NCBI GenBank assembly: GCA_025361065.1
Contig: JANYAY010000056.1
Location: 1-40,772, forward strand
Length of the DNA stretch: 40,772 nt
Reading direction: 5' to 3'
From: Deltaproteobacteria bacterium
Lineage (GTDB): Bacteria > Desulfobacterota > Syntrophia > Syntrophales > Smithellaceae
The position numbers and the translations under genes were made by a program. Shown piece by piece: positions 1 to 40,772 of this stretch (its first letter is position 1; each line of letters starts with the position of its first letter). The notes under the pieces were generated by a model, which saw only the letters and a list, made by a program, of their open reading frames with translations, did not search any database and was not told the DNA's origin.

Positions 1-111
1 GTGATTCATTACATTGAGATGTTTTATAACAGTAATCGCCTGCATTCGTATTTGAATTACAAAAATCCGAATGATTTTGAAAAGAATTTTATGTGGGCAA
101 AAGCCGCTTAA
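1..111 (+). CDS. IS3-family transposase, C-terminal fragment (cut by window edge)
   Basis: The window opens inside an open frame that ends with TAA at 109-111. The 36 visible residues carry the typical end of an IS3-family OrfB integrase: a Y-I-E-M-F-Y-N stretch, then R-L-H-S-Y-L, then a N-P-x-D-F motif. In this family the segment lies just after the last DDE catalytic glutamate. The rest of the gene is upstream of the window, so the integrity of the element cannot be judged. A matching terminal inverted repeat lies just downstream. Family assignment is confident; the subgroup is not determined. Confidence 0.85.
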   Translation: MIHYIEMFYNSNRLHSYLNYKNPNDFEKNFMWAKAA

Positions 112-116
112 CCGAG

Positions 117-141
117 TGTCCGTTTTTACTTGACCAGATCA
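117..141 (+). repeat. Right terminal inverted repeat of the IS3-family element
   Basis: Six bases after the transposase stop there is a 25-bp stretch ending in CA. Its reverse complement starts TGATCTGGTCAAGT and ends GGACA. IS3-family ends start with TG and often carry a GGACA-type inner part, so this is probably the right end of the insertion sequence. The left end is outside the window, so pairing cannot be checked. The exact boundary (near 141) is inferred. Confidence 0.6.
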
Positions 142-270
142 CTATGATCCTTTTCTATGATGCGTGATGAACAATACTATTTCTAAAAATTAATGCAAGA
201 AAAAACATGTAGTTGCCGGTTAAAAAGAAAGATTTCATCTCAGCGCAATAACAAGGGGGCTATCTAGATA

Positions 271-300
271 CTGGATTCCCCAGTCCAGCTGGGGAATGAC
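271..300. repeat. Dispersed palindromic repeat, copy 1
   Basis: A 30-bp unit whose halves read ATTCCCC and GGGGAAT around a short spacer, so it can fold as a hairpin. An identical 30-bp copy is at 1629-1658 and a diverged copy at 1350-1379. It resembles the widespread 'CTGGATTCCC...GGGAATGAC' class of small palindromic repeats common in deltaproteobacterial and other genomes. Confidence 0.75.
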
Positions 301-367
301 AGAAGAGAGATTGCCACCCGGCATGCGCCGGGCAAGAGCTGTCTGGAAGGCGTTTCGCAATGACGGG

Positions 368-398
368 AATTACCACAATAGTCGTCATACCGGCGCAG
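368..398. repeat. 31-bp direct repeat, copy 1
   Basis: The 31 bases here recur exactly at 1529-1559. The shared core contains GTCGTCATACCGGCGCAG. At the second copy the core continues into a palindromic CCGG half-site, which is degraded here. Together with the 271-300 unit it shows that both sides of the 611-1060 gene carry related repeat blocks. Confidence 0.75.
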
Positions 399-610
399 AC
401 CAGCATCAAGAAATTATACAATTTGTCAAAAGCTTTTACAAATTGCATAACGTGCGAATGGAGCCTTTCGCATAACTAAAGAAAGATTGCTGCCCGGCAT
501 GCCCAGCATTCACCATGCTCTGCTTGGGGGTAATTCGGGGGATATAACACATAATTCGCTGGCAACAGTATTTAAGTTGTTATTTTCTGGTCAGACAGAG
601 ATGGAGCAAC

Positions 611-1060
611 TTAAAGGTAATCGCCGCGGTTGAATTTGATGGTTTCGACGGTGGAGGTCACGAGAAGCCGGTTGAGGAGATCCTTGATCCCGTCTCCCTC
701 GGGAAGAGCTTCCAGAATGGGAATAAGTTCCTGCGTCTGCTGCTCGAGCTGAGTTACGATTGTTGAGGTTTCCTTCAGACTGATCCGCGGATTTTCCATT
801 TGCTGCGAATAGGTTTCCAGTAGAGTCAGAAATCTGTCCATCCGGGTCAGAATCTCTTTTGTATCAGGTTGACGGACCTGATCGAAGCGAATACCGTCCA
901 AATTACTAAGCGGCGGCAGGGAGGCGGATGGATTGGCTAAGAACTGAGAATTGCCCATCTTTTCGTTGAGAATCTCCTGAAAGCCTTCTCCTGAAACATT
1001 TTTTGAATTCTTTACACTGCCCGGTTGCAGGGAGGAAATATCATTAGTTGTTATTTTCAT
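611..1060 (-). CDS. Conserved-looking hypothetical protein, 149 aa
   Basis: A 149-residue, probably cytoplasmic and largely helical protein with no signal peptide or membrane segment. The first ~60 residues are polar and low in complexity. The part from about residue 65 to the end is richer in leucine and charged heptad-like spacing, and it ends in the motif K-F-N-R-G-D-Y-L. I do not recognise the family with certainty; the architecture resembles small uncharacterised proteins of deltaproteobacteria. The Shine-Dalgarno sequence is weak (an AAAGG about 12 bases before the ATG). It stands alone, flanked by repeat blocks on both sides. Confidence 0.6.
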   Translation of the reverse strand: MKITTNDISSLQPGSVKNSKNVSGEGFQEILNEKMGNSQFLANPSASLPPLSNLDGIRFDQVRQPDTKEILTRMDRFLTLLETYSQQMENPRISLKETSTIVTQLEQQTQELIPILEALPEGDGIKDLLNRLLVTSTVETIKFNRGDYL

Positions 1061-1666
1061 ATGATTCCAACCTTTTCTTTATTGACGTTCACCGCCTAAG
1101 AACTATATCGGCTTAAATACCGTTACCATTAAATGGATTTTATCTCCAGGGGAATGGCATTGATCATTGGAACAGTGGGATGCTGTTAACTTATTGACTT
1201 CATACTAATCTTCACCATTTTAACTCAGCAATCAGTTCACCTCGGGCAACAGATTTGCTGATGGCCGTGTTGGATGGTGGAGTCCCTGGGACAGTATACT
1301 TAATTATGGTTCACCCGACTATATATAGCAACATGTGACAAACAAGTTTCTGGATTCGCCGGTTTAGCTGGGGAATGACAAAAATTTCTTTTATTGTAGG
1401 TTGTTCAAATACCCTAACAACCTAAAGGTCACGAGAGGGCACGCGAAGGTTTAGATGCAAGGCGCGTGAGGATAGAGCAGCTAGAGCCGAAGCGCTTCCG
1501 GCATTCGAGACTGTGTCACAATAATGAAAATTACCACAATAGTCGTCATACCGGCGCAGGCCGGTATCCAGGATCTATTTATAATACTGGATTCCCGCAT
1601 TCGCACCCTGAAGGGCACAGGCGGGTTTCTGGATTCCCCAGTCCAGCTGGGGAATGACAAAAGGTA
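1061..1666. other. Intergenic region with dispersed repeats
   Basis: No convincing gene. Short open frames on the plus strand run straight through repeat units. It holds a diverged palindromic unit (1350-1379), the second copy of the 31-bp repeat (1529-1559) extended by a CCGG palindrome, and a second exact copy of the 30-bp palindromic unit (1629-1658). The last lies only 8 bases beyond the trpA stop. Confidence 0.6.
1529..1658. repeat. Composite repeat block downstream of trpA
   Basis: The block contains the second copy of the 31-bp direct repeat (1529-1559), an imperfect palindrome with CCGGCGCAGGCCGG (1551-1564), a TTCCCGC/GCGGG half-site pair (about 1591-1625) and the 30-bp palindromic unit at 1629-1658. 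All parts are GC-rich hairpin-forming units of the same general type seen at 271-300. Confidence 0.7.
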
Positions 1667-2461
1667 TCAGCGCAATGCCTTTTTAATTTCTCTCACATAT
1701 CCGGCAACGACTTTTACCATCTCCGGATTGTTCCTGTTTTCATCAATCATTTTTACTACGGCGCTGCCGATGACGACGCCGTCGGATATCCGGCCTATTT
1801 CCCGTGCCTGCGCGGGCTCTGTTATGCCGAAGCCCACGGCCACAGGGAGTTGCGTAAATTTACGGATTTGATCCACTGCTTTTTTTATATCGGCAATTAC
1901 CGGTGTCGCCGTGCCGGTAATGCCCGTAATGGAAACATAATAGAGAAACCCCGCTGCTGCGGATACGATCTGACGAGTTCTTTTGGCGCCGGTTGTGGGG
2001 GCGACAAGAGAGATAAAATCAATGCCCGACGCATCCGAATATTGGCGCAGTTCATGGGCTTCTTCCGGCGGCAAATCAACTACCAGAACTTCATCCAATC
2101 CTGCTTTTGCGGCATCATGAGCAAATTTCTTCACGCCGTAAGCAAAAAGCGGGTTGAAATAACCGAAAAGGACAATCGGAATTGCCGATACCTGCCGCAC
2201 CTTCGCGATCATCTTTAATATACCTTGCAGCGTCATGCCGTTTTTCAAAGCCCGCTGAGCAGCAGCCTGAATGACCGGCCCATCCGCCGTAGGATCGGAA
2301 AAGGGAACACCGATTTCCAGAATATCCGCAACGGCGGCCTCCAGAGCGAAGATTAATTCTTTTGTTACAGCAAGCGACGGATCACCCGCTGTCAAATATA
2401 CAATCAGCGCTTTTTCTTTCTTTTCTTACAAAGCATTAAATTTTTCTGTGATCCGGCTCAT
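1667..2461 (-). pseudogene. trpA: Tryptophan synthase alpha chain, interrupted by an in-frame stop
   Basis: TrpA cleaves indole-3-glycerol phosphate to indole in the tryptophan pathway. Reading from ATG at 2461, preceded by a good AAGGAG Shine-Dalgarno sequence, the protein starts M-S-R-I-T-E-K-F-N-A-L. It then meets TAA at 2426-2428 (codon 12) and continues in the same frame with the expected ALIVYLTAGDPSL. The total of 265 codons is the normal TrpA length. Downstream the catalytic Glu and Asp of the EIGVPFSDPTADGP motif and the phosphate-binding GFGI and GSAVV motifs are intact. The only in-frame restart visible is a TTG at 2395, which would drop helix 0 and strand 1 of the barrel. A single substitution explains the defect; sequencing error or a recent null mutation are both possible. 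Confidence 0.85.
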
Positions 2462-2510
2462 TATTATTTTCTCCTTGGGAGTGATCGTTTATAATAATCT
2501 GCCAAAAATA

Positions 2511-2600
2511 TTTCCCCGCCCCTTGCGGGAGGGGACTGAGGGGAGGGGGCATTAACCGCATTTCACCCTCCCTTTATCCCTCCCCTCGAGGGAGGGAAAT
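2511..2600. repeat. GC-rich palindromic repeat between trpB and trpA
   Basis: Two arms of a long imperfect inverted repeat. The left arm has CCCCTTGCGGGAGGGG followed by GAGGGGAGGGGG; the right arm has CACCCTCCC and CCCTCCCCTCGAGGGAGGG. It resembles REP-type repeats common in this group of bacteria. In intact trp operons trpB and trpA usually abut or overlap, so this roughly 150-bp insert is unusual. Confidence 0.65.
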
Positions 2601-2610
2601 GAAATTGACG

Positions 2611-3483
2611 TTACAGTAATATTTCCTCAATGATTGTCTGGGCATCTTTGTCGCCTCGGCCGGAAAGACAAATCACGATGATTTTGTTTTTCGTCATTTT
2701 CGGCGCGATCTTCATTGCATAGGCCACCGCATGCGCACTCTCCAGTGCGGGAATGATTCCCTCCTGACGGGATAAAAAAGAAAAGGCGGCAACCGCTTCC
2801 CCATCGGTGATAGTGACATAATTCACCGTTTTGGTGGTGTGAAAATAGGCGTGCTCCGGCCCCACTCCCGGATAGTCTAAGCCTGCCGCCATCGAATAGG
2901 CATCGCGCACCTGGCCATGATCATCCTGCAGCAGATAAGTTTTGTTACCATGCAGCACGCCGACTTTTCCGGCATTGATACTTGCCGAATGTTCGGAAGT
3001 ATTTAAGCCATGACCGGCAGCTTCCACTCCGTACATGGCAATGTTTTTTTCATTGCGGAAAGGATAAAACATTCCCATCGCGCTAGAGCCGCCGCCCACA
3101 AAGGCCACCAGCACATCGGGATTACGGCCCGCGATTTTTTGAATTTGTTTTTTCGTTTCTTTTTCGATGACCGACTGGAAGTTGCGCACCATCTGCGGGT
3201 AGGGATGAGGCCCGGCTGTTGTACCGATAATGTAGAATGTATCGCGGACGGTCGAAACCCAGTAGCGCATGGCTTCATTCATGGCGGCTTTCAGCGTTGC
3301 CGTGCCGCTGGCAACCGGAACAAATTCCGCGCCTAATATTTTCATCCGGAAAACATTGGGCGCCTGGCGGCGAATATCCTCTTCGCCCATGAAGATCCGG
3401 CACTCCATACCGATATCCCATGCAGAATTATTCGATCCATTATCTAATTGACATAACAGGACTTTCATCCTACACTGACACAT
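2611..3483 (-). pseudogene. trpB: Tryptophan synthase beta chain, 5'-truncated relic
   Basis: From about residue 25 the frame matches classical Trp[14 protein letters not shown], then [11 protein letters not shown], then ETKKQ, the phosphate-binding GGGSS loop, [11 protein letters not shown] and a C-terminal CLSGRGDKD. TrpB is normally near 395 residues; here about 265 homologous residues remain. The missing N-terminal third includes the H-K-I-N motif whose lysine binds PLP, so this copy cannot catalyse the reaction. The first ~24 residues ([12 protein letters not shown]...) are unrelated to TrpB and mark a deletion junction near 3410. It precedes trpA on the same strand, as in a normal trpBA operon. 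A different, complete TrpB2 lies at 30326-31687. Confidence 0.85.
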
Positions 3484-3543
3484 AAAAGATGCAATGTCCT
3501 ATAAGATATCTTAAATTCTTTGGTCTCAAAGGAGGGAGTAGTT

Positions 3544-3915
3544 ATGAAAAGAATGTCAGAAAAGACAAAGAAGGAAGTGCTGAAGGACCTGGAAATGTAT
3601 TTTGGGAAACCACCCTACGACAGCGAGTATGTAAGGCATCACATTACATCCGGTCTTTTTGAAGAACAGGCTCTACTGAAATACGGTTTCACTCCCATTG
3701 AGCTTATGAAAGGGCTGGAACAGATTCGGCTGAGTAAGAAACAGAAGACAGCAGCTCTGAAGGATTTGAAAATGTATTTTGGTGAACCGCCTGTCTCCAG
3801 GAAAGCCCTTAATGAACGTTTAAGTTCAGGTTTACTCGAAATGCAAATCCTGGCCAAATATCTGCTGACAGTGGAAGAGTTGATCAAGGAGGTAGGGTTC
3901 AAGGTTATCAAGTAA
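3544..3915 (+). CDS. Small protein made of two ~48-residue repeats, unknown function
   Basis: A 123-residue protein starting at ATG 3544 with a strong GGAGGGAG Shine-Dalgarno sequence (3531-3538). It consists of two copies of one module: L-K-D-L-E-M-Y-F-G-K-P-P ... S-G-L-F-E-E-Q-A-L-L-K-Y ... I-E-L-M-K-G, then L-K-D-L-K-M-Y-F-G-E-P-P ... S-G-L-L-E-M-Q-I-L-A-K-Y ... E-E-L-I-K-E. It has no signal peptide or membrane segment. I do not recognise the family. The repeat looks helical and might bind nucleic acid or protein, but that is a guess. It lies about 110 bp upstream of the DUF169 gene and may be cotranscribed with it. Confidence 0.75.
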   Translation: MKRMSEKTKKEVLKDLEMYFGKPPYDSEYVRHHITSGLFEEQALLKYGFTPIELMKGLEQIRLSKKQKTAALKDLKMYFGEPPVSRKALNERLSSGLLEMQILAKYLLTVEELIKEVGFKVIK

Positions 3916-4025
3916 ATATTCCGGATCCTTATCGGGAATCAATATTGGATCGTATGAAAAATGGCGCATTCGAAAAGACTCAGTTCAACGGAGCAGGATG
4001 GAGAAAATCTTCAAGGAGAATCACC

Positions 4026-4841
4026 ATGGAAAGTCAAATAGTAAAAGCCATTCATCCTTTGTATCAGCCTGTGGCTGTCATTTGGTCTGATGAAAAGCCG
4101 GCAGGGGCAATGCAGTTTCAGGAAAATAAGTGGGGCTGCGTGATGTGGCTTGCCGCCCATGCGGCTAAAGGGAAAGTTGCCGTAGCGGACTCTAAGACAT
4201 TCGGCTGTTTTGGCGGCGGTGTGGGTTTAGGTTTCGGCAATCAATACAAAAGTTTTCCCGGCGGGGAAGAGGGCTTCTGCCATTTCCTTTCTTCCGGTAA
4301 TGCCCTAAGGCCGGGAGGTCCAGATCTGGCGGAAAAAATAAAACCGTTTATGCGCGCCGAAGCTCACGATAATTTTCTGCACGGTGAGCGTTACATTAAA
4401 ACTCCGGCGCAGGTGGAGACATTTATTAAAACTCTTCCGATGATGGAAATTCCCACAAAATATGTTGTCTTTAAACCGTTGGCTGATGTTGATGAGACCA
4501 GAGAAAAACCGCAGACGATAATATTCTTTGTTAATCCTGATCAACTCTCCGCGTTGGTTGTTTTAGCCAATTACGGAAGAGAGAATAATGATAATGTAAT
4601 TATTCCCTATGCCGCGGGTTGTCAGACAATCGGCATTTATCCTTATCAGGAAGCTAAATTGGCCCAGCCGCGGGCAGTGATCGGCCTTACCGATTTATCG
4701 GCCCGAGTCTATATCCGCAAACAACTGGGAGACAATCTCCTGACCTTCGCCATACCGCTGGCGCTTTTTCTCGAAATGGAACAAAATGTGCCGGGATCAT
4801 TTTTGGAGCGCCATACCTGGCAGAGCCTAACTGCTGAATAA
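4026..4841 (+). CDS. DUF169 family protein
   Basis: A 271-residue soluble protein of the DUF169 (COG2043) family, widespread in anaerobes and of unknown biochemical function. Family features seen: an N-terminal PVAV segment, a central W-G-C-V-M motif, a G-C-F-G-G-G-V-G-L-G-F glycine-rich stretch with cysteine, and the C-terminal G-L-T-D-L-S-A-R block followed by a hydrophobic helix. The ATG at 4026 has AAGGAG at 4013-4018; an upstream in-frame ATG at 3945 has no Shine-Dalgarno sequence and adds non-family residues. The conserved cysteines suggest metal or redox chemistry, which is inference only. Confidence 0.8.
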   Translation: MESQIVKAIHPLYQPVAVIWSDEKPAGAMQFQENKWGCVMWLAAHAAKGKVAVADSKTFGCFGGGVGLGFGNQYKSFPGGEEGFCHFLSSGNALRPGGPDLAEKIKPFMRAEAHDNFLHGERYIKTPAQVETFIKTLPMMEIPTKYVVFKPLADVDETREKPQTIIFFVNPDQLSALVVLANYGRENNDNVIIPYAAGCQTIGIYPYQEAKLAQPRAVIGLTDLSARVYIRKQLGDNLLTFAIPLALFLEMEQNVPGSFLERHTWQSLTAE

Positions 4842-5026
4842 TTATTTTTTGCCAATGACATAGGCAAGTTGAGCAGGTGGAGAATATATATAAGTGCCTG
4901 GTCGAACAGACTCGCTCCAAAAGAAATATTAAATTGACAAACAAAACAATTATCCTTATTTTGCTGCGGCAAATCATTAAATGCTAATTTTGAAGAATGA
5001 CGATTCTCAACTACGGAGCAGAAAAA

Positions 5027-5542
5027 ATGTTTTTAAAAAAAGTTGAACAGTTTCTGGAGAGTTTTATGTTCAAAAGCCGGTGGCTGCTGGCGCCTTTTTA
5101 TATCGGCCTGGTAGCTGCTAATGCCCTGTTGCTGGTTAAGTTTGTTAAGGAGTTCATCAAACTGATCCCCGTTGTGATCGGCGGTGAAGGCGGACAGGTG
5201 ATGGCAGGCATATTATCATTGATTGACATAGTTCTGGTTGCCAATCTAATGGTTATTATCATTTTTGCCGGTTACGAAAATTTTGTTTCCAAGATTGATA
5301 CGAAAGGGCACGTTGACCGTCCGGACTGGATGGGAAAGGTGGGATTCTCTGATCTAAAGATGAAGGTGATTGGTTCCATCGTTGCCATTTCCGCCATCGA
5401 ATTACTTAAGTCGTTTGTCAGCCTGGAATCTATCAGTAACGAACACCTGGCCTGGAAAGTGGGCATTCATCTCACTTTTGTGTTATCCGGCATTGGTTTT
5501 GCGGTTATGGACCGGCTTGGTGCCGGCACTAAAGGCCACTGA
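5027..5542 (+). CDS. UPF0114 (YqhA-type) inner-membrane protein
   Basis: A 171-residue protein with three or four hydrophobic segments, matching the UPF0114/YqhA family: an E-x-F-L-E-S-x-M-F-x-S-R-W-L-L-A-P start, the I-D-I-V-L-V-A-N-L segment followed by G-Y-E-N-F-V-S, and a final helix with G-I-G-F-A-V-M-D-R. The function of the family is unknown. The start at 5027 is chosen because GGAG (5015-5018) is well spaced from it; an ATG ten codons upstream (4997) lacks a comparable site. Weak sequence similarity to membrane channels has been noted for relatives, but I would not assign transport. Confidence 0.8.
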   Translation: MFLKKVEQFLESFMFKSRWLLAPFYIGLVAANALLLVKFVKEFIKLIPVVIGGEGGQVMAGILSLIDIVLVANLMVIIIFAGYENFVSKIDTKGHVDRPDWMGKVGFSDLKMKVIGSIVAISAIELLKSFVSLESISNEHLAWKVGIHLTFVLSGIGFAVMDRLGAGTKGH

Positions 5543-5705
5543 TCTTTACATATTTTCTATTGCATCCGCAACGCAGACGGCCGCGATCGAAGATTTGTAT
5601 TGGAAATATGTAATGTTTTCGGCATGGATAGGTTAAGGACTTGTATATACCTGATTCAAACTTCTCTTTGTTTGTTTTCAGTGCACGTCATTAATTTAAT
5701 CCCGC

Positions 5706-5733
5706 TTGACACCTTTACGGTATCTTATATAAG
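5706..5733 (+). promoter_or_regulatory. Sigma-70 type promoter for the diadenylate cyclase gene
   Basis: A perfect TTGACA box at 5706-5711 is followed after 16 bases by TATAAG at 5728-5733. The predicted transcription start is near 5740, about 30 bases before the ATG at 5772, giving a short leader. No operator or riboswitch structure was seen in that leader. It probably drives the cyclase and the adjoining corA. Confidence 0.65.
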
Positions 5734-5771
5734 TTTCATCCGATTAATTAATCGGCGAGCAGGAAGAGATC

Positions 5772-7238
5772 ATGTTCAACCTCGATTCCATATTGATGTT
5801 TGTCAAGAGCGTCCGGATTCAGGATATCCTGGATATAGTGATCATCGCCGCGATGATCTTCGCTTTGCTGACGTGGTTCAAAACCCGGGCATCCCGTTTT
5901 GTCCTTATAGGCATAATTTTTCTCGGCGTTATTTATGTTGCCGCACGTTTTTTTCAACTTTATCTGACAACTATTGTCCTGCAGAGCTTTTTTGCCATCT
6001 TGCTTTTCGTTTTAGTTGTTATTTTCCAGGAAGATCTGCGCGGCTTTTTTGAAAGACTGGCCATGCTGGGGAATATCCGTAAAATAATCCAGCCGTTATC
6101 TGCTTGGGAAGGAACAGCAGAAATAATCGCTCAGACTGCTGTAAACCTGGCCAAAAAAAATATCGGGGCATTAATCGTTCTGCAGGGAGATGATCCACTG
6201 GATCGTCATATCAATGGAGGAACCGCTTTAGATGGAATTGTCAGTGAGCCGCTGCTCGTGAGTATTTTTGACCCTCATTCCTTTGGCCATGACGGTGCGG
6301 TGATTATCAGTGGAGATCGTGTTACCATGTTCGGCTGTCATTTGCCGCTTTCCATCAACACGGCAAAATTCGGTAATCTCGGGTTACGCCACACGGCGGC
6401 GCTGGGCATGGCGGAACGTTCTGACGCCCTGTGCATAGTTGTTTCCGAGGAAAGAGGAACCATATCGTTAGCTCAGCAGGAAGAATTGACCGTGGTGAAA
6501 AATGCGGCAGCCCTGCATGAGGCGTTGGAAAAGTTTTTTATCCGCAATGCTCCGGTTAAAAAAACATCTCCTCCCATAACCTGGCTTAAAGAAAATACAC
6601 CGGAAAAAGTTATTGCCATTGTCCTGGCCTGTATTTTATGGGTTGCCTTCGGCTATCAGAGGGATATTCTCCGCCGCGATTTTATAATACCTATTGATTA
6701 TAAAAATATTCCCATCAACTGGAAAATTGATGAGCCGCAGGTAGCAGAGGTGAAGGTTATTCTCCAGGGACCGGCTCAGGCTTTCCAGTTGTTCGATGAA
6801 CGCTCGTTAAAATTATCATTGGATTTATCGGCCCTGGCCGAAAAAAAGCGGGAATTTACCTTGGCCAAAGATATGCTCAACGCGCCGTCCAGTCTATCTG
6901 TAACAGAAATTGCACCGGCGAGAATTCGCGTTTATGCATCTAAACTTCTATCCTATACATTGCCTGTAAATGTTATTACCCGCAACTCCTTACCCAAGGA
7001 TCTTTCCTTACAAAAAATTACTATTGCGCCCTCTACCATAAAGGTACTAATTGATTCCCGTTTGCGTCCGGATCAAATAAAGATGGAAACGGAACCAATT
7101 GATCTGCAAAAAATAACAAAGACAACTATGGTAAATACGAAAGTTGTCCTGCCTGTCGGCGTTTCCTTTCCCGATGGCAAGGTTCCTTCCATATCTGCCG
7201 TGATAAAAGTGAAGAAGAAAGCTTCTTTAGGGGGATAA
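5772..7238 (+). CDS. cdaA: Diadenylate cyclase fused to a YbbR regulatory domain (CdaA-CdaR fusion)
   Basis: A 488-residue membrane protein predicted to make cyclic di-AMP from two ATP. Residues 18-86 form three membrane helices, as in CdaA. The cyclase domain follows, with the D-G-A motif at 174-176 (F-G-H-D-G-A-V-I-I) and a V-V-S-E-E-R-G block near 223-229. A further membrane helix (about 279-295) leads to YbbR-type beta domains (302-488). In Firmicutes the YbbR protein is a separate gene, cdaR, next to cdaA; here both are one chain. The usual R-H-R motif reads R-H-T (206-208). The start has an AGGAAGAG Shine-Dalgarno sequence. glmM, the common third partner, is absent; corA follows 2 bases later. 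Confidence 0.85.
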   Translation: MFNLDSILMFVKSVRIQDILDIVIIAAMIFALLTWFKTRASRFVLIGIIFLGVIYVAARFFQLYLTTIVLQSFFAILLFVLVVIFQEDLRGFFERLAMLGNIRKIIQPLSAWEGTAEIIAQTAVNLAKKNIGALIVLQGDDPLDRHINGGTALDGIVSEPLLVSIFDPHSFGHDGAVIISGDRVTMFGCHLPLSINTAKFGNLGLRHTAALGMAERSDALCIVVSEERGTISLAQQEELTVVKNAAALHEALEKFFIRNAPVKKTSPPITWLKENTPEKVIAIVLACILWVAFGYQRDILRRDFIIPIDYKNIPINWKIDEPQVAEVKVILQGPAQAFQLFDERSLKLSLDLSALAEKKREFTLAKDMLNAPSSLSVTEIAPARIRVYASKLLSYTLPVNVITRNSLPKDLSLQKITIAPSTIKVLIDSRLRPDQIKMETEPIDLQKITKTTMVNTKVVLPVGVSFPDGKVPSISAVIKVKKKASLGG

Positions 7239-7240
7239 AT

Positions 7241-8302
7241 ATGCGTCCCGGTCATTTAAAAAGATCAAAAAAGGCAGGCCTCTTACCGGGCAGTCTGATT
7301 CATCTCGGCAACACGTACACCGAAAAACCGAAAATTACCCTTACCCGCTATAATGAAACATCTTTTTCGGAGAAAGAAATCAATTCATTTGCCGCTCTGG
7401 GTGCTCAAAAAGATGAACCGGGAATAATCTGGATCGCTGTGGACGGATTACAGAATACGGAATTGCTCGAAGAACTGGGCAATATCTTTGGCCTGCATCC
7501 CCTCGTTCTGGAAGATATTCTCAATACCGACCAGCGTCCCAAAATGGAAGATTATTGTGATTACCTTTACATCGTCCTGCGTAATTTTAACGGACAGAGT
7601 AACGGCGACCTAATCTCCGAGCAAATTAGTATCATTTTGGGTAAAAATTTTGTCCTTTCTTTCCGGGAAAAAGAGAGCACCATCTTCGAACCGATACAGG
7701 AAAGACTGCGCAACAACAAAGGCCGCATCCGGAAATTCGGCGCTGACTATCTTGTCCACGCCATCATTGATAGTATTGTGGACAACTATTTTATCGTTCT
7801 GGAGGGGCTGGAAGAAAAAATAGAGTTTCTGGAAGATGATTTATTGAAAAAGCCAACTCCGGTAATGCTTCAGGCGATTCATGAACTGAAAAGAGAATTG
7901 ATCCTCCTGCGCAAATCACTCTGGCCGCTACGGGAAGCAATAAGCGCTCTGGAGCGATCGGATTCTCCGTTAATAAGTGAATCAACAGGTATTTATTTTA
8001 AAGACATATTCGACCATGTTATTGCTCTTATTGACTCTGTGGAAACATTCCGGGATATGCTCTCCGGTATGCTGGATATTTACCTTTCTTCCGTCAGCAA
8101 CAAACTTAATGAAGTGATGAAAGTCCTGACTATAATTGCCACTATCTTCATGCCTTTGACTTTCCTGGCCGGTGTTTATGGCATGAATTTTAAATTTATG
8201 CCCGAACTGGAATGGCGCTGGGGCTATTTCGGTGTTTTAGGAATTATGCTGGCCGTTGCCTTATTTATGGTCCATTACTTCAAGAAGAAAAAATGGTTCT
8301 AG
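7241..8302 (+). CDS. corA: CorA-family magnesium/cobalt transporter
   Basis: A 353-residue CorA channel for Mg2+ (or Co2+). The N-terminal cytoplasmic domain (to about residue 240) includes the motif HPLVLEDILNTDQRPK. A long helix region follows, then two C-terminal membrane helices with the signature Y-G-M-N at the end of the first, and a basic K-K-K-K-W-F tail. The length is normal for the family. The ATG lies 2 bases after the cyclase stop codon, so the two genes are probably cotranscribed and translationally linked. The pairing fits ion homeostasis under c-di-AMP control, which is inference. Confidence 0.9.
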   Translation: MRPGHLKRSKKAGLLPGSLIHLGNTYTEKPKITLTRYNETSFSEKEINSFAALGAQKDEPGIIWIAVDGLQNTELLEELGNIFGLHPLVLEDILNTDQRPKMEDYCDYLYIVLRNFNGQSNGDLISEQISIILGKNFVLSFREKESTIFEPIQERLRNNKGRIRKFGADYLVHAIIDSIVDNYFIVLEGLEEKIEFLEDDLLKKPTPVMLQAIHELKRELILLRKSLWPLREAISALERSDSPLISESTGIYFKDIFDHVIALIDSVETFRDMLSGMLDIYLSSVSNKLNEVMKVLTIIATIFMPLTFLAGVYGMNFKFMPELEWRWGYFGVLGIMLAVALFMVHYFKKKKWF

Positions 8303-8561
8303 GATGAGCAAAATGGTTGCATTAGTTATAAAAATATGCTCAATTTAAAGGGCATTGGAACTTTCGGCAACACTACAGAAAAAAGGTTTTAGTTTAATCC
8401 CGCTGCTGTGGGGCGAGCGTTAATTCTCGTGAGCTCGCTCGCGATATAATGAAGTTCATTTCATACCTCGACAGAGAGATCGCGAGATGGCTGATTTAAC
8501 CCCGACCTCAGATAATAAGCCAGACGGTTCGGGCACACAATAAATTTAGGGGGCAATGAGT
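8303..8561. other. Intergenic region with a palindromic repeat
   Basis: No gene seen. An 8-bp inverted repeat, CTCGCGAT at 8438-8445 and ATCGCGAG at 8479-8486, encloses about 33 bases. A GC-rich CCCGCTGCTGTGGGG hairpin-like stretch lies near 8398-8413. They resemble the other small palindromic elements of the window. The rubrerythrin-like gene starts just downstream; no strong promoter was recognised. Confidence 0.5.
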
Positions 8562-9041
8562 ATGCAAGTTTTTGAAGCAAGTGATATAGTGGAAATAGCA
8601 ATCCGGATTGAAGAAAACGGCACGAACTTCTACAAGTATGCCGAGCAGATCGCTAAGCAGGAAGAAGCAAAAAAACTTTTTGCCGATTTGGCTGTGGCGG
8701 AAATCGCCCACAAAAAGACTTTTGAAGGCATTTTTGCAAAAATGGAAAAATACAGCCCGCCGGAAAGTTACGCAGGTGAATATGGCTCATATCTGCGTGA
8801 TTATGTGGACAGCAATATAATTTTTACCAGGGAAGCGATGGATAAAGAACTTTCGAAAGTTAAGGATACTCTGTCGGCTCTCGATTTTGCCATCAGACGG
8901 GAAATGGATTCCATTCTTTATTACCATGAAATAAAAAGATTTGTGCCGCCAGCCCAGCATGGCGCTATAGATCAGATCATTGATGAAGAAAGGAAGCATT
9001 TTTCCAGTTTATCAGAAGCCAAAAAACGATATTGCGCCTAA
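8562..9041 (+). CDS. Rubrerythrin-like ferritin-fold protein
   Basis: About 159 residues forming a four-helix ferritin-like domain. The expected di-iron ligands are visible: E in the first helix (R-I-E-E-N-G), A-E-I-A-H in the second, a glutamate in the third (F-A-I-R-R-E-M-D), and D-E-E-R-K-H in the last. Rubrerythrins reduce peroxide and protect anaerobes from oxygen. The C-terminal rubredoxin-like CxxC domain of classical rubrerythrin is absent, so an electron donor must be separate. The second ATG (8562) is preferred because the AGGGGG site at 8548-8553 is 8 bases away, against 2 bases for the ATG at 8556. The next gene follows 14 bases later, so an operon is likely. Confidence 0.8.
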   Translation: MQVFEASDIVEIAIRIEENGTNFYKYAEQIAKQEEAKKLFADLAVAEIAHKKTFEGIFAKMEKYSPPESYAGEYGSYLRDYVDSNIIFTREAMDKELSKVKDTLSALDFAIRREMDSILYYHEIKRFVPPAQHGAIDQIIDEERKHFSSLSEAKKRYCA

Positions 9042-9055
9042 GGAAAGGATTGATT

Positions 9056-9739
9056 ATGTCCACAATGGAGTTGAAAAAAGATGGTACGGTATATGTCCTC
9101 AGTCTGACTAATGGCGCAAAAGCCAACACTTTTACTGAAGATGTAATTAATGAATATAATTCTGTTCTTGACGAGTTGGAAGCAGCACCCGGCAATTCCG
9201 CATTGGTAATTACCAGCACCGATCCCAAATTCTGGTCTAATGGCATTAACCTGGAATGGATTATTACCAAGCCATCTAATTATTTTATCCAGTTTGCCTC
9301 TATGCTGGATAGACTTTATCTGCGCTTTGCTTTATTGGACATGCCGACCGTCGGCTGCTTGACCGGTCATACTTACGCCGGCGCCGCAATCCTCGCTGCC
9401 ACTTTGGATTTCCGTCTAATGCGCGCTGATCGCGGATTTTTTTGTTTTCCGGAAGTTGATATCAAAATTCCCTTTTCCCCAATTATGCAGGAGATTTTAA
9501 AATATTTGCCCGATCAACAAGCTGTTGCCGAACTTGTTCTCATGGGCAAGAGAGTCGGCGGGGAAGAAGCATTAAAGATGAAGATTGTATCCGCAATTTA
9601 CCCGGGAGACGTTCTCTTGCCGAAAGCTCTGGAGATGGCCCAATTCCTTTCCCAGAAGGATCGCAAGACTTACACCTTACTGAAAAGAAATATGCGCAGC
9701 AGTCTGGGCAAGATGCAACGGAACCTGCCGGGTATGTAA
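9056..9739 (+). CDS. Enoyl-CoA hydratase/isomerase family protein
   Basis: A 227-residue crotonase-fold protein. The oxyanion-hole region reads F-W-S-N-G-I-N-L, and the second motif G-H-T-Y-A-G-A-A-I-L is followed by D-F-R-L-M-R-A-D-R-G-F and P-E-V-D-I-K-I-P-F. This pattern is closer to delta3,delta2-enoyl-CoA isomerases than to hydratases, because only one of the two hydratase acidic residues seems present (E in F-P-E-V-D). Such an enzyme would shift double bonds during fatty-acid or cyclic-acid beta-oxidation. The ATG at 9056 has AAGGAAAGGA just upstream. The protein is slightly shorter than the usual 250-260 residues. The substrate is unknown. Confidence 0.8.
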   Translation: MSTMELKKDGTVYVLSLTNGAKANTFTEDVINEYNSVLDELEAAPGNSALVITSTDPKFWSNGINLEWIITKPSNYFIQFASMLDRLYLRFALLDMPTVGCLTGHTYAGAAILAATLDFRLMRADRGFFCFPEVDIKIPFSPIMQEILKYLPDQQAVAELVLMGKRVGGEEALKMKIVSAIYPGDVLLPKALEMAQFLSQKDRKTYTLLKRNMRSSLGKMQRNLPGM

Positions 9740-9826
9740 TACATTGATAAAAAATATGTTGCTGTATTTTTAATTGCCCCACGTTTTTTTTCAGCTGGTA
9801 ACTATTCATCCATCCCTATAGAACTG

Positions 9827-9870
9827 GATCCCGGATAGCCCGAAGCCACCTCGCTTCAGCTTCCGGGATC
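9827..9870. repeat. Palindromic repeat
   Basis: GATCCCGG at 9827-9834 pairs with CCGGGATC at 9863-9870, enclosing a segment with its own GAAGC/GCTTC pairing. This is another member of the small hairpin repeat class that also occurs at 271, 1529 and 31791. It lies between the isomerase-like gene and the HD-domain gene; its position does not show a terminator-type T run. Confidence 0.65.
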
Positions 9871-9967
9871 AATTCCGCTGGCGCTTCAAACTGCACTGCG
9901 TTTGTTTTCAGCGAGCGTCATTGATTTAAAATTGATCTTTTGTGCGGAATATTGTACACAATCCGCC

Positions 9968-11386
9968 ATGGGAAAAACTGCTCACCTCAATTATAATTTT
10001 TATAAGGGCATGGCGCTGATTGCTGATCCTATTCATCAGTATGCCTTTTTTACCGTTCCGCAAGATAACGACGCCAAAGAAACAACGGAAAAAGACCTGA
10101 TTGATTCTCCCTGGTTGCAAAGGTTAAGACGGATTTACCAGTTGCAGAGTGCCCGCTGGGTTTATCCGGCGGCGGAGCACTCCCGTTTCCAGCATTCCTT
10201 AGGAACAATGCATGTAGCCGGTGAATTTGCCAAGCACCTTTATCCCAGTTTGTGTGATGTTTGCCACGATACTCCTTCTTTAAATTACATCGAAGAGTTG
10301 ATGCGTCTTGCCGGATTATTGCACGATGTGGGGCATGGGCCATACGGGCACTTCTTTGATGAACATTATTTGAGCAATTGGGGATTAACTCATGAATTAA
10401 TCGGCCAGCATATTATCATTAAGAAACTCGGGAGGACTATATCACGCATCAAACGCAGCCCCGCCGGTGCTTTTACGGACAGAGAAATTTTAGATCCGGG
10501 GCAAATAGCCTTTTTGATAAAAGTGCCGGAAGCTGAAGAAGAAAATCAGCCGCGCTGGCTGCATTTGCTGCGGCAGCTTTTTTCCGGCATTTATACGGTG
10601 GATAATCTGGACTACGTCCAGCGCGACGCCTACATGACCGGATTTTCGCTCGACATGGTCGATATCCCCCGCCTGCGTTATTATACTTTTTTCACCAATG
10701 AAGGTATTACCCTGCATCAATCGGGCATATCCGCAATGGGGCGATTTCTCAATGCCCGCTTAAACCTTTATAGCAATGTTTATTTTCACCGGACAACACG
10801 CGCCCTGGATTTGCACTTGCAGGAAATATTCCACGATACAATGACACTGATCTTACCCGGCAATCCGTTGAAAAATCTGGAGGGCTACCAGAACTGCGAC
10901 GAATGGTCTTTGTTCAATGAAGTGCAAAGCTGGCTTACGGCAAAAGATGCAACAAAAAGAAAGTTGGCCGGCGAGTGGAAAAAGCTTTATGACCGGAAAG
11001 TAAAATGGAAGATGTCGTTTTCTACGGAAATTTCCGTAGCTCAGATTCATCGTGGTACGGGCTTTTCTTCGGCGAAAGATTACGAAGTAAAAATCAGAGA
11101 GCGTCTGCCGGCAAAGCTAAAAGGGATTTCTTTTAAAGTTGATCTGGCAACCCAGGACCCGCGGCCACTCAATCCAATGGCCGAATCGGGCAAAAGAGTC
11201 AATATTTTTAACCCGGTTACGGGCATTACATCGCAGGAACCCCTGGAGGAAATATATCGTTTTATTCCGGCCAGGGTCATGCATTTCCGGGTGTTTGCCT
11301 TAAACCATGATTATGATGAAGTACTCTCTTTTGCTGCGGAAAATGCACTAAATGCGCAAGAGACGGCAATGCCGACGAATGTTTGA
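9968..11386 (+). CDS. HD-domain phosphohydrolase (dGTPase/SAMHD1-like, COG1078 type)
   Basis: A roughly 473-residue cytoplasmic protein. Near the N-terminus is I-A-D-P-I-H, then S-P-W-L-Q-R-L-R-R-I-Y-Q-L, then H-S-R-F-Q-H-S-L-G, L-L-H-D-V-G-H-G-P-Y-G-H and a later V-D-N-L-D-Y-V-Q-R-D. These provide the metal-binding H...HD...D of the HD superfamily in the arrangement of SAMHD1-like dNTP triphosphohydrolases. The start is uncertain: ATG at 9968 is chosen, a TTG at 9902 and an ATG at 10010 are alternatives, and none has a good Shine-Dalgarno sequence. Its 3' end overlaps the nrdD-like gene, so a shared role in nucleotide pools is plausible. Confidence 0.8.
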   Translation: MGKTAHLNYNFYKGMALIADPIHQYAFFTVPQDNDAKETTEKDLIDSPWLQRLRRIYQLQSARWVYPAAEHSRFQHSLGTMHVAGEFAKHLYPSLCDVCHDTPSLNYIEELMRLAGLLHDVGHGPYGHFFDEHYLSNWGLTHELIGQHIIIKKLGRTISRIKRSPAGAFTDREILDPGQIAFLIKVPEAEEENQPRWLHLLRQLFSGIYTVDNLDYVQRDAYMTGFSLDMVDIPRLRYYTFFTNEGITLHQSGISAMGRFLNARLNLYSNVYFHRTTRALDLHLQEIFHDTMTLILPGNPLKNLEGYQNCDEWSLFNEVQSWLTAKDATKRKLAGEWKKLYDRKVKWKMSFSTEISVAQIHRGTGFSSAKDYEVKIRERLPAKLKGISFKVDLATQDPRPLNPMAESGKRVNIFNPVTGITSQEPLEEIYRFIPARVMHFRVFALNHDYDEVLSFAAENALNAQETAMPTNV

Positions 11387-13460
11387 TATGGTTGAAAATC
11401 CTGAAACAACAGACTTAACTCTTTTTGTCCGCACTTCCGGCGAAGAGATCGCCCGCTGGAACCGCCAGCGCATTGTAGATGCGTTGGTGCGTGAAGCGGA
11501 GATCGACTACTTGCTGGCTGAGGAAATATCAAAGGAAGTGGAGAAACAGATTTTCTCTTCCAGTATCGGAATACTCACAACTGCCCTGATCCGTGAACTG
11601 GTTAATGCCAGACTCATTGAAAGAGGACTGGAAAAAGAACGCCGGCTCCACGGTAGACTTGGGTTTCCGCTTTATGATGTTCGCCAATTGATCCTGCATC
11701 AAAATAAGGAAAATGCTAATATCCCTCATTCTCCCGAAGGCACAAATCTTCTTTTTGCCGAAGGTATTAAAAAGGAATTTTCTCTCTACGATGTCTTCTC
11801 GCCGGATATAGGCGAAGCGCATGCCGCCGGCGACATACATATTCACGGGTTGGGTTACATTGATCGTCCTTACAGTTGCTGCCAATCTTTGGAATATCTG
11901 AAAAAAAATGGATTAAAGTTACCGCAGGCGATCAATTCTGCGAAACCCGCCAAGCATGCGGAAGTATTGCTGGCTCATATGGTACGTTTCAGTGCAATCC
12001 TGCAGGGGCATTTTACCGGGACAATAAGCTGGGATGCACTGAACATTTCTTTTGCACCTTACCTGGGAGAAATGACCGATAAAGAAGTACGGCAGTTTGC
12101 CCAAATGCTGATCTATGAATTTTCACAACTGGCTGCCACACGCGGTGGTCAGGCCCTTTATACGGATATTCATCTTTACTGTGAAGTTCCGGACCACTGG
12201 GCAGGACTTCCCGCCATAGGTTCCGGTGGGAAACTTACCGGGAAGAATTATGGTGACTATGCTCCAGATGCGATACGTTTTGCCCGGGCTATAATGGAAG
12301 TGTTCAAAAAAGGTGATGCGACCGGGAAGCCATTCATCTTACCGCGGCCACTATTGCATATAACGGAATCTTTTTTGCAGATGAAATCCTCTTTAGAACT
12401 TTTACGGCTGGCCTGTGAAGTGGCGAGCTGTAAAGGGAATATGTGTTTTGTGTTTGATCGCGATGAAGATGCCCGCTCTTTTGTCTGTTGTAAGGCTGGT
12501 TGTGATGATAGCACCGGTTGCAATTGGGAATTGGAAAAGCCCTGGCTGCTGCGCACCGCAGCTATCCAGAGTGTCACCTTAAATTTACCGCGCATCGCTT
12601 ATAAGGCTGGGGGAGATGAGAAGATTTTGTGGGGTCTGCTTCAGGAATTTACCGCAAACGCCGTGAAGGCGCATATTCAGAAAAAAGACTTTTTGGAGAA
12701 ACTTCTGTCCTATGCCGATCAGGGGCCACTGGCTGTGCTGGCGATGAACAATGACGGTTTCCCCTATTTGAGAATGAACCGGGCATTTTACATTGTCGGT
12801 ATTGTCGGGTTGAACGAGCTGGTTCAAATCCATCTGGGCAAACAATTACATGAAGCGCCGGAAGCGCTGGATTTTGGTCTGAATGTTGTGAAGTATTTGC
12901 AAAATGAAATCAAGCACTGGAGCATCGATGCGGCTATGAAATTTGTATTGGAGCAGTCACCGGCGGAAACTACGACTTACCGTTTTGCCAGACTGGATTT
13001 AAAATATCATTCTCCTGCTGCCGGTCGCTATGTGAAGGGCAATATTTCCGAAGGGGCAATTTATTACACCAACTCCACACACCTGAATGTTGCAGCGGAG
13101 ATTGCGCCTTTGCAAAGAGTAATTCAGGAAGGTTTTTTCCACAAGTACCTGGAAGGAGAGATTATCACGCATTTGCAACTGGGCAGCTCTAATCCTGATA
13201 AAGAAGAACTCTGCCAGTTTGTAAAAGATGCATTTTATAAATCAGCCAATCGCCAGATTGATTTTACACCGGAATTTACTTCCTGTGCCGCATGCGGCAA
13301 AACTGCGCCGGGGTTAAATGAGAAGTGTATATATTGCGGATCAACCGAAATAGAGGGCATAGCGCGACTTACCAAATACTACAGCAAAACATCCGGTTGG
13401 AACAAAGGAAAGCTGGCAGAGCTAAAAAACAGAAAAGTAAATGTGATTTTTAATCAGTAA
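11379..13460 (+). CDS. nrdD: NrdD-like anaerobic ribonucleoside-triphosphate reductase lacking the radical glycine
   Basis: A 693-residue homologue of class III ribonucleotide reductase. It begins with an ATP-cone (about 14-100). The core has G-D-I-H-I-H-G-L-G-Y with C-C nearby, the finger-loop region with F-V-C-C and Q-S-V-T-L-N-L-P-R, and a C-terminal zinc site (C-A-A-C ... C-I-Y-C). The C-terminal motif, normally R-x-T-G-Y-Y ... W-N-x-G-K, reads R-L-T-K-Y-Y ... W-N-K-G-K, so lysine (codon 13374-13376) stands where the radical glycine should be. No nrdG activase is present in the window. ATG 11379 overlaps the HD gene by 8 bases; ATG 11388 and ATG 11352 are alternatives. Membership is clear; catalytic competence is doubtful. 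Confidence 0.85.
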   Translation: MFDMVENPETTDLTLFVRTSGEEIARWNRQRIVDALVREAEIDYLLAEEISKEVEKQIFSSSIGILTTALIRELVNARLIERGLEKERRLHGRLGFPLYDVRQLILHQNKENANIPHSPEGTNLLFAEGIKKEFSLYDVFSPDIGEAHAAGDIHIHGLGYIDRPYSCCQSLEYLKKNGLKLPQAINSAKPAKHAEVLLAHMVRFSAILQGHFTGTISWDALNISFAPYLGEMTDKEVRQFAQMLIYEFSQLAATRGGQALYTDIHLYCEVPDHWAGLPAIGSGGKLTGKNYGDYAPDAIRFARAIMEVFKKGDATGKPFILPRPLLHITESFLQMKSSLELLRLACEVASCKGNMCFVFDRDEDARSFVCCKAGCDDSTGCNWELEKPWLLRTAAIQSVTLNLPRIAYKAGGDEKILWGLLQEFTANAVKAHIQKKDFLEKLLSYADQGPLAVLAMNNDGFPYLRMNRAFYIVGIVGLNELVQIHLGKQLHEAPEALDFGLNVVKYLQNEIKHWSIDAAMKFVLEQSPAETTTYRFARLDLKYHSPAAGRYVKGNISEGAIYYTNSTHLNVAAEIAPLQRVIQEGFFHKYLEGEIITHLQLGSSNPDKEELCQFVKDAFYKSANRQIDFTPEFTSCAACGKTAPGLNEKCIYCGSTEIEGIARLTKYYSKTSGWNKGKLAELKNRKVNVIFNQ

Positions 13461-13463
13461 CAT

Positions 13464-13485
13464 ACGGGGATTTTCTTATCCCCGT
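13464..13485 (+). terminator. Possible terminator hairpin after nrdD
   Basis: ACGGGGAT (13464-13471) pairs perfectly with ATCCCCGT (13478-13485) around a 6-base loop, 4 bases after the nrdD stop. The following CTTCGTG lacks a proper T run, so it may be an inefficient terminator or an mRNA-stabilising hairpin. Confidence 0.45.
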
Positions 13486-13553
13486 CTTCGTGTGAATAGA
13501 CCATTTTTAAAAATAAGAGCGACAACAGAAAGCATTCAAGGGAGCTGATAAAG

Positions 13554-15809
13554 ATGGAACATATCCGTCTGTTGCTGGATATCGGAGAACTGAACTGGGT
13601 TTTTAAAGATAGTGCCGATACGGAGGCGTTACTGCAAAATATTGTCAAGATGGTCGCCCGGCACATGAAAGCCGATGTCTGCTCGATTTATTTTTTTGAT
13701 GACAACAACCAGGAGCTGGTGCTGCGTGCCAATGTCGGCTTGAAACCGGATTCCATAGGAAAAATCAAAATGAAACTCGGCGAAGGAATTGCCGGCGCCT
13801 GCCTGAAAAACATCGAACCGATTTGTACCGCCGATAGCCTTGTCCATCCTGATTTCAAGTATTTTCCGGGAACAAACGAAGAACTTTATAAAGCGTTTCT
13901 CGCCGAGCCGATAACCAGCAAAGCATCAAGAGTGGGTGTCTTAGTTCTGCAAAGAAAGGAAGAGAATCATTTTTCGGAAGACGACGTGCTGGCAGTGCGG
14001 ATCATAACTTCGCAACTGGCCGCACTGATTGAAAACGCAAAGCTGATGACTTCAATGAATCAGTATATAAAACAAATGGCCACAGTTGACCGGGGACCTC
14101 AGTTAGATGCTAAATTCATCAAGGGTAAGCCCGCCTCTCGTGGTTACGTTTATGGGAAGATTGCAATCATTGAAGACAGCAAAGCCTTTGAAAATCTGGA
14201 AACCATGTCATTTGAGAAAAGAACTCTCGGCGATTTCATCCATGCTCTGAAATCAACAGAGCAGCAGATAGAGCTTCTGCAAAAAAAAGTGGAGAAGAAT
14301 CTTACTGATGCGGCGTCCATGATTTTTACTTCCCATTTGATGATATTAAAAGATAAAACATTTATCAATGGTATCATGGAGCAGATAAGTAAAGGCAAGA
14401 ATCCTCCCGAAGCCGTAATGTCGATTGCCAAAAAGTATATCCATATTTTTCTGGCTAATGCTAACGAGTATATAAGAGAAAAAGCAAAAGATATAGAAGA
14501 TCTCGCCGTCCGTATCATTGCGAATCTGGTGAGAGATGAAATAAAGCTGCCTGGGGTAAAGAACCGAATAGTAATCGCGCGGGAATTTTATCCATCTGAT
14601 GTATTGAGGCTTTCATCGGAACAAATCAAAGGCGCTGTGCTGATCAGCGGCGGCGTGACATCCCATGTGTCCATTTTAGCCCGTTCACTGGGTATGCCGA
14701 TTGTGATAGCTAATGAACCGGCTCTGCTCAATATCAGCCCAGATGCGAAAATTCTGCTGGACGCGGAAATTGGGAATATTTATATAAATCCGCGGCCCGA
14801 TATTTTAAAAGAATTCAGCGACCGGCTCAGGAAAAAAAATAAAAAGGCTCCGGCGGCGATGACGCCCCGGACAAAAACAAAAGACGGCCTGAGGATTAAG
14901 CTGATGGCCAATGTCAACCTGCTGAAGGATGTTGATAGATTAAAAGAACTTGCCTGTGACGGCATAGGCCTTTACCGCTCGGAGTTTCCTTTTCTGATCA
15001 GAAGCAATTTCCCTTCGGAAGAAGAGCAATTTTTTATTTACAGGAAGCTTATGGAAGGCATGCCGGGCAAAGAAATTACCTTCCGCACGCTGGATGTCGG
15101 CGGCGATAAAATACTGTCTTATTCGCAGAAAACAAGGAAGGATAACCCCGTTCTGGGCTTGCGTTCAATTCGGTTTTCATTGGCCAACAGGGGAATATTT
15201 GCCGAGCAGATAAGGGCGATATTGCGCGCCGGTTATAAAGCCGATCTGCGCATTATGTTCCCGATGATTTTTTCGCTGGAAGAGTTTATCACCGCAAAAG
15301 AAGTCGTTCGGCAATGCTCCGCTGATTTAACAAGCGGGGGCATACCTCACAATGTCACGCCGCAAATAGGCATGATGGTGGAAATTCCCGCGGTTATTGA
15401 AATTATCAGCGAGTTTGCAGGTATTGCTGATTTTTTTTGCATCGGAACGAATGATCTCGTTCAATATATGCTGGCGGCGGACAGAAGTAATGAAGAGGTG
15501 GCCGATTATTATCTGCCGCATCATCCTGCTGTTCTAAGAGCTATAAAGAAGGTTGCCGCAGCAGCGCAGGCCGCAAAAATTGATATTTCCGTTTGCGGTG
15601 ATATGGCCAATTCCGCCGAATATATTAAATTCTTGATCGGGGCGGGAATAAGAAAGCTTAGTATGAATCCGGAATACTTAGGCGAAAATCAGAAAATCAT
15701 CGCAGCGCTGGACTCAAAGAAATGCCGGCAGTTGACTGAAGAAATTGTCTGTCTTTCCCGGGTAGACGATATTGAAAAAAAGCTTTGGCCGGAGAAACTA
15801 ATGATCTAG
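13554..15809 (+). CDS. ptsP: PTS-Ntr enzyme I, phosphoenolpyruvate-protein phosphotransferase
   Basis: A 751-residue protein with the EI-Ntr architecture. An N-terminal GAF domain (about 5-165) is followed by the PEP-utilising N-terminal domain (about 185-310), the swivelling phosphohistidine domain with G-G-V-T-S-H-V-S at residues 366-373 (His371), and the PEP-binding barrel (about 440-740) with G-L-Y-R-S-E, G-T-N-D-L and a C-G-D-M-A motif. The length matches PtsP of other proteobacteria. It takes phosphate from PEP and passes it to an NPr/HPr protein, linking carbon and nitrogen status. ATG 13554 has AAGGGAG at 13538-13544. Its stop codon overlaps that of the convergent menA. Confidence 0.92.
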   Translation: MEHIRLLLDIGELNWVFKDSADTEALLQNIVKMVARHMKADVCSIYFFDDNNQELVLRANVGLKPDSIGKIKMKLGEGIAGACLKNIEPICTADSLVHPDFKYFPGTNEELYKAFLAEPITSKASRVGVLVLQRKEENHFSEDDVLAVRIITSQLAALIENAKLMTSMNQYIKQMATVDRGPQLDAKFIKGKPASRGYVYGKIAIIEDSKAFENLETMSFEKRTLGDFIHALKSTEQQIELLQKKVEKNLTDAASMIFTSHLMILKDKTFINGIMEQISKGKNPPEAVMSIAKKYIHIFLANANEYIREKAKDIEDLAVRIIANLVRDEIKLPGVKNRIVIAREFYPSDVLRLSSEQIKGAVLISGGVTSHVSILARSLGMPIVIANEPALLNISPDAKILLDAEIGNIYINPRPDILKEFSDRLRKKNKKAPAAMTPRTKTKDGLRIKLMANVNLLKDVDRLKELACDGIGLYRSEFPFLIRSNFPSEEEQFFIYRKLMEGMPGKEITFRTLDVGGDKILSYSQKTRKDNPVLGLRSIRFSLANRGIFAEQIRAILRAGYKADLRIMFPMIFSLEEFITAKEVVRQCSADLTSGGIPHNVTPQIGMMVEIPAVIEIISEFAGIADFFCIGTNDLVQYMLAADRSNEEVADYYLPHHPAVLRAIKKVAAAAQAAKIDISVCGDMANSAEYIKFLIGAGIRKLSMNPEYLGENQKIIAALDSKKCRQLTEEIVCLSRVDDIEKKLWPEKLMI

Positions 15810-16705
15810 AAACATCTCCCTGTTATGCCGGCTATTATCGCCAGCCCACTGATGAAGTAAATCATCCGTACGTATTTACCATATTGATCGAGCAGAACCC
15901 AATTTTCAGTTCTCTTGATGATTCCCGTCAGCTTAATAATCAGAGGTAGGCTCAGCAGGAAACTGAAACTCCAACAGGAAAGGAGCCCGGAAAGAATGAG
16001 CAGCAGGATGCTCAAATAAATCAGGAAGAAAAAAAGCAGAAGCGCGCGATACGCGCCTTTTTGTCCCAACCTGACGGCTAAAGTGAATTTGCGGGCCCGG
16101 TAATCAGTTGTCATATCCGGCAGACTTTGATAGTAGAGGATTACTGCCACCATGAGCCCCACCGGAAGGGAAACAAAAAAAGGAATCCAGTCGGGATGAC
16201 CGGCAATAACCCAGTAAGTACCTGTGACCATTATCGGCCCCATATTGATTCCAACGAATAGTTCTCCCAATCCGTGATAACCGTACCGCAGAGGAGGCGC
16301 TACATAAAAGTAGCTGCTGAAGGCGGCAAATAAGATCAGCAGGGACAGAAGATACAGGCGGAAATAAAAAACAATGATCAGGGAAATAGTGAAAGCAATA
16401 ATGTAGAGGGCAATGATAACTTTCAATATTGTATGAGGAGATATTTTCCCTTCCTGAATAACCCGCGATCCGCCAATGGCCTCGCCTGCATCGGTACCGG
16501 CAACGTGCTCAAAATAGTCGTTGGCGAGATTTGCGATCAAATGCACAGTCAGTGAACCCGCGAGCACCAGCAGAAATCTGCCTGTGTGAATTTGACCCTC
16601 CTCTTTAATAGCCAGAAACCACCCGATGAAAAGTGGAATAAATGTAACAACGAAAAAATGGACACGACTGGCCTGAATCCAAGCTTTTATTTTATTGTTA
16701 ATCAC
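15806..16705 (-). CDS. menA: UbiA-family prenyltransferase, probable 1,4-dihydroxy-2-naphthoate polyprenyltransferase
   Basis: A 299-residue integral membrane prenyltransferase with eight or so hydrophobic segments. The first aspartate-rich motif reads N-L-A-N-D-Y-F-E-H-V-A-G-T-D (about 60-73) and the second Q-S-L-P-D-M-T-T-D-Y (about 193-202), as in MenA. It attaches the polyprenyl chain to the naphthoate ring at the membrane. It starts with GTG at 16705 inside the stop region of menG (GTGA overlap, 4 bases), so translation is coupled. The menG neighbour supports a menaquinone role; a futalosine-pathway equivalent substrate is equally possible because no ring-forming genes are in the window. 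Confidence 0.85.
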   Translation of the reverse strand: MINNKIKAWIQASRVHFFVVTFIPLFIGWFLAIKEEGQIHTGRFLLVLAGSLTVHLIANLANDYFEHVAGTDAGEAIGGSRVIQEGKISPHTILKVIIALYIIAFTISLIIVFYFRLYLLSLLILFAAFSSYFYVAPPLRYGYHGLGELFVGINMGPIMVTGTYWVIAGHPDWIPFFVSLPVGLMVAVILYYQSLPDMTTDYRARKFTLAVRLGQKGAYRALLLFFFLIYLSILLLILSGLLSCWSFSFLLSLPLIIKLTGIIKRTENWVLLDQYGKYVRMIYFISGLAIIAGITGRCF

Positions 16706-17466
16706 GGTAACCCCGCTTTTGGTTTTTCTCCGATATGAAGATAAGTGATCCCGAAAGTGAGTGGATATTTTTTAACATTTTTCATGCCCGTATCCGACAT
16801 CAGCCTTGCAAAAGCTGCGGGTGTCGGGAAATTCATGATGGAATCGGCCAGGTAATAATAGGCGGAGGGGTTTGTCGAAAATATTCGGGCAAACAGGGGA
16901 AGCAGGTAGTTCAAGTAAACATAGTAAAGAAATTTGAAGAGACGATTCTGGATAAAGGTCATCTCCAGTATCATTACCTGTCCACCGGGGACAGTGACGC
17001 GCAGCATTTCTTTTAAAGCCTGTATCTTGTCCGGAATGTTTCTTATTCCAAAAGCAATTGCCGTGACATCAAAATTGTTGTCATTAAAAGGTAACTTCAA
17101 CGCATCGGCCTGCAGAAGAGTGATTCTATCGGTAAGGCCTCTTTTGTCCACTTTGTTTTTTCCCACGCGCACCATTTCCGCTACGAAATCGATACCTGTT
17201 ACCTGAATTGAGGGATACTGAAGAGCCGCGCCGACGGATAAGTCTCCTGTGCCGCAGGCGACATCAAGAAATTTGCCGGTCCGGGGGAAAAGCATTTTGG
17301 AAAGGGCAAAACGCCGCCAGGCTATGTCGCGCCGCAGGCTCAGCAGGTGATTCAAAAAATCATACTTGCCGGTGATCGTGGAAAAAATATCTTTGACTAT
17401 CGCGACCCGTTCCTGATCGCTGACGGTGTTTACCGGAGGGTATTTGTGTTTTGTTGGATTTTCCAT
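16702..17466 (-). CDS. menG: Demethylmenaquinone methyltransferase (UbiE/MenG)
   Basis: A 254-residue class I SAM-dependent methyltransferase. It has the UbiE signature Y-D-F-L-N-H-L-L-S-L near residue 35-44, the SAM-binding D-V-A-C-G-T-G-D-L-S, and the F-G-I-R-N-I-P-D block. It methylates demethylmenaquinone in the last step of menaquinone synthesis. ATG 17466 has AAAGGAA upstream and lies inside the 3' end of the permease gene (37-base overlap), while the menA start overlaps its stop. It is therefore an internal gene of a tightly packed operon. Confidence 0.92.
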   Translation of the reverse strand: MENPTKHKYPPVNTVSDQERVAIVKDIFSTITGKYDFLNHLLSLRRDIAWRRFALSKMLFPRTGKFLDVACGTGDLSVGAALQYPSIQVTGIDFVAEMVRVGKNKVDKRGLTDRITLLQADALKLPFNDNNFDVTAIAFGIRNIPDKIQALKEMLRVTVPGGQVMILEMTFIQNRLFKFLYYVYLNYLLPLFARIFSTNPSAYYYLADSIMNFPTPAAFARLMSDTGMKNVKKYPLTFGITYLHIGEKPKAGLP

Positions 17467-18200
17467 TTGCTGAAATTCCTTTCCAGAAGATCAAAGAACT
17501 CATACAGCACAATACCCATAATCGAAAGAGATATAATTCCCACGAACATGGTCGCGTAATCAGCCCGGCCCCAGGAATCAATGATATACGCTCCGAGCCC
17601 ACGGCTTGTGGCGATGGATTCGACGAAAAATAAAACCGCTACAGCAGTTCCGGTGCCGATGCGTAGTGAGGTAAAGACACCGGGAAGGCTTACCGGCCAG
17701 ACGACATGAAGATAATAGTCCCAGTGTGTTCCACCCAGTGATTGAAAGGACAGGGTAATCTCTTTAGTGATTTTACGGGCGCTGTCGCGCGTTGTGATCA
17801 GCAACTGAAAGAAAACGATCATGGCCAGCAGGACAATTTTTCCGGTATCGCCAAGGCCAAAGAGAACAAATATAATGGGCATTAGAACGATTTTGGGGAC
17901 GGGATAGCCAAGGTAAATAAGCGGCGCAAAGAGATTATCCAGTTTCGGATTGCTGCCCAGAACCAGTCCGGCCGGAACTGCCAGGATAAAAGCGATAAGA
18001 AGGCCGGCCAACAGCCGGAAACTGCTGGCTTCCACGTGCAGCCAGAAATCTACTGTGGTAATTTCCTGAAAGCCGCGGAGAAAGACAATAAACGGATCAG
18101 GAAGAAGATTGCTGCCCAGAATCAGGGAAAGAATATACCACAGGACATAGATGAGAATAATGGTAGCACTATATGTAACAATCTGCCGTTTACTTCTCAT
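17430..18200 (-). CDS. ABC transporter permease (SsuC/TauC type)
   Basis: A 256-residue inner-membrane permease with about six hydrophobic segments and the cytoplasmic loop that contacts the ATPase: E-I-T-L-S-F-Q-S-L-G-G-T-H-W-D-Y-Y-L-H-V-V-W-P-V-S-L-P. This belongs to the nitrate/sulfonate/taurine-type group, whose members import small organic compounds. ATG 18200 overlaps the stop of the ATPase gene (ATGA), with GAGGAA upstream. Its 3' end overlaps menG. The substrate is not shown by sequence; linkage to menG-menA suggests a quinone precursor. Confidence 0.88.
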   Translation of the reverse strand: MRSKRQIVTYSATIILIYVLWYILSLILGSNLLPDPFIVFLRGFQEITTVDFWLHVEASSFRLLAGLLIAFILAVPAGLVLGSNPKLDNLFAPLIYLGYPVPKIVLMPIIFVLFGLGDTGKIVLLAMIVFFQLLITTRDSARKITKEITLSFQSLGGTHWDYYLHVVWPVSLPGVFTSLRIGTGTAVAVLFFVESIATSRGLGAYIIDSWGRADYATMFVGIISLSIMGIVLYEFFDLLERNFSKWKIQQNTNTLR

Positions 18201-18955
18201 GGCGTTTCCTCGAGTATTGCACGTAATTTTCTGGTTTGGTCAAAGAACTCCGGCTTATTGCGGTAGCCTATTTCACCCATCCCCGGATTATCGAGAATTG
18301 TATTAATGCTGGGGGTACCATTACTAAGAACGATAATTCTCTTCCCGAGAAAAACAGCTTCTTCAATACTATGCGTAACAATAATGTAGCTGAAATGGCG
18401 CTGTTGGAACACCAGCAGCAGCTGATTCTGGAGCCGCTCCCGGGTGACTGTGTCAATAGCGGCGAAAGGTTCGTCCAGCAAAAGCAACCGGGGATTCAAA
18501 AGAAGTGCCCGGGCTAATGCCACTCTTTGACGTTGTCCACCACTCAATTGTGCAGGATAAAGATTGTCTAGACCATTGATATCCAGTTCATTTTTTATGG
18601 TTTCCAACCAACGACCGGAAAAATTGATTTTCTGCAATTTTGCTCCGAGCATGATGTTTGCCTTAACAGTTTTCCAGGGGAATAAACCGTATTCCTGCAA
18701 GACCAGGGCAATATCGCGGTTCGGACCGGTAACGATCCGATCCTGAAAACAGATGGTTCCTTTTGTGGGTTTAAGGAGTCCGGCAATGGCGAGAATGGCC
18801 GTTGTCTTTCCGCAGCCCGAAGGCCCGACAATGGCCAGGGAGTCGCGAAAAGTCATCTCGAAGCTAACTTCTTCCAGAACTGTCTTTGTTTCATTTTCTG
18901 ACGAAAAGGACTTGTTCAATCCTTCTACCTGCAGAAACTTATGGTAGGTAGCCAT
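18197..18955 (-). CDS. ABC transporter ATP-binding protein (SsuB/TauB type)
   Basis: A 252-residue ATPase with Walker A G-P-S-G-C-G-K-T, the Q-loop L-Q-E-Y-G-L-F-P-W, signature L-S-G-G-Q-R-Q-R-V, Walker B L-L-L-L-D-E-P-F and the H-switch T-H-S-I-E-E-A. It powers the adjoining permease. ATG 18955 is chosen over a TTG two codons upstream; it lies within the last codons of the binding-protein gene, whose AAGGAA serves as Shine-Dalgarno sequence. The gene order binding protein, ATPase, permease is standard for this group. Confidence 0.9.
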   Translation of the reverse strand: MATYHKFLQVEGLNKSFSSENETKTVLEEVSFEMTFRDSLAIVGPSGCGKTTAILAIAGLLKPTKGTICFQDRIVTGPNRDIALVLQEYGLFPWKTVKANIMLGAKLQKINFSGRWLETIKNELDINGLDNLYPAQLSGGQRQRVALARALLLNPRLLLLDEPFAAIDTVTRERLQNQLLLVFQQRHFSYIIVTHSIEEAVFLGKRIIVLSNGTPSINTILDNPGMGEIGYRNKPEFFDQTRKLRAILEETP

Positions 18956-19907
18956 CGGCAATCATTTCCTTGTAAGTCATTCTTTTTTTGATAATCTGTT
19001 TTTCGAGCAACCAATTATGTACATCCATAACCTGTTGCTCAGAAGGGATTGCCAGTTGCGGAAATACAGGAATGGGAAATGATCCTTGCAGCGGCTCCGG
19101 AATCTTGCATTCTCTGTTCATGGTAGTACGCACTTCCCGTGGATTCTTATTGATATAATCTGCTGCTTTTCTCAGCGCTCTATGGAAAGACCTGATTGCC
19201 TGCGGATACATTTTCAGATATTTATCGCTGAAAACGAGAACGGTTGTAGATAGTCCGCGAGCTCTGTCGTCAATGAGTGCTTTGGCACCTTTTTTTTCGG
19301 CCAGAGTAGCCAGCGGTTCCGGCAGAAGTGCTGCACTAACCTGATTAGACATAAGCATTTGAAGGCGGATGGGTATATTCTTTACATCGATTAATTTGAT
19401 GTTGCTTCTTTCTATCTTTTGGGAATGCAGAAGACGGACTATGAGATATTCCGGTAGGGCATTAGAACTGGTGGCAATACCTTCCCGGGCGACTTCCTCC
19501 AGATTTTTATTTTTGGATTGAGGAGATGTAAGAATTGCAAACATGCGTTGCTCATTTGCGGTATTAAAATTGGCGGCAACTATTTTAACACCTATGCCGT
19601 TAGCTTGCAGGACAAGGGGAGTCATTATGTCTCCGAAGTATCCGGCAATCTGACCGGAAGAAAGGGCAATATCTTTTTCCATGGCTGAATTAAAAAGGAT
19701 AATTTGCACATGCAACCCCTGTTCCTTGAAAAACCCTTTTTCCGCAGCTACAAAAAGGGGCAATGATTGGAGAACAGGTATAGTCCCAAATTTCATGACT
19801 ACTGGTATTGCGGGCGTTTTCTCTTTAATTTCTTTTGTGTAACCACTGATCGTACTGCCCAGAATACAGACAATTAAGAGTATTGCTGCGATATTTTTGA
19901 ATTTCAT
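18939..19907 (-). CDS. ABC transporter substrate-binding protein (NMT1/SsuA-like)
   Basis: A 322-residue periplasmic binding protein. Residues 1-25 form a Sec signal peptide (basic start, hydrophobic core I-A-A-I-L-L-I-V-C-I-L-G). The mature part has the NMT1/THI5-like pattern: L-P-L-F-V-A-A-E-K-G-F-F-K-E-Q-G-L-H-V near residues 53-71, then G-D-I-M-T-P-L and S-A-L-L-P-E-P-L-A. Relatives bind sulfonates, nitrate, pyrimidines and other small molecules, and the futalosine-pathway enzymes MqnA and MqnD share a similar fold. ATG 19907 has AAGGGGA six bases upstream. It is the first gene of the five-gene operon ending in menA. Confidence 0.85.
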   Translation of the reverse strand: MKFKNIAAILLIVCILGSTISGYTKEIKEKTPAIPVVMKFGTIPVLQSLPLFVAAEKGFFKEQGLHVQIILFNSAMEKDIALSSGQIAGYFGDIMTPLVLQANGIGVKIVAANFNTANEQRMFAILTSPQSKNKNLEEVAREGIATSSNALPEYLIVRLLHSQKIERSNIKLIDVKNIPIRLQMLMSNQVSAALLPEPLATLAEKKGAKALIDDRARGLSTTVLVFSDKYLKMYPQAIRSFHRALRKAADYINKNPREVRTTMNRECKIPEPLQGSFPIPVFPQLAIPSEQQVMDVHNWLLEKQIIKKRMTYKEMIADGYLP

Positions 19908-19992
19908 TACAATCCCCTTTTTTTATTCAGGAGGGGCAGTCTAATGCCCGAAGAAATATTTTTCAATGAAATTTAATAAAATCAAAGAAATT

Positions 19993-20056
19993 TAAGGAAA
20001 ATAAAAAAATGCCTGGAGCAGCGAAGAATATCCGACAACTCATGCCAGGTGGGTTT
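19993..20056 (-). terminator. Possible terminator of the hsp20 gene (minus strand)
   Basis: Read on the minus strand, CCTGG pairs with CCAGG around a long loop with partial inner pairing, followed by CATTTTTTTATTTTC. It lies between the hsp20 stop and the binding-protein start. The stem is short and the loop long, so this is only a tentative call. Confidence 0.35.
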
Positions 20057-20099
20057 AATTTTTGCCGGTCGCACAGTTTAGAGTGAGGCCGGCTTTTTA

Positions 20100-20501
20100 T
20101 CAGGCTGATTTAATGGGAAATTTTGTTCCTTTTACTTTCGCTGTCTGGCTTTTGGGAATCGTAATATTGAGGACACCGTTTTTGAAATTGGGTGCGGCCT
20201 TTTCCACTTCCGTTTCCGAAGCCAGAGGAATCACGCGGTTGAAGGAACCATATGAACGCTCCATGTAGCAATAATTCTTTCCCTTGTCTTCCTTCTCTTC
20301 TCTTTTTTCGCCCTTGATGGTGACAGTATCGTCGGCTACCATCACTTCAATCTCTTTTTCATCCACTCCGGGCATATATGCAATTAAAAAGATGGCATCT
20401 TTTGTTTCATAAATATCCACTCGGGGCACGAAAGCCTTAACATTGCGTATTCTTTCCGTGGCTGTCGCATTTTCCGTTTTCTTCAGGTCTTTTTCGGGCA
20501 T
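20100..20501 (-). CDS. Hsp20 / alpha-crystallin family small heat-shock protein
   Basis: A 133-residue small heat-shock chaperone that holds unfolding proteins. The alpha-crystallin domain spans about 27-118, with P-R-V-D-I-Y-E-T, Y-M-P-G-V-D-E-K-E-I-E-V, G-E-K-R-E-E and the F-K-N-G-V-L-N-I-T-I-P-K end. The ATG has a perfect AAGGAGG about 11 bases upstream. A broken hsp20-like sequence precedes it by 22 bases, so it was probably the second gene of a tandem pair. The divergent neighbours are grpE and dnaK, fitting a heat-stress cluster. Confidence 0.92.
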   Translation of the reverse strand: MPEKDLKKTENATATERIRNVKAFVPRVDIYETKDAIFLIAYMPGVDEKEIEVMVADDTVTIKGEKREEKEDKGKNYCYMERSYGSFNRVIPLASETEVEKAAPNFKNGVLNITIPKSQTAKVKGTKFPIKSA

Positions 20502-20523
20502 GGTTAATTGACCTCCTTCTCAG

Positions 20524-20788
20524 TTAATTTTTCTTAATTTTTTTGGGCAAGCTGTCTTCTAAACGCGGCAGTATAATTCTCAAAATACCATTTTCACAAT
20601 GAACTTCCACTTTTTTCGGGTCAATCGGGAAAGATAGTTGGATTTTGCGCTTGAAACTGTCTTGAATTCTTTCCTGCCGGATAATCCTGATTAGTTTTTA
20701 GTCTGACATTAGAAAAAAGCCGGTTCATTTTCTGCTGCAGCTGCAACAGTTCAGGGGCAGCATCAGGGAATTGTCTGAACCTCCATAG
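20524..20788 (-). pseudogene. Relic of a second Hsp20 gene with internal deletion and frameshift
   Basis: On the minus strand one frame gives a typical Hsp20 N-terminus, L-W-R-F-R-Q-F-P, then P-E-L-L-Q-L-Q-Q-K-M-N-R-L-F. A different frame then gives a typical Hsp20 C-terminal half, I-I-R-Q-E-R-I-Q-D-S-F-K-R-K-I-Q-L then V-E-V-H-C-E-N-G-I-L-R-I-I-L-P, and ends at TAA 20524-20526. The middle of the crystallin domain is missing and the two halves are out of frame. No start codon is in place for the first half. It lies directly upstream of the intact hsp20 gene. Confidence 0.7.
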
Positions 20789-20919
20789 CTAGATGCGAAC
20801 ATAAACTACCATCGTTTCTCATTAAATATTATCTAATTAATTACTATCATTAGTTATTGGGCTCTTTTAAAATAAATATTTATCAAAATTTTATTGTCGA
20901 GATTTATTGTGTTCATGTT

Positions 20920-20944
20920 TTTTCCCTTAATTAAAAAGGGAAAA
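20920..20944. promoter_or_regulatory. Inverted repeat in the hsp20/gmhA divergent region
   Basis: TTTTCCCTT (20920-20928) and AAGGGAAAA (20936-20944) form a perfect 9-bp inverted repeat with a 7-base spacer. It lies between the divergent heat-shock units, about 27 bases upstream of the -35 box of the gmhA-grpE-dnaK promoter. It could be an operator or a weak bidirectional terminator. It is not the CIRCE element (no GCACTC/GAGTGC halves). Confidence 0.45.
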
Positions 20945-20970
20945 TAACGAGAAAATTCCACCTGCTGCCC

Positions 20971-20999
20971 TTGACAGGGGATAGGCGCGTAAATATATT
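20971..20999 (+). promoter_or_regulatory. Sigma-70 promoter of gmhA-grpE-dnaK
   Basis: TTGACA (20971-20976) and TATATT (20994-20999) are separated by the ideal 17 bases. The predicted transcription start is near 21006, which falls inside a small inverted repeat, TCCCG (21002-21006) and CGGGA (21013-21017). That repeat might act as an operator or a stabilising 5' hairpin. No sigma-32 consensus was recognised. Confidence 0.75.
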
Positions 21000-21046
21000 A
21001 GTCCCGCTTTAACGGGAGATATTAAATAGAATAATTGCGGGTAAGA

Positions 21047-21631
21047 ATGGAAGATTATATAGTAAAAATATTTAAGGAAAGCAATCGTGTCAAAGAGACT
21101 TTTGTTAATGAAAATCTCAGCAAGTTGGTGAATGTTGTCGAGGCAATAACTTCAGCTCTAAAAGCGGGAAATAAAATTTTGCTTTTTGGCAATGGGGGTT
21201 CTGCGGCAGATGCTCAACATCTTGCTGCTGAATTTGTGAACCGTTTTGTGATTGAAAGACCGCCACTTCCCGCGATCGCATTGACCACAGATAGCTCAAT
21301 AATCACCAGTATCGGTAATGACTATGATTTTTCAGAAGTGTTCAGTAAGCAAATCAGGGCTATTGGTCAGGCCGGAGATATCGCCTGGGGCATCAGCACC
21401 AGTGGCAATTCCGCCAATGTTTTGAAAGCATTGGAAGTAGCCAAAAAGATAGGGATGGTAACAATAGCTTTTACCGGTAAGGACGGAGGAAATATTGCGA
21501 AGATCGCTGATTTATCCATTAATGTTTCTTCTTCAGTGACGGCGCGTATTCAGGAAGCTCATATCACAGCCGGCCATGCTATTTGCGATTTAGTTGACAT
21601 CAAGCTTTTTCAAAAGCCGGACTTAAAATGA
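21047..21631 (+). CDS. gmhA: Phosphoheptose isomerase (sedoheptulose-7-phosphate isomerase)
   Basis: A 194-residue SIS-domain protein. The signature F-G-N-G-G-S-A-A-D-A-Q-H-L-A-A-E-F near residues 47-63, the S-T-S-G-N-S-A-N-V block and the conserved glutamine/histidine in the last helix identify GmhA. It makes D-glycero-D-manno-heptose 7-phosphate for the LPS inner core. ATG 21047 is chosen; an in-frame TTG at 21035 is also possible. It is the first gene after the strong promoter and precedes grpE and dnaK by short gaps, so LPS heptose synthesis is cotranscribed with chaperones here. Confidence 0.9.
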   Translation: MEDYIVKIFKESNRVKETFVNENLSKLVNVVEAITSALKAGNKILLFGNGGSAADAQHLAAEFVNRFVIERPPLPAIALTTDSSIITSIGNDYDFSEVFSKQIRAIGQAGDIAWGISTSGNSANVLKALEVAKKIGMVTIAFTGKDGGNIAKIADLSINVSSSVTARIQEAHITAGHAICDLVDIKLFQKPDLK

Positions 21632-21655
21632 TAATTAATCTATACAGAGGTAATA

Positions 21656-22267
21656 GTGAAGAAACATAAAAAGGAACAAATAGACGAACAGGGTCAAGCT
21701 GGAGAGGTACAAAATCAGTTGGTAGATGGTATTGCTGCTGATCATGATTCCGCAAGCAGTGAGTTGAAAGCAAAGCTTACGGAAAAGGAAAAAGAGGCGG
21801 CAGCCAATTATGATAAATATCTGCGTGCAATTGCTGAACTGGATAATTATAAAAAGCGAGCCGCCAAAGAAAAGGCCGAAATATTAAAATACGGCAAAGA
21901 AGAAGTTATTAATGATATGCTGCCATTTGTTGATTCGTTGGATCGGGCGCTGGAGCATGCCGGAAGCAGCACTGATATCCAATCCTTTAAGGAAGGGCTC
22001 AAGCTGATTCAGGATCAACTCTTATGTGGTCTGAAAAAGCATGGCGTGGAAGCTATTGAATGTGCAGGGAAAGATTTTGATCCCAATTTTCACGAGGCAA
22101 TGACGCAGATGGATAGCGAACATCACGAAGCAAACAAAGTGATTAATGAGTTCCAAAGAGGTTATTTACTCAACGGCAGGCTTTTGCGGCCTTCCAGAGT
22201 TTCAGTATGTAAAAAGATAAATAAAGAAAATAGTGTGAATGAACAAAATGTGGAGAACGGAGAATAA
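21656..22267 (+). CDS. grpE: GrpE nucleotide-exchange factor
   Basis: A 203-residue GrpE, the nucleotide exchange factor of DnaK. It has a charged N-terminal tail, a long coiled coil (about 40-95, with [18 protein letters not shown]) and the C-terminal beta domain with [10 protein letters not shown] and [14 protein letters not shown]. It uses GTG at 21656 with an AGAGG site upstream. dnaK begins 10 bases after its stop. Confidence 0.93.
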
Positions 22268-22277
22268 GGAGGAAAAA

Positions 22278-24203
22278 ATGGGGAAAATTATCGGAATTGA
22301 TTTAGGAACGACTAATTCTTGCGTAGCTATAATGGAAGGAGGAGATCCTGTCGTTATTGCTAATCAGGAAGGTAATCGCACGACACCATCCGTCGTTGCC
22401 ATAACAGAAAGCGGGGAGCGGTTAGTAGGGCAAGTAGCGAGACGGCAGGCCATCACTAATTCGGAAAATACCATCTATGCCGTTAAAAGATTGATTGGCC
22501 GGAAATACAGTTCGAAAGAAGTCCAAGATGATATCAAAATTATTCCTTATAAAATAACGGAAGCTTCCAATAGCGATGCCCAAGTTACGGTCAGAGGGAA
22601 AAATTATTCGCCGGCGGAAATATCCGCGATGATTTTAACTAAGATGAAACAAACGGCGGAAGACTATCTGGGAGAAAAAGTAACCGATGCGGTTATTACT
22701 ACACCGGCTTATTTTAATGACTCGCAGCGTCAAGCTACAAAAGATGCCGGCCGTATTGCCGGATTAAACGTTTTGCGAATTATTAATGAACCTACGGCGG
22801 CGGCATTAGCCTATGGTCTGGATAAAAAGAAAGATGAAAAAGTAGCCGTTTTCGATTTGGGCGGTGGAACTTTTGATATATCCATTCTGGAATTGGGTGA
22901 AGGTGTCTTTGAAGTTAAATCTACAAACGGCGACACACATCTGGGAGGCGAGGATTTTGATCAGCGCGTAATGGATTTTCTTGTCGCCGAGTTTAAGAAG
23001 GATCAGGGGATTGATTTGCGAACCGATAAGATGGCGCTGCAACGGTTGAAAGAGGCGGCGGAAAAGGCAAAGATGGAACTTTCCTCGGCCATGGAAACTG
23101 ACATCAATTTGCCGTTTATCACTGCCGATGCCTCCGGTCCCAAGCATATGAATATTAAATTGACCCGCGCCAAACTGGAATCATTAGTGGAAGAGTTGAT
23201 CGAAAAAGTTGTTGGTCCCTGCCGGACTGCGCTTAAAGATGCTAATTTATCCACTAAAGATATCGATGAAGTTATTTTGGTCGGAGGTATGACCAGAATG
23301 CCGCGTGTGCAGCAGAAGGTCAAGGAAATTTTCGGCAAAGAACCGCATAAGGGTGTTAATCCGGATGAAGTTGTGGCGATCGGTGCTGCCATTCAGGGCG
23401 GCGTTTTGGCAGGTGATGTGAAAGATGTTCTGCTGCTCGATGTCACTCCGCTTTCTCTGGGTATTGAAACCCTTGGCGGCGTCATGACCAGATTAATAGA
23501 AAAAAATACTACAATTCCCTGCAAAAAAAGCCAGATATTCTCTACGGCGGCTGATAACCAACCGGCCGTGAGCATTCATGTTCTGCAGGGCGAACGCCAG
23601 ATGGCGGCCGATAACAGGACTCTTGGACGCTTCGAGTTGGTCGGGATCCCGCCGGCGCCGCGCGGTGTGCCGCAGGTAGAAGTAACCTTTGATATTGATG
23701 CAAACGGCATTGTGCATGTGCATGCTAAAGATCTTGGCACAGGTAAGGAACAAAGCATTAAGATTACAGCTTCCAGTGGTTTATCAGAAGCGGAAATTCA
23801 AAAGCTGGTACGTGATGCGGAAGCGCATGCCGAAGAAGATAAACGCCGCAGGGAATTAATCGAAACCAGAAACCAGGCGGATTCGATGGTTTACAGTGTA
23901 GAAAAAAACATCAAGGAATTCGGTGATAAGGTTGACGCGGCGGAAAAAACCAAAATTGAAGAAGCTATAGCTAAAACGAAAAAGGCTTTGGAGAGCGATG
24001 ATATTGATGCCATTAAGAAGGCTCAGGATGAATTGATGAATGTTTCGCATAAACTGGCGGAAGCCATGTATGCAAAAACTTCCGGTGGCCAGGCTGGACC
24101 CCAACCCGGTGCAGGTGATGGTTCTCAACAAGCCGGTTCCCAGCATACATCCGGGAAAAAAGATGACGATGTAGTTGATGCCGATTTTGAGGATGTAAAA
24201 TAG
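22278..24203 (+). CDS. dnaK: Chaperone DnaK (Hsp70)
   Basis: A 641-residue Hsp70. The ATPase domain starts [10 protein letters not shown] and includes [25 protein letters not shown] and V-G-G-M-T-R-M-P. The linker [15 protein letters not shown] leads to the substrate-binding domain and a helical lid ending [15 protein letters not shown] 22278 has AAGGAGG at 22266-22272; upstream in-frame codons overlap grpE and are not the start. A terminator follows. dnaJ and hrcA are not in the window. Confidence 0.97.
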
Positions 24204-24220
24204 ATAGGGTAAACCAATGA

Positions 24221-24255
24221 AGCCCGGAGCTGGAAAAAAGCTCCGGGCTTTTTTT
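24221..24255 (+). terminator. Rho-independent terminator after dnaK
   Basis: AGCCCGGAGC (24221-24230) pairs perfectly with GCTCCGGGCT (24240-24249) around a 9-base loop, followed by an unbroken run of T. A textbook intrinsic terminator closing gmhA-grpE-dnaK. Confidence 0.93.
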
Positions 24256-24303
24256 ATGGATTTCTTCAGGTATTTATTGTAATTTCCAGCGAAAGGAAAT
24301 TAT

Positions 24304-24891
24304 ATGAGGCGCTTTTCTCTTTCCGGAACAGCAATATTTCTGGGATTATTTCTTGGACTAATACTCTCTTCTGTTTCTTTTGCTGCCGAAAAAAAGGTGG
24401 CGTCATCCTATAATTCAGTCTGTCCGGCTGTTTTGTTAAAGAATCAGGAATATTTCACTGCCCTGACCGCTGCGATTGATGAAGCGAAAAGTGAAATAAT
24501 AATGTCTTTCTTCCTCTTCAAAGCTGGAGTGCACAAAAATAGCTACCCCGATAGACTTCTGACTCATCTTGTCCAAGCGGTGCGAAGAGGTGTAAAAGTT
24601 ATGCTGATTCTGGAAAATTCCGGCGGTAATGATCATAATCTTGATTTTGCAAACAGTCAGACAAAACACCTTCTCGAAGATAAAGGTGTGGAAATATATT
24701 TTGATTCGCCGCGTAAAACAACACATACTAAACTTATTGTTATCGATCAGCGGATTGTCTTACTGGGCAGTCATAATCTTACACAATCGGCATTAAAGTA
24801 TAATAATGAAATTTCCATATTGATTAATAGTCCGGAATTGGCCCGGGAAGCACGCAGTTATATGCTGACAATAATCAAGGAGGCCAAATGA
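24304..24891 (+). CDS. Exported phospholipase D-like protein with one HKD motif
   Basis: A 195-residue protein with a Sec signal peptide (hydrophobic 9-25, A-A-E cleavage region near 28). The PLD-like domain carries a single H-T-K-L-I-V-I-D motif followed by G-S-H-N-L-T-Q-S-A-L and N-N-E-I-S near the C-terminus. Single-HKD proteins of this size (Nuc type) usually act as dimeric phosphodiesterases or nucleases; here it would act in the periplasm. AAGGAAA lies upstream of ATG 24304. The stop overlaps the start of the next gene by 4 bases (ATGA), so translation is coupled. Confidence 0.8.
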   Translation: MRRFSLSGTAIFLGLFLGLILSSVSFAAEKKVASSYNSVCPAVLLKNQEYFTALTAAIDEAKSEIIMSFFLFKAGVHKNSYPDRLLTHLVQAVRRGVKVMLILENSGGNDHNLDFANSQTKHLLEDKGVEIYFDSPRKTTHTKLIVIDQRIVLLGSHNLTQSALKYNNEISILINSPELAREARSYMLTIIKEAK

Positions 24892-26198
24892 ATCCCTGCC
24901 GGATATTTGCCAAAATATTCATTTTGGTGATTGCTGTTTTTCTTGTCTGCGGTGGGAAAGAAGCAACTGCTGTTGAAAGTCTATTTTCTGCGACTCCGAA
25001 AGCAAAGACAGAAAAGAAAGTACAGCCTGGCGAAGTGAAAACGGCGGAAATAATCCAACAAGAAGAAAAGAGCTCTGCTTTTCGATATCGCTCAGACTTG
25101 CCCGACCGCAACGCAATTGGCTGCGTGCTTCCACTGTCGGGCAGATATGGGGATTATGGGAACAAGGCACTGGATGCAATATTATTTGCAGCAGGAATAT
25201 TCAATGGAAAGATCCAGACATCATGGAAAATAGTTGCTGAAGACTCCCGCGGGCTGCCGGAAGGTGTAAAAGATGCTGTGGCTCATTTAGCCAAGACGGT
25301 TAATGTCATGGCAATTATTGCCGTTGCCGGGACGTTGGAAGCTGTCGAGGTTGCTCATGAGGCAGATAAATGGAAAATTCCCATAATTTTAATTACGCCA
25401 AAGGAAGGAGTAACAGACGAAAAGAATTATGTGTTTCAGCATTTTTTGACGCCCTCGCAGCAAATTAAAGCTTTGGCGACGTATGCTTTGGATAACTTGA
25501 ATTGCGCAATTTTCTCTATCCTGTATCCCCACGATGACTATGGGGCCGAAATGGTAAAAATTTTCCGCGCTGAAGCAGAGCGCATTGGTGGCAAAGTAGA
25601 AAGTGCAATTCCTTACGATAAAAAGAAGACGGATTTTACGGAAGAAATTAACAAAGTCACAAGGGATAGAGACAACATTGCAAAAAAAGCTAACGACAAT
25701 AATCAGGTAACTAAAGCTCCGATTTCCATTGATTTTGAAGCCTTATTCATTCCGGATTCCTATCAGAGAGTCAAGATGATAGCTTCGCAGCTTGCTTTTT
25801 ATGATGTTAAAGACATTAAACTTTTGGGCACAAGCCTATGGAATTCTCCTGATTTATTAAGGAAGGATGCGGAATATCTGGAGGGCGCTGTTTTTGCCGA
25901 TAGTTTTTTTGCGAGTGGATTTTATCCGGAGACAAACGACTTTGTTGATATCTATTATTCGGCTTACAGCCGGGAGCCGGAGAATATAGAAGCCTTGTCT
26001 TATGATACAATGGGAATGATTATCAGTGTTTTGGAAGATAAAAATATATCAACAAGAGAACAATTTATTGCCGGCTTACAACGCGTGACAGATTACAAAG
26101 GAGCTACGGGCATTACGTCTTTTTCCGGAGACAGGGTTAGCCGGAAGACGGCTTTTATCCTGAAAGTCACGGACGGAAAACTCGAGCAGGTTAAATAG
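24888..26198 (+). CDS. Periplasmic ligand-binding protein (Peripla_BP_6 / LppC-like)
   Basis: A 436-residue exported protein. A signal peptide (residues 1-29, hydrophobic I-F-I-L-V-I-A-V-F-L-V-C) and a polar linker precede a type I periplasmic binding fold from about 75: I-G-C-V-L-P-L-S-G-R-Y-G-D-Y-G, then I-A-V-A-G-T-L-E-A, S-I-L-Y-P-H-D-D-Y-G and D-G-K-L-E at the end. Proteins of this kind serve as amino-acid receptors or as LpoA-like penicillin-binding-protein activators. A cysteine (residue 22) sits in the hydrophobic region but does not make a good lipobox. The 4-base overlap with the PLD-like gene suggests joint envelope function. Confidence 0.78.
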   Translation: MNPCRIFAKIFILVIAVFLVCGGKEATAVESLFSATPKAKTEKKVQPGEVKTAEIIQQEEKSSAFRYRSDLPDRNAIGCVLPLSGRYGDYGNKALDAILFAAGIFNGKIQTSWKIVAEDSRGLPEGVKDAVAHLAKTVNVMAIIAVAGTLEAVEVAHEADKWKIPIILITPKEGVTDEKNYVFQHFLTPSQQIKALATYALDNLNCAIFSILYPHDDYGAEMVKIFRAEAERIGGKVESAIPYDKKKTDFTEEINKVTRDRDNIAKKANDNNQVTKAPISIDFEALFIPDSYQRVKMIASQLAFYDVKDIKLLGTSLWNSPDLLRKDAEYLEGAVFADSFFASGFYPETNDFVDIYYSAYSREPENIEALSYDTMGMIISVLEDKNISTREQFIAGLQRVTDYKGATGITSFSGDRVSRKTAFILKVTDGKLEQVK

Positions 26199-26251
26199 GA
26201 CGACAGGTAGATAGGCTGAGGGCTGAAGCTGAGAGAATAAGAAGATTTATT

Positions 26252-27022
26252 ATGAGAATTTTGCTAACTAATGATGATGGAATTTATGCCAAAGGGTTAA
26301 GCGCTCTTTACGAAGAGCTTTGCCAGGAAGCAGACTGTTTAATTGTTGCCCCGGAAATAGAACAGAGTGCTGTTGGGCATGCGATTACTATCTCTCGTCC
26401 GCTGATGGTGCGGCGCGCTATAAAAAACGGGAACTTTTTAGGTTATGCCGTTTTAGGTACACCGGCGGATTGCGTTAAAATCGGAATAAAAGAGCTGTCG
26501 GATAGACCGGTAGATCTTGTCGTATCGGGAATAAATCGCGGTGCTAATGTCGGCATCAATGTGCTTTATTCCGGGACGGTATCTGCGGCGACGGAAGCAG
26601 TAATCATGGGAATTCCGGCCTTGGCAGTTTCTCTGGATACCCTTAAAGATGCTGATTATAAATTTGCTGCTCAGTTTATCCGTAAAATGGTGCGCTTATT
26701 AACAGGTAATTCCCAATTGCGAAACACTGCAATTAATGTGAATATTCCGGCTCTACCCCGGGAAAAAATAAAGGGAATAGCCGTTGTTCGACAGGGTAGG
26801 GGAAATATTATAGAACATTTTGAAAAACGTACCGATCCCCGGGAGAATATTTATTATTGGATTTCAGCTGAATCGCAATCAGAGCGAGAAGAGAAAGATA
26901 CGGATATAAGTGCTCTGAAGGCAGGCTTCATTACGATTACTCCGATCCAATATGACTTGACGAGATACGATATGCTGGGAACGCTTACGCAGACAATAGA
27001 TAAAAACAGAATGTTAGACTGA
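26252..27022 (+). CDS. surE: 5'/3'-nucleotidase SurE
   Basis: A 256-residue survival protein E, a metal-dependent nucleoside-monophosphate phosphatase. Signature motifs are L-L-T-N-D-D-G-I, A-P-E-I-E-Q-S-A-V-G-H-A-I-T, G-T-P-A-D-C-V and S-G-I-N-R-G-A-N-V-G. ATG 26252 is the first Met, with only a weak purine-rich AAGAAG site. It follows the periplasmic binding gene by 53 bases and probably belongs to the same transcript. Confidence 0.95.
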   Translation: MRILLTNDDGIYAKGLSALYEELCQEADCLIVAPEIEQSAVGHAITISRPLMVRRAIKNGNFLGYAVLGTPADCVKIGIKELSDRPVDLVVSGINRGANVGINVLYSGTVSAATEAVIMGIPALAVSLDTLKDADYKFAAQFIRKMVRLLTGNSQLRNTAINVNIPALPREKIKGIAVVRQGRGNIIEHFEKRTDPRENIYYWISAESQSEREEKDTDISALKAGFITITPIQYDLTRYDMLGTLTQTIDKNRMLD

Positions 27023-27064
27023 AGGCTGCAGTGCCTGATAGTCTTCAGCCTGGTCATCTTATTC

Positions 27065-27904
27065 CTAACGCGTAAGCAAGACAGGTATGGTGCTTTTTTG
27101 AATAACCTGAGAGGTCGTACTTCCTAAAAGTAATTCCCGCAACCTGTTGTGTCCATAAGCCCCCATGACCATTAGCTCTACTGCATCTTCTTCTATGAAC
27201 TTAATAATTTCCGTTCCTTCCTTGCCGGGTAGGATAATAACTTCGCATTCATTTTCCTTTTCCTGGGCAGCTTCTTCAATTTGAGAAGTAAGCCTTGTTG
27301 CCTTTTCCCTGTCGGAAGTGATAATAATGGCGGTCAGAGGCCAAGTTGCCTGTTTTGATAAAACTAAAGAAAAATCAAGAGCTTTTTTTGCCGAGGGACT
27401 CCCGTCATAAGCGATGCCCATACTTTCTATTTCCAGAAAGTTATCAGGGGTGATCATGACCGGCTTCCCGGAGTTACGGATAACAGCTTCGGCGACGGAG
27501 CCGAGGAGGCCTCCTTCTTTTAAATGAAAATGTTCACCCTTCTTGGCCATCAAGATAAAATCGACAGTCGATGCCTCTTCGATGATTATCTCATCAATTT
27601 TGCCCATTACTTTTTTAATTTCCGGCTTCAAACCCGCTCTCTGGCAGTTTTCGAGGAAATTATTAATAATAAAATCAGCTTTTTCATTGAGAGATTTTTG
27701 AATAGCATCAAAAAAGCCATCATACGGCGGCATACCCACTGCGCCGGAAATGTCTGTCAGCATCGGTCCCTGAAGCAAATTAACATCTAAAACATGGAGA
27801 CCGCTTATAATGGCCTTCAGTTTAAGAGCGACATAAATTCCATACTGCAAAGCAGTATCGCTGTTAGCGGAACCATCAACGGGAATAAGTATTTTCTTTA
27901 CCAT
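27065..27904 (-). CDS. Tandem universal stress protein (UspA family)
   Basis: A 279-residue protein with two Usp domains. The first starts I-L-I-P-V-D-G-S-A-N-S. The second carries A-Y-D-G-S-P-S-A near residues 168-175 and the nucleotide-binding signature G-A-Y-G-H-N-R-L-R-E-L-L-L-G-S. Tandem Usp proteins bind ATP and respond to stress or energy limitation. ATG 27904 is preferred (GGAGG 12 bases upstream); the frame extends upstream without a better site. It follows the repeat-protein gene by 28 bases on the same strand and is likely cotranscribed. Confidence 0.88.
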   Translation of the reverse strand: MVKKILIPVDGSANSDTALQYGIYVALKLKAIISGLHVLDVNLLQGPMLTDISGAVGMPPYDGFFDAIQKSLNEKADFIINNFLENCQRAGLKPEIKKVMGKIDEIIIEEASTVDFILMAKKGEHFHLKEGGLLGSVAEAVIRNSGKPVMITPDNFLEIESMGIAYDGSPSAKKALDFSLVLSKQATWPLTAIIITSDREKATRLTSQIEEAAQEKENECEVIILPGKEGTEIIKFIEEDAVELMVMGAYGHNRLRELLLGSTTSQVIQKSTIPVLLTR

Positions 27905-27932
27905 GATGATAAATTGCCTCCACAATAAAAAA

Positions 27933-28610
27933 TTATCGGGGTTTATTTTTATCAAAATCAGTTAAATTCTGGAGCAATCCGGCAATATCTTTTTCTTCCC
28001 AGTTCCCGGAGTGATTATCGGCATAATCATCACTATTCGCCGCCGCTCCGGCAGATACACTTTCGTAAGTATAAAACTTACCCAACAGATTTCCTTTCTT
28101 ATAAGTAGCCTTTTCTTTTATTTGTCCATCTTTAAAATAAGCAATGTACAGACCTTCGCGTCTATCCTTTTGAAAGGCGCCCTTTTCTTTTACTTGTCCT
28201 GTTTTGTAATAACAAATATATTCGCCCTCAAGTTTATCATTGCTGAAATTTTCTTCTTCTTTTATCTGTCCTGTCTTGAAGTAAATCCGATAGCGGCCAT
28301 CGAGTTTGCCCCCTTTGTAATTTTCCTCTTCCCTGATTTTCCCATCTTCGTAGTAAGAAATATATTGGCCTTCGAAGTTGTCATTTGCAAAATTTGCTTT
28401 CTCCCTGATTTGTCCACTATCATAATAAGTCGTTGCTGTGCCGTTTTTCTTGCCGCGAGCAAAATGAAGTTGTGCCATAATTTGGCCATTAGGAAAAAAA
28501 GAAGTATATTCACCTTCCAGTTTGCCGTCTTTGATGAATTTGAGCTCTTTTACTGCGCCATTAGGAAAGAGCTGCTTTTTTTCTTCCGGTACCGGATTTG
28601 TTTTGGCCAT
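27933..28610 (-). CDS. MORN-type repeat protein
   Basis: A 225-residue protein built from seven ~23-residue units with the pattern Y-x-x-G-Q-I-K-E-E-x-x-Y-x-x-G-K-L-E-G-x-Y-x-x-Y, typical of MORN_2 repeats. It has no signal peptide or membrane segment. The C-terminal 40 residues leave the repeat and are polar. MORN-like repeats form elongated beta structures and often mediate protein or lipid contacts; in bacteria they also occur in effectors and antitoxin-like proteins. The target is unknown. ATG 28610 follows an AGAGG about 11 bases upstream. It precedes the UspA gene and probably shares its transcript. Confidence 0.8.
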   Translation of the reverse strand: MAKTNPVPEEKKQLFPNGAVKELKFIKDGKLEGEYTSFFPNGQIMAQLHFARGKKNGTATTYYDSGQIREKANFANDNFEGQYISYYEDGKIREEENYKGGKLDGRYRIYFKTGQIKEEENFSNDKLEGEYICYYKTGQVKEKGAFQKDRREGLYIAYFKDGQIKEKATYKKGNLLGKFYTYESVSAGAAANSDDYADNHSGNWEEKDIAGLLQNLTDFDKNKPR

Positions 28611-28801
28611 AAACAATAAAAACCTCTATATTTCGCGATATGGTTCAGGATTAGATAAAGCAAGACAGCGTTTTGATATTACCATGTTTTCTACAATCAA
28701 TAATATTGTTATTTTTTAAACATCCCCATCTATATTGCAACCAAAAAGAAGTGAACTTCCGTAAATTTATGATAATTTTTCAAGAAGAGAGCGATTAAAG
28801 T

Positions 28802-28831
28802 TTGACAGTTGGATGATATATTTCTTATAAT
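28802..28831 (+). promoter_or_regulatory. Sigma-70 promoter of the gpsA-like gene
   Basis: Consensus TTGACA (28802-28807) and TATAAT (28826-28831) with an 18-base spacer. Transcription would start near 28838, about 27 bases before the ATG at 28865. Both hexamers are perfect matches. Confidence 0.8.
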
Positions 28832-28864
28832 AATTTTCCAAAACTATGATAAAGAGCATAATTA

Positions 28865-30058
28865 ATGATACTTTCTAATTTAGATACTTCCAGAGTTGCA
28901 ATTATCGGTCCTGGTCGGCTAGGCACTTCTTTTGCCTATAAACTTGGCCGTGATAATAAAAGGGTTGCTATTTATTACCATGATTCTGAAGTTTGTAAAG
29001 CAATAAACAGAGATCATCTAAACCCTATTCATTTAACCGAAGATTTAGCCAAACGGTTGGGCGGAATGGAAAATGTGCCGCGGCTTTCGCCTAAATTATA
29101 TGCAACCAACGATTTGGAACACATCATCGAAAATAACGATTTCATTATCTTGGCCATAACAATGAACCGGCTACCGGAACTGCTCAATTACCTCAAGCCG
29201 ATGCTTGCCAAAAAGGCAGGTGATACATGTCTTATTTCTCCGATTAAAGGTTTGATTTCCGATGAAATCTCCAAAGGATTGATTACACCCTCGCAACTGA
29301 TCAACAACAGCCTTTATAAAATAAAGCATAAATACGATGTTGTCTGTATCGGAGGCCCTTTTTTTGATGTGGATATCGCCTTGGGCAATCCTGTCTGTGT
29401 CACCATTGCCGGTAAAAGACGCATTGCCGGTATTATTCGCGATGATTTGTTTAAATTTAATCGCAAAGAATTAAATTCATATTATAATTTTGACGTTGTC
29501 GGCGTCGAGGCCTGTGGCGCTCTGAAAAATATTGTGGCTAATATTAAAGGACTGGCCGATTCGCTGGAATTGGGCGATTCCATTCCCGGGACCATATTTG
29601 CCCGTTCCGGAGTGGAAATCCGCTCGCTGTCGCGCCTCTTAGGTGGAAGTTTTCAGGCTTTTCACAGTCAGGCCGGCGTAGGTGATATGTATGTTACTGT
29701 GTCTTCCATGGCCAGCAAGAATTACCGCTATGGAAAATATTTTTATGAACTTTATACAGGTAATCCCATTGAAACCAACTTGCGTGTCTTAGAAAAGATT
29801 GATGGAACACCGGAAGGTCCTAATACCGTCAGGAACGTTTATAAGTATTTAGAGAAAAAAAATATGTATAGTCCGCTTTTTTCCTGTGCCCATCATATAT
29901 TTAACACCGCAGAAAACAAAAGCGCGATTAAAGACTTGATAATCCAGGCCTGTCAGTATGATAAAAGGACACAGGAATATATTGGTCCTTTCTCCAGATT
30001 GATGTACCGCATTATTCCTGATTACTGGTATCGTCGGGATAAAGAATTTTTCTATTAA
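28865..30058 (+). CDS. NAD(P)-dependent glycerol-3-phosphate dehydrogenase-like protein
   Basis: A 397-residue protein of the GpsA type. The N-terminal nucleotide-binding domain has I-I-G-P-G-R-L-G-T-S-F-A, then S-P-I-K-G-L and G-G-P-F-F-D-V-D-I-A-L-G-N. The helical domain has G-V-E-A-C-G-A-L-K-N-I-V-A, with the catalytic lysine, and S-Q-A-G-V-G-D-M. GpsA makes glycerol 3-phosphate for phospholipids. It is about 60 residues longer than usual; the extra part is at the C-terminus (about 340-397, with several aromatic residues), and the nucleotide loop reads G-P-G-R-L-G rather than the common G-x-G-x-W-G. A related dehydrogenase with another substrate is possible. Its own promoter lies upstream. 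Confidence 0.8.
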   Translation: MILSNLDTSRVAIIGPGRLGTSFAYKLGRDNKRVAIYYHDSEVCKAINRDHLNPIHLTEDLAKRLGGMENVPRLSPKLYATNDLEHIIENNDFIILAITMNRLPELLNYLKPMLAKKAGDTCLISPIKGLISDEISKGLITPSQLINNSLYKIKHKYDVVCIGGPFFDVDIALGNPVCVTIAGKRRIAGIIRDDLFKFNRKELNSYYNFDVVGVEACGALKNIVANIKGLADSLELGDSIPGTIFARSGVEIRSLSRLLGGSFQAFHSQAGVGDMYVTVSSMASKNYRYGKYFYELYTGNPIETNLRVLEKIDGTPEGPNTVRNVYKYLEKKNMYSPLFSCAHHIFNTAENKSAIKDLIIQACQYDKRTQEYIGPFSRLMYRIIPDYWYRRDKEFFY

Positions 30059-30069
30059 TAAATTTCAAC

Positions 30070-30099
30070 TTGACAAACATTAATTTGCTGTGCTACTGA
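30070..30099 (+). promoter_or_regulatory. Possible promoter of the trp leader
   Basis: A perfect TTGACA at 30070-30075, 12 bases after the gpsA-like stop, with a poor -10 candidate TACTGA at 30094-30099 (18-base spacer). It is in the right place to start transcription about 25 bases before the leader peptide ATG. The -10 element is weak, so the exact promoter is uncertain. Confidence 0.45.
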
Positions 30100-30129
30100 A
30101 GCATAAAATAACCGGATTAAGTGATAAAG

Positions 30130-30189
30130 ATGACAACAATAAATTCTAATAACAACTGGTGGTGGCAGGCCTTAACAGTCTGCCCATAA
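30130..30189 (+). CDS. trpL: Tryptophan leader peptide with three consecutive Trp codons
   Basis: A 19-residue open frame, M-T-T-I-N-S-N-N-N-W-W-W-Q-A-L-T-V-C-P, ending with TAA at 30187-30189. Three TGG codons in a row (30157-30165) are very improbable by chance and are the hallmark of trp attenuation leaders. An AAGTGA stretch shortly upstream is a weak Shine-Dalgarno candidate. The stop codon overlaps the 5' arm of the first RNA hairpin. Translation of this peptide would sense charged tRNA-Trp and control read-through into trpB2 137 bases downstream. Confidence 0.9.
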   Translation: MTTINSNNNWWWQALTVCP

Positions 30190-30290
30190 GCTTAAATAAA
30201 AAGTGAGCATGGGCAGGGAGTATCCTTCCCATTACTTAAGCATATAAAAAATATAAATGCCGTGGGAAGAAAACCCATGGCATTTTTTTT
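30180..30290 (+). promoter_or_regulatory. Transcription attenuator controlling trpB2
   Basis: Five segments can pair in two exclusive ways. A (30180-30187) pairs with B (30209-30216), 8 bp perfect. B and its flank (30209-30217) pair with C (30224-30232), 8 bp with one mismatch. C (30225-30231) pairs with D (30263-30269), 7 bp perfect. D (30257-30266) pairs with E (30274-30283), giving the terminator. If the ribosome stalls at the Trp codons, A:B and C:D form and transcription continues. If it reaches the stop codon it covers A, so B:C and then the D:E terminator form. Pairings are seen in the sequence; the mechanism is inferred from known ribosome-mediated attenuation. Confidence 0.85.
30257..30290 (+). 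terminator. Intrinsic terminator of the trp attenuator
   Basis: ATGCCGTGGG (30257-30266) pairs with CCCATGGCAT (30274-30283), all ten positions with one G-U, around a 7-base loop, followed by eight T (30283-30290). It lies between the leader peptide and the trpB2 Shine-Dalgarno site. Its left arm overlaps the antiterminator arm at 30263-30269. Confidence 0.92.
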
Positions 30291-30325
30291 GGTTTTATAA
30301 ATCAATTAAAAAAAGGAGAATAATT

Positions 30326-31687
30326 ATGAAACAGGTCAAGGTGCTGCTGGAAGATCAGGAAATACCTAAACAATGGTATAATATTGTGGCAGATTTGCCC
30401 ACGCCCATGAGGCCACCGCTGCATCCCGGAACGGGCCAGCCGGTAACTCCTGATGATTTAGCGGCGATTTTTCCGATGAACATTATTGAACAGGAAGCCA
30501 GTGCTGAGCGCTGGATTGATATTCCGGAAGAAGTATTACAGAAGTATCTGCTCTGGAGGCCATCACCGCTTTACCGCGCTTATAATTTCGAAAAGCTTCT
30601 TAATTGTCCTGTTAAAATTTACTATAAAAATGAAGGCGTCAGCCCTGCCGGTTCACACAAGCCTAATGCCGCATTACCCATGGCCTATTTTAACAAGCAG
30701 GCCGGGACAAAGAGAATTGTTACCGAGACGGGCGCCGGACAATGGGGCAGCGCTCTGGCCATGTCTACACAGATGTTCGGCTTGGAATGCCGTGTTTACA
30801 TGGTTAGGGTTTCCTATGAGCAAAAGCCGTATCGTCGGATGCTGATGAATACCTGGGGTGCCGAATGCATCCCCAGCCCCAGCAGCCTGACCCAGGCCGG
30901 AAGAAATGTTTTGGCCGAACATCCCGATTCTCCCGGTAGTTTAGGAATTGCTATCAGCGAAGCAATTGAAGAAGCAGTAAATACTAAAGGTTCGCGCTAT
31001 GCTTTGGGCAGTGTTTTAAATCATGTTTTGCTTTATCAGACGATCATTGGCCTGGAAGCACAAAAACAAATGGATAAAATCGGCGTTTATCCTGATGTTG
31101 TTATGGGCTGTTGCGGCGGCGGCAGCAACTTCGCCGGTATTGCCCTGCCGTATGTTTGCGACAAGATTCACGGTAAGGATGTCAAGATAGTCGGGGCGGA
31201 ACCATCTTCCTGCCCCAGCATGACCAAAGGACCGTTTGCCTACGATTTTGGCGATTTAGCGAAATCAACGCCACTTCTTCCCATGTACACATTAGGTCAT
31301 GACTATATCCCGGCGCCAATTCATGCCGGTGGTCTGCGCTATCATGGTATGGCACCTATCGTCAGCCATCTGGTAAGAGAGAACATCATTGAAGCCAGAG
31401 CCTATGACCAGATGAAAACATTTGATGCCGGTGTCAAGTGGGCGCGTACGGAAGGTTTTGTACCGGCACCGGAGACAAATCATGTTATCGCGGCAGTTGT
31501 GGATGAGGCTCTCCGCGCAAAAGAGGAGGGCAAGGAAAAAGTCATTCTCTTCAACTGGAGCGGCCACGGTATGATTGATATGGCTGCCTATGACGCTTAT
31601 CTATCCGGTAAACTCGAGGCTTATGAGCTGCCTGATGAAGAAATAGAAAGGGCATTAAAAGCGATCAAGGATTTTCCGAAACCATAA
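30326..31687 (+). CDS. trpB2: TrpB2-type tryptophan synthase beta chain
   Basis: A 453-residue PLP enzyme of the TrpB2 (long beta chain) family. It has the family-specific N-terminal P-T-P-M-R-P-P-L-H-P region, the R-P-S-P-L-Y-R-A block, the PLP lysine in G-S-H-K-P-N-A, E-T-G-A-G-Q-W-G, and the phosphate-binding G-C-C-G-G-G-S-N-F-A-G loop. TrpB2 joins indole and serine to form tryptophan. ATG 30326 has AAAAGGAG at 30311-30318; an upstream in-frame ATG at 30257 lies inside the terminator hairpin and is not used. The Trp-codon leader and attenuator upstream show that tryptophan supply controls it. The classical trpB in the window is truncated, so this may be the working beta chain. Confidence 0.93.
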   Translation: MKQVKVLLEDQEIPKQWYNIVADLPTPMRPPLHPGTGQPVTPDDLAAIFPMNIIEQEASAERWIDIPEEVLQKYLLWRPSPLYRAYNFEKLLNCPVKIYYKNEGVSPAGSHKPNAALPMAYFNKQAGTKRIVTETGAGQWGSALAMSTQMFGLECRVYMVRVSYEQKPYRRMLMNTWGAECIPSPSSLTQAGRNVLAEHPDSPGSLGIAISEAIEEAVNTKGSRYALGSVLNHVLLYQTIIGLEAQKQMDKIGVYPDVVMGCCGGGSNFAGIALPYVCDKIHGKDVKIVGAEPSSCPSMTKGPFAYDFGDLAKSTPLLPMYTLGHDYIPAPIHAGGLRYHGMAPIVSHLVRENIIEARAYDQMKTFDAGVKWARTEGFVPAPETNHVIAAVVDEALRAKEEGKEKVILFNWSGHGMIDMAAYDAYLSGKLEAYELPDEEIERALKAIKDFPKP

Positions 31688-32047
31688 AAAGCGGTTAATG
31701 CATTTATGTTGTAAGTTGTGATGAACGTTAGAGAAGAAGTAACTCCATAAACTTTCCCCGCCGCAAGCTGCGGGGAATATAATACGGGAGATCCCGCAAA
31801 GTTTCGCCCGGTATACGCCGGGCCTGGCTTGCGGGATTAATTCCGTCAATGCTTCCAAAGTAACTCCGCATGTTTTCCTTGAGTGTAATTGAAATGATAA
31901 TAGAAGCAGGACATCGCGAAGAAATATTTCAAATCGATAAATAAGTTTTCCTTGTACATTCCTACTGTTTCCTCTATTTTACATTAAAACCTGATCAAAA
32001 CGTTGGGATAGTAATGATTATTAATAAAAAACTAAGGAGACGAAATA
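31688..32047. other. Intergenic region with palindromic repeats upstream of the glycyl-radical gene
   Basis: No gene seen. The first half holds two hairpin repeats (31754-31777 and 31791-31837). The second half (31860-32030) is AT-rich and presumably contains the promoter of the glycyl-radical operon, but I could not pick a convincing -35/-10 pair. No obvious terminator for trpB2 with a T run was found. Confidence 0.55.
31754..31837. repeat. Two adjacent palindromic repeats
   Basis: First unit: TTCCCCGC (31754-31761) pairs with GCGGGGAA (31770-31777). Second unit: ATCCCGCAA (31791-31799) pairs with TTGCGGGAT (31829-31837), with an inner GCCCGG (31806-31811) / CCGGGC (31818-31823) stem, so it can form a nested cruciform. 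They belong to the same class of small repeats as at 9827. Confidence 0.75.
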
Positions 32048-35002
32048 ATGAATTTCATCACCAGCCTTCTCCTTAAAACAATGGCGTTTATGTTCAACAT
32101 TCGTCCATCTCTGAAAAAATATTTAAGAACAACGGACGGCTGGATAAATTTCTCCGTAGGAATCAAACTTGAAAATGGAAAACTTGAACAGTCAATTACT
32201 TTCAGAAACGGCAAAGCGAGTGTTTCAGGGAAGATAGCACCCGATACTGACGTGGTAATGCGATTTGTGAACAAAGAAACTGTCAAGGAGATGCTGAAAA
32301 TCACCCCCAATGAAATGCTCGGCTTGATCCTCCACAACAAAATGGTCCTCGACGGGAATATCGCTTATCTCCAGCTGTTTAACTTTTATCTTTCGTTGCT
32401 CCTCGGAAAAAAGCACCAGAGGATGCTGGCAAAAAAAAATAAAGATGACTCCTCCTACCGTAAAAAAGAATATGCCACCGGCGGGCACGAAGCACGCGGC
32501 AGGGAAATCGCTGACAGAAATAAAAATAGATTAAAAGGTATGAGAACCGATGAGAATGTAAGATATCTTGAAGATCCTTATCTCTCCGAATATAGCATAG
32601 ATAATTTCCCGAGAATTAAAAAATTTCTAAATGATCACTTTACCTTAAAGCCGGCAATCTGCACGGAGCGTCCCCGTCTTCTGACTCAGTGGTTCCGGGA
32701 AAACGGATTTGAGTCCGATGCTGAAGGAATACTCTGGCAGCCCGAAATCAGAGCGGCTCTCGCCTACCGCTACCTGATGGAAAACAGGAAACCCATAATC
32801 CACAGTAATGACCTCATCGCCGGGACTTCAACATCGAAGGAACCTACCGGTGTCATTATTTATCCTGATGCGCAGGGTACCATGATCTGGGGAGAGCTCG
32901 GGTCAGTGGACAAGCGCGCCCTGAATCCATACACCATATCCGAAGAAGATGCGCTCGTGCTGCACGATATCTTCACTTTCTGGACAAAGAGGAATTTCAG
33001 GGAGTATGTCCGGAATAAATATAACAACCCTCTCTGCCTGTCGATCGATGAAAGATGGGTGTACTACTTTGTCTGGAAATCTGTCGGTATATCCCACACC
33101 ATACCTGATTTTCCGAAGTTACTGAACAAAGGGATCAACGGCATCATGGAAGAAATTGACTTGCGGCTGAAGGATGAGAAAAATACTGAAGCTAATACTA
33201 TTTCTTTAACGGCAATGAAAATAACACTCGAAGGAGTCATCGCCTACGCGAAAAACCTTGCCGGTGAAGCCTCTGTTCTCGCTTCTTCCGAAAAGAATCC
33301 GGTGAGAAAAAAAGAACTCGAGAGGCTCGTCGGAATATGCACGAAGGTGCCGGCGGGACCTTCGGAAACACTTGATGAAGCGGTTAACGCACTCTGGATC
33401 GTTTGGGTGGCCCTGCATATGGAAAATACCAACACGGGACTTTCCCTGGGAAGGCTCGATCAGTGGTTGCAACCTTATTTCGCGAAGGATATGGGAAATA
33501 TCAGCACTGAAAGCGAACGCAGAGAGTATATTGCACACGCGATTGAACTTGTCGCCTGCTTTTTTATGCGTGGCACCGATCATCTCCCGCTTGTGCCGGA
33601 TATCGGAAATTATCTTTTCGGCGGCAGTTCTTCAGACCAGGCGATCACCATTGGGGGTATGACCACTGAAGGCCAAGACGGTGTCAATGATATGACCTAT
33701 ATCATCCTCAAGGTCACCGAAATGCTTTCAATACGCGATCCCAACGTGAACGCGCGGTTCAGCATGGAAAAGAACAGTGACGCTTATCTGAAACGCCTCT
33801 GTGAGGTAAATTATATCACTGTCGCCACTCCGTCGATGCACAGCGACGAAAATGTTGCCGCATCTCTCGCCCCGCACGGCTATAAAATAGAAGATATCCG
33901 GGACTGGGCCGCCACCGGCTGCGTGGAGCCAACCCTCTGCGGCAGACACATGGGTCATACCGGTTCGATTCTGATGAACATGGTCGCGGCGTTCGAAATG
34001 GCGCTCAATAACGGTCGCCATCCCGCGATGGACTGGAACCTCGGACCATCTACCGGAAGCATTGAAAAAGGCAGCTTTTCCACCTTCGATGATTTTTTTT
34101 CCGCCTACGCCGCGCAGCAGGAATTTCTTATTGACCAGGCGGTCGAACTCAACAATCTGCTTGCCGAAGCTCATACCGTATTGAGGCCGACACCATTTCT
34201 CAGTTCCCTCATCGACGGCAGCATTGAAAAAGGGACAGATGTTACCAAAGGCGGGGCCAGGTACAATACTTCCGGCAGTTCGAATATCGGGCTTGCGGAT
34301 GTTACTGACTCACTCATGGTGATCAAAAAACTCGTTTTCGATGATAAAATAATTTCTTTTGCCGAACTGAAAAAGGCAGTCGACGCGAATTTTAACGGTT
34401 ATCCGAAAATTCTTGCTTTGGTGAAGAACAGGGTACCTATCTTCGGCTCAGGGAACATGGAATCACTCGCGCTTGCCAACAGGATAACTGAATTCATCCA
34501 CGGCTGTTACCATCGCCACACCAATTACCGCGGCGGAAAATACACGGCAGGATTCTGGTCCATGTCTCAGCATGTGGCGTACGGTTCGCTGTCGGGTGCC
34601 CTACCCTCTGGAAGGCTTGCGGGCAAAGCTTTCACACCCGGGCTCACACCGCAGCCTTCTGCTTCAAAAAACTTTCTCGATAACATCATGGATGTCGCGC
34701 GTCTCAATCCTCGGCACATGGATAACAATATCGCCTTTAACGTCAAGCTCATGCCGGGGCTTGCCGGCAAACGGGAAGGTACTATTGACTCAATGTGTTC
34801 GTATGTAAAAACATATTTTCAGCAGGGAGGCATGCAGATGCAGTTCAATGTCGTCACTTCGGAGGTACTTAAAGACGCGATGGCGCACCCGGAAAATTAT
34901 CGCAACCTTCTCGTGCGCATTTCGGGATACAACGCTTATTTCGTCACGCTGAACAGGGAGATGCAGATTGAACTCATCGAACGGACGGGATACGGAATTT
35001 GA
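32048..35002 (+). CDS. Glycyl-radical enzyme with an N-terminal SCP2-like lipid-binding domain
   Basis: A 984-residue protein. Residues about 30-120 resemble an SCP2/sterol-carrier domain (W-I-N-F-S-V-G-I, F-R-N-G-K-A-S-V-S-G, D-T-D-V-V-M-R-F, I-L-H-N-K-M-V-L-D-G-N). A charged linker (120-175) leads to a complete PFL-type glycyl-radical enzyme. The catalytic cysteine is Cys625 in T-G-C-V-E-P, with Glu627 two residues on as in C-x-E lyases/dehydratases, and the radical glycine is Gly960 in V-R-I-S-G-Y. The motif K-G-G-A-R-Y-N-T-S-G and the normal C-terminal loop are present. It should abstract hydrogen from a substrate bound near a hydrophobic carrier domain. The substrate is unknown. AAGGAG precedes ATG 32048; the activase follows with a 4-base overlap. 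Codon use (many CTC, GTC) differs from the neighbours. Confidence 0.9.
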   Translation: MNFITSLLLKTMAFMFNIRPSLKKYLRTTDGWINFSVGIKLENGKLEQSITFRNGKASVSGKIAPDTDVVMRFVNKETVKEMLKITPNEMLGLILHNKMVLDGNIAYLQLFNFYLSLLLGKKHQRMLAKKNKDDSSYRKKEYATGGHEARGREIADRNKNRLKGMRTDENVRYLEDPYLSEYSIDNFPRIKKFLNDHFTLKPAICTERPRLLTQWFRENGFESDAEGILWQPEIRAALAYRYLMENRKPIIHSNDLIAGTSTSKEPTGVIIYPDAQGTMIWGELGSVDKRALNPYTISEEDALVLHDIFTFWTKRNFREYVRNKYNNPLCLSIDERWVYYFVWKSVGISHTIPDFPKLLNKGINGIMEEIDLRLKDEKNTEANTISLTAMKITLEGVIAYAKNLAGEASVLASSEKNPVRKKELERLVGICTKVPAGPSETLDEAVNALWIVWVALHMENTNTGLSLGRLDQWLQPYFAKDMGNISTESERREYIAHAIELVACFFMRGTDHLPLVPDIGNYLFGGSSSDQAITIGGMTTEGQDGVNDMTYIILKVTEMLSIRDPNVNARFSMEKNSDAYLKRLCEVNYITVATPSMHSDENVAASLAPHGYKIEDIRDWAATGCVEPTLCGRHMGHTGSILMNMVAAFEMALNNGRHPAMDWNLGPSTGSIEKGSFSTFDDFFSAYAAQQEFLIDQAVELNNLLAEAHTVLRPTPFLSSLIDGSIEKGTDVTKGGARYNTSGSSNIGLADVTDSLMVIKKLVFDDKIISFAELKKAVDANFNGYPKILALVKNRVPIFGSGNMESLALANRITEFIHGCYHRHTNYRGGKYTAGFWSMSQHVAYGSLSGALPSGRLAGKAFTPGLTPQPSASKNFLDNIMDVARLNPRHMDNNIAFNVKLMPGLAGKREGTIDSMCSYVKTYFQQGGMQMQFNVVTSEVLKDAMAHPENYRNLLVRISGYNAYFVTLNREMQIELIERTGYGI

Positions 35003-35922
35003 GAGAAGAAAATTTGATCCTGGAAATAAAGGGTAATTCACTCGATGACGGTCCAGGGATCAGGACAGTCGTGTTCCTGAAGGGCTGCCCTCTTGCCTGT
35101 CTCTGGTGCCACAACCCGGAGGGCAGGAAACCGGGGCCGGAAATATCCTTTGATAAATCAAAATGTATCGACTGCGGTGCCTGTGTGGATATCTGTCCTT
35201 CAGGTGCGCTTTCCGGCAGTCACCGCTTTTTTATTGACCGTGAAAAATGCACGCTCTGTTTCCTCTGCGTTGATGCCTGCCCTTCAACAGCGCTCGGACG
35301 CGTCGGGCAGGCGATGACGGTATCCGAAATCACAAAAAAAGTTCTGCGCGATAAACCGTTTTTCGATAGTTCCGGCGGAGGCGTCACGCTCTCCGGCGGT
35401 GAACCGTCATTAAACATGGAGTTCGCAGCGGAACTTTTGGGGAATTTTAAACAGCACCATCTCCACACTCTTATTGAAACCTGCGGCTATTTTAATCATG
35501 GAAAATTTACGGCGCTCATTCTGCCATTTGTTGATGTCATTTACTATGACCTCAAACTCTTTGATGAAAAAGAACATAAGAAATATTGCGGGACGTCGAA
35601 CACCGTCATCATCGATAATTTCATCAAGCTTGCGGATATTGCGGATAATGCCGCCTGGCGCATCATTCCCCGTATTCCAATGATACCGGACATCACCGAC
35701 CGGGAAGATAATCTCAACGCTCTTGCGGATTTTCTGCAGCATAAAGCAAAACAGGTATCTCTCCTTCACTACAATCCATTGTGGCTCGATAAGAACAGTA
35801 AGATCGGCACAGATTTTGAGGTATCCGGCGACAGCAAAATGAAAGAGTGGATTAAACCGGAAAAGATAAAATTTTATGAATCGATTTTTATTAAAAAGGG
35901 AATTGAAGTAGTTTCCGCGTGA
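34999..35922 (+). CDS. Glycyl-radical enzyme activating enzyme (radical SAM)
   Basis: A 307-residue activase. The radical-SAM cluster motif is C-P-L-A-C-L-W-C (CX3CX2C) near residues 30-37, preceded by D-D-G-P-G-I-R-T-V-V-F. Two 4Fe-4S ferredoxin-type motifs (C-I-D-C-G-A-C-V-D-I-C-P and C-T-L-C-F-L-C-V-D-A-C-P) follow, then G-G-G-V-T-L-S-G-G-E-P. The extra clusters are typical of activases for dehydratase/decarboxylase-type glycyl-radical enzymes and absent in PFL activase. It starts with TTG at 34999 overlapping the TGA of the enzyme gene, so translation is coupled. It installs the radical on Gly960 of the partner. Confidence 0.93.
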   Translation: MREENLILEIKGNSLDDGPGIRTVVFLKGCPLACLWCHNPEGRKPGPEISFDKSKCIDCGACVDICPSGALSGSHRFFIDREKCTLCFLCVDACPSTALGRVGQAMTVSEITKKVLRDKPFFDSSGGGVTLSGGEPSLNMEFAAELLGNFKQHHLHTLIETCGYFNHGKFTALILPFVDVIYYDLKLFDEKEHKKYCGTSNTVIIDNFIKLADIADNAAWRIIPRIPMIPDITDREDNLNALADFLQHKAKQVSLLHYNPLWLDKNSKIGTDFEVSGDSKMKEWIKPEKIKFYESIFIKKGIEVVSA

Positions 35923-36296
35923 AGAGGTGATGCGCGCTTTCCGACATTTATTGAACCGCCGGTACATGGCCTTGTTATTGCGGCAGATATTTGCAAACTT
36001 GTGGAACAGCTTTTTTTTTGATAAAACATAGCTTATTCATGATTGAACCATAAGAATTTCGGTTTTGTATGTCCAGGTAATCTTTAGCTACTTTTAATAC
36101 TGCAAAATGTAGTCCTTGGTAAATCTGACTGCGCCGGATGGCCATTGCGATATCCGCTCTTATGATAAATGTGCTCAAATGTTGGTCTGTTCATTTGCGC
36201 AAAAGGCTTTTTTGAGCACAACCCGGACAGACCTCTCCTGCAAGCCTCATTTTCAATGGTTATGACTGAATGTGTTAATCCCCTCCTTTTTGAGGC
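35923..36296. other. Intergenic region without a recognised gene
   Basis: A 374-bp stretch between the activase and the convergent lipoprotein gene. One 67-codon minus-strand frame (about 35975-36178) starts only with TTG and resembles nothing I know, so it is not called. No T-run terminator hairpin was found for either flanking gene. The composition returns to that of the surrounding genome. Confidence 0.5.
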
Positions 36297-36695
36297 CTAG
36301 GGATGAACTAAATTACCGGCAATCTTTTCGTGGATTAACCGGGAAGCCATATTATTGCCGGCCACACCTGCAAACACGGCAACAGAAGTAGAATCCTTAG
36401 TTACATATTCAACAGAAATGATAACTTTTTCATCTTGAATGATTGTCTTGATCGCGCCTGTGGATATTTTGCGTTCCTTTTGGATATCCTTACCCTTCAG
36501 TTCTTTTACCGTTTTTTCACAGGCTGCCCATACCAGATTAATATCGGCCTTATAATTGCTGATCAGGTTGCCATCTTGATAAATAAATTGTCCTGAACTA
36601 ACACTCATAACTTTGCCGTTCATATTGATCGCAGCGTCGCATCCGGTAATAACGCTCAGAAACAAAAGCCATAAAAATATTATTTTTCTCTCCAT
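36297..36695 (-). CDS. Small lipoprotein (DUF3568-like)
   Basis: A 132-residue predicted lipoprotein. A hydrophobic signal (I-I-F-L-W-L-L-F-L-S) is followed by the lipobox V-I-T-G-C with Cys at about residue 19. The mature part has A-D-I-N-L-V-W-A-A-C-E-K-T-V-K-E-L near its centre and a glycine/alanine-rich C-terminal segment; this layout resembles the DUF3568 group. ATG 36695 has GAGGTG five bases upstream, preferred to an ATG five codons earlier. The function is unknown; it probably resides in the outer membrane or periplasm. Confidence 0.75.
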   Translation of the reverse strand: MERKIIFLWLLFLSVITGCDAAINMNGKVMSVSSGQFIYQDGNLISNYKADINLVWAACEKTVKELKGKDIQKERKISTGAIKTIIQDEKVIISVEYVTKDSTSVAVFAGVAGNNMASRLIHEKIAGNLVHP

Positions 36696-36733
36696 GGGTG
36701 CACCTCGCAAAGAAAATGATAGTATAAAATGTG

Positions 36734-36772
36734 AATGCCTTCCTTATCAACTAACATAAGGGAACGGGCATT
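36734..36772. repeat. Inverted repeat between lipoprotein and rhomboid genes
   Basis: AATGCC (36734-36739) pairs with GGCATT (36767-36772), and the inner CCTTAT (36742-36747) pairs with ATAAGG (36756-36761) around an 8-base loop. It follows the rhomboid gene on the minus strand and may act as a weak terminator or as part of the lipoprotein promoter region. No T run supports a firm call. Confidence 0.4.
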
Positions 36773-36856
36773 ATCTGTCAACGTGATTTATGCAATTTTG
36801 CAGGCAATTAAAATGTTGTCTATTTATCTATAAAGATCATAGCCGATTAGTGTATT

Positions 36857-37711
36857 TTATCCCAATGTAGTTGGAGATAATAAATACAGAAGGGAATAAA
36901 TTACTGTCCAGCTCAAAACACCCACTGTGATCAAAACAGCGGCTGCGGCCAAAAGTTTATGCCAGGCTGTTTCCTGTTTATTGTCATTATAGCCCATTAA
37001 AAAGGCGAGCCCAATTCCCGAAAGTAGTCCGCCGCCATGCGCCCAGTTGTTGATACCGCTGATTAATATTCCAAAGATGACAAGTCCCGCAACCCAGCCC
37101 ATTGCCTGTTTGTAGATGGCTTGTCCGTAATATCCGCCGCGGCTTTTGCCGTAATATATAATCGCACCAATTAATCCGCAGAGACTGGCTGAAGCACCGA
37201 TAGTGAAAGGAACGCCGAATATCAGAGAAACAATATAGCCGGTAATTCCGCTGAGTATGTATATATTAAAAAAACGATAAATGCCGAACTCCCGGAGAAT
37301 AAAAGGACCTAGCTGGGCAAGCGCCATCATGTTAAAGATAATATGTAAAATGCTGCCATGCAAAAAGGATGCGGAAATGAGAGTCCAGTAATTATGAAAC
37401 TGGAAAAAAGGAATAGTGCCTGTTGCACCTAATAAAAAGAGGCTTTTATTCGATGGTGATAAAAAATTAAAAGCGCTACTGCTGCCGGAAAATATTTCGC
37501 CGGGATTTAATAGAAGCGCGAAAAGGTAAAAAGCAACATTTACATATATGATAGCTTTTACAGGATCAAAAGCAAAAATCAGGTTACGGATAAATCCGGC
37601 AGTATTGTGCAGTCCCGGGTGTTTAAGTCCACAGTAAGGGCATGAAGGTTCATCGGAGCTGATCAGTTTGCGGCAATTGGGACAAAGAATGGAATTTCTT
37701 TCGGCAGACAT
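36857..37711 (-). CDS. Rhomboid-family intramembrane serine protease with N-terminal zinc ribbon
   Basis: A 284-residue membrane protein. Residues 10-27 form a zinc ribbon (C-P-N-C ... C-P-Y-C-G). Seven or so membrane helices follow. The rhomboid features are H118/H123/N127 in S-F-L-H-G-S-I-L-H-I-I-F-N-M, the nucleophile Ser174 in G-A-S-A, and the catalytic His225 in N-N-W-A-H-G-G-G. It cleaves substrates within the membrane. The loop after the serine reads A-S-L-C-G rather than the common G-A-x-x-G. ATG 37711 has AAAAGG six bases upstream, better than the ATG at 37729. Confidence 0.88.
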   Translation of the reverse strand: MSAERNSILCPNCRKLISSDEPSCPYCGLKHPGLHNTAGFIRNLIFAFDPVKAIIYVNVAFYLFALLLNPGEIFSGSSSAFNFLSPSNKSLFLLGATGTIPFFQFHNYWTLISASFLHGSILHIIFNMMALAQLGPFILREFGIYRFFNIYILSGITGYIVSLIFGVPFTIGASASLCGLIGAIIYYGKSRGGYYGQAIYKQAMGWVAGLVIFGILISGINNWAHGGGLLSGIGLAFLMGYNDNKQETAWHKLLAAAAVLITVGVLSWTVIYSLLYLLSPTTLG

Positions 37712-37899
37712 TATTAACCTTTTGAACACTTTATTTTGATGACTAAATTAACAAGAATAAGCATGGTTGTAAAGAAAAATGCCGCTTAAGTTGACTGTTG
37801 AACATATTATCCTGTATGGTAGGGTATTCAAACAGCCTTATAAACGGGAGATTCTCGATAATCCCGTAGTTGCTGTTATCCGCTACTTGAGGTGTTCCA

Positions 37900-39075
37900 T
37901 TGCAGCTTAAAGATCGCCAGATGATAAAAATAGAAAAAATTGCCTTCGGCGGTGAAGGGGTAGGCCGCATAGATAACTTTGTTGTTTTTGTTCCTTTTGC
38001 CGCTCCGGAAGATGAACTGGAAATTGAAATTACGCAGTGCAAAAAAAAATTCGCCCGGGGTAAAATATTAAAAATTATCAAAGCTTCTCCCTTGCGGGTA
38101 AAGCCGTTGTGTAATTATTATGAAAGCTGTGGAGGTTGCTGTTACCAGCATATAAGTTACGAGCAGCAGTTGGAAATAAAAAAAAGGCAAGTTGAGGAAG
38201 CTTTTGTGAAGATTGGCCGGATCAACTCGCCACTGGTTTCAGCGGCCGTGCCTTCCTCGCCCAGCTATCATTACCGGGGCAAGGCGCAATGTCATCAGAT
38301 CATATCACCTGCGGGACCCAAACTGGGTTTTCTTGACATTTCCGGCAGCAAAATTGTGGATATTAAACGCTGTGAAATTATGGAAGAAACAATAAATGAT
38401 AAAATCGGCAGGATCAGAGAAAATGCATCCGGCCGCAAGGGAAAGGCTACCCGTCGGACTATCTGGTCTGATTTGCCGGGCGAGCACACCGGCAAAAAGG
38501 GGCAAATCAGGCGTGTGGTCAAAGGTAAAGAATTTTTTGTTTCTTCCGATGGATTTTTTCAGAATAACTTGTTTTTAACAGAAACTATGGTGGATGAAGT
38601 TATCCTGAAAGCATTATCCGGTCAATTAAATACAGTGGTTGATGTCTATTGCGGCTGTGGTCTTTTTTCCCTTTTTCTGGCGCCTTTCGCCAGAAAAATT
38701 TTCGGGATTGAATCAAACCCCAAGGCGGTGCAGTTTGCTCAAATGAACGCCGAAAAGGAAAATATAAAAAATATAAAGTTTGTCTGTGGAGATGCGGGAG
38801 AAGAATTATTAAGAGGGGAATTTTTAACGCTGTCAGGAAAAATAGATTTGCTGATCCTTGATCCGCCGCGCTTTGGCTGCAGCGAATCAGTTCTTAAAGC
38901 CATTGAGGCTTTGCAGCCGCAAAGGCTTATTTATGTTTCCTGTAATCCGGTGACGCAGGCGCGGGATGTCAAACTTTTAACTGATTCCGGCTATAATCTT
39001 TCAAGCCTTCTGCCTTTGGATATGTTTCCCCAGACACAGCATATTGAAGTCATTGCCTTGCTTGAACATGAATAA
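37900..39075 (+). CDS. rlmD: 23S rRNA (uracil-5-)-methyltransferase RumA/RlmD type
   Basis: A 391-residue SAM-dependent RNA methyltransferase. The N-terminal TRAM-like domain (I-A-F-G-G-E-G-V-G-R) is followed by the 4Fe-4S cysteine cluster C-N-Y-Y-E-S-C-G-G-C, the SAM site V-D-V-Y-C-G-C-G-L-F, the motif D-P-P-R-F-G and the catalytic cysteine in Y-V-S-C-N-P. Members methylate U1939 or U747 of 23S rRNA; which one is not decidable here. The central domain is shortened compared with E. coli RlmD (433 residues). TTG 37900 is favoured by GAGGTG upstream; ATG 37921 is the alternative. Confidence 0.88.
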   Translation: MQLKDRQMIKIEKIAFGGEGVGRIDNFVVFVPFAAPEDELEIEITQCKKKFARGKILKIIKASPLRVKPLCNYYESCGGCCYQHISYEQQLEIKKRQVEEAFVKIGRINSPLVSAAVPSSPSYHYRGKAQCHQIISPAGPKLGFLDISGSKIVDIKRCEIMEETINDKIGRIRENASGRKGKATRRTIWSDLPGEHTGKKGQIRRVVKGKEFFVSSDGFFQNNLFLTETMVDEVILKALSGQLNTVVDVYCGCGLFSLFLAPFARKIFGIESNPKAVQFAQMNAEKENIKNIKFVCGDAGEELLRGEFLTLSGKIDLLILDPPRFGCSESVLKAIEALQPQRLIYVSCNPVTQARDVKLLTDSGYNLSSLLPLDMFPQTQHIEVIALLEHE

Positions 39076-39141
39076 AATGCTGATGCGATCAGGCTTATAA
39101 GATGAATATAGAATAAACTATTTGACATAAAAAAGGTATGG

Positions 39142-40656
39142 ATGTACTCAATTGTGAAAATTAGCTTGCATCAGAGGGGTAATGCAGCCAATATGAATGA
39201 CAGCACGAGAACTGAAAAATCGTCCCATCGGCTGGAAGATAACCCCCTGCCTCTTTCGAACATGGAAAAACCCAATGATTTAAGCAACGTCGCGGGAACT
39301 AATTTTTATACATTATTTGAGTCCGCCAGTGACGCCATTTTTCTTCTGGATGGAGACAAAATAGTTGATTGTAATAATAAAACACTGGAAATGTTTGCCT
39401 GTAACCGCGATCAGATAATTAACCATTCCCTGGAGAAATATCTACCGCCAAAGCAACCGGACGGCTCTGATTCCCAAAAGAAAATAAGACAAATAATAGA
39501 TAATGCTTTGCATGGCGAATCACAATTTTTTGAATGGAAGCTCAGCCAATCAAACAACATTGTTTTTGATGCCGAAGTAAGCTTCAATTGTTTAGAGCTA
39601 AAAGGCAAAATGATTTTACATTGCATTGTGCGCGACGTTACCGAACGCAAGCGCGAAGAAGAGTTTTACAAAATATTGGCTATCAGTTCCCCGGTAGGAA
39701 TTTATATTCTCCGTGACGGCAAATTCCGTTTCGCCAATCCCCAATTTGAAGAGTTCGTCGGATATGGTAACGATGAACTCATAGGGATGGAATCGTTATC
39801 ATTAATTCATCCGGATGATCAGGCCGCCGCGAGGGAAAATGCAATAAAAATGCTCAAAATGCAGCGGATAAAACCCTATGAGTTCCGGACAATTACCAAA
39901 AGCGGCCAGATTAAGTGGGCCATGGAAACTGCAATTCCCATTTTTTATGATGGGAAAAGGGAGATACTTGGCAATTATGTGGATATCGATGACCGCAAAA
40001 AGGCCGAAGAAGCGCTGAAGGCCAGTGAAGAACGCTACCGGACAATTTTGGAAAATATTGAAGACGGATACTATGAGATTGATTTAAAAGGCAGGCTTAC
40101 TTTCTTTAATGAATCTTGCCGTAAAATATTTGGTTATACGCAGGAAGAATTGATAGGGATGAAACATCGCCAATTCATGGATAAGGAAACTGCCGGTAAG
40201 CTTATCAAGCTTGGCGGAAAAGTTTACCGGACTGGTCTCCCGGAAAAATGTTCGGATTTCGAAATTATCAGCAAGGAAGGCTTTAAAAGGCAAATAGAGA
40301 TTTCGTTATCATTGATAAGGGATTTATCCGGACACCCGATTGGCTTTCGCGGAATTGTCAGGGATGTCGATGACCGCAAAAAGGCTGAAGCTACAATTTT
40401 ACATATGGCCTATCACGATGCACTTACCGGATTGCCAAATCGTTTGCTTTTCAATGACCGGCTGAATTTGGCTATTTCGGTTGCCCAGAGAAGTAATAAA
40501 AAATTTGCCGTTATGATGCTGGATTTAGATGAATTCAAACTTATTAATGATTCGTTGGGACACGATATCGGTGATCTGGTACTGCAAAGCGTGGGTAATC
40601 GACTGCGCGGCCACCTGCGTAAAAGTGATACAGTGGTAGTGTCAAAAGTTTTATGA
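39142..40656 (+). pseudogene. PAS-PAS-PAS-GGDEF signalling protein, truncated before the GGDEF motif
   Basis: The frame has an ATG at 39142 with AAAAGG upstream. It encodes three PAS domains (about 52-172, 173-290 and 295-415, each followed by an R-D-V/D-I-D-x-R-K linker) and then the start of a diguanylate cyclase domain: H-D-A-L-T-G-L-P-N-R, then M-L-D-L-D-E-F-K-L-I-N-D-S-L-G-H. After S-D-T-V-V (codon near 40636) the expected R-L-G-G-D-E-F is missing; instead five unrelated codons lead to TGA at 40654-40656. About 100 residues of the catalytic domain are therefore absent and no c-di-GMP can be made. The break looks like an insertion whose remainder lies beyond the window. Confidence 0.8.
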
Positions 40657-40772
40657 AAACTAGCACGGATAAATGAAAAGAGAGATAGGATTTGGTTCGG
40701 GAGTAAAAGCAAGAGCCATTTGACATAGCGATAATGTTTGTCGGAAGATTTCAGGCAAACTTAGGCCATAAA
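40636..40772. other. Non-homologous sequence at the GGDEF break, possible mobile-element end
   Basis: From about 40636 the sequence no longer encodes the cyclase in any frame I could read. It is AT-rich and begins TAGTGTCAAAAGTTTT, which has the look of a terminal inverted repeat. The window ends before a transposase or second end would be seen, so identity as an insertion sequence is a hypothesis. Confidence 0.4.

Follow-up and report, generated by a model that had tools for sequence, protein, structure and literature searches.

A glycyl-radical enzyme with a predicted SCP2-like lipid-carrier domain and its relatives in anaerobic bacteria

Eliminating glycyl-radical enzymes (GREs) are marked by a Cys-x-Glu (CxE) motif. 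The known ones act on small polar substrates, several of them within microcompartments, where the GREs make small aldehydes, and the substrates of known CxE GREs are hydroxylated or amino compounds. SCP2-like domains are carried by the alkylsulfatases SdsA1 and Pisa1, which are enzymes for amphiphiles. The long-form CutC of GRM2 microcompartments shares with the protein described here a large N-terminal extension; that extension is described as GRE-like, without catalytic residues and proposed for encapsulation or assembly (PMC6325248). In UbiJ a flexible region comes after an SCP2 domain of some 120 residues, and the protein has been proposed as a binder of the tails of ubiquinone intermediates (PMC9499169).

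Here we analyse a GRE, an oxygen-sensitive enzyme, of a Deltaproteobacteria bacterium (assembly GCA_025361065.1, 97% complete). The window is the whole stretch of DNA that was analysed, positions 1-40,772 of the forward strand of JANYAY010000056.1. A domain with a predicted SCP2 fold, that of sterol and fat carriers, is fused to the GRE core or, in relatives, encoded by the gene that directly follows it. These cores belong to one clade, with all catalytic residues present and a dedicated activase. We found no description of a GRE with an SCP2 domain in the open-licence literature, and judged from sequence the novelty would rest on architecture and phylogeny.

The GRE and activase genes

The GRE open reading frame (32048..35002, + strand) encodes 984 amino acids from an ATG codon, with AAGGAG immediately 5' of it. 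It has three parts with approximate borders, all on the + strand: an SCP2-like domain of residues ~1-120 (32048..32407), a charged linker of residues ~121-187 (32408..32608) and the GRE core of residues 188-984 plus the stop codon (32609..35002). The linker is predicted to be helical or disordered and is a likely tether; both models give the ten-residue blocks of residues 121-180 mean pLDDT values of 40-70. In the core, the PFL-like domain (Pfam: PF02901) matches residues 189-846 with an E-value of 1.8e-165 and the Gly_radical domain (Pfam: PF01228) residues 863-966 with an E-value of 1e-23, while the best PDB sequence matches start at residue 167 or later. PFL-like barrel, Gly_radical domain, catalytic Cys625 and radical Gly960, which are features of the GRE superfamily, are thus found. 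The initial annotation had described the core as complete, and this is borne out: the thiyl cysteine and the CxE glutamate (Cys625-Val-Glu627 in GCVEP, 33920..33928, + strand) and the radical glycine (Gly960 in RISGY, 34925..34927, + strand) are at the positions it gave and are invariant across 15 aligned sequences. The full-length AlphaFold model has a mean pLDDT of 72.9, with active-site loops below 50.

The radical-SAM gene behind the GRE (34999..35922, + strand, 307 amino acids) starts with TTG, within a TTGA that overlaps the GRE stop codon by four bases. It scores 287.5 bits against TIGR02494 (cut-off 174.35) and has a CxxxCxxC motif at residue 30 and two more Cys motifs, in agreement with its earlier assignment as the cognate activase. 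Of 91 surveyed loci, 55 have an activase in their same-strand gene chain.

The window also encodes a G3P-dehydrogenase-like protein (28865-30058) and a TrpB-like protein (30326-31687). Neither is a recurrent member of the relatives' gene chains, and we rejected both as parts of the system.

Evidence for an SCP2-like fold

The proposal that the N-terminus resembles SCP2 was examined by profile and by structure. Residues 1-175 alone matched the Pfam SCP2 model (Pfam: PF02036) at residues 36-112 with an E-value of 0.038, but the 14.8 bits are below the cut-off of 21.3. In the Pfam scan of the entire 984-residue protein SCP2 was absent at E ≤ 1, and a profile search of the whole genome (E ≤ 0.001) found SCP2 at eight other places, the GRE N-terminus not among them. 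With this sub-threshold score and these absences, Pfam leaves the window sequence alone undecided.

The resemblance is settled by the relatives: with E ≤ 0.1 as the limit, 13 of 20 N-termini match SCP2, the best of them at 3.1e-5. Another ten proteins, which overlap partly with the first twenty and include one molybdenum enzyme, gave two matches above the cut-off (22.1 and 24.4 bits) and three below it; SCP2 is absent at E ≤ 1 in the other five, two of which weakly match DUF7884. Profile-profile comparison with seven SCP2 domains of the same genome gave probabilities of 80% and 59%. A PDB sequence search with profile A3 reached an SCP2 chain only at an E-value of 0.65, behind a designed protein at 0.055.

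The predicted structure points the same way. The AlphaFold model used for this domain has a pLDDT of 78-95 per ten-residue block over residues 1-110, and Foldseek of the modelled domain gave the SCP2 domain of UbiJ (E-value 6.3e-7) and Pisa1 as top matches. Z scores against UbiJ, MFE-2 and the SdsA1/Pisa1 alkylsulfatases range from 11 to 14; the best structural match is the Pisa1 entry 4av7 (Z 13.7), and the MFE-2 SCP2 domain 1ikt aligns with Z 13.0 and an rmsd of 2.4 over 110 amino acids. The N-terminal domain is therefore predicted to have the SCP2 fold, as the initial annotation had suspected.

The MFE-2 match would also suit an acyl-CoA or acyl chain as substrate, with the SDRs found beside some relatives acting as beta-oxidation-type enzymes. 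Two other SCP2 domains of the genome lie in SDR/thiolase-type proteins or clusters (named by eye), and an acyl-CoA-ligase-like cluster, also named by eye, lies within the flanks of 12 of the 91 loci. Seven of these 12, however, form one group with an identical order of unrelated genes, and the known CxE GREs use other kinds of substrate, so that we regard an acyl substrate as improbable.

One clade of fused and split forms

In a scan of species genomes, the front domain was matched in all of the best 80 of 240 relatives. It is 28-44% identical to that of the window, compared with 45-60% for the whole protein, and thus varies faster. Besides the fusions there are stand-alone SCP2-like genes. 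Of 20 strong ones, 17 are directly 3' of a GRE gene and two more follow GRE remnants; this count leaves out the strong matches G272 and G299 (from the genus of L222) and the short weak ones G282:C44, G355:C85 and G377:C32. No GRE was found beside three stand-alone matches of less than 60 bits outside the 20 (L229, L230 and L232). L231, a further match (58.6 bits), is a fused form that lies at the edge of its contig.

A FastTree phylogeny, the only tree built and one with long branches flagged by the tool, places the GREs with a fused or adjacent SCP2-like domain in one clade with support 100. Its rows are 39 fused GREs (from 38 loci, picked from a larger number), 14 split ones and 36 other GREs, E. 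coli PflB not being among them. One row counted as fused (L104) has its N-terminal domain in another frame, and a second GRE of L183 was counted among the other GREs. Split loci omitted from the tree are L095 (contig edge), L220, L223 and L226 (no GRE or a remnant), L227 (a stop codon interrupts the GRE) and L234 (genus of L222 and L233). The split rows may form a single group (support 73). Trp837, in a GFWSMS motif (codon 34556..34558, + strand), is present in 53 of 53 clade members and in none of the 36 other GREs, and core-HMM scores separate the two sets (at least 724.9 versus at most 572.1). All listed NCBIfam equivalogs (CutC, HypD, HpsG, HpfG, PRK09983, the indoleacetate and hydroxyphenylacetate decarboxylases and PFL) score less than half their cut-offs. 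Together with the separate clade this indicates that the core is not closely grouped with a characterised family. The sequences thus point to a clade rather than one odd gene, and, as the relatives share the fusion or encode the carrier next door in many anaerobes, it appears to be a so far undescribed group of enzymes that act on greasy substrates.

These best 80 relatives are mostly Desulfobacterota, with some MAGs labelled as five other phyla, and the carriers include Desulfobacterota and relatives of Smithella from sediments and the subsurface. Such carriers and habitats would suit an enzyme that activates hydrocarbons by addition to fumarate, as alkylsuccinate and benzylsuccinate synthases do, and that is equipped with a lipid carrier. 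Alkylsuccinate synthases have been described from Smithella (PMC12583861), and the PDB chain 8iof, labelled benzylsuccinate synthase alpha subunit, scores 311 bits. MasD (211 bits) and TutD (181 bits) are nevertheless well below the dehydratases (386 bits), and no small-subunit gene recurs beside the GRE among ORFs of at least 80 amino acids, a weak argument because shorter ORFs were not called. We consider fumarate addition highly improbable. A limonene GRE is described in its paper as a fumarate-adding enzyme.

Gene neighbourhood, candidate function and known systems

The gene-chain survey covers 91 loci (92 were taken, of which L176 gave no GRE ORF) and counts two contigs twice (L098/L110 and L099/L109). 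TetR, activase and SDR genes recur beside the GRE; the two SDRs are in the gene chain of only 10 and 9 of the 91 loci, and one cluster of 4 loci encodes them as a single protein. TetR and SDR partners are absent beside the window copy. In the same genome, DUF362, transketolase and an SCP2 protein are encoded next to an SDR that shares up to 52% identity with those of the operons, and this DUF362 protein is 53% identical to one within GRE operon L179. The presence of SDR, transketolase and DUF362 genes, be it in operons of relatives or in the window genome, may hint at a hydroxylated lipid head. SDR, TetR and DUF362 are large families.

No operon SDR reaches a specific NCBIfam cut-off. We rejected a sphingolipid reading, suggested by the likeness of the classical SDR beside relatives to 3-ketosphinganine reductase: this SDR reaches 136 bits where the cut-off is 400, and generic SDR models score higher. 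The extended SDR beside relatives is nearest to HpnA and OleD, far below their cut-offs. Of 155 genomes from the order, 4 exceed the HpnH cut-off, none of them among the 29 genomes with an N-domain match, which makes a role in hopanoid biosynthesis unlikely; the enzyme could conceivably break down foreign hopanoids. DUF6765, found beside split GREs, was rejected as a zinc phospholipase C (hhalign probability 13%, no PDB match); the two have an H-x3-D-x3-H motif in common.

Glycerol kinase and aldehyde:ferredoxin oxidoreductase genes, named by eye, are near the GRE in 8 loci each. Together with the acyl-CoA ligase they were rejected as partners: seven loci share one order of unrelated genes, so the co-occurrence is mostly clade synteny and was given no weight. 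In L113, outside the shared-order group, aldehyde:ferredoxin oxidoreductase is the next gene.

The BMC shell protein (Pfam: PF00936) has no match in the own genome, compared with matches in 2 of 14 control genomes, so that the shell proteins of a GRE microcompartment (GRM) were not found there. This bears on the possibility that the SCP2-like domain is merely a membrane anchor, activase dock or oligomerisation module and the core converts a small polar compound. The N-terminal extensions of several GREs are thought to serve packaging or assembly (PMC6325248), the core's catalytic motifs are like those of diol and glycerol dehydratases, and the fast variation of the N-terminal domain would also fit a loosely constrained accessory role. 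Yet the predicted domain is a complete carrier fold, other members of the clade encode the carrier separately, just after the GRE, and docking to a shell protein is not an option in this genome, where none was found. We see this alternative as possible, though rather unlikely.

Our best reading is an eliminating GRE with a tethered SCP2-like domain that presents an amphiphilic lipid, where we infer both substrate and reaction. That it belongs to a so far undescribed clade of GREs specialised in amphiphilic lipids as substrates seems to us an even call. The activase would install the radical on Gly960, from which it would pass to Cys625. On its tether of about 65 residues, the SCP2-like domain would take the hydrophobic tail of a lipid from the membrane or a micelle and bring the polar head into the barrel, where Cys625 would abstract a hydrogen and Glu627 assist a 1,2-elimination of dehydratase or lyase type on a hydroxylated head group. 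A carbonyl product could be handled by the SDR pair encoded beside some relatives; in the window genome this step might fall to clusters of SDR, transketolase and SCP2 genes at other loci. The enzyme would likely serve to degrade membrane-type lipids in the absence of oxygen. More tentatively, the enzyme may be a radical lipid-head-group eliminase, whose SCP2-like domain presents a polyol-head lipid (glycerol ether, glycolipid or hopanoid polyol) and whose core dehydrates or cleaves the head; the SDR, transketolase-SCP2 and DUF362 clusters would join it in a so far undescribed pathway by which non-hydrolysable lipids are dismantled in sediments without oxygen.

A GRE clade that retains a lipid carrier among anaerobes, fused or as a partner gene, would widen the range of glycyl-radical elimination to include lipids. 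It would also offer a way into the open question of how membrane lipids, including ether lipids, are degraded under anoxic conditions. Members are easily searched for by the SCP2 domain and Trp837 in a GFWSMS-type motif, and the split form lets the carrier be added or omitted in vitro.

The window GRE shares superfamily and catalytic logic with the CutC, HypD, HpsG and HpfG equivalogs, whereas its scores against them are 411, 430, 385 and 362 bits (cut-offs 1050, 1100, 1000 and 1000), and CutC has Asp at the position of the clade's His350 (L255 aligned). With glycerol dehydratase (1r8w) and diol dehydratase (5i2a) it has the GRE barrel, Cys-Val-Glu and the His of an aligned G-x-x-H in common. 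In 1r8w (386 bits, phmmer), GLYPSS takes the place of GFWSMS, the His-Ser pair aligned with residues 463-464 is Thr-Gly in the window GRE, and the matched 787-residue chain does not cover the front domain. Unlike the extension of long-form CutC, that of the window GRE has a predicted SCP2 fold and comes from a genome without a shell gene. SdsA1 and Pisa1 also differ, being metallo-beta-lactamase-type hydrolases with the matched domain at the C-terminus and no radical chemistry. UbiJ is an accessory protein unfused to a catalytic core, whereas the SCP2-like domain in the window is fused to one.

The glycyl-radical enzyme and its front domain

The glycyl-radical enzyme (GRE) gene at 32048-35002 encodes a PFL-like/Gly_radical core and is adjoined by an activase gene at 34999-35922. 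Checking the open reading frames bore out the initial annotation of a complete GRE core with its own activase, in gene positions, catalytic residues (Cys625, Glu627, Gly960) and motifs. The best PDB sequence matches to the enzyme all start at residue 167 or beyond, and the top match of the core is glycerol dehydratase 1r8w with 386 bits. In the NCBIfam profile scan the core stayed under every cut-off, with 507 bits for the PFL2-3 subfamily (cut-off 678), 430 bits for the HypD equivalog (cut-off 1100) and 411 bits for the CutC equivalog (cut-off 1050). The activase scored above the general activase model (287.5 bits, cut-off 174.35) and passed no activase equivalog in the same scan. By superfamily membership the protein is a GRE, and its sequence sets it in a subfamily apart.

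The N-terminus had also been noted to resemble an SCP2 domain. The window sequence alone did not settle this resemblance, whereas the family matches and the predicted fold spoke for it. Scanned alone, residues 1-175 matched Pfam SCP2 below the threshold (14.8 bits, E 0.038, cut-off 21.3), SCP2 was absent from the Pfam scan of the whole GRE, and an SCP2 search of the whole source genome found eight other places, the window GRE not among them. SCP2 matches at E<=0.1 were found in 13 of 20 family N-termini; another ten proteins gave two over the cut-off and five without any SCP2 line. Compared by hhalign with seven SCP2 domains of the source genome, the fusion N-termini reached 59%, and the fusion N-termini together with stand-alone proteins 80%. 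The latter profile had no significant match among PDB sequences.

The AlphaFold model of residues 1-188, built with 20 sequences in the input, has block pLDDT values of 78-95 across residues 1-110 and the element order helices, four strands, two helices, strand, helix. Every one of the 30 proteins that Foldseek matched at E<=0.001 is either an SCP2 protein or of the alkylsulfatase kind, the latter including YjcS. By VIA-align the model matches Pisa1 in its C-terminal part (Z 13.7), the SCP2 domain of MFE-2 (Z 13.0) and UbiJ (Z 11.7); the first differently named rows are a cyclopropane fatty acid synthase (Z 8.6) and Eis acetyltransferases (Z 6.9). The SCP2 identity of the front domain is real at the family level.

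Fused and split forms among relatives

Some GRE match was found in 43 of 51 genomes of the window's own family, where 20 matches beyond the window, at 46-60% identity, begin within the first ten residues of the GRE and cover it through to its C-terminus. In the order, 29 of the 155 genomes had a match to the N-domain profile; in the phylum, a wider profile matched in 51 of the 395 genomes sampled. Both counts include some stand-alone genes, molybdenum enzymes and other SCP2 proteins. A genome-collection scan with core-derived patterns gave 240 relatives, of which the best 80 were kept. All of these 80 alignments begin within the first 20 residues and reach at least residue 954, so the front domain is present in each. 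They are mostly labelled Deltaproteobacteria/Desulfobacterota, and among the others are MAGs labelled Spirochaetes, Actinomycetota, Chloroflexi, Myxococcota and Phycisphaerae, labels which may err. One MAG labelled Desulfobacterium sp. carries a tandem pair of fusion GREs (L134 7608-13551).

The N-domain profiles also match stand-alone genes of ~150 residues each. Among the 20 scoring >60 bits, 17 are immediately preceded by a GRE core; of these, one is cut off at a contig edge, one has a stop that breaks the GRE and one, on L219, has a stop within the SCP2-like gene. Another two follow GRE remnants, and the last has only an activase beside it. Three genes of lower score had no GRE alongside. 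Several split loci share one genus or family, so the 20 are not 20 independent events. At L104 8345-11402, N-domain and GRE core occupy separate reading frames of one locus, either a broken or a truly split copy.

In a tree of 89 GREs (39 fused, 14 split, 36 other), the fused and split rows form one clade with support 100. Within it the fused rows form one subclade, also with support 100, and the split rows, which may be one group (support 73), lie outside this subclade. The 36 other GREs, including L255 (CutC over cut-off), E. coli PflD and YbiW and four GREs of the source genome, fall outside the clade. Core-HMM scores leave a gap between the clade (724.9 and above) and the other GREs (572.1 and below). 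Trp837 is present in 53/53 clade members and 0/36 other GREs, while Lys344 and Ser349 are each present in 53/53 versus 1/36. The fused GREs are a clade rather than a single oddity, and one fusion event is enough for those sampled. The pairing of separate genes may have come before the fusion, or the split genes may be products of fission.

A weak SCP2-like N-terminus (18-22 bits, profile A3) was also seen on a pyrogallol-hydroxytransferase-like molybdopterin enzyme of ~1000 aa, identified by Pfam at L097 8219-11308 and by BLAST at L243 5205-8174, L244 5629-8631 and L245 2711-5668. Such a carrier may thus belong to another anaerobic redox enzyme as well.

Gene neighbourhoods and related clusters

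Across 91 loci (two contigs counted twice), the same-strand gene chain of the GRE contains an activase in 55 and a TetR regulator in 43; SDRs of the extended type are present in 10 loci and classical ones in 9. All are lower bounds because many contigs end close by. In a cluster of four loci both SDRs are joined in a single protein, as looked at for L178. Beside split GREs (islands L093, L096, L215-L219 and L221 among others), a DUF6765-type protein recurs in 10/20 loci and a protein of mostly ~800 residues in 11/20; both were checked with Pfam on L216, where the ~800-residue protein had no match. A papain-type peptidase occurs in 4/20 of these loci. The window copy has no TetR, SDR, DUF6765-type or ~800-residue partner. 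At a single locus, L179 1959-12257, a TetR-activase-DUF362-GRE operon is flanked by an SdsA-type alkyl sulfatase and a SPASM radical-SAM protein.

Elsewhere in the source genome, on contig 171, an SDR sharing up to 52% identity with the operon SDRs precedes DUF362, split transketolase and SCP2 protein genes; the DUF362 protein is 53% identical to the one that L179 carries between its activase and GRE. Contig 156 has a second transketolase-SCP2 set and then a protein weakly matching the extended SDR (63 bits), so that classical SDR and DUF362 accompany one copy and the weak extended-SDR match the other. Transketolase N/C genes with a two-domain SCP2-like protein lie at L246 1744-6696 (contig 171) and L309 4185-7867 (contig 156), and also on L248, L306 and L307. 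These clusters look like a separate SCP2-dependent pathway. Another GRE of the source genome, which lacks SCP2, is accompanied by the same kinds of classical and extended SDR and a related TetR (L283 6175-14074, contig 154); an FGGY kinase, CoA transferase subunits and an acyl-CoA dehydrogenase nearby were named by eye. So was a putative further glycyl-radical protein in the window, an ORF at 11352-13460 resembling anaerobic ribonucleoside-triphosphate reductase. The genome search gave no match to a BMC shell protein.

Proposed working and known systems

The analysis shows the catalytic set, the activase, the carrier fold, the linkage and the clade. In known GREs the activase generates a Gly radical, which passes to a Cys thiyl radical that abstracts hydrogen, and CxE-type enzymes eliminate or decarboxylate. 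The chemistry of the enzyme is a prediction. The SCP2 domain, on its tether, would hold the hydrophobic part of the substrate, a proposal modelled on UbiJ and on SdsA1-type alkylsulfatases. The SCP2 domain of UbiJ has been proposed as the binding site for the tails of ubiquinone intermediates (PMC9499169). The SDR and transketolase partners are consistent with a hydroxylated head on the substrate.

Our searches of an open-access library gave no description of a GRE with an SCP2 domain; it is by its architecture that the enzyme is a new form. The nearest GRE extensions that we found are encapsulation peptides and the GRM2 CutC extension of ~350 residues (PMC6325248).
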